DNA from: Rathayibacter iranicus NCPPB 2253 = VKM Ac-1602
Lineage (GTDB): Bacteria; Actinomycetota; Actinomycetes; Actinomycetales; Microbacteriaceae
Assembly: GCF_003149025.1 (NCBI RefSeq)
Contig: NZ_QGDV01000001.1
Span: 310,001-374,000, forward strand
DNA length: 64,000 nt
Direction: 5' to 3'
Below, one piece after another: positions 1 through 64,000 of the stretch. The notes beneath the pieces were generated by a model. The model had not been told where the DNA came from and did no database searches. It was given only the letters and a program-made list of their open reading frames with translations. Position 1 is the first letter of the stretch, and each line of letters begins with the position of its first letter. The position numbers were made by a program, and so were the translations under genes.

Positions 1-503
1 TGACCGAGGTCCTGCGCGACCTCCGCGCAGACGTCGCCGATGATCCGGTGGTCACGGTGCCCGTCGCCGACCCAGGTCGAGAGGAGCAGGACCGAGCCGG
101 AAGCCTCTGCCACACGTTCGCGCACCTCGCGTTCGATTCGCTCGCGGTGCTCGGGGGTGGCGGAGTCCGGCAGGTCGAGGAAGGTGAGCCCGATGCCCGA
201 CCCCAGCTGTTCGAGTGCCGCCGCAGCCTCACATCGGCGCTCTGCGGCGAGTGCGGCGTCGGATCCGCCGTTCGAGGCCGCTCCGTCGGTCACGATCACG
301 ACGTCGACTGGAATGCCGTGCCGTCGGGCGAGCGCGATTGTGCCACCGCAGCCCAGCGTCTCGTCGTCGGCATGGGCGACGACCACGACGAGGCGCTCGA
401 TCCCGCGCGGCAGTGTCAGCTCTGGGAGGTGCTCGCGACGTCCGTCGGCGCTCCACCGCTCGATGGGAGTGCCTTCGAGACGTCCGTCGAACGGCCGGCT
501 CAC
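1..503 (-). CDS. PIG-L family deacetylase (partial, runs off the window)
   Basis: Zn-dependent LmbE/PIG-L-type N-acetyl-sugar deacetylase; the family removes acetyl groups from N-acetylglucosamine-type substrates. The N-terminal 167 residues are visible. The metal-binding motif AHADDE lies at residues 43-48, followed by TLGCGG, and a later GDGHRDHR stretch matches the second histidine motif. The GTG start at 503 overlaps the TGA stop of the acyl-CoA dehydrogenase-like gene (GTGA), so the two are translationally coupled. In actinobacteria this pair is often followed by a methyltransferase and a glycosyltransferase, which would lie outside the window. The substrate is unknown. The C-terminus is missing only because the window ends. 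Confidence 0.85.
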   Translation of the reverse strand, partial: MSRPFDGRLEGTPIERWSADGRREHLPELTLPRGIERLVVVVAHADDETLGCGGTIALARRHGIPVDVVIVTDGAASNGGSDAALAAERRCEAAAALEQLGSGIGLTFLDLPDSATPEHRERIEREVRERVAEASGSVLLLSTWVGDGHRDHRIIGDVCAEVAQDLG

Positions 504-1504
504 CAGGCTGCCGTTTCGCCGGAGGCGAGCACGGAGCAACCGAGAGCCGCATCGTCGCGCTCGGCGTGGTGCTGGCGCACGTAGAGCGCGAGATCGGCGA
601 CCCGCTTGGCGTGCTCGGCATCAAGGGCCAGCGGAGCGGGGCCGAGGGCCCGGCCCGCACGCAGGAGAATCTCCTCCACCGCTCCCGCGACGCTCGCCCG
701 GACTCGCTTGGCCAGCAGCGATCCCCGCGCACCGTCGGCGTCGCCCGCGTCGATAGCCGAGGCTGCCTCGTCGAGCGCGCGTCGCGACGCCGAGAGTGCG
801 GTGTCGATGGCGCCCAAGTGCGCGAGCAGGTGCGGGTCCTCGCGTCGGGCAGCCGCGGTAGCGACAGCGGCGGCGACGCCGAGCGCCCCGCCGTGCCAGC
901 AGGCGGCGACGCCGATCCCGCCCCACGCGAAGCCGGGCCGCGACAGGTACCAGCCGACCTCGCCCACGGGCTCAGCGCGGGCACCAGAGAAGCGGACCGG
1001 GCCGCTCGGCACTTCCATAAGGCCACGGGCGTGCCAGGCGCCTGCCTCCGGTGCCGCCGTGCCCTCGCGCAGTGGCACCGCGAAGAGGCGGCGCTCACCG
1101 GAGGCGTCAGCGACGTGCGCGGTGACCAGAGCCGCGTCGAGGCGGTCGGCGAGGGAGCACCACGGCTTCACTCCGTCGAGCAGCCAGTGGCCGTCCCGCT
1201 CCCGCGCGACGAGCGGATCGTCGCCTCCCTCAGCCGCAAACACACCCCACGTTGCCTCGGCGGCGAGCCCGGACCCGGTTGGCGTGAGCCCCGCCTCGCC
1301 GAGGATCGCGAGCGCATCGAGGTGCGGCTCGAGCGCCCGGGCGACGCCGAGGTCGTGCCGTGCTAGCCGACGCAGCAGGGCATGTAGCTGCGCGGTCCGC
1401 CCCGTTCCAGGCAGCGGAGCGTCGGCGTTGAGGGTCCGAGCGAGGGCGAGTGCGCCGTCGATGTTGTCGGGGAGAGTGGCGGAGGCGGAGCGTTGCAAGT
1501 CCAT
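500..1504 (-). CDS. Acyl-CoA dehydrogenase-like protein
   Basis: A 334-residue protein resembling the acyl-CoA dehydrogenase fold (FAD-dependent desaturation or oxidation of acyl thioesters). Visible features are the middle-domain stretch GLTPTGSGLAAEATWGVFAAEGG, the beta-domain segment HWLLDGVKPWCSLADRLDAALV, and a C-terminal helical part rich in Ala and Arg. It is shorter than classical enzymes (about 380 residues) and I cannot see a clear catalytic glutamate, so enzymatic activity is uncertain. It is upstream of, and coupled to, the PIG-L gene, which suggests a shared small-molecule or glycoconjugate modification pathway rather than beta-oxidation. ATG start at 1504 without an obvious Shine-Dalgarno sequence. 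Confidence 0.75.
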   Translation of the reverse strand: MDLQRSASATLPDNIDGALALARTLNADAPLPGTGRTAQLHALLRRLARHDLGVARALEPHLDALAILGEAGLTPTGSGLAAEATWGVFAAEGGDDPLVARERDGHWLLDGVKPWCSLADRLDAALVTAHVADASGERRLFAVPLREGTAAPEAGAWHARGLMEVPSGPVRFSGARAEPVGEVGWYLSRPGFAWGGIGVAACWHGGALGVAAAVATAAARREDPHLLAHLGAIDTALSASRRALDEAASAIDAGDADGARGSLLAKRVRASVAGAVEEILLRAGRALGPAPLALDAEHAKRVADLALYVRQHHAERDDAALGCSVLASGETAAW

Positions 1505-1574
1505 CGACTTCGAAACTACGCAGTCGGACGGGCCCCGTCCGCCGATTGTCCCCGGTCTTGGGGGATGCTAGGCG

Positions 1575-2036
1575 TCAGATGTCGAGGGCGTTGATCCGGT
1601 GCAGTAGAGAGGCGAAGAGTTCGACGTCGATGAGGTCCCAGCGGCGCAACTCCTCGTGCATCAGCGCCTTGCTCGAGCTGCGGACTTCGCGGAGCTTCCG
1701 TGCCGTCTCGGGCGTCACCGAGAGGATGGTGGCGCGGCCGTCCCGGGGATCGGGAGTCCTGGCGAGCAAGCCCAGCCGGTCCAGCGCGGTGATTTGGCGG
1801 CTCAGGGCGGACTTGTCCATCTCGAGCAGCTCCGCCAGAGCGCCGGAGTGCACGGGACCGCACCGCTCGAGCGCCGAGAGTGTCTTGTAGCCAAGGGGTG
1901 TGAGTTCCGGATGCAGGCGCTCGGCGTTGGAGCGCATCGCCGCGCGGACGCGATTGAACAAAGTGCTCAGTTCAGCCTCCACTGAGGCGATGGCGGAGTC
2001 AGCGCCGCGGGGCAAGGACGAGGACGGACCGGTCAT
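1575..2036 (-). CDS. MarR family transcriptional regulator
   Basis: A 153-residue winged-helix regulator. The central part LTPLGYKTLSALE, then SGALAELLEMDKSALSRQI, is the helix-turn-helix, and DPRDGRATILSVTPE is the beta-wing with the family's DxRD signature. The ATG at 2036 is preferred over an in-frame start 96 nt upstream because the extra N-terminus is Arg-rich and unlike the family. It lies head-to-head with the rplJ promoter region and is followed in the same direction by the acyl-CoA dehydrogenase/PIG-L pair, 70 bp away, so it may control that pair or itself. The ligand is unknown. Confidence 0.85.
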   Translation of the reverse strand: MTGPSSSLPRGADSAIASVEAELSTLFNRVRAAMRSNAERLHPELTPLGYKTLSALERCGPVHSGALAELLEMDKSALSRQITALDRLGLLARTPDPRDGRATILSVTPETARKLREVRSSSKALMHEELRRWDLIDVELFASLLHRINALDI

Positions 2037-2090
2037 GCCTCCAGCATCGCGCCTGCTGACCCTCCGGCTCGACTGGCTCTCCGGCTCGAC

Positions 2091-2120
2091 TTGCGCCCGC
2101 GTGCCGCGACGACGTATTCT
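2091..2120 (+). promoter_or_regulatory. Candidate rplJ promoter
   Basis: TTGCGC (2091-2096) and TATTCT (2115-2120) are separated by 18 bp, a reasonable SigA-type promoter that would give a leader of about 210 nt before rplJ. Assigned by eye only. Confidence 0.4.
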
Positions 2121-2261
2121 GTCCGAAGCCAAAGACCGCCGGTTTCCGGTGTGCGCACGAGCAGGGCCCCGGCCCCGTGAATCGCCACCGGACGAAGGAT
2201 TCGCGAAGCGAATGGCCCGCGCAGGTGCAAGAGATTCTGTCCGCGATCATCGCGTCTCCCG

Positions 2262-2297
2262 AAGCTCCGTGCCCCTGTGCCGGAGCTTTTTTCTTTT
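2262..2297 (+). terminator. Terminator-like hairpin in the rplJ leader
   Basis: AAGCTCCG (2262-2269) pairs with CGGAGCTT (2281-2288) around an 11-nt loop and runs into a T-rich tract to 2297, the shape of an intrinsic terminator. It sits 43 bp upstream of rplJ inside its leader, where L10/L12 autoregulation of the operon normally acts, so attenuation or a leader structure is the likely role. Which alternative structure opposes it was not worked out. Confidence 0.55.
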
Positions 2298-2339
2298 CCT
2301 GCTTTCGGGCTACCGGCACGAGAATTCACAGGAGTAGCC

Positions 2340-2855
2340 ATGGCGAACAAGGAAGCCTCGGTTGCCGAACTCACGGAGAAGTTCCAGAGTTCGACGGCTG
2401 TTCTGCTGACCGAGTACCGCGGTCTCACCGTTGCGCAGCTGAAGACGCTGCGCACAGACATCAGTGAGCACGCAACCTACGCGGTGGTGAAGAACACGCT
2501 GACCAAGATCGCGGCGAACAACGCCGGGATCTCGTCTTTCGACGACGAGCTCGCCGGCCCCTCGGCCATCGCGTTCGTGCACGGCGACCCTGTCGCCGTC
2601 GCCAAGTCGTTGCGTGCCTTCGCCAAGGCAAACCCTCTCCTCGTGGTCAAGGGCGGTTACTTCGACGGTAACCCGCTGACCGCAGAAGAGGTGGGCAAGC
2701 TCGCCGACCTCGAGTCCCGCGAAGTTCTGCTCGGCAAGCTCGCCGGCGTCTTCAAGGCCTCGCTGTTCGGTGCCGCATATCTGTTCAACGCACCGCTGTC
2801 CAAGGCCGTTCGCACGGTCGAGGCGCTGCGCGAGAAGCAGGAGTCCGCGAGCTGA
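2340..2855 (+). CDS. rplJ: 50S ribosomal protein L10
   Basis: Ribosomal stalk base protein L10 (uL10), 171 residues, the normal length. Recognisable family features are the N-terminal [31 protein letters not shown] and [13 protein letters not shown] (rRNA-binding domain), and the C-terminal helix that carries L7/L12 dimers ([17 protein letters not shown]). The ATG at 2340 is preceded by AGGAG. It lies upstream of rplL in the conserved rplJL order, 65 bp apart, and is probably autoregulated through the leader. Confidence 0.97.
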
Positions 2856-2920
2856 CCTTTTCCCTTTCCGGGAGGCAGGACGCACGCGGTTTGTAGACAA
2901 AGAAAACAAGGAGAAAAATC

Positions 2921-3307
2921 ATGGCAAAGCTCACGCAGGACGAGCTCATCGAGGCCTTCAAGGAGCTCACGCTCATCGAGCTCTCGGAGTTCGTTAAGAA
3001 GTTCGAAGAGGTCTTCGAGGTCACCGCTGCTGCTCCCGTCGCGGTCGCCGCGGCCGGCGGCGGCGCCGCTGCCCCCGCCGAGGAGGTCGAGGAGCAGATC
3101 GAGTTCGACGTCGTGCTCGAGGCCGCCGGCGACAAGAAGATCCAGGTCATCAAGGAGGTCCGCGCGCTCACCAGCCTCGGCCTCGGCGAGGCGAAGGCTG
3201 TCGTGGACGGCGCCCCCAAGGCTGTCCTCGAGGCCGTCAACAAGGAGGCCGCCGAGAAGGCTAAGGCTCAGCTCGAGGCTGCCGGCGCGACCGTCACCGT
3301 CAAGTAA
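2921..3307 (+). CDS. rplL: 50S ribosomal protein L7/L12
   Basis: Stalk protein bL12, 128 residues. It has the N-terminal dimerisation helix ([18 protein letters not shown]), an Ala/Pro/Gly-rich hinge near residues 35-55, and the C-terminal factor-binding domain with [20 protein letters not shown], which contacts translational GTPases. The ATG at 2921 follows a strong AAGGAG Shine-Dalgarno sequence. It is the second gene of the rplJL operon and is closed by a strong hairpin terminator. Confidence 0.98.
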
Positions 3308-3317
3308 GTCCCCTGTT

Positions 3318-3351
3318 GCAGGGCGTCATCTCTTCGGAGGTGGCGCCCTGC
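3318..3351 (+). terminator. rplJL intrinsic terminator
   Basis: GCAGGGCG (3318-3325) pairs with CGCCCTGC (3344-3351). Inside it, CATCTC and GAGGTG pair around a TTCG tetraloop, giving one long hairpin 11 bp after the rplL stop, followed by a weak T-run (ATTTCT). Confidence 0.85.
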
Positions 3352-3406
3352 GTCATTTCTGCGCCGCTCCCGATTGCGTGCCTGGTCGCGCCCCTAGGAT
3401 CGGACC

Positions 3407-3892
3407 GTGACTGCACCCGATCCGCTGGCCGGGCTCCCCGCTCGCGATATTTCGCCGAGCGAGATCTCGCTCAGTGAACTCCTGAGCGACTTCGTGTCGG
3501 TGACCCATCGGATCACCCGGCTCGCCGCGCGGGCCACCGGCAATCAGGAGTCACACGCCGTCTGGCGCACGCTCTCGGTCCTGCTTTCGATGGGGCCGAT
3601 GCGCCTGGGCGAGTTGGCCGTGCAGAGTCGCGTTTCGCAGCCAACGATGACCAAGATCGTGAAGAATCTGGTCGGCTCCGGCTGGCTCGACCGCGTCGTC
3701 GATCCGGCGGACGCCCGCGCGTGGCAGATCCGCCTCACTCCCGTCGGCGCACAGGCGCTGGAAGCCTGGCGCACCGACCTGGGCGAGGCGCTCACACCCC
3801 TCTTTGCCGACCTCACTCCGGCCGACCGCTACGTCCTCGAGCGCGCCGTCGAGATCATGCACGAGCGCCTCGTCGTCGGCCCGAGCGCCTGA
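3407..3892 (+). CDS. MarR family transcriptional regulator
   Basis: A 161-residue MarR-type winged-helix protein. RLGELAVQSRVSQPTMTKIVKNL is the helix-turn-helix and DPADARAWQIRLTPVG is the wing with the DxAD signature. The GTG start at 3407 lies 7 nt after a TAGGAT -10 box (3395-3400), so the mRNA is probably leaderless. The downstream VOC gene lies 100 bp away on the same strand and may be part of the regulon. Ligand and targets are unknown. Confidence 0.85.
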   Translation: MTAPDPLAGLPARDISPSEISLSELLSDFVSVTHRITRLAARATGNQESHAVWRTLSVLLSMGPMRLGELAVQSRVSQPTMTKIVKNLVGSGWLDRVVDPADARAWQIRLTPVGAQALEAWRTDLGEALTPLFADLTPADRYVLERAVEIMHERLVVGPSA

Positions 3893-3996
3893 TCCAGCCG
3901 CGACTGATCCGTAAAAGGCGCGCCTCCGGGGGCGCGGCGTTCGATGGGTTCATTCACACCGTTACCACCGCACGGGGCCACACTGGTCGAGTGCAG

Positions 3997-4389
3997 ATGC
4001 GACTCGAACTCGTTCCCCTCCCCGTCACCGACGTCGACCGCTCCGTCGCCTTCTACACAGAGGTCGTTGGCTTCCACCTCGACCACGATGTGCGCCCCTC
4101 CGCCACGATGCGCGTCGTGCAGCTCACTCCGCCCGGCTCGGCCTGCTCGATCGTCGTGGGGGCCGGGATGGGTCCCGGGCCTGAGGAGGGAGTCGTCCGG
4201 TCCCTGCACCTTGTCATCGACGACATCGCGGCCGCTCGAGCAGAACTGGCGGCCCGCTCGCTTGAGGTCAGTGAGATACAAAACCTCGGCGGGGTGCAGT
4301 ACGCCTATTTCGCCGACCCAGACGGCAACACCTGGGCATTACAGCAGATCGTCGCGACGGCTGCGCCCGCTCGAACTGCATCCGCCTGA
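3997..4389 (+). CDS. VOC (glyoxalase/bleomycin resistance) family protein
   Basis: A 130-residue single vicinal-oxygen-chelate domain: ELVPLPVTDVDRSVAFYTEVVGF at the N-terminus (first beta-alpha-beta-beta-beta unit) and YAYFADPDGNTWALQQ near the C-terminus (second unit), as in small lactoylglutathione-lyase-like or dioxygenase-like proteins. The exact reaction cannot be told. The ATG at 3997 was chosen; a GTG at 3991 would add two residues. It is convergent with the LacI regulator gene. Confidence 0.8.
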   Translation: MRLELVPLPVTDVDRSVAFYTEVVGFHLDHDVRPSATMRVVQLTPPGSACSIVVGAGMGPGPEEGVVRSLHLVIDDIAAARAELAARSLEVSEIQNLGGVQYAYFADPDGNTWALQQIVATAAPARTASA

Positions 4390-4550
4390 ATTGCATCCGC
4401 CGAAACTCAGTCCTCGGGCCAGCGAGTTCGAACGTCCACGTCGGAGTGCTTGCGCAGTCAGGCGGCGATGAACGGGCAGTGTGGCACGACCGTTCCACCT
4501 CACAGCGGGACCGCTCTGCGACGTTGCGGACGGTGGGCTCTTGGAGTCGC

Positions 4551-5591
4551 TCATGCTCCGATTCTCGCGCCGCGCGGTGCCGAGGTGCTCGTGCGGATGA
4601 CGAGGGAAGCGGGGATCAGTGTGTGCCTGGCCGGGGGAGGGGACTCGCCGCGCGAAAGGGCCGCCAAAGCGTCCAAAACGAGGGCGACGGAGAGTTCGCC
4701 CTGCTGCTGCGGGTCCTGGCGGATCGAGCTCAATCCGAACAACTCTGCGAGCGGATGGTCGTCAATCCCGATGATCGACACGTCCTCGGGCACCGAGAGG
4801 CCGAGTTCGCGGGCGGCCAGGATGATGCCAATGGCGATCTCGTCGGAGGCAGCAAAGATCGCGGTCGGGCGGCTCCGCGGGTCGCCAAGCACCTGCCTCC
4901 CAGCGCGGTGCCCGCCCGGAATGTCGAACGTGGTGGACACGACGGCATGCTCGCCGGCCGTCAACCCTGCCGCGGCGAGGGCCTGGTGGAAGCCGTCGCG
5001 ACGCTTGGTGTGGACTCGGAAGTCCATCTCCTCCTCCGCAAGACCCCCGATGTGGACAAGGCGCTCGTGCCCGAGCGAGAGCAGATGTTCCGTCGCGAGG
5101 CGGGCCGCGGCGACGTCGTCGATGCTGAAGGTCGGGATGCCGGGCAACTCACCGCCGATTCCGACGATCGGCTTGCCCAGCGCGAGCAGCGCCTCCGTCT
5201 CGTGCGGTGAGATCTCGAGGGTGACCGCGACGATCGCATCGACGCGCTTGCGGACGAGGTAGTACTCGAAGACGCTGCGGCGGGCGTCGAGATGCTTGTC
5301 GATGTTGTAGAGGAGGAGGTCGTAGCCGGCCGCGAGCAGTGCGCGCTCGATCCCCTCGATGATCCCGGCGAAGAACCACTGGTTGATGACGGGGATGATC
5401 ACCGCAACGTTGTTGCTGCGCCCGGTCACGAGACTCGAGGCATTGGCCGAGACGACGTAGCCCAGGCTCGTCGCCGCGCGCTGCACCCGCTGCTTCGCCC
5501 CGGCAGAGACGTAGCCCCGTCCGCTGAGCGCGCGCGAGACGGTTGCCTTCGACACTCCAGCGAGTTCGGCCACCTCTTCGATGCCTGTCAC
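4551..5591 (-). CDS. LacI family transcriptional regulator of the adjacent sugar ABC transporter
   Basis: A 346-residue LacI/GalR repressor. Its N-terminal helix-turn-helix (EEVAELAGVSKATVSRALSGRGYVS) is followed by a hinge helix (ASSLVTGRSNNVAVIIP) and a periplasmic-binding-protein-like sensor domain with AIFAASDEIAIGII and EDVSIIGIDDHP. The GTG start at 5591 has a GGGAGGA Shine-Dalgarno sequence. It is divergent from the carbohydrate transporter genes, with LacI-type palindromes in the shared 373-bp intergenic region, so it most likely represses that transporter and itself. The inducer is probably an oligosaccharide or its product (inference). Confidence 0.92.
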   Translation of the reverse strand: MTGIEEVAELAGVSKATVSRALSGRGYVSAGAKQRVQRAATSLGYVVSANASSLVTGRSNNVAVIIPVINQWFFAGIIEGIERALLAAGYDLLLYNIDKHLDARRSVFEYYLVRKRVDAIVAVTLEISPHETEALLALGKPIVGIGGELPGIPTFSIDDVAAARLATEHLLSLGHERLVHIGGLAEEEMDFRVHTKRRDGFHQALAAAGLTAGEHAVVSTTFDIPGGHRAGRQVLGDPRSRPTAIFAASDEIAIGIILAARELGLSVPEDVSIIGIDDHPLAELFGLSSIRQDPQQQGELSVALVLDALAALSRGESPPPARHTLIPASLVIRTSTSAPRGARIGA

Positions 5592-5622
5592 GGCGTTCCT
5601 CCCGCCCGTCCGGCGTCGATGC

Positions 5623-5636
5623 TGGAAACGGTTCCA
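5623..5636. promoter_or_regulatory. LacI-type operator candidate 1
   Basis: TGGAAACGGTTCCA has 5-bp arms (TGGAA/TTCCA) around ACGG, with the central CG typical of LacI/GalR operators. It lies 31 bp upstream of the divergent lacI-type start, a position suited to autorepression. Confidence 0.6.
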
Positions 5637-5738
5637 GGAAGTTATACCCCGCCGCGTGCCCGAGCGCCCACGCGAGATCGATCTCCGATCGTGTGCGGTT
5701 GAAGAAAACAGCGGGTCGACGCCGAATCGTTATCTCAG

Positions 5739-5748
5739 AGAGCGCTCT
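5739..5748. promoter_or_regulatory. LacI-type operator candidate 2 (CebR-like)
   Basis: AGAGCGCTCT is a perfect palindrome with the GAGCGCTC core known from actinobacterial CebR-type operators. It lies in the middle of the lacI/binding-protein intergenic region. Confidence 0.5.
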
Positions 5749-5779
5749 ATCGGCCGCGTTGTGCTTTCATCGTATTTGT

Positions 5780-5791
5780 GGAAAGGTTTCC
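5780..5791. promoter_or_regulatory. LacI-type operator candidate 3
   Basis: GGAAAGGTTTCC (arms GGAAA/TTTCC) lies 173 bp upstream of the binding-protein start. Its half-site resembles candidate 1, which supports recognition by the same regulator. Confidence 0.5.
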
Positions 5792-5964
5792 CCCCGTGGG
5801 AGCCCACCCACACGACATCGGCGATCCGCCTGGAGTTCCTCCTGGCGTCGCCTGCACCAGCACCCGAGTTGTCGCGGCACGCATGTCGAGCCGCTCCCGC
5901 CCCCCGACCACCGTCGGCGGGGAGCGGCTCCCTCGGCTGGTTCATCACTCAATGAGGAGGAAGA

Positions 5965-7308
5965 ATGCGGTCATCCCTGCACCGCCGTATCACCGTTCCG
6001 GTCGCCGTTCTGGCGGCTGCCGGCATCGCACTGGCAGGCTGTTCCAGCAGCAGTGATCCCAACGACCCGAACGCCGGCGGCGGCAGCTCTGCCGGCAGCG
6101 TCGGCACCGCCGACGGCGTCGTCAACGTCTACGGCACGATCAACGGTGACGAGGCCACCCTTCTCGAGCAGTCCTGGGCGGACTGGGAGAAGCAGAACAA
6201 CATCGAGATCAAGTACACCGGTGACAAGGAGTTTGAGAAGCAGATCGGCATCAAGGTCCAGGGTGGCGACACCCCCGACCTCGCGATCTTCCCCCAGCCG
6301 GGTCTGCTCGCCGACACCGTCGCCTCGGGCAAGGTGCAGAAGCTCCCTGAGGGCGCTGTCGCCAACGTGAAGCAGAACTGGTCGGAGGACTGGCAGAAGT
6401 ACGGCCAGGTCGACGGCACCCAGTACGGCGCGCCACTGATGGCGTCCGTCAAGGGCTACATCTGGTACTCGCCGGCGAAGTTCAAGGAGTGGGGCGTCTC
6501 CGTTCCCAAGACCTGGGACGAGATGCAGGCGCTCGGCAAGACGATCGCCGAGAAGACCGGCGGACCCTCCTGGTGCGCGGGCTTCAACTCGGGCGAGGCC
6601 TCGGGCTGGCCCGGCACCGACTGGATCGAGGACGCTGTCCTCCGCGAGGCCGGCGCCGACACCTACGACTCTTGGGTCGCCGGTAAGACGAAGTTCACCG
6701 ACCCGAAGATCAAGGCGGCCTTCGACTCGGTCGGCTCGATCCTGCGCGACCCGACCCTCGTCAACGCCGGCTACGGCGACGTGAAGTCGATCAACTCCAC
6801 CGCGTTCGGCGACGTCGCCCAGAACATGGCGAACGGCACCTGTGCGCTGACGCACCAGGCCTCGTTCTTCGAGGGCTTCCTCACGTCCGCGGGCGCGAAG
6901 GTGGCGGAAGACGGCGACGTGTGGGCCTTCCTCACCCCGCCGGTCAAAGCCAGTGACCCCCAGGCCGTCACCGGTGGTGGCGAGATGGTCGCCGCCTTCT
7001 CGAACGACGCTGACACCGCGAAGGTCCAGGAGTACCTCTCGAGCGCTGACTGGGCGAACAGCCGCGTCAAGCTCGGCGGCGTCATCTCTGCGAACAAGGG
7101 TCTCGACCCGGCCAACGCGGGCAGTGACGTGCTGAAGGACTCGATCGCGATCCTGCAAAACCCGGACACGACGTTCCGCTTCGACGCCTCCGACCTGATG
7201 CCGAAGGCTGTCGGCTCCGACAGCTTCTTCAAGGGCATCGTCGACTGGATCGACGGCACGGGCACCGACCAGGCGCTCGAGGAGATCCAGGCCGGCTACA
7301 CCTCCTAG
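5965..7308 (+). CDS. Carbohydrate ABC transporter substrate-binding lipoprotein
   Basis: A 447-residue family 1 extracellular sugar-binding protein, likely of the alpha-glucoside (AglE-like) branch. It has a lipoprotein signal peptide with lipobox LAGC (Cys about residue 26) and a Ser/Gly-rich linker. The mature part shows GDEATLLEQSWADWEKQNNI and GGDTPDLAIFPQPG, typical of the first lobe of these proteins, and WCAGFNSGEASGWPGTDWIE. ATG at 5965 with AGGAGG Shine-Dalgarno. First gene of a three-gene operon with two permeases; no ATPase gene is present, so a shared MsiK-type ATPase elsewhere is expected. Probably repressed by the divergent LacI protein. Confidence 0.93.
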   Translation: MRSSLHRRITVPVAVLAAAGIALAGCSSSSDPNDPNAGGGSSAGSVGTADGVVNVYGTINGDEATLLEQSWADWEKQNNIEIKYTGDKEFEKQIGIKVQGGDTPDLAIFPQPGLLADTVASGKVQKLPEGAVANVKQNWSEDWQKYGQVDGTQYGAPLMASVKGYIWYSPAKFKEWGVSVPKTWDEMQALGKTIAEKTGGPSWCAGFNSGEASGWPGTDWIEDAVLREAGADTYDSWVAGKTKFTDPKIKAAFDSVGSILRDPTLVNAGYGDVKSINSTAFGDVAQNMANGTCALTHQASFFEGFLTSAGAKVAEDGDVWAFLTPPVKASDPQAVTGGGEMVAAFSNDADTAKVQEYLSSADWANSRVKLGGVISANKGLDPANAGSDVLKDSIAILQNPDTTFRFDASDLMPKAVGSDSFFKGIVDWIDGTGTDQALEEIQAGYTS

Positions 7309-7363
7309 CAGTCCGGCGGAGGGACGCGGTTCCCCGGAATCCCGGCCCTCCGACCACGCCTCG

Positions 7364-7397
7364 TCCCGGCGGATCCGCAGCAGCGGTCCCGCCGGGA
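7364..7397 (+). terminator. Intercistronic hairpin between binding protein and permease genes
   Basis: TCCCGGCGG (7364-7372) pairs with CCGCCGGGA (7389-7397) around a 16-nt loop and has no T-run. It sits in the 132-bp gap after the binding-protein gene. Such hairpins commonly raise expression of the binding protein over the permeases by partial termination or 3'-end protection. Confidence 0.55.
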
Positions 7398-7440
7398 TGA
7401 GGCTTCCGCTGAGTTCAGAGTCGCACTCGAAAGGACGTTC

Positions 7441-8595
7441 ATGTCCCCCATCACCATCTCGGGGTTCTTCAAATGGCTGGCCGGACTCCCGCCGCTGGCG
7501 CAGATCCCGCTCATCCTCCTGGCCTTCGCCGCCGTGGTGGCGCTCATCCTCTTCTTCGTCGAGGTGGCCCCCCGACGCGGCACCGGCTATACGGTCCTCC
7601 GCCTCGCGGTCGCCGTTGTCCTCCCGGTCGTCCTCCTGTTCGTCTTCGGCCTGTACAGTTCCGTCCTCTGGGTCGCGGTCGTCGCGGCGGTTCTCGGCGG
7701 TGCTCTGTTCCTGCTCGATTTCCGGTCCCGCAAAGGCGCGGGCTACGGACTCCAGTTGGCCGCGTTCATGGCGCCGGCCGCGTTCTTCATCCTGATCGGC
7801 CTGATCTACCCGACGATCACCACCGCCTTCAACGCGTTCATGAAGAACGACGGCTCGGGTTTTGCCGGTCTCGATAACTTCATCTGGGTCTTCACCAGTC
7901 CCGACGGCATCACTGCCTTCCTCAACACGGTCGTCTGGGTGCTGCTGGCGCCCATCACCGCGACCGCTATCGGACTCGCCTACGCCGTCTTCATCGACAA
8001 GAGCCGCGGCGAGAAGTTCTTCAAGCTGTTGGTCTTCATGCCGATGGCGATCTCGTTCGTCGGTGCGTCGATCATCTTCAAGTTCTTCTACGACGTGCGA
8101 CAGGGCGAGCAGATCGGTCTGCTCAATGGTGTCCTCACCGCCTTCGGTGCCTCGCCGGTCGACTGGCTGGGACTCGAGCCGTGGAACACGCTGTTCCTCG
8201 TCGTCGTCCTGATCTGGACCCAAGCTGGGTTCGCCATGACGGTCCTGTCCGCCGCCATCAAGGGCGTCCCGACCGAACAGCTCGAAGCGGCCTCGCTCGA
8301 CGGCACTTCGGCCTGGCAGTCGTTCTGGAGCGTCACCGTTCCCGGCATCCGCTCCTCCATCGTGGTCGTCCTCACGACAATCTCGATTGCCTCCCTCAAG
8401 GTCTTCGACATCGTCTCGGCGATGACCGGCGGCCGCTCCGATACCACGGTCCTGGCCTTCGAGATGGTCCGCCAGTTCCAGCTCGGCGCCCGCAGCGGCT
8501 ACAGCGCGGCCCTCGCGGTCATCCTGTTCCTGCTCGTGCTCCCGATCGTCGTCTACAACGCCCGCCAGCTCGCCAAGCAGAGGGAGATCCGATGA
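7441..8595 (+). CDS. Carbohydrate ABC transporter permease (MalF/AglF-like)
   Basis: A 384-residue inner-membrane permease. It has extra hydrophobic segments at the N-terminus (two to three helices in the first 95 residues) before the conserved core that starts near LQLAAFMAPAAFFILIGLIYPTI. The EAA loop EQLEAASLDGTSAWQSFWSVTVPGI, the contact site for the ATPase, is present. ATG at 7441 after GAAAGGAC. Its TGA overlaps the ATG of the second permease (ATGA), so the pair is made together as a heterodimer. Confidence 0.92.
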   Translation: MSPITISGFFKWLAGLPPLAQIPLILLAFAAVVALILFFVEVAPRRGTGYTVLRLAVAVVLPVVLLFVFGLYSSVLWVAVVAAVLGGALFLLDFRSRKGAGYGLQLAAFMAPAAFFILIGLIYPTITTAFNAFMKNDGSGFAGLDNFIWVFTSPDGITAFLNTVVWVLLAPITATAIGLAYAVFIDKSRGEKFFKLLVFMPMAISFVGASIIFKFFYDVRQGEQIGLLNGVLTAFGASPVDWLGLEPWNTLFLVVVLIWTQAGFAMTVLSAAIKGVPTEQLEAASLDGTSAWQSFWSVTVPGIRSSIVVVLTTISIASLKVFDIVSAMTGGRSDTTVLAFEMVRQFQLGARSGYSAALAVILFLLVLPIVVYNARQLAKQREIR

Positions 8596-9575
8596 GCGCC
8601 ACGCCCACTCCGATCCAGGTCCCGGTCGATCGCACCACCGAACGGCGCCTCCTGCGCGGGGAGTCCCGCATCGAGACGGCGAGCGGCAAGCTCAAGAAGG
8701 CGACGACGTCACGCGGAGCCACGCTGGCGGCGCTGATCATCGCGGTCATCTGGACCGTGCCGACACTCGGCCTGTTTATCTCGTCGTTCCGTCCCGCGAA
8801 CGACATCAAGACCACCGGCTGGTGGACGATCTTCGCTAACCCTGGCTTCACCCTCGACAACTACGCGAACGCCCTGAACTCGGGGGACAGCCTCACCCTC
8901 GGCAAGGCTTTCGTGAACTCGCTGGTCATCACGCTGCCGGCTGCGCTAATCCCGATCACGATCGCGAGCCTCGCCGCCTACGCTTTCGCGTGGATTGACT
9001 TCAAGGGCCGCAATACGGTGTTCGTCCTTGTCTTCTCGCTCCAGATCGTGCCCATCCAGATGGCGCTCGTGCCCCTGCTGCAGCTGTTCTCGGACGGCCT
9101 GCGTATCGGCGGGCTCTACATCCTTCCCGGCCTCGGCGTGAACGGGTTGGACGGCTCCTACGCCAAGGTGTGGATTGCGCATACGATCTTCGCCCTCCCG
9201 CTCGCGATCTTCATGCTGCACAACTTCATCTCGGAAATCCCGGGCGAAGTCATCGAGGCGGCACGCGTTGACGGAGCAGGTCACGGGCAAATCTTCTTCC
9301 GCATTGTGCTACCCCTCGCGGTACCGGCGATCGCCTCCTTCGGCATCTTCCAATTCCTCTGGGTGTGGAACGACCTGCTGGTGGCAACGGTGTTTACCTC
9401 GGGTGCGGGATTGCCGATCACAAAGGCACTCCAGGACCTCACCGGGTCGTATGGACAATCGTGGGAGCTGCTCACGGCCGGCGCCTTCATCTCGATCATC
9501 GTGCCGCTCATCGTGTTCTTCTCGCTCCAGAGGTTCTTTGTCCGCGGCCTCCTCGCCGGCGCCACCAAGGGCTGA
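8592..9575 (+). CDS. Carbohydrate ABC transporter permease (MalG/AglG-like)
   Basis: A 327-residue partner permease with six predicted membrane helices. The EAA loop is GEVIEAARVDGAGHGQIFFRIVLPL. ATG at 8592 overlaps the preceding stop. The C-terminal VFFSLQRFFVRGLLAGATKG ending is typical of the family. Its TGA stop (9573-9575) lies inside the left arm of the structured repeat that follows. No glycosidase or ATPase gene follows, unlike many agl-type operons. Confidence 0.93.
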   Translation: MSATPTPIQVPVDRTTERRLLRGESRIETASGKLKKATTSRGATLAALIIAVIWTVPTLGLFISSFRPANDIKTTGWWTIFANPGFTLDNYANALNSGDSLTLGKAFVNSLVITLPAALIPITIASLAAYAFAWIDFKGRNTVFVLVFSLQIVPIQMALVPLLQLFSDGLRIGGLYILPGLGVNGLDGSYAKVWIAHTIFALPLAIFMLHNFISEIPGEVIEAARVDGAGHGQIFFRIVLPLAVPAIASFGIFQFLWVWNDLLVATVFTSGAGLPITKALQDLTGSYGQSWELLTAGAFISIIVPLIVFFSLQRFFVRGLLAGATKG

Positions 9576-9676
9576 CGATTCGCGGTGCCGCCATCTGCGG
9601 CGTTGTCGTCGTCGGCAGTAGCTCCGCTACAGCTCTCCTCCTCCGCCTTGCAGCTGACGGCACCGCGAATCGTCAG
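9572..9676 (+). repeat. Structured 3' element, copy 1 (two unpaired cores, covarying stems)
   Basis: A perfect 19-bp inverted repeat (9572-9590 with 9658-9676) encloses a conserved middle. In order it holds: CTGC (pairs with GCAG); core A GGCGTTGTCGTC; an apical 8-bp stem with one mismatch, GCAGTAGC/GCTACAGC, closed by a TCC triloop; core B CCTCCTCCGCCTTGC; then the closing strands. The permease stop codon lies in the left arm and an intrinsic terminator starts 26 bp after the right arm, so the element belongs to the 3' UTR of the transporter mRNA. Copies 2 and 3 at 32737-32844 and 55043-55142 (minus) share the cores but have different stems. I do not recognise it as a named RNA family. Confidence 0.8.
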
Positions 9677-9702
9677 AAGCTTGGAAGGGAGTGGGGAGCA
9701 CG

Positions 9703-9746
9703 GACGAAGGCCCGGGTCCTGCTCGCGCAGGACCCGGGCCTTCGTC
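9703..9746 (+). terminator. Strong intrinsic terminator after the sugar transporter operon
   Basis: Perfect 20-bp stem: 9703-9722 pairs with 9727-9746 around a TCGC tetraloop. There is no clear T-run, as is common in actinobacteria. It ends the transporter mRNA just after structured element copy 1. Confidence 0.85.
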
Positions 9747-9810
9747 GTGGGGGCGACCTCGACCTTGGTGACAGCCCATCGGAGCGCGGATCCGAGCAGG
9801 ACACTGCTGA

Positions 9811-10044
9811 GGCTCACGTGCGAATGTCGGGGGTGCGTGTCACCATGACTACACGGTTCCCACCCTTGAGGTACTCACGCTTCCCGAGATCAGCACTCGC
9901 CTCGCTGCACTTGAGGCACGCGCAGGCGCTTCGGCCGATGAGCTGCGCCAGCGCGCCGACCGGTACGAGCTGTCTCAGGAGGGGCAAGCAATTTTGCGCA
10001 AGCTCGAGGACCTGGCCTACCTGCGAGAGCATGCCGAGCGTTGA
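9811..10044 (+). pseudogene. Start-less small reading frame, probably a decayed helical protein gene
   Basis: An open frame without ATG, GTG or TTG ends at TGA 10042-10044. Its product would contain LPEISTRLAALEARAGASADELRQRADRYELSQEGQ and then AILRKLEDLAYLREHAER. That is a convincing amphipathic helical sequence with normal codon use. It overlaps the next gene's ATG (10031) by 14 nt, as coupled genes do. An ATG at 9845 lies in a neighbouring frame, so a frameshift near 9845-9870 could have disconnected the start. Alternatively a non-canonical start is used. Function unknown. Confidence 0.4.
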
Positions 10045-10798
10045 CGCTGGCCGCCAGTCCGACGGGGGCTTCGAGGAAAAGGTCTTCGACTTCGTGCTGG
10101 AAATTATGGAGATGCTCGCGAAGATCATTCCCAATGGACTCGTCGGTCTAGAGAGCAGCGTGGTTCGAACGCGCGGTGGCGGTGTCGCAGTCACAGTTGA
10201 GGCGACCGAGGAACTTGGGCTTCGTCTGGACATCGACGACAGAGAGACGTTCCGCCTCATCGTCCAGTATCGGCTGGTGCTGAGTCCGGTGAGCCACCTC
10301 GTCTCGGTAGAGCGCTCGACGTTCAAAGTGAACGTTGTGGGCTCGGCCCGGCCACTCTTCACAGTCGACTATCTCCGAGAAAGCGGTAGCGACATTCCCG
10401 CGGCGCACTATAACGTGCATGCCGAGCGACAAGACATGACCGACGCGCTCGCGGCTACAGGTGCCCGACGTCGCGGAAAAATACACCAGAAGCGCCGAGC
10501 GAAAGGTGACACGCCGAGATTTGGCGACGTGCACTTCCCAACTGGTGGCCATCGGTTTCGGCCATGTCTGGAGGACGTGCTCGAGATGATGATGATCGAG
10601 TTCGGTATCGACATTCTTGATGGCGCGGGCGCTGCGCTTCACCAGGGCCGCCTCCGGTGGCGCAAGCGTCAGCTCGCCGCAGCGGTATCCGATGACCCGA
10701 TGACCGCCGCTGCAGAATTGGAGCGGCTTGGATTCGACGTCAATCCGCGTAATGGCGCCACAATGCCTCCGCGCCTTGATCGGCTCACTGCTCTCTGA
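10031..10798 (+). CDS. Hypothetical protein
   Basis: A 255-residue protein of unrecognised family. It has no signal peptide or membrane helix. The N-terminal third is acidic and helical (FEEKVFDFVLEIMEMLAKI), the middle looks beta-rich (VAVTVEATEELGLRLDIDDRETFRLIVQYRLVL), then comes a basic stretch (GARRRGKIHQKRRAKGD), and the C-terminus carries FPTGGHRFRPCLEDVLEMMMIEFGIDI. The start at 10031 overlaps the small upstream frame by 14 nt, which suggests a two-gene unit. It stands apart from the transporter operon behind its terminator, and codon use is slightly less GC-biased than its neighbours. Confidence 0.65.
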   Translation: MPSVDAGRQSDGGFEEKVFDFVLEIMEMLAKIIPNGLVGLESSVVRTRGGGVAVTVEATEELGLRLDIDDRETFRLIVQYRLVLSPVSHLVSVERSTFKVNVVGSARPLFTVDYLRESGSDIPAAHYNVHAERQDMTDALAATGARRRGKIHQKRRAKGDTPRFGDVHFPTGGHRFRPCLEDVLEMMMIEFGIDILDGAGAALHQGRLRWRKRQLAAAVSDDPMTAAAELERLGFDVNPRNGATMPPRLDRLTAL

Positions 10799-10868
10799 CG
10801 TCATCGACTGTAACCTCCCCGGAATGGCCGGCTGACAATTCCCATACGGAACGTAGAACGGACAGGCA

Positions 10869-11117
10869 ATGGCCAGCGTTTCAACGACTCGCGGACACAT
10901 GATGTGGAAGCGACCGCTGAAGGCCCCGTCCGCTACGGAACAGTCGGGACGGGCAGCAATCGCCTCGGCGTCTCGGCTCGCGGTCGCTCATGCCGTGGTT
11001 GCAGAGGATGATGAGCGCATAGCGTTCGCCGTCGCGCAGGCGGTCATCGCCAGGAACCAACGTGAGGAACCGTGGAAACGGCAGCGACGGAGTCGCTCCC
11101 GATTGGAGGACAGATGA
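10869..11117 (+). CDS. Small hypothetical protein, coupled to the next gene
   Basis: An 82-residue reading frame whose TGA (11115-11117) overlaps the ATG of the next small gene (ATGA). This arrangement supports real translation. The central SRLAVAHAVVAEDDERIAFAVAQAVIARNQRE is helical; the C-terminus is Arg-rich. No Shine-Dalgarno sequence is evident and the start could be at a later codon. Function unknown. Confidence 0.45.
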   Translation: MASVSTTRGHMMWKRPLKAPSATEQSGRAAIASASRLAVAHAVVAEDDERIAFAVAQAVIARNQREEPWKRQRRSRSRLEDR

Positions 11118-11311
11118 GCAAAGACACCGAACGGGCAATCGAGCACGCTCGCTCGATCCAGGAGAAGATGACAAAGCGCCTGAACGGGCGCGGAACGCTC
11201 AGCCGCTCGGCGTCCACCGGCAGATTTGTCTCGAATGCAGCCGCGGCAAGGCATCCCACATCATCCGTTACGGACCGATCCGGTCAAACCAGCGTGCGTA
11301 AAGCGGGCTGA
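11114..11311 (+). CDS. Small basic protein of the TGRFVS-AAARHP type
   Basis: A 65-residue protein with a clear GGAGGA Shine-Dalgarno sequence 3-8 nt before ATG 11114. The first half is a charged helix (MSKDTERAIEHARSIQEKMTK). The second half contains TGRFVSNAAAARHPTSSVTD, a motif seen in many small uncharacterised actinobacterial proteins of about 60-70 residues. Role unknown; possibly DNA-associated or part of a small regulatory pair with the preceding gene (inference from coupling only). Confidence 0.6.
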   Translation: MSKDTERAIEHARSIQEKMTKRLNGRGTLSRSASTGRFVSNAAAARHPTSSVTDRSGQTSVRKAG

Positions 11312-11508
11312 TCGCGCGCGTCGCAGGCGATATCAAGGGTCCAGCCGCACTACCAGCAAGGTCAGGCCCCTCGATCCAGCCGTGTCGGCAGACATCCGGG
11401 ACGACCCGCGCTCACTATCCAGCCAAAGGGTGAGCCTCGCTCCGCAGCACGACTTCGCCGTGGGCGGAAGCCTCGGACCGCAGCGATCAGCGGCGTTAGG
11501 GTCAAGCA

Positions 11509-13395
11509 GTGAGCAGGATGGGTGACGTCGCAGCAGGCGGCGGGATGCGCGGAGGGGCGCGCGGCGGGAGGATCTCGAGCAGCGATCCGGACAGTCAGCG
11601 GCAGGTCAACGCGGCGGCGCCGAAGGTCGACAACCTGCTCCGGCGGATCGCCGGACTCTTCCGCGACCACCGACCCAAGCTCACACTCACCGTGATTCTC
11701 GTGCTCGTCGGCGCCGCCCTCACGGTCGTGCCGCCGCTGCTCACCCAGCTTGCGTTCGACCGCGGCCTGTTCCCGCCCGGCGGGCGGCCGAACCTGCCCG
11801 TTCTGCTCGAACTCGTCGGAATCATGGTGCTGATCTGGGCGTTCTCCGCGATCCTCGGCGTCTGGCAGACCTACCTCACCGCGACCGTCGGCAATACGGT
11901 CATGGGAGAGCTGCGCATTCGCCTCTTCCGCCACCTCCAGGCCATGGAACTCGGCTTCTTCACCCGGACGCGCACCGGCGTCATCCAGTCGCGCCTCGCG
12001 AACGACGTCGGTGGTGTGGCGAGCGTGCTCACCAACACCGTCTCGAGCGTGCTCGGTAATACGGTGACCGTGATCGCGGCGGTCGTCGCGATGCTCCTTC
12101 TCTCGTGGCAAATGACGATCGTCGCCCTCGTCCTCACTCCGGTGCTCGTGGTCGCGCAGCGTCGCGTCGGTCAGGTGCGCGCCCGCATCGCGACGAAGAC
12201 GCAGGAGTCGTTGTCGGAGATGACCGCGATCACGCAGGAGACACTGAGCGTCTCGGGCATCCTGCTGGCCAAGAGCTTTGGCCGTCAGGAGTCAGAGGTG
12301 TCACGCTACGCCGACGAGAACGGTCGGCAAATCCGGCTCCAGGTGCGCCAGCAGATGTCCGGCCAGTGGTTCTTCGCGATGGTGCAGATCTTCCTGTCGG
12401 TGATTCCCGTGATCGTCTACCTCGTCGCGGCCTGGCTCATCCTCGGTGGTACCACCGTCACCGCCGGCACCGTTGTCGCCTTCACCACGGTGCAGGCGCG
12501 CCTGATGTGGCCGCTTCTGGGCTTGATGCGCGTCGCGCTCGATCTGCAAACCGCCGGGGCACTCTTCGCCCGCATCTTCGAGTACCTCGACCTGCGTCCC
12601 GCGATCGCCGACCGGGCGGCCGCCCGGGACGTCGGCGGCGACCTCGGCCGGATCGAGCTGGACGATGTGGTCTTCCGCTACCCCGACCAGGCCGAGGATG
12701 CCCGTCCGACCCTCGACCACGTCTCGGTCTCGATCGAACCGGGCCAGTTCGTCGCGTTCGTCGGTCCCTCCGGAGCGGGCAAGACCACGATTTCGTACCT
12801 CGTCCCGCGCCTCTACGACGTGGTCGGCGGAGCGGTGCGCTTTGCGGGTACGGACGTGCGCGAGTTGCGGCAGGAGTCGCTGGTCTCGCACATTGGCATC
12901 GTCAGCCAGGAGACGTACCTCTTCCACGCGACGATCGCCGACAATCTCCGCTACGCGCGCCCCGATGCGACACAGGAGGAGCTCGAGGCGGCTGCGCGTG
13001 CCGCGAACATCCACGCCACGATCACCTCGTTCCCCGACGGGTACGACACGCTCGTCGGCGAGCGCGGCTACCGCCTTTCCGGGGGCGAGAAGCAGCGGCT
13101 CGCGATCGCCCGCGTGCTGCTCAAGGATCCGGCCGTCCTCATCCTCGATGAGGCGACCAGCGCCCTCGACACCGTCTCGGAGCGGGTCGTGCAGACCGCT
13201 CTCGATGACGCGTCTCGCGGACGGACGACCATCGCGATCGCCCACCGGCTCTCGACCATCGTCTCGGCCGACGTCATCCACGTGGTCGAGGGCGGCCGGA
13301 TCGTTGAGTCGGGCACCCACCGCGAGCTGCTGGGACTCGACGGCCTCTATGCGTCGCTCTACGCGCAGCAATCCGAGACGGCACTCCGGGGCTGA
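11509..13395 (+). CDS. ABC exporter, fused membrane domain and ATPase (MsbA/MdlB-like)
   Basis: A 628-residue half-transporter. An N-terminal cytosolic segment is followed by six membrane helices (about residues 55-340) and a nucleotide-binding domain. Walker A GPSGAGKTT is near residue 420, signature SGGEKQRLAIARVLL near 523, Walker B AVLILDEATSALD near 543, and the switch region IAIAHRLSTI follows. It probably works as a homodimer exporting lipids, peptides or drugs; the substrate is not deducible. The GTG at 11509 is 7 nt after TAGGGT (11497-11502), suggesting a leaderless mRNA; an ATG at 11518 is the alternative. Confidence 0.93.
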   Translation: MSRMGDVAAGGGMRGGARGGRISSSDPDSQRQVNAAAPKVDNLLRRIAGLFRDHRPKLTLTVILVLVGAALTVVPPLLTQLAFDRGLFPPGGRPNLPVLLELVGIMVLIWAFSAILGVWQTYLTATVGNTVMGELRIRLFRHLQAMELGFFTRTRTGVIQSRLANDVGGVASVLTNTVSSVLGNTVTVIAAVVAMLLLSWQMTIVALVLTPVLVVAQRRVGQVRARIATKTQESLSEMTAITQETLSVSGILLAKSFGRQESEVSRYADENGRQIRLQVRQQMSGQWFFAMVQIFLSVIPVIVYLVAAWLILGGTTVTAGTVVAFTTVQARLMWPLLGLMRVALDLQTAGALFARIFEYLDLRPAIADRAAARDVGGDLGRIELDDVVFRYPDQAEDARPTLDHVSVSIEPGQFVAFVGPSGAGKTTISYLVPRLYDVVGGAVRFAGTDVRELRQESLVSHIGIVSQETYLFHATIADNLRYARPDATQEELEAAARAANIHATITSFPDGYDTLVGERGYRLSGGEKQRLAIARVLLKDPAVLILDEATSALDTVSERVVQTALDDASRGRTTIAIAHRLSTIVSADVIHVVEGGRIVESGTHRELLGLDGLYASLYAQQSETALRG

Positions 13396-13426
13396 ACAGC
13401 CGCGGTGCCCGTCTTGGCTTGCCCGG

Positions 13427-13615
13427 CTACTCGCAGGCGATCCCGTCGCCGTCACGGTCGAGGCTGCGGCTGTAACCGGCGTCGCCCGCACGAATTGGGT
13501 CTGCTCCCGCCGCACGCACCTCGGTGCAGTTAGCGTAGGAAACGGATCCGCCGCCGGGGGTGCTGCTTGCTGGGTTATCCCACCGTTGATTTCCGGTTGA
13601 GACAAGGTGTTCCAA
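13427..13615 (-). pseudogene. Excalibur calcium-binding domain remnant
   Basis: The reading frame encodes YANCTEVRAAGADPIRAGDAGYSRSLDRDGDGIACE, a complete Excalibur domain with the DRDGDGIACE calcium-binding end. Only 26 unrelated residues precede it, with a TTG as the only start. Excalibur domains normally end longer secreted or nuclease-type proteins with a signal peptide, none of which is visible here. It therefore looks like the 3' remnant of a truncated gene, though a short intact gene cannot be excluded. Confidence 0.65.
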
Positions 13616-13656
13616 GTGGGTCCACGCCGATCTCGTCGGATGCCCCGCCGGGTCTC

Positions 13657-13720
13657 TCGCAACGTCGGCTGACGCGCCGTCGCATCCACCATCGAGGAGC
13701 TTTCTCAGCTGACGTTGCGA
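13657..13720 (-). terminator. Inverted repeat downstream of the DUF305 gene
   Basis: 14-nt arms (13657-13670 and 13707-13720), pairing with a single G-T wobble across a 36-nt spacer, lie 17 bp beyond the DUF305 stop on its coding strand. Probably a transcription terminator or 3' stabilising stem. Confidence 0.5.
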
Positions 13721-13736
13721 CGGCGGTATCTCGCCG

Positions 13737-14411
13737 TCACGCCGCGGGTCGGTCGGCGAGCATCTGCTCCATCAGCGAGATCTCGGCCTCCTGGGCCTTC
13801 ACGACCGAGGTGGCGAAGTCGGTCGCGACGCTCACTCGACTGCGGGCGAGCAGCGCCTCCGCCATGTCGATGGCGCCGCGGTGATGGGCGATCATCAACT
13901 CGAGGAACATCCGGTCGAAGTCCCGACCGGAGGCAGCGCGGAGCGCGATGATCTGCTGAGGAGTCGCAAGTCCCGGCATGCTCGCGGGTACGACGCCGTC
14001 CTCGGTCCCCATCCCCATCATCGAGTGCTCGTCGGCGGCCCCGGCCAGAGTCGGCCGGCCCATCCAGGTCATCGACGGCTCGGGCGCCGCCTGGGGGAGG
14101 CCCCAGGAGTTCAACCAGCCGAAGAGCTGTCCCGCCTGCTGCTGTTGTGTGAGCAGAATGTCCTTCGAGACCGTCAACACCTCGTCGTCGGAGCTGCGCT
14201 CCCGGGCGATCATCGCCAGCTCGGCGCCCTGCAGATGGTGCACCTGCATATCTCGCGCGAAGCCTGCCTCCGCGCTGCTACTCGACGGTGTCGCGCTGGA
14301 AGCGAATGGTGCCAGAGCCCCGAAGAGGTAACCCCCAGCGGTCCCCAGGAGCAGCGCGACGACTGCCACGGCCGCGAGGAGGACGCGTCCTCTACTGCTT
14401 ACCGGGCGCAT
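13737..14411 (-). CDS. DUF305 family protein, membrane-anchored
   Basis: A 224-residue protein with an N-terminal membrane anchor (VLLAAVAVVALLLGTAGGYLFGAL) and a ferritin-like DUF305 helical domain. The two metal-ligand-type motifs are FARDMQVHHLQGAELAMIA and LELMIAHHRGAIDMAEALL. The family is often linked to copper or metal handling at the cell surface, and the Met-rich loop MTWMGRPTLAGAADEHSMMGMG fits that. The ATG at 14411 was chosen because it lies 20 nt inside the upstream DUF3105 gene, giving a coupled pair. Probably co-expressed with that gene. Confidence 0.85.
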   Translation of the reverse strand: MRPVSSRGRVLLAAVAVVALLLGTAGGYLFGALAPFASSATPSSSSAEAGFARDMQVHHLQGAELAMIARERSSDDEVLTVSKDILLTQQQQAGQLFGWLNSWGLPQAAPEPSMTWMGRPTLAGAADEHSMMGMGTEDGVVPASMPGLATPQQIIALRAASGRDFDRMFLELMIAHHRGAIDMAEALLARSRVSVATDFATSVVKAQEAEISLMEQMLADRPAA

Positions 14412-15006
14412 CGATCCCACCGGTGCAGGGGGCGCCGGGCTCGGGCGCGCTTGAGGACTGCCAGAAGCGCTCGACGAAAGCGGCGAGGCGGGGGTCGTCG
14501 GGAGAGTCGATCGCAACCTGGGCATCCCACGCGCTAAGCACGATCGGGGAGGTGAGTCCCTCGTAGGGCGAGACGACGGAGTAGGTCTCGGGCATCGCGG
14601 CGATCAGCGCGTCGACCTCGCTCTGCGGCAGCGACGGGTCGTAGGTGGCCCAGACGGCACCGTGCTCAAGATCGTGCACGGCGTTCTCGTTGGGGACGGG
14701 CTGGTCGTAGACGCCGCAATTCATCCAGACCGCATTGTGTGGGCCGCCGGCGGGAGGGGTCTGCGGGTATTCGACCGCGCCGGCCACATGGGTAGCGTCG
14801 TTCTCGAAGGTCTGCAGGCCGTCGATCTGGCGGGCCTCGACAATCTGCTGGTTGCCGAAGACAGTGACGGCGACGATGGCGCCGACCGCGAGCACGGCCA
14901 ACGCCGAGAGTGACCAGATCCAGATGCGGGAGCTGCGTGTGCGGCGGTCCTGCTCGCGCTTGTAGGCCTCGAGTTTTTCCTGGCGGGCGCGGTTCTTGGC
15001 GGACAT
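14392..15006 (-). CDS. DUF3105 family membrane-anchored protein
   Basis: A 204-residue protein. A basic N-terminus (MSAKNRARQEKLEAYKREQDRR) is followed by one membrane helix (IWIWSLSALAVLAVGAIVAVTVF) and an extracytoplasmic DUF3105 domain with HNAVWMNCGVYDQPV and VHDLEHGAVWATYDP. The conserved His, Cys and acidic residues suggest metal binding, though the biochemical role is not established. The family is commonly found next to DUF305 proteins in actinobacteria, as here. ATG at 15006. Confidence 0.85.
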   Translation of the reverse strand: MSAKNRARQEKLEAYKREQDRRTRSSRIWIWSLSALAVLAVGAIVAVTVFGNQQIVEARQIDGLQTFENDATHVAGAVEYPQTPPAGGPHNAVWMNCGVYDQPVPNENAVHDLEHGAVWATYDPSLPQSEVDALIAAMPETYSVVSPYEGLTSPIVLSAWDAQVAIDSPDDPRLAAFVERFWQSSSAPEPGAPCTGGIDAPGKQ

Positions 15007-15148
15007 CGTGTCTCTGGGCACGGCGGTGTCTCTCGTTCTGGGGGCGGATGGCGCCTGGTGGCGGGCGCAGGCGCCTGAGAGGCGCACTCAGAGGGTAACG
15101 AGATTGGCGTCAGATCGGCTCAATGGGGGGTAGACGTGCGGAGGACCC

Positions 15149-16393
15149 TCAGCCCGCGAAGGTGAGCCACAGCAGCAGCCCGTTCAGCACGATGAGGAAT
15201 ACCGCCGCGAGCGCGGCTCCGAGGGTCGTGAACCATCGGTTCGTCTGGTCGCCCATCAGGCTTCGATCGCGAGTGAGAACCACCAGCGGCACCAGTGCGA
15301 ACGGAATGCCGAAGGAGAGCACCACTTGACTCAGCACCAGCGCGCGTGTCGGGTCGAAGCCGATCGCCAGCACCAGCAGTGCCGGGATCAGTGTCACCAA
15401 CCGACGCGCGACGAGCGGCACGCGCACGTGCAGTAGGCCGTGCATGATCTCGGCTCCCGCGTACGCGCCCACCGAGGTCGAGGCGAGGCCAGAGGCGAGA
15501 AGACCCACCGCGAACAGCGTCGCGACCACCGGTCCCAGCGCCACCCCGATCGCGGCGTGTGCTCCCTCGAGACTCTCGGTCCCCGCGACCCCGGAAAGCG
15601 AGTGCGCGGCGAGAAGCAGGATCGCGAGGTTCACGGTGCCGGCGATGGCGAGCGCAACGGTGACGTCGATCCGGGTGGCGACGAGGATTCTCCGCCGGGC
15701 ACCGACACCCTCGACGTGGCCGAAACGGTCGCGGGCGAGGGCCGAGTGGGCGTAGATGGCGTGCGGCATGACCGTGGCCCCGAGGATCGACGCGGCGAGC
15801 AATACCGACTCCGAACCCTCGAAGCGCGGTACGAGCCCGGCGACCGTGGCGCCGGCATCCGGCGGATCGATGACCACTCCGACCGTAAAACCGACGGCGA
15901 TCAGCACCATCAGTCCCGTGATGACGCGCTCGAACGGCTGCGCGCCGCCCCGGGTCTGCACGAGCAATAGCACGAGCGACACTGCGCCGGTCACCACCCC
16001 ACCGGCCAGCAGCGGCAGCCCGAAGAGCAGGTGCAGGGCGATCGCTCCGCCGATCACCTCGGCAAGGTCGGTCGCCATCGCCACGGTCTCGGCCTGGAGC
16101 CAGTAGGCTCGGCGCCCCCAGCGGCCGCGAAGACGCGCACCGAGCAGTTCGGGCAGGCTGCGGCCGGTCATCAGCCCGAGCTTCGCCGAGAGGTACTGGA
16201 TGAGCCACGCCATCAGGTTTCCGAGCACGACGACCCAGACCAGCAGGTAGCCGAAGCGGGCGCCGGCCGTCATATTGCTGGCGACGTTTCCCGGGTCGAG
16301 ATAGGCGACTCCGGCGACCATGGCGGGGCCGAGGAGGCGCACGAGGTGGATATCGGCCGGACGCCGCGGCGGTGCGGCGATCGGAGAGGTCAT
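15149..16393 (-). CDS. mntH: Nramp family divalent metal transporter
   Basis: A 414-residue proton-coupled Mn(II)/Fe(II) importer with about eleven membrane helices. The Nramp metal-site motif in helix 1 is DPGN (in YLDPGNVASN), and the helix 6 signature is TVMPHAIYAHSAL. The ATG at 16393 gives the usual N-terminus (residues before the first helix are short and polar). It is divergent from cbs across a 144-bp gap and ends 142 bp before the DUF3105 gene. A manganese-responsive MntR operator may lie in the gap but I could not pick one. Confidence 0.93.
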   Translation of the reverse strand: MTSPIAAPPRRPADIHLVRLLGPAMVAGVAYLDPGNVASNMTAGARFGYLLVWVVVLGNLMAWLIQYLSAKLGLMTGRSLPELLGARLRGRWGRRAYWLQAETVAMATDLAEVIGGAIALHLLFGLPLLAGGVVTGAVSLVLLLVQTRGGAQPFERVITGLMVLIAVGFTVGVVIDPPDAGATVAGLVPRFEGSESVLLAASILGATVMPHAIYAHSALARDRFGHVEGVGARRRILVATRIDVTVALAIAGTVNLAILLLAAHSLSGVAGTESLEGAHAAIGVALGPVVATLFAVGLLASGLASTSVGAYAGAEIMHGLLHVRVPLVARRLVTLIPALLVLAIGFDPTRALVLSQVVLSFGIPFALVPLVVLTRDRSLMGDQTNRWFTTLGAALAAVFLIVLNGLLLWLTFAG

Positions 16394-16525
16394 TCGGGAT
16401 CCGTTCCATGGCACGGGGCGCTCGCGGACCCCCACGATAGGGTACTCCGACCGCCGCGGCATTCCCTGTCCCCGCTGCCTTCTGAGAGCGTCACCGCCTC
16501 CCGTCACACGGCGCAAAGCGGTTGC

Positions 16526-16537
16526 TACGCTGGCGAG
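16526..16537 (+). promoter_or_regulatory. Leaderless -10 box of cbs
   Basis: TACGCT (16526-16531) lies 6 nt before the cbs ATG at 16538, so transcription should start at or next to the start codon. Confidence 0.5.
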
Positions 16538-17983
16538 ATGACCCTGGATCGCGCTCTGCCCGCACGCCCGGAGGGCGGGATGCCCAGACGCCCAGAGACC
16601 GGGATGGTCTATGCCGAGTCCGTGCTCGATCTCATCGGCGACACTCCGCTCGTGAAGCTCGGTCCCGTCGCCGCGGGCGTGCGGGCCACCGTGCTGGTGA
16701 AGGTCGAGTACCTCAACCCCGGCGGCTCCTCAAAGGACCGCATCGCGACCCGGATCATCAATGCGGCCGAGCGTGACGGCCTCCTCGCTCCCGGCGGCAC
16801 GATCGTGGAACCGACGAGCGGCAACACCGGCATCGGCCTGGCACTCGTTGCGCAGCAGCGCGGCTACCGCTGCGTCTTCGTCCTGCCCGACAAGGTCGGC
16901 GAGGACAAGCGGAGCGTGCTGACCGCCTACGGAGCCGAGATCGTCGTCACCCCGACGGCCGTCGCCCCGGAGGACCCTGCCTCCTACTACTCCGTGTCCG
17001 ACCGCCTCGCCCGCGACATTCCTGGCGCCTTCAAGCCCAACCAGTACGCCAACCTCAACGGGCCGCTCAGCCACTACGAAACGACCGGCCCCGAGATCTG
17101 GCGGGACACCGCCGGCCGGCTCACCCACTTCGTCGCCGGCGTGGGCACCGGCGGCACGATCAGCGGAGTCGGCCGGTACCTCAAGGAGGTATCGGAGGGT
17201 GGCGTGCAGATCATCGGTGCCGACCCCGAGGGCTCTGTCTACTCCGGCGGCGGCGGGCGTCCTTACCTCACCGAGGGCGTTGGCGAAGACTTCTGGCCCA
17301 GCGCCTACGACCCGAGCGTGGTCGATCGGATCATCGCCTCCAGCGATGCCGAATCGTTTGCGATGACCCGCCGCCTCGCCCGGGAGGAGGGCCTGCTCGT
17401 GGGCGGCTCGAGTGGTCTGGCCGTCTCGGTAGCGCTCAAGGCCGCCGCCGACCTCGGCCCCGACGACGTGATAGTCGTGCTCCTGCCGGACGGCGGTCGC
17501 GGCTACCTTGGGAAGATCTTCAACGACCGGTGGATGCGCTCCTATGGATTCCTCGATATGCGCGATGAGGGCACCGTGCGCGACGTCCTGAGTGCTCGGG
17601 CCGCGAATCCCCAGGCCGGCGGTCTGCCCGCCCTTGTACACGCGCATCCGACCGACACGATCCGCGACGCGATCGGTATCATGACCGAGTTCGGTGTCTC
17701 GCAGCTGCCAGTGCTGAGTGCCGAGCCGCCGGTGGTCATGGGCGAGGTCGTCGGGACCGTCGACGAACGCGACCTGCTCGACCGTGTGTTCGCCGGCTCC
17801 GCCTCGATGAACGACGCGCTCGGTAGGTGCGTCGGCGACGTTCTCCCGCTGATCGGCCTCGGCGAGGGCATCACCTCCGCCCGAGCCGCGCTCGCCGAAA
17901 CCGGCGCCCTCCTTGTCACCGACGAGGGCAAGCCCGTCGCCGTGATCACGCGGCAGGACCTTCTCACCTACGCAACAGCCTGA
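16538..17983 (+). CDS. cbs: Cystathionine beta-synthase (PLP enzyme with CBS domains)
   Basis: A 481-residue fold-type II PLP enzyme that condenses homocysteine with serine to cystathionine (or makes cysteine from O-acetylserine). The PLP lysine is in NPGGSSKDR (Lys 66), the phosphate loop and substrate loop are PTSGNTGIG and GVGTGGTISGVG, and two CBS-type regulatory repeats fill roughly residues 350-480 (HAHPTDTIRDAIGIMTEFG and following). The leaderless start at 16538 was chosen; a start at Met 23 (16604) would match shorter homologues. With the next gene it forms a transsulfuration pair. Confidence 0.92.
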   Translation: MTLDRALPARPEGGMPRRPETGMVYAESVLDLIGDTPLVKLGPVAAGVRATVLVKVEYLNPGGSSKDRIATRIINAAERDGLLAPGGTIVEPTSGNTGIGLALVAQQRGYRCVFVLPDKVGEDKRSVLTAYGAEIVVTPTAVAPEDPASYYSVSDRLARDIPGAFKPNQYANLNGPLSHYETTGPEIWRDTAGRLTHFVAGVGTGGTISGVGRYLKEVSEGGVQIIGADPEGSVYSGGGGRPYLTEGVGEDFWPSAYDPSVVDRIIASSDAESFAMTRRLAREEGLLVGGSSGLAVSVALKAAADLGPDDVIVVLLPDGGRGYLGKIFNDRWMRSYGFLDMRDEGTVRDVLSARAANPQAGGLPALVHAHPTDTIRDAIGIMTEFGVSQLPVLSAEPPVVMGEVVGTVDERDLLDRVFAGSASMNDALGRCVGDVLPLIGLGEGITSARAALAETGALLVTDEGKPVAVITRQDLLTYATA

Positions 17984-18024
17984 CCGCCGTCGCCTCCGCA
18001 CCTCCGACCCAGGGAGACAGCTCA

Positions 18025-19176
18025 ATGCCCAAGAAGCAGCACTTCGACACCCGCGCCATCCACGCCGGCCAGGAGTTCGACCCGACCACCGGCGCGGTCG
18101 TCCCGCCCGTCTACCTGACATCGACGTTCGTCCAGGACGGCATCGGCGGGCTCCGCGGCGGCTACGAATACGCGCGCTCGGCGAATCCCACCCGCGACTC
18201 CCTCCAGGAGCTGATCGCCTCGCTCGAGGGCGCGGACGTCGCCTACTCCTTCTCCTCGGGCCTCGCCGCGGAGGACACGCTGCTGCGTGCGGCGCTCGCT
18301 CCCGGCGATCACGTGGTGCTCGGTAACGACGCGTATGGCGGAAGCCACCGGTTGATCGACCGCGTGCACAGCGCCTGGGGCGTGCGTAACACGGCCGTTG
18401 ACATGGCGAACCTGCGCGAGGTGCAGCGGGCAATCGTGCCCGGCGAGACGAAGATGCTCTGGGTCGAGACGCCCTCCAACCCGCTGATGACCATCAGCGA
18501 CATCGCGGAGCTGGCCGACCTTGCCCACGCGCACGACCTGATCGTCGTCGTCGACAACACGTTTGCCTCCTCCGCCCTACAGCAGCCGCTCGCGCTCGGC
18601 GCCGACGTGGTGGTGCACTCGACCACGAAGTACCTCGGCGGGCACTCCGATGTTGTCGGCGGCGCGCTCGCGCTGCGCTCGGGTGCTCTCGCCGAGAAGA
18701 TCGCGTTTCTGCAGTTCGCCGTCGGAGCAATCTCGGGGCCGATGGACGCCTGGCTCACCGTGCGCGGCATCAAGACCCTCGGGGTCCGGATGGAGCGCCA
18801 CTCCATCAACGCGCAGGCGGTCGCCGAGTTCCTCACCGAGCACCCAGCGGTGACAGCGGTGCACTACCCGGGCCTTTCGGGACATCCGGGGCACGAACTC
18901 GCTAAGCGCCAAATGTCGCGGTTTGGCGGGATGCTCTCGCTCGAACTCGCCACGCCGCGCGCGGCCCGCAAGTTCGCCGAGTCGACCGAGCTCTTCCAGC
19001 TTGCGGAGTCGCTCGGCGGTGTCGAGTCGCTGATCGGGTATCCGAGCGAGATGACCCATGCCTCGGTCAAAGGCACTCCGCTCGAAGTGTCGGAGTCGCT
19101 GGTGCGCCTCTCGGTCGGGCTCGAGGACTCCGACGACCTGATCGCCGACCTGTCGTCGGCGCTGCCCAAGAAGTAG
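18025..19176 (+). CDS. metB: Cystathionine gamma-synthase/lyase
   Basis: A 383-residue Cys/Met-metabolism PLP enzyme. The PLP lysine lies in HSTTKYLGGH (Lys 202). YEYARSANPTRDSLQELIASLEG and SFSSGLAAEDTLL are classic family motifs. Synthase and lyase activities cannot be separated by sequence alone. Next to cystathionine beta-synthase, reverse transsulfuration (homocysteine to cysteine) is the likely role, so a lyase is at least as likely as a synthase. ATG at 18025 with GGGAGA upstream, 41 bp after cbs, same operon. Confidence 0.93.
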   Translation: MPKKQHFDTRAIHAGQEFDPTTGAVVPPVYLTSTFVQDGIGGLRGGYEYARSANPTRDSLQELIASLEGADVAYSFSSGLAAEDTLLRAALAPGDHVVLGNDAYGGSHRLIDRVHSAWGVRNTAVDMANLREVQRAIVPGETKMLWVETPSNPLMTISDIAELADLAHAHDLIVVVDNTFASSALQQPLALGADVVVHSTTKYLGGHSDVVGGALALRSGALAEKIAFLQFAVGAISGPMDAWLTVRGIKTLGVRMERHSINAQAVAEFLTEHPAVTAVHYPGLSGHPGHELAKRQMSRFGGMLSLELATPRAARKFAESTELFQLAESLGGVESLIGYPSEMTHASVKGTPLEVSESLVRLSVGLEDSDDLIADLSSALPKK

Positions 19177-19255
19177 GGCCACCGGGCGCTGCCCCAGCGC
19201 CGCCGTCGGAGTCGGCGCCACCGTCCGTTCAGGAGCGGCCGACTACCCTGGAATG

Positions 19256-20281
19256 ATGCATCCCGCTCTCGCCGCCCTCGGTCGGCGCGTCCGGCCCCGC
19301 ACGCGCCTCGCCGTCCTGGGCCGACGCGTCCGACCCGCAACGCAGCTCGTCCGGCTCGCGCGCACCGCCCCGCACCGTGTGTCTGTGCGCCGCGCCGCGG
19401 CGGTCGCCGCTCGCCCGATCGACCACCCGGCCTCGCTCGCCTTCCGCCGCGAGCTGCTGGTTTTGGCGCTCGCGAACCGGTTCTCGCGTCGCTCGGCGGT
19501 CGACCCCGACGGCGAGGTCGTCGTGACGATGACCACCCACGGCGAGCGGCTGCAGCGTGTGTACGTCGCCCTCGAGTCGATCGCCCGCGGCGAGGCGCGG
19601 CCAGCACGCCTGGTGCTCTGGCTCGATGACCCGGCGCTGCACGCCGATCTGCCCGCAGCACTTCGGCGCCTGCGCCGACGGGGGGTCGAGATCCGCCTGG
19701 TCGAGGGCTACCGGGTGCACACGAAGTACTACCCGCACCTCCTCTCGGGCCGCGCAGGCGAGCGCGACCTCGTCACCTCCGACGACGACATCGTGTACCC
19801 GCGCACGTGGCTCCGCGGTCTGCTCGACGCCCGCACCCGCTACCCGCGCCAGACGGTCCTGTGCTACCGCGCTCATCGCGTCGGGATCCTCGATGGAACG
19901 GTCGCGCCGTACACGAGCTGGACGCCCGTCGCCGACACGCGCGCCGCGACCGACGTCTTCGGCACCTCCGTCTCGGGTCAGCTGCTCCCGAGCGAGCTGC
20001 TCACCGAGATCGCCGCCCACGGCGAAGCCTTTCGCGACATCACGCCGGACGCCGACGACATTTGGCTGCACGTGCGCGCGGTCGACGCCGGCTACCGCAT
20101 CGCCCAGATCGAGCCGCGCGCGCAGCTCTTCCCGTTCGTGCCGCGCACTCAGCAGACGGGGCTCTACCTCGTGAACTACTGGGACGGCGGCAACGACCGC
20201 CAGGCCCGTGCCGCCTACACCCCGGAGGTCACGGCACGGATCGCAGCCGACGCTGCCGAGCGGGAGGGCAGACTCCGATGA
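19256..20281 (+). CDS. Glycosyltransferase (GT2-like)
   Basis: A 341-residue cytoplasmic protein. An Arg-rich N-terminus precedes a GT-A-type domain: VVTMTTHGERLQRVYVALESIARG at its start, then RDLVTSDDDIVYP carrying the DDD metal-binding motif. Members resemble polysaccharide-type glycosyltransferases with this TSDDD signature. The start at 19256 lies 6 nt after TACCCT (19244-19249), so it is probably leaderless; ATG 19253 is the alternative. The TGA overlaps the next glycosyltransferase start (ATGA). It is probably part of a cell-surface glycan or glycoprotein locus with the next three genes. Confidence 0.8.
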   Translation: MHPALAALGRRVRPRTRLAVLGRRVRPATQLVRLARTAPHRVSVRRAAAVAARPIDHPASLAFRRELLVLALANRFSRRSAVDPDGEVVVTMTTHGERLQRVYVALESIARGEARPARLVLWLDDPALHADLPAALRRLRRRGVEIRLVEGYRVHTKYYPHLLSGRAGERDLVTSDDDIVYPRTWLRGLLDARTRYPRQTVLCYRAHRVGILDGTVAPYTSWTPVADTRAATDVFGTSVSGQLLPSELLTEIAAHGEAFRDITPDADDIWLHVRAVDAGYRIAQIEPRAQLFPFVPRTQQTGLYLVNYWDGGNDRQARAAYTPEVTARIAADAAEREGRLR

Positions 20282-21567
20282 GGCTCCTGTTCCTGAGCAA
20301 CCTCTACCCTCCGCAGGTCCTCGGTGGCTACGAGATGACCTGCGCCCGGGTCGCAGAAGCGATGGCGGCGCGCGGCCACAGCGTGCGGGTGCTGACCTCG
20401 CCGACCTACCTCCCTCCTGACCCCGACGCCTCGCCGGCGGTCGAGCTGCACCGCACGCTGAGCCTGCGCACCTATTTCCCCCTCCCACAGACCGGCGGCG
20501 AGATTGCGCAGCTGATGCACCACGAGAGCGCCGTCTCTCGCTTCGAGAACACGCGCATCCTGCTGGAGGAACTGCGCGAGTTCGAGCCGACCCACGTGGT
20601 CGCGTTCAACCTGCTCGGCCTCGGCGGACTTGCTCTCATCGACCTGTTGCGCACAGTCGACGCGCCCTGGATGTGGAACCTCGGCGACCGCATCCCGAAC
20701 GCCCTGGTCGACGGGCTGTCCGCGCAGGTACTCGCCGTCTATGGAGCGCAGGCTCCCGACCACTTCGACCGCGGCGAGATCGTGGCGGTTAGCCGTTCCC
20801 TCGTTGACGGGATCGAGGCCAGCGGATTGACGCTGGGCGAGGTCGAAGTGATCGGCCGCGGAGTGACGGTGCCGCCCGACCCCGGCACGCCCCGCCTGTA
20901 CCGGGAGGGAGGCATCACCCGCTTCACGTTCGCGGCCTCGCTCGGTGAGCACAAGGGCGTGGGACTCGTTGTGGAGGCGGCAGCGGTACTCGCGGCCGAG
21001 ACCCGCGACTTCCGCGTCGACCTCTACGGCGACGGCGACGTTGAGAGCTGGCGTGCCCGCGCACGCGAGGCCGGGCTCGACGGAGTGGTCGAGTTCCATG
21101 GCGCGACGCCCCGGGGCGAGGTGCTCGCCGCACACGAACACGCAGACGCCTTCCTCTTTCCGACCTGGGAGGGCGAAGCGTTCGGCGTGGCGCCCGTCGA
21201 GGCCGCGGCGGCGGGCTGCGTGCCCATCGTCACGGCGGCGAGCGGAGTCGCGGAGTTCCTGATCGACGGCGTCGACTGCGTCAAGATCACCCGCTCCGTG
21301 CCGGCGCTCGCCGGCGCCATGCGCAACGTGCTGAACGGTTCGACCGACCTGGAGGCCCTCGGTCGCCGCGGGCGGGAGGCCGCCCGCGGACCGCTCTCGT
21401 TCGAGCGCTCCCTCGAGCTGATCGAAGCCTCGCTCGAGCGACGCGGCAGACCGGGAAGCCTCGCCGAGCGCCTGGCCGACACCACTCTTGAGGCCGACAT
21501 TATGGATAAGGATCAGCGGGCGATGGATGTCCTCCACCGCCGCTTCTCCGGACGGGACCACGAATGA
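20278..21567 (+). CDS. Glycosyltransferase family 4
   Basis: A 429-residue GT-B enzyme. The N-terminal MRLLFLSNLYPPQVLGGYEMTCARVAEAMAARGH is the acceptor-domain signature with the PPxxGGxE loop. The C-terminal donor domain has FPTWEGEAFGVAPVEAAAAG, the family's E-x7-E nucleotide-sugar motif. The donor sugar is unknown. Coupled at both ends by ATGA overlaps, so it is translated together with the GT2-like gene before it and the coiled-coil gene after it. Confidence 0.9.
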   Translation: MRLLFLSNLYPPQVLGGYEMTCARVAEAMAARGHSVRVLTSPTYLPPDPDASPAVELHRTLSLRTYFPLPQTGGEIAQLMHHESAVSRFENTRILLEELREFEPTHVVAFNLLGLGGLALIDLLRTVDAPWMWNLGDRIPNALVDGLSAQVLAVYGAQAPDHFDRGEIVAVSRSLVDGIEASGLTLGEVEVIGRGVTVPPDPGTPRLYREGGITRFTFAASLGEHKGVGLVVEAAAVLAAETRDFRVDLYGDGDVESWRARAREAGLDGVVEFHGATPRGEVLAAHEHADAFLFPTWEGEAFGVAPVEAAAAGCVPIVTAASGVAEFLIDGVDCVKITRSVPALAGAMRNVLNGSTDLEALGRRGREAARGPLSFERSLELIEASLERRGRPGSLAERLADTTLEADIMDKDQRAMDVLHRRFSGRDHE

Positions 21568-22019
21568 CCGATCACGACTTCCTCAGCGACCCTGCTGCCG
21601 CCCCCACCAGGTTCGGCCGGGGCCACGCTGCGCTGCGCGAATCCGTGCACAAGCTCGTCGCGCCCTGGTTCGAGCAGGCGCGGTTGCGCACCGAGGAGGT
21701 GCGCAGCGAGACCGCGGCGGTCCGTGACGAGACCGCCGCGCTGCGCGACGAGTTCGCGGTCGTGCGCGGCGAACTCGGCGGTGTGCAGGACGAATGCGCG
21801 GCGCTTCGTGAGGAGACGGCGGGCCTGCACGCGGCTTTGGACGAACTCAGAGCGTCGGTATCGGCGTTGCGCGAGTCGGTGCAGGAGGAGACGGACGCAA
21901 CGCCCGGCCGATTCGACGCGGTGGACGAGCGCGCCGCCCTGCTCGACGAGCGCGTGCGCGGCGCCGAACTGGAGCTGCGCGCGGTGACCCGCCGTCTGGC
22001 AGAGGCGCTTGACGGTTGA
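21564..22019 (+). CDS. Coiled-coil protein in the glycosyltransferase operon
   Basis: A 151-residue soluble protein. From about residue 40 to the end it is made of heptad-like repeats rich in Glu, Arg and Ala, for example EEVRSETAAVRDETAALRDE and AALREETAGLHAALDELRAS, so it should form a long coiled coil. No catalytic motif is seen. ATG at 21564 overlaps the GT4 stop. It may scaffold the glycosyltransferases (inference from coupling). Confidence 0.7.
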   Translation: MTDHDFLSDPAAAPTRFGRGHAALRESVHKLVAPWFEQARLRTEEVRSETAAVRDETAALRDEFAVVRGELGGVQDECAALREETAGLHAALDELRASVSALRESVQEETDATPGRFDAVDERAALLDERVRGAELELRAVTRRLAEALDG

Positions 22020-22238
22020 GGGGCGGCTGGCGGGTGGGCGCTGGCACCGAGCCGCGGTTCGGTGCTTGCGCGGCGTGGACCTGTGCCGCTCTCGCGCGGC
22101 GGTAACGATCAGGTAATCGTAATGGCCGATCCCCAGGATGCTTACTCACGTTAGTGAAAATCGGCCTCTGCGCCACGGAAAAAGTGCTCGGCCGTCCCTG
22201 GAATAGAGTGGCACTCTTCCCACTAGAGAGGCCCCCAA

Positions 22239-23933
22239 ATGAGTGATACGTCCACGGCCACCAACGATTCCTTCGTCCGTCGCGAAGAGGTGGGTGCCGC
22301 AGGAGGAGTAGCGCCGCTGAGCGATGACAAGAAGCTCCCCGTGGCCAATCACCCAGACCGAGTGCTGACCACGAACGGCGGGCGCCCTGTTGGCAAGGGC
22401 GAACTCACATTGAACGTATCGGATTTCGGGACACTCGGGACTGCCGACGACTCCGCCACGATACAGGCTGCAATCGACGAAGCGACCGCCGCCGGCCTAA
22501 CCCCAAAAACTGCGGAGACCGGGGAGACCGTGACCGTGAACGGCTCAAGCGCGTGGGCGAGAGTCATGCTGCGTCCCGGCATCTACCGCGCGAACATCAC
22601 TCTCCGTGCCGGAGTGGAGTTTGTGGGGATGAGCGGCACGTCCGCTCGTTTTGGAATAGATTCTTACCGCTATGGCGGAGTTGTCATCCGCTCTGCTGAT
22701 CCGTCTAAGCCCGTCATCACGATCGACGGTGCAGCGACGGCTCTCTCGAGCGTCACGATCGTGGGTGAAGGGTCGGGTATCGGCCTACACGTCCGATACG
22801 GTTTTGAGACGCGAGTTGATGGTGTACGTATCATCAACTTTGAAAAGGGGCTGTGGATCAGCCAGACCAATAACGCGCTCTACAACTTCATTCGCGTTGA
22901 CAATTGCGGTTCCGCCGCCACACCCGCTGTCGTTATCGAATCGAACCAGTCGCACTCGGGGGACGCGCTGGCGACCAACACGGCCGATTTCAACTCGCTG
23001 CACATTGAGCGAGCTAAGGGAGGGACATCCCTCGCCGTAGCCGTCGGCAACAGGCCGAACTACGATGCGGCCGAATTTCTTCGCTTTGTCAATTTGCACA
23101 TTGAGGCCTCGACCGATTCGGGTGGAGTCGCGAACCCAAATAATGTGCCTGTGATTGATCTCGGTAATGTCCGCGGTGTGGATTTCGTGGCAGCATTCGT
23201 CTTTGGCGGTCCCGGTCCGCTCTTGCGTATGAACCAGCAGGTCCTCAATACGAGCTCTGGCTTCAACGGGGGCGTTTCCGTTGTCGGGGGCACCTGGCTC
23301 GGACAGGGGCCTTCCAATAATCTCTTCGTGCTAGCCCGCGGCAATGGCTTCCACCTGGGCGGCGGTGCACGCCTCACCCGATACACCGGAGCCGCTGTGT
23401 TCGTCTCCGTTGATTTCGGGCCGGTGGTCTCGATCAGCGACCCACAGCCCCTGCACTACGCCAGCGGTAGCGCGATGGTCGCACCCGGGCCGATCCTCTC
23501 TGACCAGCGACCGAATACAGCCACGACGCGGCGCCCATACGACGTGCAGGGAGACCTGCGCATCTGGGGACACGAGACTGTCGTCCAGCCAACGGCGCCG
23601 ACTTTCACGCTCTCGGGCAATGGAGCGACCTTCAGCGGCGGCGGAAGTGATTCACGAGGCACGATCCTCCTTCAGGTGGCGAACGGCGCGACAGCTGCAT
23701 TCACCGGGGCGCCGGGCGGCGTAGAGCTGGGACGAGTCACATTCGCTCAGCCGTGGAGCAACGCCCCTCACGTCGCAGTGACGCCTGCGTCGGCGGATGC
23801 AGTCGAGGCGGGTATCTGGGCGAACGCGACGCCGACCCAGATCATCCTCTTCGCGAAGAATGGGCCGTCCGGTGCGACGTCGGCGAAACTCTTGAGGATC
23901 ACCTACTCCGCTGTCGGCACCGTCACTGGATGA
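22239..23933 (+). CDS. Right-handed beta-helix protein resembling phage tail spikes
   Basis: A 564-residue protein of the pectate-lyase/tail-spike superfamily. ELTLNVSDFGTLGTADDSATIQAAIDEA is the entry motif of the beta-helix, followed by VMLRPGIYRANITL and coils with regularly spaced Asn and Gly. The last 100 residues (GNGATFSGGGSDSRGTILLQ onward) look like the trimerising C-terminal domain of phage and prophage tail fibres. It has no signal peptide and no membrane segment. No other phage gene is nearby. Its position after glycosyltransferases suggests surface-glycan binding or modification, but how it leaves the cell is unclear. ATG 22239 with a weak GAGAGG. Confidence 0.75.
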   Translation: MSDTSTATNDSFVRREEVGAAGGVAPLSDDKKLPVANHPDRVLTTNGGRPVGKGELTLNVSDFGTLGTADDSATIQAAIDEATAAGLTPKTAETGETVTVNGSSAWARVMLRPGIYRANITLRAGVEFVGMSGTSARFGIDSYRYGGVVIRSADPSKPVITIDGAATALSSVTIVGEGSGIGLHVRYGFETRVDGVRIINFEKGLWISQTNNALYNFIRVDNCGSAATPAVVIESNQSHSGDALATNTADFNSLHIERAKGGTSLAVAVGNRPNYDAAEFLRFVNLHIEASTDSGGVANPNNVPVIDLGNVRGVDFVAAFVFGGPGPLLRMNQQVLNTSSGFNGGVSVVGGTWLGQGPSNNLFVLARGNGFHLGGGARLTRYTGAAVFVSVDFGPVVSISDPQPLHYASGSAMVAPGPILSDQRPNTATTRRPYDVQGDLRIWGHETVVQPTAPTFTLSGNGATFSGGGSDSRGTILLQVANGATAAFTGAPGGVELGRVTFAQPWSNAPHVAVTPASADAVEAGIWANATPTQIILFAKNGPSGATSAKLLRITYSAVGTVTG

Positions 23934-24297
23934 CGACGTTCGCTGGAGCACACCGCAGGACGTGAGCGACGCGCTGCGTGACAGGTCTCGTGCCGGCTGG
24001 ACGCTCGGCGGCTGTCGATCCTGCGCGCGCGTTCGTGGCTGTGGTGCTCCGTCAGTCACTGTCTCGTCCTCCTTTACGTCGAGCAGGCGCGGTGACGCGC
24101 CGGGATTCTTCTCGTTGATGACCCTTCGAAGAGGAGGTCTTCAGGAGAACTGGGGAAAGAAAGCCCTGGTCCGATCTGCCTTCTTCGCGTGAATCCTGTC
24201 TTTTCACCCGATCGACGGCTCGCGTCAGTGTGGGTGTCGATCCCTCGAGATGTGATCTACTCAGTTTCTTCGCTGGGCACTATGAGAGGAATCACTC
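23934..24297. other. Intergenic region upstream of the peptide/lipoprotein locus
   Basis: 364 bp without a convincing gene. I see no clear terminator for the beta-helix gene. The base composition is lower in GC than the surroundings, and the region leads into the decayed I36 gene. Confidence 0.5.
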
Positions 24298-24447
24298 ATC
24301 ACTCACCACACCGCTTCCCGCTCTTCTTGTCGTCGAGAGATCGCGGCCGTCGAATCGCTGCGTCTCGCCACGTCCTCGGTGCCGGCGGTTGGCGTCGCGC
24401 CGGCGAATGCTGCTCAGCACCGGATCTCGAGCATCACGGCGGGCTGA
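24298..24447 (+). pseudogene. Decayed I36-type peptide gene
   Basis: A 50-codon frame that reads like the intact I36 gene at 26609-27013 with its middle deleted. It begins ITHHTASRSSCRREIAAVES, continues through a signal-peptide-like TSSVPAVGVAPANAA and ends RISSITAG-stop. The intact gene ends CISSITAY-stop and has GVAPASA at its cleavage site. The start codon is ATC where the intact gene has ATG, and the frame ends just before a lipoprotein gene exactly as the intact copy does. The disulfide-bearing core is absent, so no functional product is expected. Confidence 0.7.
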
Positions 24448-24453
24448 TCCTTG

Positions 24454-25359
24454 ATGCGTCTTCGTGTCCTGCCCATCGGGTGCGCGCTGCTTCTCCTCAG
24501 TGGCTGCGCCTCCGGCGCCGATGACGGCGTGCACAAGCCGTCGTCGATCGAGTTCGTGCCGAACGCCGCGGTGCTCGAGGAGGCGACGGAGTCGGTGCGA
24601 GAGCCGCTGGACGTGTATGGACCGAGCGTGCACGACCGGCAGGTTCTCGAACGGGCGTCGGATCTGCTCGCCGAGGACTGCGTTCGCGCGGCCGGTCACT
24701 CCGTCAGCTTCGTAAACGTACTCGACTACCCGCCCTCTACGATGTGGTCGCTGAAGTACTTCGGGGTGTGGACGAAGGCGAGGGCGTCGCAGGCAGGTCT
24801 CGGATCGCCGCACGATGCACTCGCCGAGGCGCGGCAACGACAGAGTGAGGCGAACTCTGACGAGACGTACGACGCCATCACGCGGTGTGTTGGCGTCGAC
24901 AGCAGAAGCGAACAGATCGCGTCGCTGAGCTACCGGACGCCCGAGGAATCGATCCACGAGCGCGGACGGACTGTGACCTGGTCCTGGGCGAGCGACGACC
25001 CGATTTGGCAGGAAGCGCGCACACAACAAGGCGCGTGCTTGTCCGCGAAGGGTTACGCCCTGGAGGAGCAGCGGGCGTCGATCTCTCCGAAGATCGCGGA
25101 GGCGCCGGACAGTGAGGCGGGTATTCGCGCGGCTTTGGATCAGGTGGACTGCTTGTCGTCGACGGGCGCGGCGCAGACGTTTGTTGATGTCGTGGCCGCG
25201 TATCAGGTGGCGTTCATTGCAGAGAATGAGGCGGCTCTGGTGGCGGATAAGAAGGACACGGACGAGCGGATCGCGTTCGCGCAGAAGGTGATCAGTGAAC
25301 ACGGCGTGACGGACGGACGTGGAATGACAGCATCACGAGCATTGTCGTCTTCCAAGTGA
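24454..25359 (+). CDS. Lipoprotein, paralog 1 of the peptide/transporter locus
   Basis: A 301-residue predicted lipoprotein with lipobox LLSGC (Cys about residue 18). Family unrecognised. The mature part shares with its two paralogs the segments EPLDVYGP, RASDLL-EDC, VNVLDYPPS, KYFG-WTK and TWSWASDDPIWQEA, then a highly conserved C-terminal helix ending FIAENEAALVADKKDTDERI. The C-terminus extends beyond the paralogs (VTDGRGMTASRALSSSK) because the last bases differ. ATG 24454 (TTG 24451 is alternative). Its stop overlaps the GTG of paralog 2 by 4 bp. Likely outer-face anchored and functionally tied to the peptide and transporter (inference). Confidence 0.8.
   Translation: MRLRVLPIGCALLLLSGCASGADDGVHKPSSIEFVPNAAVLEEATESVREPLDVYGPSVHDRQVLERASDLLAEDCVRAAGHSVSFVNVLDYPPSTMWSLKYFGVWTKARASQAGLGSPHDALAEARQRQSEANSDETYDAITRCVGVDSRSEQIASLSYRTPEESIHERGRTVTWSWASDDPIWQEARTQQGACLSAKGYALEEQRASISPKIAEAPDSEAGIRAALDQVDCLSSTGAAQTFVDVVAAYQVAFIAENEAALVADKKDTDERIAFAQKVISEHGVTDGRGMTASRALSSSK
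24975..25305 (+). repeat. Direct repeat, lipoprotein 3' block (copy in paralog 1)
   Basis: 331 bp nearly identical, with no indels, to 27541-27871 in paralog 3 (constant offset 2566). The similarity is far higher than between the upstream parts of the same genes, which points to recent duplication or gene conversion. A third related but more diverged block ends paralog 2 (26011-26228). Confidence 0.85.
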
Positions 25360-26228
25360 TAAGGGCGAATCGCGGATCGTCGGTCCTCGCCGTCTCGATG
25401 TCGTCTATGCTGCTGCTGAGCGGATGCCTATCCTCGCCGGATGCGAACAGTGATGAGCGGCCCTTGATTAATTTTGTGCCGAATGTCGCTATGCTGGATG
25501 AGGCGACCGAGACGGTGCACGAGCCGCTCGACGTCTACGGACCGGACCTGCGCGGTCGCCAGATGCTCGAGCGCGCTTCTGATCTCCTTACTGAGGATTG
25601 CGTCCATCGCGCGGGTCACGCGCTGACCCTGGTCAACGTTCTCGACTATCCGCCGTCTTCGCGGTGGACGGTCAACTACTTCGGGCCCTGGACGAAGGAG
25701 AGAGCGTCGCGAACGGGGCTCGACAGACCATACGATGCGCTTTCCGAAGCTCACCAGAAGGAGGCAGATATTCCTCCCGAGACGACGTCGGCTTTAGGAG
25801 AATGTCGCGATTCAGCAAGAAGCGACGAGAGGAATAATTTCGCGGAGCGCAGTCCCAGTGAGTCGATTTATGAGCGGGGGCAATCAGAGACATGGGCCTG
25901 GGCAAGCCATGATCCGATCTGGGAGAAGGCGCTCGGCGATCTGCAGGGTTGCATGACAGCACAGGGCTACACCTTCGATGCTTCGCGCGGTCCTACCGCG
26001 CCCGTGATCGCGGAGGCGCCGAATAGTGAGGTGGGTATTCGGGCGGCTTTGGATGAAGTGGAGTGTCTGTCGTCGACGGGCGCGGCGCAGACCTTTGTTG
26101 ATGTCGTGGCCGCGTATCAGGTGGCGTTCATTGCGGCGAATGAGGCGGCTCTGGTGGCGGATAAGAAGGACACCGATGAGCGGATCGCGTTAGCGCAGAA
26201 GGTGATCAGTGAACACGGCGGACACTGA
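25356..26228 (+). CDS. Lipoprotein, paralog 2
   Basis: A 290-residue predicted lipoprotein with lipobox LLSGC (Cys about 24). It shares the family segments EPLDVYGPDLRGRQMLERAS, RAGHALTLVNVLDYPPSSRW and the C-terminal FVDVVAAYQVAFIAANEAAL helix with paralogs 1 and 3. Its central part (NNFAERSPSESIYERGQSETWAW) is the most diverged. GTG 25356 overlaps the preceding stop (GTGA). It is followed by the remains of an adaptor gene in the same overlap arrangement that paralog 3 has with the intact adaptor, so it once headed its own unit. Confidence 0.8.
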   Translation: MIRANRGSSVLAVSMSSMLLLSGCLSSPDANSDERPLINFVPNVAMLDEATETVHEPLDVYGPDLRGRQMLERASDLLTEDCVHRAGHALTLVNVLDYPPSSRWTVNYFGPWTKERASRTGLDRPYDALSEAHQKEADIPPETTSALGECRDSARSDERNNFAERSPSESIYERGQSETWAWASHDPIWEKALGDLQGCMTAQGYTFDASRGPTAPVIAEAPNSEVGIRAALDEVECLSSTGAAQTFVDVVAAYQVAFIAANEAALVADKKDTDERIALAQKVISEHGGH

Positions 26229-26345
26229 CGACGACGGGCGCTGTCGAGTGTCGGATGATGCCCCTGCCCTCGGCGCTTCTTACGGTCGGTGGCAGGATGG
26301 CCGCCAGCGTCCATGTGGTTGCTCCAATAGCGGGCGTAACGGGGC
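26209..26345 (+). pseudogene. Remnant of an HlyD-like adaptor gene
   Basis: It starts GTGAACACGGCGGACACTGA inside the end of paralog 2, exactly as the intact adaptor gene starts in paralog 3 (27861). It then jumps to sequence matching about 28036-28135 of the intact gene: CTGACGACGACGGGC, TCGGCGCT, ACGGTCGGTGG, CGTCAGCGTCCA-like stretches in the same order. Substitutions and small indels break the frame and the remaining 1.1 kb is missing. It marks an internally deleted copy of the lipoprotein-adaptor unit. Confidence 0.7.
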
Positions 26346-26608
26346 CGGACTGAGTGGGCGGAGGCGCTCGAACGGGCCTGCGGCGACCGCCCCCGCCGGT
26401 GCCTACGCGAGAGGACTTGGCGCGTATTGACTGTATGAGGGAAGGTTGTCACCGGGAGATGTTGACCCAAAAAGTCCAGGTCGGAGCGGCGTTTCGCGAC
26501 CTCTGGACGCCAATCCGCGGAAGCGACGTTCTGCGCCAGATCGCTCGTGCGCTCCTCGGCTTGTGGTTCGCTCAACTTCGTTCACAGGAACTGTCGAAAG
26601 GAAATACC

Positions 26609-27013
26609 ATGAGTCACATCGCACGTTCTACTTTTCCCCGCCGTCTCATCCTCGCCGCGGGCTCAGCCGCGATCGCGACCGTGTCCGTGCTCGCATGCGG
26701 CGTCGCACCGGCGAGCGCCGACCAAAGGCAGTTCTGCCCGGAGGGTCAGTACTGTGCCTGGGAGAACGACCAGAGACAAGGCAATATTTTCAACAACGTA
26801 GTGACTATGAGCTACGTAGGCGACTCCTGGAACGACCAGTTTTCTTCTTTAGAAAACAGGAAGCGCGACAGTGTTGTGTTCTATGAGGAGTTGGGGTCCG
26901 GTGGTGATGAGCGGGTGGTGAGGCACGACGAGGTTGCGCAGCAGCTCCAGTTCGAGTGGACCGACCATGCATCGACGTGGAATGACTGCATTTCGAGCAT
27001 TACGGCTTACTGA
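26609..27013 (+). CDS. Secreted I36-type (peptidase-inhibitor family) small protein
   Basis: A 134-residue precursor. A Sec signal peptide ends at about GVAPASA (residue 37), leaving a mature protein of about 97 residues. CPEGQYCAWENDQRQGN matches the start of the I36 (SMI-like beta-gamma-crystallin) fold, and the end WNDCISSITAY is typical of that family. Three cysteines remain in the mature form, so one may be unpaired. ATG 26609 has an AAAGGA Shine-Dalgarno sequence. The stop lies 3 nt before lipoprotein paralog 3, so the peptide, lipoprotein, adaptor and transporter form one operon. The role could be a protease inhibitor or an antagonistic peptide; neither is shown by sequence. Confidence 0.8.
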   Translation: MSHIARSTFPRRLILAAGSAAIATVSVLACGVAPASADQRQFCPEGQYCAWENDQRQGNIFNNVVTMSYVGDSWNDQFSSLENRKRDSVVFYEELGSGGDERVVRHDEVAQQLQFEWTDHASTWNDCISSITAY

Positions 27014-27016
27014 CCG

Positions 27017-27880
27017 ATGAGACGCACCCGAGTGTTCGTAGTGGCGGTATCAGTTGTGCTCTTGAGCGGATGCGTTCCGTCGCAGGGTGAGGCTCGTGGC
27101 GATCGGCCGTCGATCAATTTCGTTGCGGGTGCCGCAGTGCTGAATGAAGCGACAGAGACGGTGCAGGAGCCGCTCGACGTATATGGACCTGACATCCGTG
27201 GCCGTCAGCTTCTGGATCGTGCGTCGGATTTGCTCACGGAGGACTGCGTGCACCAGGCCGGACATGCGCTCACTCTGGTCAACGTGCTCGATTACCCGCC
27301 ATCCACTCAGTGGAGCCTCAAGTACTTCGGTCCCTGGACGAAGGACAGGGCCTCGCGGACAGGTCTCGACAGCCCCTACGACGCGCTGTCCGAAGCTCAC
27401 CGGGTTGAGGATGCGACTATTCCGCCCGAGACGTACTCGGTCATAAAGAATTGCATGGCCGCTGAGACCAAGAGTGACGAGGTGAAGAGTCTGGAGCAGC
27501 GTCAACCGGAGGAGTCGATCTTCGAGCGGGGCCGTACAGCGACCTGGTCCTGGGCGAGCGACGACCCGATTTGGCAGGAAGCGCGCACACAACAAGGCGC
27601 GTGCTTGTCCGCGAAGGGTTACGCCCTGGAGGAGCAGCGGGCGTCGATCTCTCCGAAGATCGCGGAGGCGCCGAATAGTGAGGCGGGTATTCGCGCGGCT
27701 TTGGATCAGGTGGATTGCTTGTCGTCGACGGGCGCGGCGCAGACGTTTGTTGATGTCGTGGCCGCGTATCAGGTGGCGTTCATCGCGGAGAATGAGGCGG
27801 CTCTGGTGGCGGATAAGAAGGACACCGATGAGCGCATTGCGTTCGCGCAGAAGGTGATCAGTGAACACGGCGGACACTGA
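27017..27880 (+). CDS. Lipoprotein, paralog 3
   Basis: A 287-residue predicted lipoprotein with lipobox LLSGC (Cys about 19). The body is shared with paralogs 1 and 2 (PLDVYGPDIRGRQLLDRASD, YPPSTQWSLKYFGPWTK); its 3' 331 bp are nearly identical to paralog 1. It starts 3 nt after the I36 gene and its end overlaps the adaptor start by 20 nt, so it sits between a secreted peptide and its probable transporter. An immunity or substrate-delivery role is a reasonable inference. The family is not recognised. Confidence 0.82.
   Translation: MRRTRVFVVAVSVVLLSGCVPSQGEARGDRPSINFVAGAAVLNEATETVQEPLDVYGPDIRGRQLLDRASDLLTEDCVHQAGHALTLVNVLDYPPSTQWSLKYFGPWTKDRASRTGLDSPYDALSEAHRVEDATIPPETYSVIKNCMAAETKSDEVKSLEQRQPEESIFERGRTATWSWASDDPIWQEARTQQGACLSAKGYALEEQRASISPKIAEAPNSEAGIRAALDQVDCLSSTGAAQTFVDVVAAYQVAFIAENEAALVADKKDTDERIAFAQKVISEHGGH
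27541..27871 (+). repeat. Direct repeat, lipoprotein 3' block (copy in paralog 3)
   Basis: Partner of 24975-25305, same orientation, no indels. Only scattered substitutions are seen, such as GACAGTGAG versus AATAGTGAG in the middle. Confidence 0.85.
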
Positions 27881-29099
27881 CGAGACCCGGGGGCCGCGGC
27901 TGCGGCTCGGCCCCCGCCCGTGGGTGATCGTTGTTGTGCTTGTCCCCGTGATCGGCGCGATGGCGGTGGCCTTCCTCCTGGGGCAGGCACTTCGCGCGCC
28001 TGACGCGACCGCTTTCGATAATGCTCAGCGGACCCTGACGACGACGGGCACCGTCGAGAAGCGGGCACTACCGCTTCCTTCGGCGCTCGGCACGGTCGGT
28101 GGTAGCACGTCCGTCAGCGTCCACGCGGTCGCTCCCGCCGGTGCCGCTGCGGCGCAGATCACGGCTGCACCGCTCGGCTCCGGCGCGGCCGTGACCGATG
28201 GCGCACTCTTGTTCGCCGTGGCGGAGCGACCCGTGTTCGCGTTGGCGATCGACGGTCCGCGCTATCGCGATCTGGTCCAGGGTGACGAGGGCGAGGACGT
28301 CCTCGCCCTGAACGGCGCCCTGTCCCGTCTCGGCTATGCGGCGGATCCGGAGAAGGCGACCTTCGACTCCGCGACCGTCGCCTCCCTGGCGGCCTTCTAC
28401 GATGACCGCGGCTACCAGGCGCAGCGCGGACCGGACGTCGTCTCGGCGACTCCCGCCTCCACCGCTCCCGCTGGGACGCTGGCTCCCGCTGCGACGCCCG
28501 CTCCCGCTGCGACGCAGGCTCCGACCACCGCGACGCCCGGGCCGAGGGGCGGTCGCCTGCCATTCAGCGAGATCGTCGACCTCGACCGATCCGACTTCAC
28601 CGTCGCCTCCGCGCCGTCTCTCTACTCCACGGTTCCGGCGGACGGCCAGGTGATGACCTGGACTGTGCCGCCTGACCGCGTGGTCGCGCGTGTCGATGTC
28701 GCGTCCGCTGATTCGCTTACGGCAGGAGAGGCGGCGTCGATCGTCGATCCTGCCTCGGCGGGGCACGCGGACGGCGTGATCGAGAGCATCGGGCCGTTCG
28801 CCCCGTCGGCAGATAAGTCCGCTCCGGGGCACGACGTCACCGTCATCGTCTCGGCAGAGACGAGACCTGCGCTGCACTCCGGCGCCTCCGTCACCGTGAC
28901 CTTCGGCGAGCGTGGCGCCGAGCGGCTCGCCGTTCCTGCGACGGCACTTCGGCAGGACGGCACCACGAGCTTCGTGAACGTTGATCGCGTCGGCGGCCAG
29001 CAGCGCGTCGAAATCAACGTCCGCGCCGTCGCTGATGGCTGGGCGCTGCTCGACGGTGAGCCCGCGCTCACTGTGGGCGAGACTGTTGTGATCGGCTGA
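27861..29099 (+). CDS. HlyD-like membrane-fusion adaptor with peptidoglycan-binding domain
   Basis: A 412-residue protein. One N-terminal membrane helix (PWVIVVVLVPVIGAMAVAFLLG) anchors it. An extracytoplasmic part contains a PG_binding_1-like stretch (GDEGEDVLALNGALSRLGYA, then FDSATVASLAAFYDDRGY). Next comes a low-complexity Ala/Pro/Thr linker with repeated APA units (about residues 195-230) and a C-terminal barrel ending GWALLDGEPALTVGETVVIG. Such adaptors couple MacB-type transporters to the cell wall. GTG 27861 overlaps the lipoprotein gene; the transporter gene follows 4 bp later. Confidence 0.85.
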   Translation: MNTADTDETRGPRLRLGPRPWVIVVVLVPVIGAMAVAFLLGQALRAPDATAFDNAQRTLTTTGTVEKRALPLPSALGTVGGSTSVSVHAVAPAGAAAAQITAAPLGSGAAVTDGALLFAVAERPVFALAIDGPRYRDLVQGDEGEDVLALNGALSRLGYAADPEKATFDSATVASLAAFYDDRGYQAQRGPDVVSATPASTAPAGTLAPAATPAPAATQAPTTATPGPRGGRLPFSEIVDLDRSDFTVASAPSLYSTVPADGQVMTWTVPPDRVVARVDVASADSLTAGEAASIVDPASAGHADGVIESIGPFAPSADKSAPGHDVTVIVSAETRPALHSGASVTVTFGERGAERLAVPATALRQDGTTSFVNVDRVGGQQRVEINVRAVADGWALLDGEPALTVGETVVIG

Positions 29100-29103
29100 C
29101 GCG

Positions 29104-31014
29104 GTGCCGGTCCTTGACTGTTCGGGCGTCCAGCGACGTTTCGACGCCGACAACCACCCTCTGCGCGGCGTCGATCTCGCGGTGCGCCGGGGGGAGTTCA
29201 TAGCGATCACCGGTCCCTCCGGATCCGGGAAGTCCACACTCCTGAACATCCTCGGTCTGCTTGATCGCCCGAGCGAGGGCCGCTTCAGCGTCGATGGGAT
29301 CGACACGGCGGTGATGACGGATCGGCAGCGGGACGAACTCCGCGCCCTGCGGTTCGGCTTCGTCTTTCAGGAGGCTCACCTGCTGCCGGGGCGCACGGCC
29401 GCGCAAAACGTCGCGGTCGGCGCGCACTCGGGACGGATCGACGTCGACCTGATGGAGGATCGGATCACCGAGGCGCTCGCCGCCGTCGGGCTCGGGCACA
29501 AGGCGAATGCGCGCGTCGATCTACTCTCCGGAGGCGAACGTCAGCGCGTCGCGATCGCGCGGGCGCTGGTGCACCGGCCGAGCGTGCTGCTGCTGGATGA
29601 ACCGACCGGCAGCCTCGACGAGGAGACCGGGGACCGGATCGTCAGCCTCCTCGAAACGCTGCGCGACGGTGGTCTTGCGCTCGTCGTGGTCACTCACGAC
29701 ACGCGTCTGGCCGCGCGCGCCGACCGGCATCTCGCGATGCGGCACGGGCGTCTCGAGGGTCCGGAGGCGCCATCGGACCCGGAGCCCGACGCCTCCTCCC
29801 CGAATTCATCACAGCTGCGGGTGCCTCCTCATCGGCGGATCCGTACGCTCCTCTCGGACGCGGTGCTCGGCCTCCTCGCCAAGCCGGCGCGGGGAGTGGT
29901 CGCCGTCGCGATCGTCGCGGTCGGAGCCGGCGGATTTGTCGCGGCTGATGCGCTGGCTGTGACCGCATCGCGACAGGTCGATGACACGGTCCGTAGCGCC
30001 GCCGGCGACCTCGTCCGGCTGACACCGAGCGGGACGGACCGCGATGTGACCGAGGCGGATGCGGAACGTCTCGCACATGTCGAGGGTGTTCTCCATGTGG
30101 GATTGCGCTGGGATGTCGCTGGTCTCCGCGCCCCCGTACGGCGGTCGCAGAATGCTGTGCTCGACGAGAGCGGCGCGGGGGTCCCCGTGGTCGCCCTCGG
30201 AGCCGACGCGGTGGGGGCGCTCGAGATCAGCACCGTGCCAACTTCTTCCGCCGCTCTGCTGTCCGCCCCGGAGCCGATCTCGAGTCGGATCGCCCTCGTC
30301 GGTGCGGAGGCGGCGGAGCGGCTGGGCATCGTCCCAGGGTCCGACGGGGCAACCCTTTCGATGGGAGGGAAAACCTTCAGCGTCGTAGGGAGCATCGCCT
30401 CAGCGAGCCCGGCGGGCGCGGATTTGACCCGGGCGATCGTCATCGGCCACCAGGCGATTGACGTGATCTCGGAGGGCACCCAGGGTGGCATGCTCCTCGG
30501 CACGACCGAGCCGGGACTTGCCCGCGCGGTCGCAGACATCGCCCCTACTGCATTGAATCCCGCCGCCCCGACCGCGTTCCATTCCGAGACGACGGCCGAC
30601 CTCGCGCAGCTGCGCAGTCGCATCAACGATCAGCTCGAACAGCTGGTGCGAACGACGGGGGCCATACTGCTCGTACTTGCGGTGCTCGGCGCCTTCGCCA
30701 CGGCTTGGAGCGGAGTGAGTGCCCGGCGGGCCGAGATCGGCCTGCGCCGGGCGCTCGGAGCGTCGCGTTCGGCGATCGGGGCTCTCTTCGTGCTCGAGAG
30801 CGCGTTGACGGGACTCCTCGGCGGCGCCCTCGGCACTGCTCTGGGCATCGGGGTCGTGCTCGTGACCGCCTCCGGGCAGGGTTGGACTCCCGTCGTCGCG
30901 GTGGAGGTTCTCGCGCAGGGGCCTTTGCTCGGCGCCCTGGTCGGCGGAGTTGCTGCCCTCGTGCCGGCCGGACGCTCGGCGGCCGTGGATCCGGCGCGCG
31001 AGCTGCGCAGCTGA
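29104..31014 (+). CDS. MacB-like ABC transporter, ATPase fused to FtsX-type permease
   Basis: A 636-residue fusion. The ATPase domain (1-225) has Walker A GPSGSGKST near residue 37, signature LSGGERQRVAIARAL near 140, and Walker B VLLLDEPTGSLD near 162. The permease has one helix near 255-275, a large extracytoplasmic MacB domain, and three C-terminal helices with the FtsX motif RAEIGLRRALGASRSAIGALFVLESALTG. MacB-type machines export or sense peptides and lipoproteins by mechanotransmission rather than through a channel. GTG 29104. Last gene of the I36 operon, so the peptide or the lipoprotein is its likely client. Confidence 0.9.
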   Translation: MPVLDCSGVQRRFDADNHPLRGVDLAVRRGEFIAITGPSGSGKSTLLNILGLLDRPSEGRFSVDGIDTAVMTDRQRDELRALRFGFVFQEAHLLPGRTAAQNVAVGAHSGRIDVDLMEDRITEALAAVGLGHKANARVDLLSGGERQRVAIARALVHRPSVLLLDEPTGSLDEETGDRIVSLLETLRDGGLALVVVTHDTRLAARADRHLAMRHGRLEGPEAPSDPEPDASSPNSSQLRVPPHRRIRTLLSDAVLGLLAKPARGVVAVAIVAVGAGGFVAADALAVTASRQVDDTVRSAAGDLVRLTPSGTDRDVTEADAERLAHVEGVLHVGLRWDVAGLRAPVRRSQNAVLDESGAGVPVVALGADAVGALEISTVPTSSAALLSAPEPISSRIALVGAEAAERLGIVPGSDGATLSMGGKTFSVVGSIASASPAGADLTRAIVIGHQAIDVISEGTQGGMLLGTTEPGLARAVADIAPTALNPAAPTAFHSETTADLAQLRSRINDQLEQLVRTTGAILLVLAVLGAFATAWSGVSARRAEIGLRRALGASRSAIGALFVLESALTGLLGGALGTALGIGVVLVTASGQGWTPVVAVEVLAQGPLLGALVGGVAALVPAGRSAAVDPARELRS

Positions 31015-31054
31015 CCGCACACGGGGACGCTCTGACCGCTGCCACACTGGGCGC

Positions 31055-32146
31055 GTGAGCAGGCTGAGAGTCGTCGTCGCGCCGGATTCATTCAAGGGCT
31101 CGGCGAGCGCCATCGAGGTCGCCAGGGCGCTCGCCGAGGGGTGGCGTCGGGAGCGTCCGCACGATGAGATCGTGCTCGCGCCGATGGCCGACGGGGGAGA
31201 GGGCACGGTCGATGCCTTCGCACTCTCGGTCCCCGAGGCTCGGCGGCACGCGCTTAGTGTCCCCGGGCCGGACGACCAGCCGGTCCGGACCGAGTGGCTC
31301 CTCTTACCGGATGGGACGGCCGTGGTGGAGCTCGCGTCGGCTAGCGGGATCACGCTGCTCGACTCCCTCCGCCCGCTCACCGCGCACACCCGCGGCTTCG
31401 GCCGCGTGATCGCGGCGGCCCTCGACGCAGGTGCCCGGGCGCTGCTGCTCGCGATCGGTGGCAGCGCATCGACCGACGGCGGGGTCGGCGCCCTGCGCGA
31501 ACTGGGTGCGCGTTTCCTCACCGTCGCGGGGAATGAGGTGGGCGATGGTGGAGGCGCGCTGCACGAACTCGCCCGGGTCGACCTCTCGGGGCTGAGGCCG
31601 ATCCCGGTGGGCGGCGCGAGGATCCTCAGCGACGTCACCCATCCGCTGCTGGGCGACGGTGGTGCCGCACGGGTCTTCGGTCCGCAAAAGGGCGCCGGAG
31701 TCGATGACATCCTGCGCCTGGACGACGGGCTCCGCCACCTCGCCGCGCACCTCGACGCAGATGCGGAAGCGGCAGGCGCGGGAGCCGCGGGCGGCACAGG
31801 ATTTGGACTGCTCGCCTGGGGTGCGCACCTCTCTGCCGGCTCGGCGGCCGTCGGCGAAGCCCTCGGGCTGCCGCGGCTCGTCGCTGGCGCCGATGTTGTG
31901 ATCACGGGAGAGGGGCGCTTCGACGCGCAGTCGACGGCGGGCAAGGTCCCCTCCTACGTCCTGGGGCTGGCGGAGGCGGCCGGCGCGCGCACGCTGCTCG
32001 TCGCGGGCGCGCTCAAGGCGCCGACCACGGCCTTCGCCGCGGCGATGTCGCTGACGGAGGAGGCGGGCTCGACGGCCGCGGCGCTCGCGGACCCCCTACC
32101 GCACCTCCGCACGGTCGCCCGCGAACTGGCGGCGCTCGTGAGGTGA
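31055..32146 (+). CDS. Glycerate kinase
   Basis: A 363-residue glycerate kinase of the GarK/GlxK family (glycerate + ATP to 2- or 3-phosphoglycerate). Family motifs are VVVAPDSFKGSASAIEVARA at the N-terminus, MADGGEGTVDAF, IGGSASTDGGVGALRELGARF and the C-terminal ADVVITGEGRFDAQSTAGK. GTG 31055 with no clear Shine-Dalgarno sequence; probably leaderless or read through from the transporter gene 40 bp upstream. Its metabolic context is not shown by neighbours. Confidence 0.93.
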   Translation: MSRLRVVVAPDSFKGSASAIEVARALAEGWRRERPHDEIVLAPMADGGEGTVDAFALSVPEARRHALSVPGPDDQPVRTEWLLLPDGTAVVELASASGITLLDSLRPLTAHTRGFGRVIAAALDAGARALLLAIGGSASTDGGVGALRELGARFLTVAGNEVGDGGGALHELARVDLSGLRPIPVGGARILSDVTHPLLGDGGAARVFGPQKGAGVDDILRLDDGLRHLAAHLDADAEAAGAGAAGGTGFGLLAWGAHLSAGSAAVGEALGLPRLVAGADVVITGEGRFDAQSTAGKVPSYVLGLAEAAGARTLLVAGALKAPTTAFAAAMSLTEEAGSTAAALADPLPHLRTVARELAALVR

Positions 32147-32237
32147 GCGGTCGATCCGGGATGTCGGTGGTCGGGCGTACCGTACGAGCAGACCGACACG
32201 CCGAGCCGCGGTGTACCCAGAGAACCGACCACGACTC

Positions 32238-32330
32238 TCCACAGCTGTGGATGATTCGTCCGGATCCGCGTCCTTCCGCGGTTCCGCAGGCTCTGGCCTG
32301 TGGATGAACGGGGGAGAAACCGGTGGATAA
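32238..32330. promoter_or_regulatory. Cluster of DnaA-box-like sites upstream of nrdH
   Basis: A perfect palindrome TCCACAGCTGTGGA (32238-32251) carries TGTGGATGA (32246-32254). A second TGTGGATGA is at 32299-32307 and GGTGGATAA at 32322-32330, all close to the DnaA-box consensus TGTGGATAA. They lie in the 379-bp gap before nrdH, so DnaA control of ribonucleotide reductase, as known in E. coli, is possible. Confidence 0.4.
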
Positions 32331-32343
32331 CTACACCGCTGTA

Positions 32344-32391
32344 ACTACTACTTCTAGTGGGCTCACGCCGGGCGCCCCCCTATATGTAGTA
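32344..32391. promoter_or_regulatory. Tandem NrdR-box candidates
   Basis: Two 16-bp boxes, ACTACTACTTCTAGTG (32344-32359) and CCCCCTATATGTAGTA (32376-32391), have their TAGT ends exactly 32 bp apart (about three helical turns), the arrangement typical of NrdR repressor sites upstream of nrd operons. The second overlaps a plausible TATATG/TAGTAT promoter region. Confidence 0.6.
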
Positions 32392-32525
32392 TTGCTGAGC
32401 AGGCCGGAGCGAGAGCCCCCACCCGCACCCCACACTTCGCTACGACCGTCTCCCGAACCCCGCCCGCACACCGGGCCACCGCCGGGAGCGGCCCCGAGGC
32501 CCCTCCTCCCCGAAAGGCACCACCC

Positions 32526-32744
32526 ATGGCTGTGACGGTTTACACCAAGCCCTCCTGCGTCCAGTGCACCGCGACCTACCGCGCCCTCGACAGCAAGGGC
32601 ATCGACTACGAGGTGTTCGACCTCTCCGTCGACGAGAAGGCTCTCGAGGCCGTCAAGGCCCTCGGCTACCTCCAGGCGCCGGTCGTGATCACGGACGATG
32701 ATCACTGGTCCGGCTTCCGCCCCGACAAAATCGCCTCTCTCTGA
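32526..32744 (+). CDS. nrdH: Glutaredoxin-like NrdH redoxin
   Basis: A 72-residue redoxin that donates electrons to the class Ib ribonucleotide reductase. Active site CVQC at residues 14-17 and the C-terminal WSGFRPDKIASL motif (WSGFRP) are diagnostic of NrdH. ATG 32526. Its stop (32742-32744) lies within the left arm of structured element copy 2. First gene of nrdHIEF. Confidence 0.97.
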   Translation: MAVTVYTKPSCVQCTATYRALDSKGIDYEVFDLSVDEKALEAVKALGYLQAPVVITDDDHWSGFRPDKIASL

Positions 32745-32844
32745 GGCGCACGGGCGGCGATTCGCTGCGTTGTCGTCAGTCGCCGTAGCGCCGCTACGGC
32801 TCCCTCCTCCGCCTTGCGACTCACCATCCGTGCACCTCAGAGAG
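32737..32844 (+). repeat. Structured 3' element, copy 2
   Basis: Outer arms CTCTCTGAGGCGCACGG (32737-32753) and its complement at 32828-32844 differ at one position. The second stem is TCGC/GCGA where copies 1 and 3 have CTGC/GCAG. Core A is TGCGTTGTCGTCAGTC, the apical stem GCCGTAGC/GCTACGGC is perfect with a GCC triloop, and core B is TCCCTCCTCCGCCTTGC. The nrdH stop codon lies in the left arm; the right arm ends 48 bp before nrdI. Confidence 0.8.
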
Positions 32845-32892
32845 ACCTGAGGTGACAAGGATGCAGGAATGATGGAAGGGCGAGGGTGGCGG

Positions 32893-33309
32893 ATGGGCGG
32901 GCTCGTGTACTTCTCCAGCAGCTCGGGGAACACGCACCGGTTCATCGAGAAGCTCGGCCGGCCGGCTCAGCGGATCCCCCTCCGCGCTCGGCGCGACGGA
33001 GCCGCGCTCGACACGCTCCACGTCGAAGAGCCGTACGTACTCGTCCTCCCCACCTACGGCGGGGGTAACGGCGGGGGAGCGGTCCCCAAGCAGGTCGTCC
33101 GTTTCCTCAACGATCCGTGCAACCGCTCGCTGATCCGCGGCGTCATTGGCGCCGGCAACACCAACTTTGGTGAGGCCTACTGCCTCGCCGGCGACATCAT
33201 CGCCCGCAAGTGCGCGATACCGCACCTCTACCGCTTCGAAGTATTCGGAACACCCGACGACGTCCGCGCCGTCGATGAAGGATTGGACTCGTTTTGGACG
33301 CAGCAGTGA
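32893..33309 (+). CDS. nrdI: NrdI flavodoxin-like protein
   Basis: A 138-residue flavoprotein that supplies the oxidant for assembling the Mn(III)2-tyrosyl cofactor of NrdF. The FMN loop is [12 protein letters not shown] at the N-terminus; [17 protein letters not shown] and [16 protein letters not shown] are NrdI signatures. ATG 32893 has GAGGGTG upstream; ATGs at 32869 and 32872 would add seven or eight residues unlike the family. Its TGA overlaps the nrdE GTG (GTGA). Confidence 0.93.
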
Positions 33310-35441
33310 TCGACGCTCCCCGTGACGCCGCACAAATGGACTACCACTCGCTTAACGCGATGCTCAACCTGTACGGCCCGGATGGAGAGATCCAGTTCGA
33401 TAAGGACCGCGAGGCCGCTCGCGAGTTCTTCCTGCAGCACGTCAACCAGAACACCGTGTTCTTCCACACCCTCAAGGAGCGCCTCCACTACCTGGTCGAG
33501 AAGGAGTACTACGAGCAAGCCGTCCTCGACCGGTACTCGTTCGAGTTCATCCAGCAGCTCAACGACCTGGCTTACTCGAAGAAGTTCCGTTTCGCCACTT
33601 TCCTCGGCGCCTTCAAGTACTACACCTCCTACACGCTGAAGACGTTCGACGGGAAGCGCTACCTCGAGCGCTTTGAGGACCGCGTCGTGATGACCGCCCT
33701 CGGCCTCGCGCAGGGCGACGAGACGCTCGCGACCGCCCTCGTTGAGGAGATCGTCGCCGGCCGCTTCCAGCCGGCGACCCCCACCTTCCTCAACACCGGC
33801 AAGGCCCAGCGCGGCGAACTCGTCTCGTGCTTCCTGCTGCGGATCGAGGACAACATGGAGTCGATTGCCCGCGGCATCAACTCCGCTCTCCAGCTCTCCA
33901 AGCGCGGCGGCGGAGTCGCCCTCTCGCTCTCGAACATTCGCGAGGCGGGCGCCCCGATCAAGCAGATCGAGAACCAGTCCTCGGGCATCATTCCCGTGAT
34001 GAAGCTCCTCGAAGACAGCTTCAGCTACGCCAACCAGCTCGGAGCTCGCCAGGGCGCCGGGGCTGTCTACCTTTCGGCGCACCACCCCGACATCCTCCGT
34101 TTCCTCGACACCAAGCGCGAGAACGCCGACGAGAAGATCCGCATCAAGACGCTCTCCCTCGGTGTCGTCGTGCCCGACATCACGTTCGAGCTCGCGAAGA
34201 ACAATGAGGACATGTACCTCTTCTCGCCCTACGATGTCGAGCGCGTCTACGGCATCCCCTTCGGCGACGTGTCGATCTCGGAAAAGTACCGCGAGATGGT
34301 CGATGATCCGCGCATCAAGAAGAGCAAGATCTCGGCTCGTGAGTTCTTCCAAACCATCGCCGAGATCCAGTTCGAGTCGGGCTACCCCTACATCGTGTTC
34401 GAGGACACGGTGAACAAGGCGAACCCGATCAAGGGCCGGATCAACATGTCCAACCTGTGCTCCGAGATCTTGCAGGTGAATACTCCGACGACCTACAACG
34501 AGGACCTGTCCTATGCCACAATCGGCAAGGACATCTCCTGCAACCTCGGCTCGCTGAACATTGCGCTGACGATGGACTCGCCTGATTTCGGCCGCACCAT
34601 CGAGACTGCGATTCGCGGCCTCACCTCGGTCTCCGACCAGTCGCACATCGCCTCGGTCCGCTCAATCGAGGACGGCAACGACAAGTCGCACGCGATCGGC
34701 CTCGGCCAGATGAACCTGCACGGCTATCTCGCCCGCGAGCGGATTCACTACGGATCCGAGGAGGGCATCGACTTCACCAACATCTACTTCTACTCGGTGC
34801 TGTTCCACGCCCTCCGCGCCTCCAACAACCTCTCGATCGAGCGCGGCACCACTTTCGAGGGCTTCGCCGACTCGACGTACGCCTCGGGTGCGTTCTTCGA
34901 CACCTACACCGAGAAGGAGTGGGCTCCGGCCACTGAGCGCGTCGCCCGCCTCTTCGCCGACGCCGGTATCGCCGTCCCCACCCAGGACGACTGGCGCGCG
35001 CTCAAGGCCTCCGTCATGGAGCACGGCATCTACAACCAGAACCTGCAGGCCGTTCCGCCGACCGGTTCGATCTCGTACATCAACAATTCGACGTCCTCGA
35101 TCCACCCGATCGCATCGAAGATCGAGATCCGCAAGGAGGGCAAGCTCGGCCGCGTCTACTACCCGGCGCCATTCATGACGAACGACAACTTGGAGTATTA
35201 CCAGGACGCGTACGAGATCGGCTACGAGAAGATCATCGACACGTACGCCGCGGCGACGCAGCATGTCGATCAGGGCCTCTCGCTCACCCTCTTCTTCAAG
35301 GACACCGCGACGACCCGCGACGTCAACCGCGCCCAGATCTACGCCTGGCGCAAGGGCATCAAGACGATCTACTACATCCGTATCCGCCAGCTGGCACTCG
35401 AGGGCACCGAACTCGACCAGTGCGTCTCGTGCATGCTGTAG
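33306..35441 (+). CDS. nrdE: Class Ib ribonucleoside-diphosphate reductase, alpha subunit
   Basis: A 711-residue catalytic subunit that reduces NDPs to dNDPs. It has [23 protein letters not shown] with the first active-site cysteine, the NLCSEI motif ([11 protein letters not shown]) with the thiyl-radical cysteine, and the C-terminal redox pair CVSCML. No ATP-cone is present, as expected for NrdE. GTG 33306 gives a 4-bp overlap with nrdI; a TTG at 33294 and an ATG at 33336 are alternatives. Confidence 0.97.
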
Positions 35442-35476
35442 TGCCCTTTCTCACCCGCATCACCCATCCGCAGTAG

Positions 35477-37198
<1,722 letters not shown>

Positions 37199-37227
<29 letters not shown>

Positions 37228-37465
37228 CCAGATATTCGGCTGTGCTGCCGAATCATTCGGACCCCCGCACGATAGTGCCGAGGCGGCGTCCGTCATCTCT
37301 TTGGAAGAGGTGTTCGCCATCAACTCCAAGAAGCTCATCGACTTCGTGGATCGGATTGAACAGCGCTTTGGTATCGAGCTTCCCGTGACCGAACGCACCA
37401 GTGAGAATGTGCTCTATATCCCGAATTTGCTGGGGCTCATCGATTCCGCCCAGAGGTCGCTATGA
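37199..37465 (+). CDS. Acyl carrier protein-like protein
   Basis: An 88-residue acidic helical protein. The segment EVFAINSKKLIDFVDRIEQRFGIELP matches the carrier-protein helix II region, with the serine of INSKK in the phosphopantetheine position in place of the common DSL. GTG 37199 has AAGGA 8 nt upstream; ATG 37208 is the alternative. It sits between a phosphopantetheinyl transferase and a GNAT gene that overlaps its stop (ATGA), so the transferase very likely modifies this carrier. Confidence 0.78.
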
Positions 37466-37923
37466 CGACCGATGCGGTGCGGTTCAGAGCCGCCACGACC
37501 GAGGATGCGGAAGAACTTCTCAAACTACAGTACCTCTGCTATCAAAGCGAAGCAGTCATCTATGGTTACGACATTCAGCCGCTGACCCAGAGACTGGCTG
37601 AAGTCGTGCGAGAGCTCGAAGAGCAGCTGTCGTTCGTCGCCGTTCTTGACGGCCTCATCGTCGGCGGTGTGCGGTCCCATGTCGCCGACTCTGACGTGGT
37701 TCTCGGCAAGCTCATTACTCATCCCCGGGCCCAACGAAGAGGTGTCGGGTCGCACCTCATGGCACTCGTTGAAAATGCAGCCCGTGACATTCCCGAGGTG
37801 CACGCAGTCGCGCTATTCACCGGTTCCCGCAGCGCCGACAACCTCCGATTTTATCAGCGCCGCGGCTACCAGGTGACCAATACCGACAACGTAATGACAT
37901 GGATGCGAAAGAGCATTGACTGA
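37462..37923 (+). CDS. GNAT family N-acetyltransferase
   Basis: A 153-residue acyltransferase. The acyl-CoA-binding motif A is QRRGVGSHLMALVENAA, preceded by GGVRSHVADSDVVLGKLITHP and followed by ADNLRFYQRRGYQ. ATG 37462 overlaps the carrier gene's TGA. In this cassette its donor could be an acyl group on the carrier protein rather than acetyl-CoA, but this is inference. Confidence 0.85.
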   Translation: MTTDAVRFRAATTEDAEELLKLQYLCYQSEAVIYGYDIQPLTQRLAEVVRELEEQLSFVAVLDGLIVGGVRSHVADSDVVLGKLITHPRAQRRGVGSHLMALVENAARDIPEVHAVALFTGSRSADNLRFYQRRGYQVTNTDNVMTWMRKSID

Positions 37924-37963
37924 CGCCGACTGATCGCCCAGTTAGCTGAGGTATGTTGACCCG

Positions 37964-38173
37964 TTGGCTGCTCTCGTGTTCTTCGTTGCCACTGCTGAGT
38001 GCGCAGTCATAGCGCTAGATGATCAGATCGCCACCGAGTTGGACTTTCCCGATACCAGCATCGGATACATGGTTTCGGCCTACGCGGTGGACGTGATCGT
38101 TGGCGGTCCGCTGCTGGTCGCGACTCCGGAAGCGCAGCGTGCGGGTTCGTGCTCAGAGGGCCAGGAGCATTAG
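37964..38173 (+). pseudogene. Truncated MFS transporter remnant
   Basis: A 69-residue frame (TTG start) encoding ALVFFVATAECAVIALDDQI and GYMVSAYAVDVIVGGPLLVA, which match the first two membrane helices of DHA1-type drug exporters. The following helices and the motif A loop are gone and the frame ends after unrelated residues. It was probably the exporter gene of the preceding cassette. Confidence 0.65.
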
Positions 38174-38347
38174 CTTCTCGGGCTTCGGCTCTGCTCTACG
38201 TGACCGGCAGAGCCGTAACGAACCGCGGGACGAGGGCGAAAAATCCTAGGCGCTTGCTCCGCGTTCTGGCATTTACAACGAACGTCTTCTCCTCTTGCGG
38301 GTGAGCCGTTCGTCGTGTCTGGCGCCGGTCGAAGCGGCCTCTCGGAC

Positions 38348-38742
38348 CTACTCGGCTTGGAGCGCCGCGCGAATGGCGGTCAGCAGAGCGGGGGCGTGCA
38401 CGGAGACGGTCGCCAACAGCCGGTCGTTGTCGAGGGCTGCATAGTTGTGCGCCGCAACGTTCCGTGTCGCTCGAAGTCCCTCGACCGATGCGGCGGGGAG
38501 TCGCGCGACGATACCTCAGGCAGGTCGCGGTGCACGAAGTCGGCGAGGTTGATCAAGGCGAGCGCGCCGATGTCTCTGCTGTCGGAGACCGGGCGGAGGA
38601 ACTCCTCGCGACCATCCCTCGTCGCGCGCTCAAGGCGGGCGAGCAGGCGGTCGGCCTCGGCGAGCATGCGGCTCCGCTCCTCGGTGGAGTCAGCTGGCCG
38701 TCGCGGTCGCGCCGTGAATCCGCTCGATCCGGCCTCGCTCAC
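38348..38742 (-). pseudogene. HepT-like toxin gene with a frameshift
   Basis: The N-terminal frame (GTG 38742) gives STEERSRMLAEADRLLARLE and ALALINLADFVHRDLPEV. Near 38505-38515 the frame is lost. In the next frame the C-terminal half continues VARLPAASVEGLRATRNVAAHNYAALDN to a TAG at 38348. RNVAAHNY is the HepT RX4HXY RNase/AMPylation motif. One base gain or loss separates the halves, so the toxin is broken. The GTG overlaps the stop of the MNT-type gene. Confidence 0.8.
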
Positions 38743-39199
38743 AGAGGTATGGCCTCGCGGCGAATGCCCGACACGGTGTCGTTGCCGTCCACGTCGACCA
38801 CGACATCGACAGGGAAGCCCAGGATCTCCTCCGCCCGCGCGCGGAACGCCGCCAGCCGGAGGAAGTCCACCGCGGGTTCGGCCACGACGAGGAGGTCGAC
38901 GTCACTCCGCTCATCGTCGGTGCCGCGCGCGGAGGAGCCAAACACTCGGACATCCGTCAGCCCGTGATCATGAGCGAGTCGGCGGATGTCGTCGGCGAGG
39001 TACTCGAGGGCAATTGATGGGCGAAGTCGGGCAGCTCGGAGGAGGCGGTCGAGCATCTCCCGGGTTCGGCCGGCGGGCGTCCGCTTCAATGGCCGCGATG
39101 TTCGGCTGGCGGAGTCCGGCAGCGGTGGCGAGCGCACCCTGCGACGTCTTCGCGGGCGCGTCGCACTACGGCGCCGACGGAGATGTTGTTGAGGAGCAC
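38739..39199 (-). pseudogene. HTH-MNT antitoxin gene with frameshifts
   Basis: An apparently leaderless GTG at 39199 opens an HTH (NNISVGAVVRRARED), but the frame changes near 39150. The next frame carries SQGALATAAGLRQPNIAAIE, the recognition part of an Xre-type HTH. A second shift near 39070 leads to MLDRLLRAARLRPSIALEYL and the nucleotidyltransferase motif VFGSSARGTDDERSDVDLLV (GSx10DxD). Only this last part is open, 132 codons long. With the frameshifted HepT gene, this is a decayed MNT-HepT toxin-antitoxin pair. Confidence 0.75.
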
Positions 39200-39224
39200 G
39201 ACGACACGATATCGCCGCGATATG

Positions 39225-39644
39225 TCAGAGCGCGAGGCGCATCAGCGCCGGGGGGAAGCCATTGAGCACCGACGTCGTGTCGGCCGCCTTTGAGAAGCCG
39301 GCGCGCTCGAAGAGCGCACGAGTGCCGACGTACGCCACCGTGAGATCGACCTTCACGCCGGCATTGTCGACCGGGTACCCCTCCACTGCGGGAGCACTGT
39401 GCGCCCGGGCGAACTCGACCGCGCCCTCGGGTAGCGGATGAGAGACGCCACGCCCGCGAAAGCTCGGGCGAACGCGGATGCACCAGACAGTCCACACGTC
39501 GAGGTCATCGACATGTGGGATGCGTCGGTTCCTCGAGTAACTTGTGTCGGCCCGCCAATGCACGGCTGCCCAGCCGACCACGTCGTCGCCGTCGTACTTG
39601 AGGACACGCGGGAGCCGTCCACCGCCCGCTCTGGCTGGCGAGGT
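39225..39644 (-). pseudogene. N-terminally truncated GNAT acetyltransferase
   Basis: The frame reads PRVLKYDGDDVVGWAAVHWR, then VWTVWCIRVRPSFRGRGVSH (acyl-CoA loop RGRGVSH) and AYVGTRALFERAGFSKAADTT to the end, the C-terminal two thirds of a well-known GNAT type of about 200 residues. The N-terminal part is missing: the homologous sequence stops at the edge of the inverted-repeat element at 39645. An ATG-like or GTG start within the remnant (39581) exists, so a short protein could still be made. Confidence 0.7.
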
Positions 39645-39719
39645 GTTCGTAACCGAGGTTGAGGCAGGAGTGGAGCGCTCTCGGAGCGCCGATTGGCTGT
39701 CTCAACCTCGGTTACGAAC
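39645..39719. repeat. Inverted-repeat element (19-bp perfect arms, inner hairpin)
   Basis: Arms 39645-39663 and 39701-39719 are perfect complements (GTTCGTAACCGAGGTTGAG). Inside, GCGCTC/GAGCGC pair around a TCG triloop. The overall build resembles the 3' elements at 9572, 32737 and 55043, but the sequence is unrelated to their cores. It abuts the truncated GNAT gene and lies upstream of the aldo/keto reductase promoter. It could be a miniature mobile element or a terminator. Confidence 0.7.
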
Positions 39720-39840
39720 GGGACAGGCTCCCCTTTGCCCCTCGGCCCGACGAATCGCACCAGAAACCCCTGCACAGGGTTAGACGTCCACCCTCCGCGG
39801 CCCTACCGTGGGGGAGGTATCCAACGAAGGAGCACTCTCT

Positions 39841-40773
39841 GTGAAGCACGTCCCCCTCGGCACCTCCGGTGTCGACTCCCCGAACGTTGTCCTCGGCCTC
39901 ATGCGCATCTCCGAGATGAGTGACGAGGCGATCCGCGGTCTTGTCGGTGCGGCCCGCGACTTCGGCATTGACTTCTTTGACCACGCGGATGTCTATGGCG
40001 GTGAGTTGCACCGCTGCGAGGAGCGCTTTGCCGAGGCGATGGCGCTCACCTCGTCCGAGCGTGAGCAGGTGCTGTTGCAGACCAAGGCGGGCATCGTGCC
40101 GGACGGTCCGTACTTCGACTTCTCGTACGAGCACCTGATCGAGTCGGTCGAGGGCTCGCTGAAGGCGCTGCGAACCGACTACATCGACGTGCTCCTCCTG
40201 CACCGTCCCGATGCGCTCGTTGAGCCGGATGAGGTGGCGCGCGCTTTCGACAAGCTGCACGCTGCCGGCAAGGTGAAGTATTTCGGTGTCTCGAACCAGA
40301 CGCCTTACCAGATTGAACTGTTGAAGAAGTCGCTCAACCAGCCGATTGTGGCCAATCAGCTGCAACTCTCGATCACGCATTCGCCGATCGTCGGTCAGGG
40401 TATCGCCTCGAATATGCTCGCCGAAGAGCAGTCGGTGATGCGCGACGCGGGGATTCTCGACTACTGCCGCCTGAACGACATCACCGTGCAGGCGTGGTCG
40501 CCGTTCCAGAGCGGGTTCTTCACCGGCGTCTTCCTCGGCAACCCGCAGTTCGCCGAACTCAACACGGTCATCGACCGCCTCGCGGCACAGTACGACGTGT
40601 CGGCTATCGCCGTTGCGACCGCCTGGATCACCCGCCACCCGGCCAAGATGCAGGTCGTCCTCGGCACGACGAACGAGCAGCGCGTGCGCGACGCGGCCCT
40701 CGGCTCCGACCTTCCGCTGACGCGCGCGGAATGGTACGAGCTGTTCCGCGCCGCGGGCCACATCGTCCCCTAG
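39841..40773 (+). CDS. Aldo/keto reductase
   Basis: A 310-residue NADPH-dependent oxidoreductase with a TIM barrel. VVLGLMRISEM and FGIDFFDHADVYGG hold the catalytic Asp and Tyr of the AKR tetrad, the Lys is in VLLQTKAG, and His in LLLHRPD. SNQTPYQIELLKK and QAWSPFQSGFF are further family motifs. GTG 39841 has AAGGAG 9 nt upstream; TACCGT (39804-39809) is a plausible -10. Substrate unknown. It ends in a strong terminator. Confidence 0.93.
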   Translation: MKHVPLGTSGVDSPNVVLGLMRISEMSDEAIRGLVGAARDFGIDFFDHADVYGGELHRCEERFAEAMALTSSEREQVLLQTKAGIVPDGPYFDFSYEHLIESVEGSLKALRTDYIDVLLLHRPDALVEPDEVARAFDKLHAAGKVKYFGVSNQTPYQIELLKKSLNQPIVANQLQLSITHSPIVGQGIASNMLAEEQSVMRDAGILDYCRLNDITVQAWSPFQSGFFTGVFLGNPQFAELNTVIDRLAAQYDVSAIAVATAWITRHPAKMQVVLGTTNEQRVRDAALGSDLPLTRAEWYELFRAAGHIVP

Positions 40774-40805
40774 AACTCCCACCCCGGAGAAATGCGCGTC
40801 GGCGC

Positions 40806-40844
40806 AGAAGAGGCACGGACCCGCCGAGGGTCCGTGCCTCTTCT
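40806..40844. terminator. Strong terminator after the aldo/keto reductase
   Basis: A perfect 17-bp stem (40806-40822 with 40828-40844) around a GCCGA loop. It can serve both strands between the reductase and the minus-strand HepT remnant. Confidence 0.88.
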
Positions 40845-40855
40845 CATACGTGCCG

Positions 40856-41301
40856 TCAATCGTCGGCGGGAGCATCACGTCGCTTTTCGCGGACGAGATC
40901 CGCCACGGACGGGAAGTCGCGGGTCACCGTCAGCCAGAGGCGGGAGCGGTCGATGACGTCGTAGTGGTGAACGAAGTCCCGGTTCTTGGCGGTCAGCGAC
41001 CAGAGCGGGTCCCGGAAGCGTTCAGGATCGTCGCTCGTCAGACGCTTGGCCAGCACGCGGGCACTGTCGCACGCCTCCGCGCGAAGGCGGCGAGCGAGAA
41101 ATAGCTCGTCTGCGGATCGGCGTCGACGAGAAGGTCGATGTCGCTCTCGCGCGTCGAGCGCTCCTGAGCGACGGAGCCGATGACGGACAGGGCGGTGATT
41201 CCGGCGCTGGTCGTTAGCGCGAGCAGCTCGGCGCGGTGCGACCGCAGGTCTTCGAGGGGCGGCGCGGTCGTGCCTCCGTCATCCGTGTGTGCGTCGATGA
41301 T
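40856..41301 (-). pseudogene. Fused remnant of a second MNT-HepT toxin-antitoxin locus
   Basis: Upstream part: LEDLRSHRAELLALTTSAGI and VIGSVAQERSTRESDIDLLV, an MNT nucleotidyltransferase with the GSx10DxD motif intact but no usable start codon. After SLAAFAR the frame changes and the sequence continues as a HepT C-terminus, RFRDPLWSLTAKNRDFVHHYDVIDRSRLW, ending at 40856. The C-terminal half of MNT and N-terminal half of HepT are missing, so an internal deletion joined the two genes. Confidence 0.7.
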
Positions 41302-41380
41302 CCGACCGTACCGACGCCCGGTGGAGGAGTACAGCGGGAGCGGGGAATGCCGGGAATAGGAACGAGCCCCCTGCGTTGAA

Positions 41381-41401
41381 CTTGAGCGTAACCGACTCAA
41401 C
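41381..41401. promoter_or_regulatory. HAIR operator (HspR-associated inverted repeat)
   Basis: CTTGAGC-N7-ACTCAAC (41381-41387, 41395-41401) matches the HAIR consensus CTTGAGT-N7-ACTCAAG bound by the heat-shock repressor HspR. It ends 16 bp before the GTG of the Clp ATPase gene and covers the likely promoter. Confidence 0.85.
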
Positions 41402-41417
41402 TTCCCCAGGAGGACTG

Positions 41418-43922
<2,505 letters not shown>

Positions 43923-43947
43923 GCCCTGCTCTCCTCTCTCTCCTCCC

Positions 43948-44004
43948 CGAGATGCCTTTTGAGACCGCTTTTCTCGGTGTGTCGCGTACTCAAGTGGCAT
44001 CTCG
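43948..44004. terminator. Inverted repeat after the Clp gene
   Basis: CGAGATGCC (43948-43956) pairs with GGCATCTCG (43996-44004), with further internal pairing (TTGAG/CTCAA, ACCG/CGGT). It lies 26 bp after the stop, a likely terminator. Confidence 0.6.
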
Positions 44005-44067
44005 CAGGCGGGAGGGCAGGAGGGGGGAGACTGGGGGAGGCATAAGGGCGCGACGACCGGAGGCACG

Positions 44068-44316
44068 ATGTCGAATCCGCGGTACTACGACCCGGTGGGC
44101 AAGGCAATCAAGTCGCTCCTGGTGCTGAGCCTCGTCTGTTTTGCACTCGCGGTTGGACTCTTCGCGCTCGACATCGTCACGCCGGGGACGGTGACCGATG
44201 CGCGTCGGCCCTATGCGGAGGCGAGCGGGGCACTCGCCTCATTCGGGATCTTCGCGCTGATCGTGTATTTCGCAACGGTTGCGATAGTCGGCGCCATTCG
44301 CGGTCGCGGGCAGTAG
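44068..44316 (+). CDS. Small two-helix membrane protein
   Basis: An 82-residue protein with two predicted membrane helices (SLLVLSLVCFALAVGLFALD and ALASFGIFALIVYFATVAIV) and short charged ends. ATG 44068 follows CCGGAGGC. Family not recognised; conserved small actinobacterial membrane proteins look like this. It sits alone between two terminator-like palindromes. Confidence 0.7.
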   Translation: MSNPRYYDPVGKAIKSLLVLSLVCFALAVGLFALDIVTPGTVTDARRPYAEASGALASFGIFALIVYFATVAIVGAIRGRGQ

Positions 44317-44354
44317 ACAGCACCGGCAATACCGGGCCCGCCGGCGCCGCCGAA

Positions 44355-44400
44355 ACGCGTTCGGCTCGCAGGATCCGCGGATCCTGCGAGCCGAACGCGT
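44355..44400. terminator. 46-bp perfect palindrome, bidirectional terminator
   Basis: 44355-44400 is its own reverse complement, starting ACGCGTTCGGCTCGC and centred on CCGCGG. It lies between the convergent small membrane protein gene and the PBP gene, so it most likely terminates both. Confidence 0.85.
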
Positions 44401-44422
44401 GCTCACGAGCCGGAGGTGCGGG

Positions 44423-46969
44423 TCAGGGGCACTTCTTCGCAGTGATGGTCACTTTGAGGGCCGCATCCGGAGCGACGGGCGAGCCGGCCGCCGGTTCCTG
44501 GGCCGTGACCTGCCCGGTGTCCGGGGCATTCGAGTCCTCGGAGCAGGCCAACGTGAGCTTCGTGAAGCCCGCTGCTCCGAAAGCGTTCTTCGCGGCGTCG
44601 AGCCCCTGCCCCGCCACGCTCGGCACGGTCTTTTGAGTACCGGAACTCGTGAAGACGGTGATGGTGCTTCCCGGTGCTGCCGTGCCGGAGGGGTCGGCGC
44701 GGGTGATGGTTCCAGCAGGGGCGCCGCTTGCCTCGGCACCACCCTGGAGAAGGCCAAAGCCTGCGGAGTCGAGCTTGGCCTTCGCGTCGGCGACGGTGAG
44801 CCCCTTCACGTCCGGGACGGTGGTCGCGGGTACGACCTGCAGCGATCCATCCGCCACGGGGAACTTGTCGCCGCCGTACTTCGCGTTTGCCGTCTGCATG
44901 TAGGGCTTCCAAATCCGGTGTCGCGCGAGCGCTGCGGGTCCGGACGGGAACTTCACGGCCCGCTGATTGACGTAGCCGTTCACGTTCACGACACCGACGA
45001 CCGTCGCGACCTTCGTGCTCGCGCCGCTCATCCACGTGGCGATGGCGTCGTCGGTCGTTCCGGTCTTGCCGATCAGGGGCGTGCCGTCACCGGGATCGCT
45101 GAACGTGGTTGTCCCGCCGTCGAAGGTGGATTGCAGAGCGACAGCGGCGGTCGCCGCAACGTTGCCGTCGATCGCCTGCTTGCAGTCCGCGGCAGGAATG
45201 GGAAGGGAAGCCTCGTTGGAGTCGACGATCTTGTCGATCGCGATTGGGTTGCAGACTGTCCCACCGGCAGCGATACCCGCGAAGGCGGTGGCCATGCTCA
45301 GCGGAGCAATCTCATTGGTCCCCAGGACCGCGGACCCGTTCTCTCCGAGGACGTTCCCATCGGCGCGATGCACGCCGAACGATTCGGCAGTGCCCTTGAT
45401 CGCGCAGAGGTCCAGCTTTTTTGCCATCGCGACGAAGCCGGTGTTCTCGGACTGCTTCGTGCTGTACGCCGCGGTCCAGATGCCGCCGTTGCCGCCCTCA
45501 TCGTTCTTCGGCGACCACCCGGCCTGCGACCAGGTCCCGTTAGCGTTGCAGCTGTCCTTGAAGGTGCCCCAGTCGGAGCGGACCTTCGCGTCCACGCTCT
45601 CGTTGAGGCTGTGCCCCTCCTTGAGCCACTCCATCAGCGTGAAGATCTTGTAGGTGGATCCGGGCTGGAAGCCGGAGGATCCGCCGTAGGAAAAGTCGGT
45701 GTTGTAGTTGACGCCTGTCGCCGTGGGGTCGGAGGCCTGGACGTCCGGATCCTGCGAGTACGTCTTGTTCTGCGCCATTGAGAGCACGCGTCCGGAGCCG
45801 GGCTGCACGCTGACGACGACCGCGCCGACGTCGAAGTTTGCCATGGTGCGCGGGACCTGGGCGTCGAGGTTCCGCTGTGCGGCATTCTGCAGATCGACGT
45901 CGAGTGTCGTGTAGACATCGAGGCCGCCGCGGCGGAAGTTACTCCACCGGCTGTCCTCATCGGCACCGAAAATCTCGTTGTTACGCAGGACGTTGGTGAC
46001 GTAATCGCAGAAGAAGCCTGCGTTGCCGGCGGTCGAGCAGCCGGTGCTGGGCTGGGTGATCGTCGGCTCGACGGGAGTGGCGACGGCGGCGTCGTGATCC
46101 TCCTGCGAGATCTTCCCCTCCTGGAGCATCTTTCCGATGATGTAGTCGCGGCGGTCTTTGTTGCGGGCGTAACCGTTCGCGGCACCGTTATCCGCGTTGT
46201 CCGGCTGGTCGATTCGCAACACTGACGGGTTGTTGACGATGGCGATGAGCGATGCTGCCTGGGCGATGGAGAGGTCGGCCGCAGTGGTGTTGTAGTAGTA
46301 ACTCGCGGCGGTCTCGAGGCCGTAGGTCGTGCCTCCGAAGAACGCGATATTGAGGTAGCCCTGGAGGATTTGATCCTTCGTGTACTGCTTCTCGATCCCA
46401 ATCGCGAACTTCATCTCGCGGAGCTTGCGCTCGGGCGACGTGCGGGTTGCCTCATCGATTGCCGCAGTGCGCTCGGACTCGTCGGTGATATCGCGTACGG
46501 CCTTCTCGACGAGCACGTTCTTGACGTACTGCTGGGTGATGGAGGAGCCGCCTTGCACGTCGTTGCCGAGCACATAGGTTTGGGCGACTGCGCGGAGCGT
46601 GCCGGGGAGGTCGACTCCGCTGTGCGAGTAGAAGCGGGGGTCCTCACCCGAGACGGCGGCGTCCTTCGCGGACTGCGCGATCCGGTCGAGCGGGACTTCG
46701 ACGCGGTTCTCCACGTAGAAAGAGGCGAGTAGCTGCGATGAACCATCGGCGCCCGTGGCAAAGATGTTGCTCTTCTCGGACAGCTTGTCGACTTCGAGGT
46801 AGTCGGGCAGTCCGTCGAAGACTCCGATCGACTCGTTCGCGGCGACTCCTGCGAGCGCCACGGCGGGGGTGACGGTGGCGGTCACGAGGACGCCGGCGGC
46901 GACGCTCATGCCCAGGAAGCCGACGGTCGCCTTGACAACGCTGCCGATGGTCCTTCTGTCGGACGCCAA
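44423..46969 (-). CDS. Class A penicillin-binding protein with PASTA domains
   Basis: An 848-residue bifunctional peptidoglycan synthase. A membrane anchor (about residues 12-42) is followed by the GT51 transglycosylase domain (GEDPRFYSHSGVDLPGTLRA, GGSSITQQYVKN). The transpeptidase domain has STYK near residue 435 (catalytic Ser), SEN near 506 and KTG near 631. Two C-terminal PASTA repeats (TTVPDVKGLTVADAKAKLDS and KTVPSVAGQGLDAAKNAFGA) sense peptidoglycan fragments or partner proteins. The TTG start at 46969 has AAGGAG 6 nt upstream. Confidence 0.95.
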   Translation of the reverse strand: MASDRRTIGSVVKATVGFLGMSVAAGVLVTATVTPAVALAGVAANESIGVFDGLPDYLEVDKLSEKSNIFATGADGSSQLLASFYVENRVEVPLDRIAQSAKDAAVSGEDPRFYSHSGVDLPGTLRAVAQTYVLGNDVQGGSSITQQYVKNVLVEKAVRDITDESERTAAIDEATRTSPERKLREMKFAIGIEKQYTKDQILQGYLNIAFFGGTTYGLETAASYYYNTTAADLSIAQAASLIAIVNNPSVLRIDQPDNADNGAANGYARNKDRRDYIIGKMLQEGKISQEDHDAAVATPVEPTITQPSTGCSTAGNAGFFCDYVTNVLRNNEIFGADEDSRWSNFRRGGLDVYTTLDVDLQNAAQRNLDAQVPRTMANFDVGAVVVSVQPGSGRVLSMAQNKTYSQDPDVQASDPTATGVNYNTDFSYGGSSGFQPGSTYKIFTLMEWLKEGHSLNESVDAKVRSDWGTFKDSCNANGTWSQAGWSPKNDEGGNGGIWTAAYSTKQSENTGFVAMAKKLDLCAIKGTAESFGVHRADGNVLGENGSAVLGTNEIAPLSMATAFAGIAAGGTVCNPIAIDKIVDSNEASLPIPAADCKQAIDGNVAATAAVALQSTFDGGTTTFSDPGDGTPLIGKTGTTDDAIATWMSGASTKVATVVGVVNVNGYVNQRAVKFPSGPAALARHRIWKPYMQTANAKYGGDKFPVADGSLQVVPATTVPDVKGLTVADAKAKLDSAGFGLLQGGAEASGAPAGTITRADPSGTAAPGSTITVFTSSGTQKTVPSVAGQGLDAAKNAFGAAGFTKLTLACSEDSNAPDTGQVTAQEPAAGSPVAPDAALKVTITAKKCP

Positions 46970-47160
46970 ATCTTCTCCTTCGGGAATCCCCCCGGGATGC
47001 TGCGACGACGGTGGCCGACGCCCCGCGCTGTCTGCGCGAGATCAACCTCGACAGACTAACCCGAGACCCCCCGAAGACAAAGACCCGGCCAGAGGCCCAA
47101 AAAGTCTGTGGAGGTTCGGAGGTGCAGCGATTGTCTGCCGGGTGCGACTCCCGTGAGTGC

Positions 47161-47607
47161 TCAGGCGGTGACCGGCCAGACGTAGTCGAGGTCGTTCGGC
47201 GTGCCTGGAAAGAGCGGGGCGTAGTGCACCTCGTCCTTCGCCACGAGATTCGAGCGGTGCGAGAGATGCACGAGCTCAGCACCGAACCACGGCGGCATCG
47301 GATAGTCGCCGGACTGGTATGCGGCGAGGTCCGGCGGCACGGCCGCGAGTGCCGCCTCCGTCTTCACCAGGCAGGTGTCGGCAAAGCCGCGAGCGGCCCA
47401 CTCGGCGCAGGTTTCGCGCTGATACGCCATGAGGGCGGGCCGATAGCCGCGCCACATCCGTGTGACGGGGTGGTTCTGCCAGCCGTAGCCGGGCACGGTG
47501 AGCGCCCGCATCACCTGGAGCGTTTCGACCCGCTGCTTGCCCAGTCGTCTGCTGTCGAGGGCGCGGACGCTGTTGCGCAGGTCGGGGTAGGGGAGGAAGG
47601 TCTGCAT
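47161..47607 (-). CDS. MSMEG_6728-type protein (pyrimidine-dimer glycosylase-like)
   Basis: A 148-residue protein of the actinobacterial MSMEG_6728 family, distantly related to T4-type pyrimidine-dimer DNA glycosylases. Signature stretches are MQTFLPYPDLRNSVRALDSR, RLGKQRVETLQVMRAL and GYGWQNHPVTRMWRGY, which carry the conserved Arg and His residues, and the late MPPWFGAELVHLSHRSNL. Activity is not proven for the family. Start at 47607 matches homologues; an ATG at 47616 is possible. Confidence 0.8.
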   Translation of the reverse strand: MQTFLPYPDLRNSVRALDSRRLGKQRVETLQVMRALTVPGYGWQNHPVTRMWRGYRPALMAYQRETCAEWAARGFADTCLVKTEAALAAVPPDLAAYQSGDYPMPPWFGAELVHLSHRSNLVAKDEVHYAPLFPGTPNDLDYVWPVTA

Positions 47608-48093
47608 CTCCTCCATTCAACAGCCGCAGGACGCCCCGCGGCCACCGTCCCGTTACGCCCACTGTCGCCTGCGCGCGTGTGGGACTTCCTGCGACAAGCC
47701 GGTGCGCTTCCGCACCCGCGACGGCGCGACGGAGGCGTGGATCGAGGGGTCGAGCCGCTACTTCGCGGTCTCGGAGCCGGCCGTGCACTCCGCTCTCGTG
47801 GTGGCGGTGGCCGTCGCTCGGGACTGAGGGCGGGAGAGTAGCAGCTGCTTGCGACACTGCTTCGGTGCCGCAGGGCTTTGGGGCATTCTCGTACCAGGTG
47901 ACGGAGTCTCAGCCGCCGACGGGTGGGAGCGCGGACGCCGGGCTTGGCTGCCCGACTGTCCACGCGGGGCCCGCCGACCGCGCCGCCGACCGCGCCGCGG
48001 TGACGGTAGACGGGCGTGGGTCTCGGCGCCTCCGTACACTGGCGCGCGAGAGTGACCCCCCTGAGGGTGGGGTGGAAGGAATGGCCGACAACA
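47608..48093. other. Intergenic region before the LCP gene
   Basis: A frame without a start codon runs to a TGA at about 47827 with a protein-like sequence (DKPVRFRTRDGATEAWIEGS, SRYFAVSEPAVHSALVVAV). It could be a gene fragment or a small gene whose start I cannot see. TACACT at 48035-48040 is a candidate -10 box for the LCP gene, with an in-frame GTG at 48052. Nothing else is evident. Confidence 0.4.
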
Positions 48094-49272
48094 ATGAGCA
48101 GTCACGATCGAAGCGTCCGGCATGGGCGCCTGCGGCCCCGGTCCGGTGCCCGCTCCCTCCTTCTCGTGATGGCTGCGTGTCTCGGCGTGCTCGCCGTGAG
48201 CGGAGCCTCGCTCGTCGCGATCGCGACGGCCAGCATCAGCCGGAACGTCGCGGACAACGCGGTCGACCTGGGTGTCACGGCTCCCGGCGACGCTGGCCCG
48301 CAGACGGGGGCGATCGAGGGCGGCTTCTCCGTTCTCGTCGTCGGCACCGACAACGACGCGACCCAGGGGGAGCGATTCGGAGTCCGCGACGCGACCCTCA
48401 ACGACGTCAACATTTTGCTGCACGTCTCAGCCGACCATCGAAGTGCGACAGTAATCAGCTTCCCGCGCGACCTGATCCTCGATCGACCCGACTGCACAAA
48501 CGCCGAGACGGGCGCTGTCAGCGCGGCGGAGACGGGTGTCACGCTGAACTCGACGTTCGAGGACGGCGGCCTGGCGTGCGTCAACGACACCTTGCAGCGG
48601 TTCACCGGCCTGACCGTCCCCTACGCCGGCTGGGTGTCGTTCGACGGTGTCATCGAAATGAGCAACGCCGTCGGCGGTGTCCCGATCTGCCTGTCCGGTC
48701 CGATTCTCGACACCGACTCCGGCCTCGACCTGCCCGCGGGCACCACAACCGTGTCCGGAGCGACGGCGCTCGCGTTCCTTCGCACACGCCACGGTGTCGG
48801 CGACGGGAGCGACCTCAGCCGCATCTCCTCGCAGCAGCAGTACCTTGCCTCTCTCATGCGCACCGTCCGCTCCGCGAATACCCTCTCGAACTTCCCGGCG
48901 CTCTACGGACTCGCCCACGCCGCGTCCTCAAACCTGCACCTTTCGACCACGATGACGAGTCCGGCGACGATGATCGCGCTCGCGCTCTCGCTCAAGGACA
49001 TTGATCTGTCGCAGATGGTCTTCGTGCAATACCCGGTGCTCGATGATCCAAACCGCCCCGGGAAGGTCGTTCCGGACACGGTGCTCGGCGCCCAGCTGAT
49101 GGCGCGGGTCGTCAACGACCAGCCCGTCACGCTGGCCTCGACTCCGCCCGCAGAGCAACCGCCCCAGGGCGACGGGACGCCCGCCGCGACCCAGGAGTCG
49201 GCCGCTCCGGAGGAACTGGCCGCCCCCGGCCAGACCGCGGCTCAGCAGACCTGCGCGGTCCCGTCGAACTGA
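48094..49272 (+). CDS. LytR-CpsA-Psr (LCP) family ligase
   Basis: A 392-residue membrane-anchored enzyme that transfers wall glycans from polyprenyl carriers onto peptidoglycan. One membrane helix (SLLLVMAACLGVLAVSGASLV) precedes the LCP domain with VLVVGTDNDA, SATVISFPRDLILD (conserved PRD), TFEDGG and LAFLRTRHGVGDGSDLSRISSQQQ (the RxRxxDxxR-type region). The C-terminal tail is Pro/Ala/Gln-rich. ATG 48094 was chosen with AAGGA 14 nt upstream; GTG 48052 is an alternative. Confidence 0.9.
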   Translation: MSSHDRSVRHGRLRPRSGARSLLLVMAACLGVLAVSGASLVAIATASISRNVADNAVDLGVTAPGDAGPQTGAIEGGFSVLVVGTDNDATQGERFGVRDATLNDVNILLHVSADHRSATVISFPRDLILDRPDCTNAETGAVSAAETGVTLNSTFEDGGLACVNDTLQRFTGLTVPYAGWVSFDGVIEMSNAVGGVPICLSGPILDTDSGLDLPAGTTTVSGATALAFLRTRHGVGDGSDLSRISSQQQYLASLMRTVRSANTLSNFPALYGLAHAASSNLHLSTTMTSPATMIALALSLKDIDLSQMVFVQYPVLDDPNRPGKVVPDTVLGAQLMARVVNDQPVTLASTPPAEQPPQGDGTPAATQESAAPEELAAPGQTAAQQTCAVPSN

Positions 49273-49313
49273 GCGCCGCCGTTCATCGGTCCGGTGCTAG
49301 CGGGGCTGCGCGG

Positions 49314-49571
49314 TCAGACGTCTTCGCCGATGGAGAGGCGGAGCCGGTGGATCTGAGCGTCGAGAGCCGCATAGCACTCCTGATCCGAGGGTGTGTGTCC
49401 GAGGCGTGACCCGAGGTCGGTCCGGAACCTTTCCCTCATGTGGCGCAGAAGGGTCTCCTCGTGGGCGAGGCCGACGCCCGCGAGGAAGCTGCTGTTGAGG
49501 TTCGCGAGCACGCCGATGCTGATGATGCGGTCGTCCAGCGTGACGACGTCGGGGCGGTCGTGAGGCGTCAT
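49314..49571 (-). CDS. Small hypothetical protein
   Basis: An 85-residue soluble helical protein (LDDRIISIGVLANLNSSFLA, LAHEETLLRHMRERFRTDLG, DAQIHRLRLSIGEDV). No family recognised. ATG 49571 without a clear Shine-Dalgarno sequence. It is divergent from the glycosyltransferase gene. Confidence 0.55.
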   Translation of the reverse strand: MTPHDRPDVVTLDDRIISIGVLANLNSSFLAGVGLAHEETLLRHMRERFRTDLGSRLGHTPSDQECYAALDAQIHRLRLSIGEDV

Positions 49572-49744
49572 GTGACTATCTCCGGCGTGGGGAGTCGATC
49601 GTGAAAGGCTCGGTCGTCGTCATGTCCGCCCCCCGCAATGTCGGTCGAGAGCTGGCTCAACTCTGCGGCCCCAGCCTGGCACGCTGCGGCGCGAAAGGAT
49701 GCCTGCTGTGGAGGGAAAGGTGCGCGAGCAGCCATGATGTGGAG

Positions 49745-50572
49745 GTGCGTGTCTCGGTAGTCGTCCCCGTCTGGAACGAGGAGGACTGCATCATCCGCTG
49801 CCTCGAGGCCCTGCAGAGGCAGACGGTCGCGCCCTTTGAGGTGCTCGTGGTCGACAACCTCTCGACCGACGACACCGTCCAGCGCGTGCTGGCTATGGCG
49901 CCGAGCAGCGTCCCGATCCGTGTGCTGCGGCAGGACCACCGCCAGGGGCTGATCCCGACGCGCGACCACGGGTTCGGGGCGGCGGAGGGGGACGTCCTCG
50001 CGCGCATTGATGCCGACACCGTCGTCCAACACGATTGGGTGGAGCGGCTGACGGCGAGCTTCGCATCCGGTGCCGTCTGCGCCGTGACCGGTTCAGTGGG
50101 CTATTACGACGTCGTCTGTGCATCTGTGCTCGGGCGCCTCGACCTCGGGGTGCGGCGGCTTCTGTTCGCCCTCGAGCGGCGTCAGCCGTACCTGTTTGGC
50201 TCGAACATGGCGATCCGGCGCGACGCGTGGCTGCTGATCGCCGACGAGGTGTGCGCCGACGTCGAGGACCGGTTCCACGAGGACATCGACCTCGCGATCC
50301 ATCTGACCCGGCGAGCATTGCCCATCCGCTTCGACTCCGCCGTGCGAGCCACGATCTCGGCGCGTCGCTTGAACTCCACCGCCTCCGATTTCCACGACTA
50401 CCTCTCCCGATTCACCAGGACGTTCGAGGCGCACGAGACGACCCACGTTCCGCTGCGCCTCGTCGCCGCGCTGCTGCGCGTCAGCTTCCCGCTCCTGCGC
50501 CGCGCCCACCTGCGGGCGGTCGCCCCGGCACAGCTGGCGCCCGCGTCCGAACGGCTCGACGAAGCAGCGTGA
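49745..50572 (+). CDS. Glycosyltransferase family 2
   Basis: A 275-residue GT-A enzyme. VSVVVPVWNEEDCIIRCLEA is the nucleotide-sugar-binding N-terminus, VVDNLSTDDT and ARIDADTVVQ carry the acidic metal-binding motif, and EDRFHEDIDLAIHLTRR has the catalytic ED region. GTG 49745 lies 7 nt after CATGAT (49733-49738), a leaderless arrangement; an earlier ATG at 49601 adds unrelated residues. Donor and acceptor unknown. It sits near the LCP gene, consistent with cell-surface glycan work. Confidence 0.85.
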   Translation: MRVSVVVPVWNEEDCIIRCLEALQRQTVAPFEVLVVDNLSTDDTVQRVLAMAPSSVPIRVLRQDHRQGLIPTRDHGFGAAEGDVLARIDADTVVQHDWVERLTASFASGAVCAVTGSVGYYDVVCASVLGRLDLGVRRLLFALERRQPYLFGSNMAIRRDAWLLIADEVCADVEDRFHEDIDLAIHLTRRALPIRFDSAVRATISARRLNSTASDFHDYLSRFTRTFEAHETTHVPLRLVAALLRVSFPLLRRAHLRAVAPAQLAPASERLDEAA

Positions 50573-50753
50573 CCATGGCCCGAGTGAGGGAACCTTGAAT
50601 CAACGAGGGAGCCCGTTGGGGCGGGCGGCCTCGACTGTTCGGACGCCCCTCGCTGCCTGTGAGAATCTCAGAGAATGATCGGTTGCGGAGGCATGGCCGC
50701 CTCTGGCAATGTCCCCTCGGAACGTTATCGGTATATTTTCGGGGGAGACGACG

Positions 50754-51449
50754 ATGCATTGTGCTGCTTGGGTGAAGCGAATGTCGACTGGCTTAGCGAC
50801 AGTGGCGGTTCTCGCCTCCGTCGCCCTTGGCCCGGTCGCTGCCGCCGATGATGCTCCCTCTGGATACTTGACCGCCGCGCAGATCGACGCCGTCACGGCG
50901 GCGATGACCGACGCGGGAATTCCCGCGAGCGAACAGACGGGGCTCATTATCACTCTTGACGCCGGAAAAGCGGTCGAATCCCAGATCGGCTCCTCGATTC
51001 CGGTCTCCACCTTCACGGAGCAGCGCGCGGGTCGTACTCGCACCGTCAGCGTCTTTAGCGATGGCTCGCGACGCTGGGTCGAGCAGCAGACGCCGACACG
51101 GGAGAAAGGATTCTCGACTCAATCAATTGACCCGCGAAGAAGCGAATGCAGCTATGGCGGTGGCTGGTTCACCAACTGCAAGATCGCTATCAGCGACATT
51201 GTCAGCACGGCGTCATTTCGGGTTGACTATGCGGCGGATAAGGTCCGGGACTACCGCGGAGCTGGCTGTAATAATTCGGTCGGGAGCTGCTCCGTCTCCG
51301 GCGGGATCAAGCGCCCCACCGCAGGGTCGGAGGGGCCTGCCTGGGCCGAGATGGAGTTCCACGCGAACGTCGGACCCATCGCGAATGTCGCGAGTGGCGC
51401 CTTCGGTATCCGCGTCGAAGGTCCGTGGGTCTCGCTCTACGGCTCCTGA
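50754..51449 (+). CDS. Secreted protein of unknown function
   Basis: A 231-residue protein with a Sec signal peptide ending near LGPVAAA (about residue 31). The mature part begins helical (YLTAAQIDAVTAAMTDAGIP) and then appears beta-rich, with four cysteines in SECSYGGGWFTNCKIAIS and GCNNSVGSCSVSGG that could form two disulfides. ATG 50754 follows GGGGGAG, with TATATT (50731-50736) as probable -10. Family not recognised; codon use is less GC-rich, suggesting acquisition. Confidence 0.7.
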   Translation: MHCAAWVKRMSTGLATVAVLASVALGPVAAADDAPSGYLTAAQIDAVTAAMTDAGIPASEQTGLIITLDAGKAVESQIGSSIPVSTFTEQRAGRTRTVSVFSDGSRRWVEQQTPTREKGFSTQSIDPRRSECSYGGGWFTNCKIAISDIVSTASFRVDYAADKVRDYRGAGCNNSVGSCSVSGGIKRPTAGSEGPAWAEMEFHANVGPIANVASGAFGIRVEGPWVSLYGS

Positions 51450-51475
51450 GCCCACCGCCGAGATGGCCCTACCGA

Positions 51476-51537
51476 GGGAACCCCCGACCGTCGAGGGGGC
51501 CCGCTGTAGCTGGCGACCTCAACGGTTCGGGGTTCCC
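51476..51537. terminator. Long inverted repeat after the secreted-protein gene
   Basis: 21-nt arms (51476-51496 and 51517-51537, GGGAACCCC...GGGGTTCCC) with three mismatches around a 20-nt loop. It lies between convergent genes, probably a bidirectional terminator. Confidence 0.65.
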
Positions 51538-51556
51538 CCGGTGCGGCCGATGCGGC

Positions 51557-52168
51557 TCACGAGAGCTCGGCATTCGGCTCCGTCGGGAACGGTCCGACAC
51601 CCAGCAAGAACCGGAGGATCGCGTCCGCCGGGGCGCGCAGGGCCGGGCCGGTGCCCAACTCCCAGTCGGCGTCGGTCGGCGAGAGGGTGCGGTCACGGAC
51701 GGCGGCGCGGATGGCGAGGGGCGCGCGCTGAAGGCGGTCGAGGGCGACGGCTCCGGAGACGTGGGGCGGCAGCATGAAGGGGCTGGGAGTGAGGGAAAAC
51801 TCAACCCGGACGACGTCGACCAGCTCGGACACCGACCGCGGTCCGTTGCCTGACCGGCGAGCGGACGCGAGGGCGGCGAGAACGGCGGGGACGTCGGCGG
51901 GCGAGGGAGGGGAGGGCGCTTCGCGAGCACCGAAGCGGGTGGCGAGTCGCTGGCGCGTACTGCTCGAGAGTCGAACGATGAGTTCCCCAAGCAGGGCGTC
52001 CCGGGAGACGGCACTGGCCGCGTCCCCCTCCGCAGTGGAGGGAGATGCGGCCAGGACGGCGAGGCGGTCGAGCCGCTCGGCGACGAGGGGGCGCCAGTCG
52101 TTGCTGACGCCCGTCTCGTCGACCGAGGGTCGTGTGCCCAGCGGCAGGTAACGGGACCAGTCGGGCAC
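51557..52168 (-). CDS. Hypothetical protein at the end of the sugar ABC operon
   Basis: A 203-residue soluble protein of unrecognised family. It opens VPDWSRYLPLGTRPSVDETG, has a helical middle (LVAERLDRLAVLAAS, ALLGELIVRLSSSTRQRLAT) and ends with DAILRFLLGVGPFPTEPNAE. GTG 52168 lies 11 bp after the permease stop, so it is likely co-transcribed with the transporter. No enzyme motif is seen. Confidence 0.6.
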   Translation of the reverse strand: MPDWSRYLPLGTRPSVDETGVSNDWRPLVAERLDRLAVLAASPSTAEGDAASAVSRDALLGELIVRLSSSTRQRLATRFGAREAPSPPSPADVPAVLAALASARRSGNGPRSVSELVDVVRVEFSLTPSPFMLPPHVSGAVALDRLQRAPLAIRAAVRDRTLSPTDADWELGTGPALRAPADAILRFLLGVGPFPTEPNAELS

Positions 52169-52179
52169 GAGCGGAGGGC

Positions 52180-53415
52180 CTAGCGTCCGCCCGAGCGGCG
52201 CTTGTTGTAGACATCGAAGGCGACAGCGAGCAGGAGCACGAGGCCCTTGACCGCCTGCTGCCACTCAATGCCGATGCCCATGATCGACATGCCGTTGTTC
52301 AGCACGCCGATGATGAGACCACCGATGATCGCGCCGCCGATGGTGCCGACGCCGCCCTGGACCGCCGCGCCGCCGATGAAGGCCGCCGAGATGGCCTCGA
52401 GCTCGAAGCCGTCGCCCGCCTTGGGTCCTGCCAGGTTGAGGCGCGCGGTGAAGACGAGGCCGGCCAGCGCCGCGAGGACGCCCATGTTGACGAACAGCCA
52501 GAAGGTGACGTTGCGGGTCTTGATGCCCGAGAGTTCGGCGGCGTGCAGATTGCCGCCGATGGCGTAGACATGACGGCCGAAGACCGAGCGGTTCATGACG
52601 ACGCCGTAGATGAGCACGAGCACGGCGAGCACGATCAGGGTGACCGGGATGCCCTTGAAGGTCGCCAGCGCGAAGGCGAACGCGCCGATCACGATGGCGA
52701 CGAGAACGAGCTTGGTGACGAACCAGGCGCCCGGCTCGACGCTCTGCGCATACTTTTGGCGGCCGCGCCGGGTGCGCACGGACTGCACGGTGAAGGCGAC
52801 GATCGCGAGCGCGCCGATGACAAGTGACAGCGGGTCGAGGTCGCTCGTGCCGAACAGGTCGGTGAGGAATCCATTACCCAGCGCGCGGTACTCGGTCGGG
52901 AAGGAACCGATGTTCGCGTTGCCCAGGACGACGAGCGCCAGGCCGCGGAAAATCAGCATGCCCGCCAAAGTCACGATGAATGCGGGGATTCCGACGTAGG
53001 CGATCCAGAAGCCCTGCCAGGCTCCAACCGCCGCTCCGATCAGAAGGGAGAGGACGATCGACAACCACCAGGGGAGTCCGAGGTTGACCGCAAACACTCC
53101 CGAGATTGCGCCGACAAAAGCGGCGACCGAGCCGACCGAGAGGTCGATGTGTCCAGCCACAATGACCATCACCATGCCGATGGCGAGGATCAGGATGTAG
53201 CCGTTCTGCACGATGAGGTTCGAGATGTTCTGCGGGCGGAGGAGGATTCCACCGGTCATGATCTCGAACAGCACCACCACCACGATGAGGGCGATGAAGA
53301 TGCCGTTCTTGCCGAGGTCGCCCAGTACGTGACTGAGGCGCTTCGTGAAGGCGTTCTCGGTGGGCTTCACCTGCGCGCCCGCTGCGGTGGACGGGCCGTT
53401 CTGCAGATCGGTCAT
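52180..53415 (-). CDS. Sugar ABC transporter permease (MmsB/XylH/GguB type)
   Basis: A 411-residue membrane protein with about ten or more helices. [28 protein letters not shown] is the family's hallmark HIDLSVGS loop, and [31 protein letters not shown] the second. An insertion with charged residues ([20 protein letters not shown]) matches the long MmsB/GguB type. The start overlaps the ATPase stop (ATGA). It works with the double-ATPase and ChvE-like binding protein upstream. Confidence 0.95.
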
Positions 53416-54941
53416 CGTTGCTTCTCCTGGGTCATGAGGGTGAGGACCGCCTCGGGCGTCGCCTCGGCGATGGGCAGCTCGCCCGTGATGCGGCCCTCCG
53501 ACAGCGCATAGACGCGGTCGCAGATGCCGAGCAGCTCGGGCAGCTCGGAGGAGATGACGATGATCCCCTTACCCTGCGCCGCGAGCCGATTAATGATGGT
53601 GTAGATCTCGTACTTCGCCCCCACGTCGATACCGCGGGTGGGCTCGTCGAGGATGAGAACGTCCGGATCGGAGTAGATCCACTTCGACAGAACGACCTTT
53701 TGCTGATTGCCGCCGGAGAGCTTGCCGGTCTTCGCGAGCACAGTCGGCGACTTGATGTTCATGCTGCCGCGGTACTCGTTGGCGACCTCGAATTCGCGGT
53801 TGTCGTCGACCAGTCCGCCGCGGGACACCTTGTCGAGCGACGCAAGCGAGATATTCCGCTTGATGTCGTCGATCAGGTTGAGGCCGTAGTGCTTGCGGTC
53901 CTCCGTCGCGTAGGCGAGCCCGTGGGCGATCGCCTCCGAGACGTTGCGCATCTTGATCTCCTTGCCGGCCTTGAAGACCTGACCCGAGATGCGGCTGCCG
54001 TACGAGCGGCCGAAGAGGCTCATCGCGAACTCGGTGCGCCCGGCGCCCATGAGGCCCGCGATGCCGACGATCTCGCCGCGGTGCACGGTCAGGTTGACCT
54101 TGTCGACCATGACCCGGGTCGGGTCCTGAGGGTGGTGAGCCGTCCAGTCGACCACGCGCAGGATCTCCTCGCCAATGTGCGGGGTGTGGTCCGGGTAGCG
54201 GTGGTCAAGGTCGCGGCCGACCATGTCTTTGATGATGCGGTCTTCGGTGACGTCGTCGTGGGCGATCGTCTCGATGGTCTTGCCGTCGCGGATGACCGTG
54301 ACGGTATCCGCGATCTTTTTGATCTCGTTCAGCTTGTGACTGATGATGATCGACGTAATTCCCTGCTGCTTGAGGTGCAGGATCAGGTCGAGCAGGTGAT
54401 CCGAGTCCTCGTCGTTCAGCGCCGCGGTGGGCTCGTCGAGGATGAGCAGTTTGACCCGCTTGGAGAGCGCCTTGGCGATCTCGACAAGCTGTTGCTTGCC
54501 GACTCCAATCTCGAGGATCTTGGTGGTCGGGTTCTCGCGCAGACCGACCCGAGCGAGTAGCGACGCCGCCTCCTGATTGGTCTTGTTCCAGTCGATCAGA
54601 CCACCGAAGCCGCGCACCTCATTGCCGAGAAAGATGTTCTCCGCGATGGAAAGGTAGGGGCTGAGAGCCAGCTCCTGGTGGATGATGACAATGCCCTTCG
54701 CTTCCGAATCACGGATGTTGGCGAAGTGCATCACCTCGTCCTCGAAGACGATGTCGCCCTCGTAGGTGCCATGCGGATACACGCCGGACAGCACCTTCAT
54801 CAGCGTCGACTTGCCGGCGCCGTTCTCCCCGCAGATCGCGTGGACTTCGCCTCGTTGGGCGTTGAGCGTGACGTCCTGGAGCGCCTTCACTCCCGGGAAC
54901 GTCTTGGTGATGCCGCGCATCTCGAGGATGTTCGTAGTCAC
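53412..54941 (-). CDS. Sugar ABC transporter ATPase with two nucleotide-binding domains (MmsA/GguA type)
   Basis: A 509-residue tandem ATPase. Domain 1 has Walker [10 protein letters not shown], signature [15 protein letters not shown] and Walker [12 protein letters not shown]. Domain 2 has a degenerate Walker A region ([13 protein letters not shown]), signature [14 protein letters not shown] and [13 protein letters not shown]. This one-active, one-degenerate pattern is normal for the family. The GTG at 54941 has AAGGAGG. Structured element copy 3 lies between it and the upstream binding-protein gene. Confidence 0.95.
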
Positions 54942-55042
54942 GCCGCCTCCTTTCCTTCGTAGAGCCGGGCCCCCTCTCGGAGGCCCGGCGCAAGTGTCTT
55001 CATGCCGAATGCAGACCGCCCCTGCCACCAGGAAACGGCATT

Positions 55043-55142
55043 CGCGGCCCTCAGCGGGGTGAGCTGCAAGGCGGAGGAGGGAGCGATACCAGAGGTATCG
55101 CGACCGACGACAATGCCGCAGATCGCCCCACTGAGGGCCGCG
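55043..55142 (-). repeat. Structured 3' element, copy 3
   Basis: On the minus strand: outer arms of 17 bp with one G-T wobble (55126-55142 with 55043-55059), CTGC/GCAG second stem, core A GGCATTGTCGTCGGTC, apical stem GCGATACC/GGTATCGC (perfect, triloop TCT), and core B TCCCTCCTCCGCCTTGC. It begins 6 nt after the binding-protein stop and lies in the 207-bp gap before the ATPase gene, inside the operon and oriented with transcription. Confidence 0.8.
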
Positions 55143-55148
55143 AGTGGA

Positions 55149-56270
55149 TCAGCTGTTGACTTCGGCGTCGGTGTAGTAGCCGCCGTCAACGAGCACGGAC
55201 TGGATCTGGTCTTTGGTGACGATGACCGGGTCAAGCAGGAAGGCCGGGACGGTCTTCTTGCCGTTGTCGTACGTGTCGGTGTCGTTGACCTCGGGCTCTG
55301 TGCCCTCGAGGACGGCCTGGGCCATCTTCACGGCCTCCTTGGCGAGTTCGCGGGTGTCCTTGTAGATGGTCGCGTACTGCTCGCCGGCGACGATCGCCTT
55401 GACCGAGTCAAGCTCTGCGTCCTGACCGGTGATGATCGGGAAGTCGGAGCCGACGGTGTACCCGGCATCGGTCAGAGCCGAGATGATGCCGCGGCTGAGG
55501 CCGTCGTAGGGCGAGAGGACGCCCTGAACCTTGGAGCCGTCGGAGTACGTCTTGGTGAGGATGTCCTCCATACGGCTCTGCGCGACCTCGCCGTCCCAGC
55601 GGAGCGTGGCGACGGTGCTGAAGTCGGTCTCGCCCGACTTCACGACGAGCGTCTTGTCATCGATGTACGGCTTGAGGGTGTCCATCGCACCCTTGAAGAA
55701 GAACGTGGCGTTGTTGTCGTCGGGGCTTCCCGCGAACAGCTCGATGTTGAAGGGGCCAGCGGGGGCGGTGGCGGCCTTGGCGCCGGTGAGGTCGGTGAGA
55801 CCGAGGCCGGCAAGGAGCGAGGTGGCCTGCTGGACGCCGACCTTGTAGTTGTCGAACGTGGCGTAGTAGTCGACGTTCTCGGAGTTGCGGATCAGGCGGT
55901 CGTAGGCGATGACGGGGATGTCGTTGGCCTTGGCCTCCTCGAGCACGCTCGTGAGCGTGGTGCCGTCGATCGACGCGACGATCAGGGCCTTGGCGCCCTT
56001 GGTGATCATGTTCTCGAGCTGCGAGACCTGGGTGGGGATGTCGTCCTCGGCGTACTGCAGGTCGACCTTATAGCCGGCCTCCTCGAGCTGCGACTTGACG
56101 TTGTTGCCGTCAGCGATCCAGCGCTCGGACGACTTGGTCGGCATTGCGACGCCGACGAGGCCGCCGTCGCCGGATCCCGAGCCGCCGCTTCCGGAGGAGC
56201 AGGCGGCGAGGGAGAGGATCATCGCTCCGCCGGCGATACCGGCGATGAGAGCGCGCTTCATTGTGGTCAC
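55149..56270 (-). CDS. ChvE-like sugar-binding lipoprotein
   Basis: A 373-residue periplasmic-binding-type lipoprotein. Lipobox LAAC (Cys about 24) is followed by a Gly/Ser linker. [59 protein letters not shown] and [23 protein letters not shown] are typical of ChvE/MmsE multiple-sugar-binding proteins. The GTG at 56270 has AAGGA 6 nt upstream; ATG 56261 is the alternative. First gene of the operon; promoter and operator lie upstream. Confidence 0.94.
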
Positions 56271-56341
56271 TGTGATTCCTTCGTCATTGAATGCAGTGGA
56301 TGCAGGGCCGCCCTCAGAATCGGGACGGTGCTGTGACGCTG

Positions 56342-56394
56342 ATGTGAGCGATCACATTTCGTCATGCTAGCCCGGCTGGCACCGGTCTTGTCAA
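56342..56394 (-). promoter_or_regulatory. Promoter and LacI-type operator of the ChvE-like operon
   Basis: On the minus strand, TTGACA (56389-56394) and TAGCAT (56364-56369) form a promoter with a 19-bp spacer. ATGTGAGCGATCACAT (56342-56357) is a palindrome with 6-bp arms and central CG, positioned over the transcription start, as expected for the LacI-family regulator encoded just upstream. Confidence 0.65.
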
Positions 56395-56441
56395 CGCAGA
56401 CGTCTCGACTCGGTAACGGCCGACGGGGTGCCTGGGCCAGG

Positions 56442-57482
56442 TCAACGGGCGGCGGGTAGGACGGCGGAGCGCGGGGCGGCGGTGGACCCGCGGACGACCA
56501 ACAGCGGCGCGATCGGCGGGGACGCCTCCGCTCGCTCACCCTCGATCAGGCTGAGCAGTGTCGCGACGCAGCGACGGCCGAGCTCGACGAAGTCCTGGCG
56601 GATGCTAGTCAGCGGCGGCCAGTAGAACGCCGCCTCGGGGATGTCGTCGAAGCCGATGACGCTGACGTCCTCGGGCACGCGAACGCCGCGTTCGTGGAAC
56701 GCGTTCATCAGGCCCAGCGCCATCTGGTCGTTGGCCGAGAAGACAGCGGTGAAGTCGATGAAGCGCGCGAGTTCGTGGCCGACCCTGTGCCCGCGCTCGG
56801 CGCTCCAGTCGCCGAGCAGCGGTGACCGCAGCGGGATGGAGCGATGGTCGAGTTCGGCAAGGTAGCCGCGCATCCGCGCCTCCGCTTCGATCCAGTCCTG
56901 CGGGCCGGCAAGGTGCACGATCTCGGTGTGACCAAGGTCGATGAGGTGGGCGGTCGCGAGACGGGCGCCGGCTATCTGGTCGACGTAAAGGACGTTGTCG
57001 CGGTCATTCTCGCTGGTCTGCAGCGTCACGTGCGGGATACGCAGCGCGACCTGGGAGAGGATATCGAAGACTCGGATCTGCGGAGCGATGACCACGAGGC
57101 CCTCTATCGCCTGATTGAGCAGGTGCCGGATCCCGGCCTGGATGGACGCTTCGTCGGTGCCGTCGACGTTGGCGGTGACGACGAGGTAGCCGGCGTCGCG
57201 TGCGGCCACCTCGATGGCCTGGATGCTGGAGGCCGGGCCGTACTGGAGGCTCTGCGACGAGAGCACACCGATTGTGCGGGTGCGGCTGGTCACCAGGGCG
57301 CGGGCGGCCAGGTTGGGGCGATAGTCGAGTTCGGCCATCACGTCGAGGACGCGCTTCTTCGTCTCAGGTCGCAGGCTCGGGTGATCGTTAAGGACGCGCG
57401 AGACGGTCTGATGCGAGACTCCGGCCGCGCGAGCGACGTCGTAGATGCTCGGCGCCCGGGTCGCGGGCTTGTCTTCCGGCAT
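56442..57482 (-). CDS. LacI family transcriptional regulator
   Basis: A 346-residue LacI/GalR repressor: HTH SIYDVARAAGVSHQTVSRVLNDH, hinge PNLAARALVTSRTRTIGVLS, and sensor domain with AVFSANDQMALGLMNAF and EDVSVIGFDDIPEAAF. It is the first gene upstream of the ChvE-like operon, same strand, 172 bp away, and the ATGTGA palindrome in between is its probable operator. The inducer is likely the transported sugar. Confidence 0.93.
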   Translation of the reverse strand: MPEDKPATRAPSIYDVARAAGVSHQTVSRVLNDHPSLRPETKKRVLDVMAELDYRPNLAARALVTSRTRTIGVLSSQSLQYGPASSIQAIEVAARDAGYLVVTANVDGTDEASIQAGIRHLLNQAIEGLVVIAPQIRVFDILSQVALRIPHVTLQTSENDRDNVLYVDQIAGARLATAHLIDLGHTEIVHLAGPQDWIEAEARMRGYLAELDHRSIPLRSPLLGDWSAERGHRVGHELARFIDFTAVFSANDQMALGLMNAFHERGVRVPEDVSVIGFDDIPEAAFYWPPLTSIRQDFVELGRRCVATLLSLIEGERAEASPPIAPLLVVRGSTAAPRSAVLPAAR

Positions 57483-57956
57483 CGGGTACCGCGACTCTCT
57501 GTGATCGGCGCCTCCGACGCCGGACCGGGGCGCCCGTCACAGGCCGCACACCCGTCCGCGGGCGCATGTGAGCACACTTTACGTCCCGCGGCGCGGGGGC
57601 TTGCCGACGGATGCTCGGCCGGCTGGGAGGCGTATGAGGCGCGCGGGCCAGGAGGGGAGTTCGGGCTCCCGCGGCGCCGCGCGGATCGGGATCGTCGATG
57701 AGCCAGACGAATTAGTCTGTCGTTGCAGCCGAGAACGCCCGCTCAGTCGTCGTCGATCTCCGACCCTCAACGATCGGGGGACACGTTCTGCGAGCTTGTC
57801 GAGTTGTATGTAAACATGCGGCTTCGGCATGGGAGAGGTAGGTGCGTTCGTGCAGAGGAGCGTAAACATCTAGCGGCTCGACGTGGCCGGCATTATCGAC
57901 GCCAGCGCGGCCGAACCCCTCCCGAATCGGGATCGTCAAACGGAACTCTGGCGCAT
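57483..57956. other. Intergenic region between hsdR and the LacI gene
   Basis: 474 bp without a gene I can support. The part from about 57710 to 57956 is less GC-rich, resembling the edge of the restriction operon and possibly marking the end of an acquired segment. No terminator was identified with confidence. Confidence 0.45.
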
Positions 57957-60900
57957 TTAGGCAACGATCTCGGGCCGGGCATGAGCATTAACATCGTGGA
58001 GAATCTCAACGATGACGGTCACGTCGGATTCGTCGAAGAGATAGTCGATACCGCTCGGGGCATGGTCCGTGTAGGGCGATTCGTAGAGGCGCCCCGCGTC
58101 CATCAGACCGTTCGCGGTGAGCTCATCAGCGATCAGATGAATGAATCGGATCTGATCAATGGAGAAACGCGACCCATCGAGGAAGCGTGCAAAGGACTCT
58201 AGCGCTGCCTCCCGATCCAAGCCGACGAGGGAGCGGATAAATGGTCCGAGCCCGTGCGCCTGTTCGGTGGCCAGGTCGATGTCGGCCTTCGAGCCCGCTC
58301 CACTTGCGAGCAGCATCGATTCAAGGGCGCTCAGGTCATCGGGCGTGAGCTGCCGATTGCGGCGCAGGCGCTGCAGCGCCAGGTGGTCCTCGTGCTGCCG
58401 CAGGTAGGCGGCCGCCTTAGCGCGAAATCGCTCGAGGTCGGTGCCCGGGGTGGTTTGACGCAACAGGATCTCGGTCGCGTCACCGAGTTCGTCGATGAAG
58501 TCGGTGTACACGCGCGGTCGAGTGACGTTCGGCACGAAGCGCACGAGCGAGCGGATGCGTAGCCGTGCGGCCTCGAGCATGCCGAGGGTCACGTCGACCC
58601 ACCAGTCCTCGCTGGCGACCTCTTCCAGCAGCACGAGCTGTTCTGCGACCGATGGAATCGCTGATTTGGCTAGCAGCGCCGTCACGATCGCCTGGACCTG
58701 CTGGCGGATGCGGTCGGCGGCGATCAGGTCGCCGTCGAGCTGCGCGAGTTGCCTGCGCAGGATCAACAGGTCGAAGCGTTTTGCATCGACGTCGTCGTCC
58801 GTCACGCTCGACGGCAGGCCGGCCAGGTGCGCGAGCACATCGGCTGCGTCCTCGAGGGTCAGCGCGTCCCAGGCAGCCGAGTCGGCGAACTGCTCCACCC
58901 AGCGCCGCTCTGGGCGTACGAGAAAGTTATCGATGTTCATTCCCGCGACGATCTCGTGCAGGATGTCGGCGGCTGACGTGCGCAACTCGCTGTCGATCTG
59001 CGCTCGGTCAAGCGCGGTGATCAGCCCGAGCCGGGCCTCGAACAATCGCTGGGTGAGGGACTTCTGGTTCGAGCCCTCGCTCCCGGGCAGGTCCTGGCTG
59101 AAGAACTCAAGGTTGCCGCAGAAATCGAAGACCAGAAAGTCCTGCTTGGGCTGGCCCTCGCCGAAGAGGTCGGGGCGCAGCCGCGTGCCGCGGCCGATCA
59201 TCTGCCAGAACTTCGACTTCGACCGCACCGGCTTGAAGAAGACCAGGTTCACGATCTCGGGCACGTCGATGCCGGTGTCGAGCATGTCGACCGAGATCGC
59301 GATGTGCGGCGCGTGGTCGGCAATCGAGAACTCATCGATCAGGTTTTGCGCGTACGGGGTGCCGTGGGTGATGACGCGCGCGAAGTGTCCAGCGTGTTCG
59401 GGGTACTGCTCGTCGAAGCGGCGCTGGATAAATTCGGCGTGCGCCTGGTTCTTCGCAAACACAATGGTCTTGCCGAGCCGGTCGCCGCCGGCGACCTTGT
59501 ATCCGCGCGTCATCAGGGTCGCCAGCACCTTGTCGACGGTGTCCTCGTTGAAGAGGAAACGGTTCACTTCCTCCGCATCGACCGTGGTCGGTGTTCCTCC
59601 ACCACCCCAGTCGAGCGCGTCCCAGTCGTCCTTCTCCTCGTCACTGAGGTCGTCGTAGCGGATGCCCTGGCGCAGGAAGCGGGTACCGACCGAGACGCCG
59701 CGCGGCGGCACCAGGAAGCCTTCAGCGACCGCCTCGTCGAGCCCGTAGGCGTCCGTCGGTACTCCGTCTTCGAGGTGGAACCGGCGGTACGTGTTGTGGT
59801 CGACCTCGTCCTTCGGCGTCGCCGTCAGGCCGACGAGCAGCGCGTCGAACCAGTCGAAGATCGCACCGTACTTCTGATAGATCGAGCGGTGCGCTTCATC
59901 GATAACGATCAGGTCGAAGAATCCGGGCCCGAAGCGCCGCGTCGGTGTGCCCTCGCCGTCGCTCATGTGGTCGATGAGATTCATCATTGTCGGATACGTG
60001 GACACGTAGACGCGCCCCTCAGCATTCCGCTCGGTCACCAGGTTCACCGTCGCGGCGCCGGGCAGGTGAGCCTTGAACGCATTCGCCGCCTGCTTCACCA
60101 ACGCGGTTCGGTCGGCGAGGAACAGGATGCGCTTGGCCCAGTTCGCCTTCATCAGCTGATCGGCCAGCGCGATGACCGTCCGCGTCTTGCCGGACCCCGT
60201 CGCCATGACCAGCAGCGCCTGTCGTTGCTGTCGATCGAACGCATCCCCGACCGCACGGATAGCCCGTACCTGGTAGTGGCGGCCAGCGATGTCCGGACTT
60301 ACCGCGGCACCGGAGAGCGGCAGGCGGGTCGAGCGGCGCTGAATCATCAGCTCAAGCTCGCTGCGCGTGAAGAATCCGGCGACCTGACGCGGGGGGTACC
60401 CGGCCGCGTCGTCCCACAGCCAGTGCTCGTACCCGTTCGTGAAGAACACGACCGGCCGTCGCCCGTATGCCGCTTCAAGGCAGTCGGCGTAGAGCTTCGC
60501 CTGCTGTTGCCCGACCTGCGCGCTCTTCGTCGTGCGCTTCGCCTCGACGACCGCGAGCGGCAGCCCGTCACTTCCCCACAGCACGTAGTCGACGAACCCG
60601 ACTCCCGGCCCGTTCGGCATTCCGGCGACCTCGAACTCGCGATCGCGCGGCTCGGTGAGCGGCCAGCCCGCCTCGGCCAACAGCACGTCGATGAACAGGT
60701 CGCGGGTCTCGGCTTCGGAGTAGTCGTGGTCGTCGGATGCGTGATTCGCCGCCTGAGCCGCGGCCACCTGCGCCCGCAACTGCTCGATCTCCGCCGCCTG
60801 CTGGGCCGCGAGCTCGTCCCGGTCCGCGAGTGCCCTGGCGTGGGCTTCGTCCTGAGCGGCGAACTTCGCCGCGAGCCGCTGCACGTCTTCGCGCGTGAGC

Positions 60901-61337
60901 GGTGCCGCTCGTGCCGCGAGAGCGGGATCGAACTTCGCGCCCGTCGGTACGCCCGCCGGATGCGCCGAATGCCGGAACACCGCCCACACCAGCACATGGT
61001 GCAATTCGCGCAGCGCCGCGAGCGCGATGTCGGGTCGGACCGGCTGCTGCGCGTGTACCGCCTGGTTGCCCAGCTTGCGGATCAGGTTTAGCTTCTGCGC
61101 GATCCCCACTCCGGCGACCCGCGCGAAGCCGGCGTCATTGATGCGCGCGGCGAGGTCGTCCTGATACGGGACCGGCAGATTGAGCACCTCGTACAGGTGG
61201 CCGACGAGCTGCTCCACCGCGCGTCGGCTGTAGAAGCACGCGGACCGCGGATCGCTCGACAGGTAGGACTCTGCGCGGGAGGCGTCAGCGTAAACGTTCG
61301 GCCATGCGTGCCGCACGAAGTCGAAGTTCGCAGTCAA
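57957..61337 (-). CDS. hsdR: Type I restriction endonuclease subunit R
   Basis: A 1126-residue motor and nuclease subunit. The N-terminal DUF4145-like helical domain (FYSRRAVEQLVGHLYEVL) is followed by a coiled coil (about 160-205) and the PD-(D/E)xK nuclease with GFVDYVLWGSDGLPLAVVEAKR. The SF2 helicase has MATGSGKTRTVIALA, VIDEAHRSIY, GLTATP and QMIGRGTRLRPD. It is EcoEI-like. The TTG start overlaps the hsdS stop (TTGA). Cleaves unmodified DNA with HsdM and HsdS. Confidence 0.95.
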   Translation of the reverse strand: MTANFDFVRHAWPNVYADASRAESYLSSDPRSACFYSRRAVEQLVGHLYEVLNLPVPYQDDLAARINDAGFARVAGVGIAQKLNLIRKLGNQAVHAQQPVRPDIALAALRELHHVLVWAVFRHSAHPAGVPTGAKFDPALAARAAPLTREDVQRLAAKFAAQDEAHARALADRDELAAQQAAEIEQLRAQVAAAQAANHASDDHDYSEAETRDLFIDVLLAEAGWPLTEPRDREFEVAGMPNGPGVGFVDYVLWGSDGLPLAVVEAKRTTKSAQVGQQQAKLYADCLEAAYGRRPVVFFTNGYEHWLWDDAAGYPPRQVAGFFTRSELELMIQRRSTRLPLSGAAVSPDIAGRHYQVRAIRAVGDAFDRQQRQALLVMATGSGKTRTVIALADQLMKANWAKRILFLADRTALVKQAANAFKAHLPGAATVNLVTERNAEGRVYVSTYPTMMNLIDHMSDGEGTPTRRFGPGFFDLIVIDEAHRSIYQKYGAIFDWFDALLVGLTATPKDEVDHNTYRRFHLEDGVPTDAYGLDEAVAEGFLVPPRGVSVGTRFLRQGIRYDDLSDEEKDDWDALDWGGGGTPTTVDAEEVNRFLFNEDTVDKVLATLMTRGYKVAGGDRLGKTIVFAKNQAHAEFIQRRFDEQYPEHAGHFARVITHGTPYAQNLIDEFSIADHAPHIAISVDMLDTGIDVPEIVNLVFFKPVRSKSKFWQMIGRGTRLRPDLFGEGQPKQDFLVFDFCGNLEFFSQDLPGSEGSNQKSLTQRLFEARLGLITALDRAQIDSELRTSAADILHEIVAGMNIDNFLVRPERRWVEQFADSAAWDALTLEDAADVLAHLAGLPSSVTDDDVDAKRFDLLILRRQLAQLDGDLIAADRIRQQVQAIVTALLAKSAIPSVAEQLVLLEEVASEDWWVDVTLGMLEAARLRIRSLVRFVPNVTRPRVYTDFIDELGDATEILLRQTTPGTDLERFRAKAAAYLRQHEDHLALQRLRRNRQLTPDDLSALESMLLASGAGSKADIDLATEQAHGLGPFIRSLVGLDREAALESFARFLDGSRFSIDQIRFIHLIADELTANGLMDAGRLYESPYTDHAPSGIDYLFDESDVTVIVEILHDVNAHARPEIVA

Positions 61338-62464
61338 ATTTCACCCCTAAATGCACGCTTTTGAAGCGACGCAAAGAGCTTGTCCGCGATGGCGAGCGAG
61401 AGTTGACTTCGAGTTCGCGCGAGCTCGACAGGACCGATGCGCGCTGAGAATTGCAGCTGATCCGCTCGGCTCGGGAGGGGGAATAGCAACGGCGCCAAGT
61501 CCTGCTTGTTGAGCTGCGGAACAGAGCTTCCGCTCGTGATCGAAGCAAGATCGAACGCGTTTAGCCAAGCGAAAATGTAGTCGGAAGTCAGTCGATCATT
61601 AATGGGAGTCACGCCCATCAAATTCGGGTCGAGCGTCGTTCGCCGCGTGACAACGCGCTTTTTATTTGTCGCGATTGACGCTCCCCTTTTCGGCAGGACG
61701 ACAGCTCCGGCTTCGACCGTTGAGCTTGCGGGTACCGCGCGATCAGTCCAGAGGGCCGTTTTCAGAATAGTGCGTTCGTTACCAGAGGAGTTCATGTCGG
61801 AGACTTTCATGAGCAGTGTTCCGCCTGGCTGGCCAGCAAACGGCTCGCCGGGAGGAAGCGAAGCACCGCCGGCAAATCTCGCGACGTCGCCCAAAGCGGT
61901 GTCGCACGCGGTTGAAGCCTTAAGAGCCTCATTGAAGAGCGCGTGCGCAAGCGAGTCGAGGTGGGTGAGCACCTGGCGGCGCTTGGCGCGCAGCGCGTCG
62001 GTGTGGTCGAGGATCGCGGCGATTCGCCGCTGCTCCTCGAGCGGCGGCAGGGGAATCTCGAATTCATCGAGAGTCGCTGGGCTTAGCCTAGGTAAGTTGG
62101 CGCCAGCAGCTCGGGACGAGGCAAAGTTGACCATTGATGGCTGCGCGAGATAGTGCGCGAGATAATCGCGGTTCAATTGCGATCCGGGAAGCACGGGCAG
62201 GATATCTGTACTGCAGACACCGCTAAAATTCGGTCTGCTGATTTTACCGAGATTCGGGCGAAGCTTGCTATAAAGTAGGTGTCGAGCTGAAAAAATGAAC
62301 TTTGAGCTGGCTAGTTCGGCGTTGCCGACTGTGTCATGTCCAATTATTCGGCCACCTCGTTCAAGATGTTCGAGTCCGATATAGATCGTGTTCGGGTCAA
62401 TTTTACTCGGGTCAACTGATTGACGCTGAATGAGCGCAACGTCGCCGAGTCGCGCGGACTTCAT
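61334..62464 (-). CDS. hsdS: Type I restriction-modification specificity subunit S
   Basis: A 376-residue DNA-recognition subunit with two target-recognition domains, about residues 1-150 and 185-350, each ending in a conserved helix: LPPLEEQRRIAAILDHTDAL after the first, and LPSRADQLQFSARIGPVELA near the C-terminus. GC content drops markedly within the recognition domains, as is usual for these swapped segments. The ATG overlaps the hsdM stop (ATGA). Confidence 0.93.
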   Translation of the reverse strand: MKSARLGDVALIQRQSVDPSKIDPNTIYIGLEHLERGGRIIGHDTVGNAELASSKFIFSARHLLYSKLRPNLGKISRPNFSGVCSTDILPVLPGSQLNRDYLAHYLAQPSMVNFASSRAAGANLPRLSPATLDEFEIPLPPLEEQRRIAAILDHTDALRAKRRQVLTHLDSLAHALFNEALKASTACDTALGDVARFAGGASLPPGEPFAGQPGGTLLMKVSDMNSSGNERTILKTALWTDRAVPASSTVEAGAVVLPKRGASIATNKKRVVTRRTTLDPNLMGVTPINDRLTSDYIFAWLNAFDLASITSGSSVPQLNKQDLAPLLFPLPSRADQLQFSARIGPVELARTRSQLSLAIADKLFASLQKRAFRGEI

Positions 62465-63921
62465 GCGAGCATCGCCTTCAGCTCGGCGAGCCCGTCCACG
62501 ATCTCTGTTTCCAGGGCTTCAATATCGGCGATGATCTCGAGAGGTGGCCGGTGCTCGACCTCGTCGTGGACGATCTCCTTGTAGCGGTTGAGGGAGAGAT
62601 CGTAGCCCTGAGCGGCAATGTCCGCCTTGGACACTGTGAACGACTGGTCGGTGCGGGTCCGCTCGCGTTCGCTGGTGCGGCGGTCTGCCCAGCGGGTGAG
62701 CACGTCCGGCAGGTCGTTCGCTTCGATCGGGTTGCGCTTGTCATCGAGGGAGAAGCCGTCGGCGTGCACATCATAGAACCAGACGTCGTCGGTGCCGCCG
62801 GAATCCGTCTTCGTGAAGAACAGGATCGCGGTCGAGACTCCCGCGTAGGGGCGGAAGACGCCGGACGGGAGCTTGACGACCGCGTCGAGCTTCTGGTCCT
62901 CCACGAGCATTCGCCTCAACGCCTTGTGCGCGGTTGACGAGCCGAACAGCACACCGTCGGGCACGATCACGGCCGCACGGCCGCCGGGCTTCAGCAGCTT
63001 CAGGAACAGGGCGACGAAGAGCAGTTCGGTCTTCTTGGTCTTCACGATGCGCTGTAGATCCTTCGACGTCGACTCGTAGTCGAGCGAGCCCGCGAAGGGC
63101 GGGTTGGCGAGGATCAGCGTGTATCGCTCGGCGTCGTCGCTCGCGCCCTCGGAGAGCGAGTCGCGGTAGCGGATGTCGGGCGCCTCGATGCCGTGGAGCA
63201 GCATGTTCATGCTGCCGATGCGCAGCATGGTCGAGTCGAAGTCGAACCCGTGGAACATGCTCGTGTGGAAGTGCGAGCGCTGTGCCGCGTTCGTCAAGAC
63301 GCCCGGGTGCTCGCGCCGCACGTACTCCGACGCGGCGACGAGGAATCCGGCCGTGCCGCACGCGGGATCGCAGATTTCGTCGGCCGGCTGGGGCGCCATC
63401 ATCGCGACCATCAGCTCGATGATGTGCCGCGGAGTGCGGAACTGCCCGTTTACTCCCGCGGAGGCGATCTTCGACAGAAGGTACTCGTATAGGTCACCGT
63501 TGGTGTCGCGCTCGGCCATGGGGATGTCGTCGAGCATGTCGACCACCCGCGACAGCAACGCGGGCGTCGGGATGGTGAAGCGGGCGTCGCGCATGTGCTC
63601 GCCGTAGGTCGAGCCGTCACCGCCGAGGGTGCGCAAGAACGGGAAGACACCGTTGCCGAGAACGTCCCACATGACTTCGGGGTCGTCGTTCTTGAAACGG
63701 CTCCACCTCAGGTGCTCTTGCCCCCGCCGGTAAATCGACCGCTCGACTTTACCGCCCGTGACGCGCGCCTTCCTCTCGGCGAGCGTCTGCAGGTCGTCGA
63801 GCCGGCGCACGAACAGCAGGTAGGTGATCTGCTCGATCACCTCGAGCGGATTCGAGATGCCCCCGGACCAGAACGCATCCCAGACCCGATCGATCTTGGT
63901 CTTCAACTCTCCGGTGATCAC
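62461..63921 (-). CDS. hsdM: Type I restriction-modification DNA methyltransferase subunit M
   Basis: A 486-residue N6-adenine methyltransferase. The N-terminal helical HsdM_N region is followed by the SAM-binding motif DPACGTAGFLVAASEY near residue 185 and the catalytic NPPF (ILANPPFAGS) near 273. The GTG at 63921 lies 6 nt after TATGGT on the minus strand, so the mRNA is probably leaderless. First gene of the hsdM-hsdS-hsdR operon, with 4-bp overlaps throughout. Confidence 0.95.
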   Translation of the reverse strand: MITGELKTKIDRVWDAFWSGGISNPLEVIEQITYLLFVRRLDDLQTLAERKARVTGGKVERSIYRRGQEHLRWSRFKNDDPEVMWDVLGNGVFPFLRTLGGDGSTYGEHMRDARFTIPTPALLSRVVDMLDDIPMAERDTNGDLYEYLLSKIASAGVNGQFRTPRHIIELMVAMMAPQPADEICDPACGTAGFLVAASEYVRREHPGVLTNAAQRSHFHTSMFHGFDFDSTMLRIGSMNMLLHGIEAPDIRYRDSLSEGASDDAERYTLILANPPFAGSLDYESTSKDLQRIVKTKKTELLFVALFLKLLKPGGRAAVIVPDGVLFGSSTAHKALRRMLVEDQKLDAVVKLPSGVFRPYAGVSTAILFFTKTDSGGTDDVWFYDVHADGFSLDDKRNPIEANDLPDVLTRWADRRTSERERTRTDQSFTVSKADIAAQGYDLSLNRYKEIVHDEVEHRPPLEIIADIEALETEIVDGLAELKAMLA

Positions 63922-63927
63922 GTCCTC

Positions 63928-63933
63928 ACCATA
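63928..63933 (-). promoter_or_regulatory. Leaderless -10 box of hsdM
   Basis: TATGGT on the minus strand (63928-63933) ends 6 nt before the hsdM GTG. No clear -35 was found in the remaining 67 bp. Confidence 0.45.
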
Positions 63934-64000
63934 TCGGAGCTATCGTCGCTACCCGTCGCGCTCGGCGCTGTCGACACTGGGCGAGCAGCGCGGCGAGTTC

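Follow-up and report, generated by a model that had tools for sequence, protein, structure and literature searches.

Palindromic elements with a shared hairpin core lie at stop codons in Rathayibacter and resemble miniature transposons in other bacteria

Three hairpins at gene ends

Three long imperfect hairpins of one type occur in the 64-kb stretch of Rathayibacter DNA analyzed here (hereafter, the window), each of which starts at, in or just after the last codons of a gene. Do they represent functional RNA structures at the 3' ends of mRNAs, as an earlier note on this DNA had concluded from compensatory changes in their stems, or is a different kind of element involved? Copy 1 (9572-9676, plus strand) starts at the TGA stop codon (9573-9575) of a sugar ABC permease gene and contains, on the same strand, a first conserved core (core A, GGCGTTGTCGTC, 9599-9610), an apical stem-loop with a TCC loop and one A.A mismatch (9615-9633), and a second core (core B, CTCCTCCGCCTTGC, 9638-9651). 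Copy 2 (32737-32844, plus strand) lies between nrdH and nrdI, with the nrdH stop codon (32742-32744) inside its 5' arm; its core A (TGCGTTGTCGTC) is found at 32766-32777 and its core B at 32804-32817, both on the plus strand. Copy 3 (55043-55142, minus strand) follows directly on a gene for a sugar-binding protein, whose stop codon is at 55149-55151, and precedes an ABC ATPase gene, with core A (GGCATTGTCGTC) at 55106-55117 and core B at 55066-55079, both on the minus strand. All three copies reported in the note are therefore present, with core B exact in each, and their common architecture and conserved cores uphold its grouping of them into one family. Its statement that the apical stems are paired in all copies holds in general, apart from the single A.A mismatch in copy 1 (GCAGTAGC/GCTACAGC). 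Core B itself is partly paired, GGCG with CGCC, leaving over a TT bulge. When folded as RNA, copies 1, 2 and 3 reach -61.7, -59.4 and -67.3 kcal/mol, with z-scores of -8.8, -6.3 and -9.1.

Intrinsic terminators were considered as candidates and rejected at all three copies under the criterion of a hairpin followed by a T run, as reading of the sequence found no run of at least 4 T within 20 bases past the hairpins. A separate, perfect long hairpin (GACGAAGGCCCGGGTCC...GGACCCGGGCCTTCGTC) is found at 9703-9746, about 27 nt past copy 1. It looks like the permease gene's own terminator, and its presence downstream counts against a terminator role for copy 1.

The note knew of no named family with these cores, and this stands: Rfam 15 gave 0 matches over the gathering score in the window, and in five loci searched at a lax threshold nothing beyond microRNA and snoRNA matches came up, none of which reached its cut-off. 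Among the literature matches listed, judged from titles and the starts of abstracts, no publication was recognized as dealing with this palindrome family, and the core letters used as a literature query brought up unrelated papers only.

Distribution of the family

The note had suggested searching the genome with a covariance model. A model of the local copies recovered 11 copies at nine loci in the 3.38-Mb genome that contains the window (E-values of 2e-19 to 3e-13), including two tandem pairs; the search listed 15 matches, four of which were opposite-strand reads of the same palindromes. Matches were present in every one of the 15 Rathayibacter genomes searched, compared with 1 of 22 genomes from other genera of the Microbacteriaceae, 2 of 23 from the rest of the order, and 11 of 149 in a phylum-wide draw that included the window genome. 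Scanning genome contigs for the exact core yielded at least 118 stretches, from Streptomyces, Rathayibacter, Nocardioides, Pseudonocardia, Micromonospora, Kribbella, Gordonia, Frondihabitans and Frigoribacterium, among others, as well as 11 clostridial records (Lachnospiraceae, Blautia, Anaerobium, Oscillospiraceae and others). Across these two phyla the core hardly varies, among loci that were themselves fetched by its exact letters. In 14 genomes reached through named loci, the number of matches ranged from 4 to 46 per genome. A Streptomyces copy matched 48 plasmid records, all of them from Streptomyces, and viral contigs gave one match; phage records contained no match to a Gordonia copy. 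No gene cluster within 2.5 kb accompanied more than 9 of 119 copies, and some of the clusters found were the element itself, so that a common neighboring gene was not seen at this distance.

Residence at stop codons in Rathayibacter

Within Rathayibacter, placement is highly regular. In the window and 60 stretches from the same genus, elements lay in sense to the upstream gene in 84 of 90 rows, as counted from home-made gene calls and with two elements counted twice via overlapping stretches. Arrays usually start, with their first unit, 4-18 nt past the stop codon; of the genes downstream of the 84 sense elements, 44 point in the same direction and 40 are convergent. The upstream genes with a nearby stop fall into 20 families among 60 sequences, including nrdH, a response regulator, prs, guaA, greA, sucD and transport genes; these names are a reading of the sequences, Pfam having been run on the window genes and on the insertion sequence (IS) described below.

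Three of these sites were compared between species. Nine of 15 species have the element at nrdH (one second copy was unparsed). Filled nrdH genes end in IASL, IATL or ISAL and empty ones in IATLGA, IATLA or IATLAS, so that filling of the site accompanies an altered gene end. The response regulator site carries the element in 13 of 15 species, and the prs site in 4 of the 14 read, with one genome cut at a contig end left out and one second copy unparsed. The arms at the nrdH, response regulator and prs loci tend to change jointly, with exceptions at nrdH in genome G005 and at prs in genome G011.

Other hairpins occur at the same sites. Several same-genus species carry a second small hairpin repeat (GGCCGTCGCTGYGCGACGAGCC) after the element downstream of the response regulator (L330, L337, L338, L340-L342), and the two genomes without the element at this gene have a terminator-like hairpin in its place (L343, L344). 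Between nrdH and nrdI, another long hairpin of the CCGGTCCGGGTGNGCAGGTTCTGCCCCGGACCGG type is found in species with and without the element (L286-L291, L293, L297-L299), and is absent from the window genome.

Tandem arrays of two to five units also occur in the genus. One five-unit array (L229:4076-4579) contains four units with decayed cores (GGTGGTGTGGGC for GGCGTTGTCGTC), pointing to decay of the array.

In five Rathayibacter genomes, near-identical dispersed copies were not found: the arms differ, and no dispersed pair exceeded 76% arm identity, bar two pairs that were one element fetched twice. Since such pairs are missing there and the same genes keep their elements between species, the Rathayibacter copies look old and vertically inherited. 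Neither a target duplication nor an IS-like terminal repeat was recognized around them, and an origin from miniature transposons in this genus would therefore have to be argued from the shared core.

Signs of mobility in other lineages

Outside Rathayibacter, several lineages carry marks of transposition. One Micromonospora genome contains, among 13 matches, 11 near-identical dispersed copies whose ends are GAGCGACCGGCA-type inverted repeats, and 9 of these 11 have the same TAA or TTA on both flanks, that is, a 3-bp target duplication. According to PMC2516522, members of the IS1031 group, within the IS5 family, commonly insert at three nucleotides. Five near-identical Gordonia copies are bounded by CTAG, which all five have at the 5' end and four at the 3' end; the remaining 3' site has decayed. 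Both lineages thus combine terminal inverted repeats and target duplication with short, non-coding, dispersed and near-identical copies (11 and 5, respectively), as would be expected of MITEs. Among 12 further loci (11 clostridial and one viral), CTAG was found at both ends in three and at one end in three.

In Streptomyces, 39 of 41 listed copies show a GGGYCT...GGATC-type 5' end, a loose pattern in which type-1 and type-2 ends overlap; 36 have the 3' end too, and 16 have an intact CTA ahead. Four Streptomyces copies have AGACCGACCGG-type ends. Type-1 ends at CTAG also bound an IS in a Streptomycetaceae plasmid, which encodes IS4/5-family (DUF4096) and DDE transposase domains. This IS5-family element was the only IS with matching ends that was seen in Streptomycetaceae. 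At seven lone or short-paired Micromonospora ends, no autonomous partner was found in 3-kb stretches whose open frames were read without a family scan.

The TAG within CTAG is a stop codon, which would account for the many Streptomyces copies that lie right next to stops. In a hand count of 80 elements outside Rathayibacter, the TAG stop of a sense gene formed the 5' boundary in 12, 52-54 nt before the core, while the TAG stop of an antisense gene formed the 3' boundary in 17, 53-54 or 78-80 nt past the core; four elements had both. With 12 sense and 17 antisense stops, orientation relative to genes is mixed outside Rathayibacter. The note had offered its structured 3' elements on the understanding that copies would not be placed at random relative to genes and strands, and that their arms would not simply be terminal repeats of a transposon. 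The first expectation is borne out within Rathayibacter, where copies are stop-anchored and in sense, but fails outside this genus; the second fails in several lineages, given their target duplications or matching IS.

We therefore consider it probable, from sequence comparison, that these copies are members of a large family, apparently without a name, of palindromic and MITE-like elements that contain no genes, share a hairpin core and reside in Rathayibacter as 3' hairpins. The core, of about 85 nt, comprises a hairpin whose internal loop is asymmetric and fixed, together with an apical stem, and is enclosed by inverted-repeat arms. IS5-family transposases may have moved the elements. The Rathayibacter copies would then be old residents, lying in sense, beginning at the stop codon and forming the 3' hairpin of the upstream gene. 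If these hairpins act at all, they most likely do so passively, by slowing 3' mRNA decay or by reducing read-through between genes such as nrdH and nrdI. Compensatory change keeps their arms paired, which would reflect either selection for a hairpin or the copying of one arm onto the other during replication. Several observations count against the MITE explanation: besides the lack of a recognized target duplication in Rathayibacter, of an autonomous partner at the Micromonospora ends, of a second matching IS in Streptomycetaceae and of a common gene within 2.5 kb, a palindromic target does not predict the sense-only placement in Rathayibacter, and transposition alone does not account for a core that is conserved over differing ends and two phyla.

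Covariation of the stems and the strand that folds

The observation on which the note built its case, that the stems differ in sequence and yet remain paired, was upheld: the covariation score was 0.397 for the 11 local copies, against 0.150 ± 0.019 for shuffles, and 0.462 for 45 diverse copies, against 0.142 ± 0.010. Paired stems alone, however, do not show a functional RNA. The covariation could instead be mutational, with a template switch of the DNA polymerase within the palindrome copying one arm onto the other without any selection on RNA, an explanation that we regard as possible but hold only tentatively, and that is compatible with the MITE-like origin proposed above. In line with such a switch, the arms copy even coding bases, as the nrdH ends CTCTCTGA, GCTCTGA and CCCTCTGA are matched by the 3' arm in genomes G000, G013 and G011; gene-end bases and arms differ species by species at this locus, and wobble intermediates are few. 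Against it, the nrdH gene end has changed in G005 while the 3' arm has not, and certain mismatches, in the core and at particular positions of the arms, are conserved rather than corrected, which means that something keeps them.

A functional 3' RNA element on the plus strand (i.e., the strand that the note had taken to fold), under selection for its RNA fold and serving as a terminator, a stabilizer or a protein-binding RNA, would agree well with several features of the Rathayibacter copies. These lie in sense at stop codons, persist at orthologous genes with compensatory changes in their arms, and occupy operon gaps such as those between nrdH and nrdI and between the binding protein and ATPase genes. 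The mismatches that remain in the stems argue otherwise. Considering pairs that are at least 70% Watson-Crick in the 45 diverse copies, we counted 43 A.C mismatches on the plus strand against 11 G.T, where shuffles gave 96 and 72 (P = 0.0005). One-mismatch hairpins after other genes of the same stretches showed the opposite tendency, with 10 GT and 5 AC, albeit in small numbers (Fisher P = 0.001); both P values are only a guide, the sequences being related. In other words, G.U pairs are depleted and A.C mismatches prevalent on the strand that would have to fold as RNA, and it is the opposite strand that folds better. In 116 of 122 thinned elements it was the minus strand that folded at lower energy, the mean difference being 12.4 kcal/mol (3.6 for shuffles), and with DNA parameters it was the more stable in 118 of 122. 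Together with the mixed gene orientation outside Rathayibacter, the missing T runs and the separate hairpin downstream of copy 1, these data make a plus-strand RNA element an unlikely explanation. The A.C excess and the better minus-strand fold also make the covariation poor evidence for a plus-strand RNA, and the note's step from compensatory change to a functional RNA on that strand was not supported. By the mismatch spectrum, selection across the family acts mainly on something other than an RNA of this strand; a fold of the minus strand, or selection against a stable plus-strand hairpin, fits the data better.

Could it then be the minus strand that works, either transcribed as antisense RNA or in the form of single-stranded DNA, with a core containing G.A and G.U pairs that is read by a putative conserved factor? 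RNAalifold gave -41.3 kcal/mol and 29 pairs for the minus strand, against -18.9 kcal/mol and 20 pairs for the plus strand, and the minus strand was still the more stable with the core replaced by a loop (41/44, 4/5, 40/44 and 1/1 elements in four groups). The near-invariance of the core across two phyla would suit this proposal as well, though the loci were fetched by its exact letters. We nevertheless doubt it. Copy 2 lies inside the nrd operon, where a minus-strand RNA would be antisense; the asymmetry between the strands could also arise if stable plus-strand hairpins were selected against on the lagging-strand template; and the G.A pairing of the core is a reading by eye rather than a computed one.

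Orientation relative to replication

In five same-genus genomes, with dnaA taken as the origin and its antipode as the terminus, 45 of 48 loci lay along the leading strand, the 48 loci being partly orthologous and hence not independent. The host genes of these loci (L225-L270) were on the leading strand in 35 of 38 cases, and other nearby genes in 186 of 286. One Streptomyces genome was treated as a linear chromosome replicated from dnaA (about 3.49 Mb); of its 25 copies 15 were listed, and 13 of these point the same way. Nine Frondihabitans copies, all on one strand, were counted for neither side, as the origin was not placed. The window itself contains copies in both directions, so the leading-strand rule is not strict. 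If the bias is real, the weaker-folding strand would face the lagging-strand template.

Discussion

Elements of this general kind are known. Bacterial MITEs that are cross-moved by IS of the IS5-family type are likewise short and gene-less, with terminal inverted repeats, repeated target bases, many copies and, as here, ends that match an IS in one lineage. Unlike them, the elements described here share one internal hairpin core across different ends, different target repeats and two phyla, and the Rathayibacter copies show no recognized target repeat. The BOX, RUP and SPRITE elements of Streptococcus pneumoniae, which in the description given in PMC3049150 are thought to be MITEs that affect co-transcribed genes, resemble our family in being small, interspersed and highly base-paired, in some cases with tandem modules; this likeness is one of description rather than sequence, and those elements are streptococcal, whereas ours occur in Actinomycetota and clostridia. 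REP and the GTAG- and CGTC-tagged repeats, as characterized in PMC3733652, are also palindromic, mostly downstream of genes and often close together, but form units of 20-40 bp with a terminal tag, compared with about 100-200 bp and an internal core here. An origin as REP elements moved by RAYT (an IS200-like tyrosine transposase) is highly improbable: the copies are indeed extragenic palindromes that often lie downstream of genes, but none of the 15 Rathayibacter genomes, each with copies, had a PF01797 match, and ends with direct repeats in other lineages suit DDE transposition. While the kind of element, a MITE-like palindrome, is thus already known, what sets this family apart is that elements with different ends, in two phyla, have one core in common, along with stop-codon-anchored residence in one genus.

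A more far-reaching variant can be conceived, which we think rather unlikely. In it, the core would be a transferable hairpin module, nearly constant in two phyla, which miniature transposons with different ends have acquired and which a widely conserved factor reads in the form of a folded minus strand; the palindrome would be polarized such that its weaker-folding strand faces the lagging-strand template, and the Rathayibacter host would have domesticated it at stop codons.

Our results indicate that compensatory change in a bacterial hairpin need not imply a functional RNA, and that the spectrum of mismatches, G.U versus A.C, tells which strand, if any, folds. They also describe a widespread and apparently unnamed element, in which one core is common to miniature transposons with different ends, and this raises the question of what recognizes the core in both actinomycetes and clostridia. 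In Rathayibacter, the filled and empty stop-codon sites form a natural series in which the effect of a resident palindrome on operon expression could be assessed.
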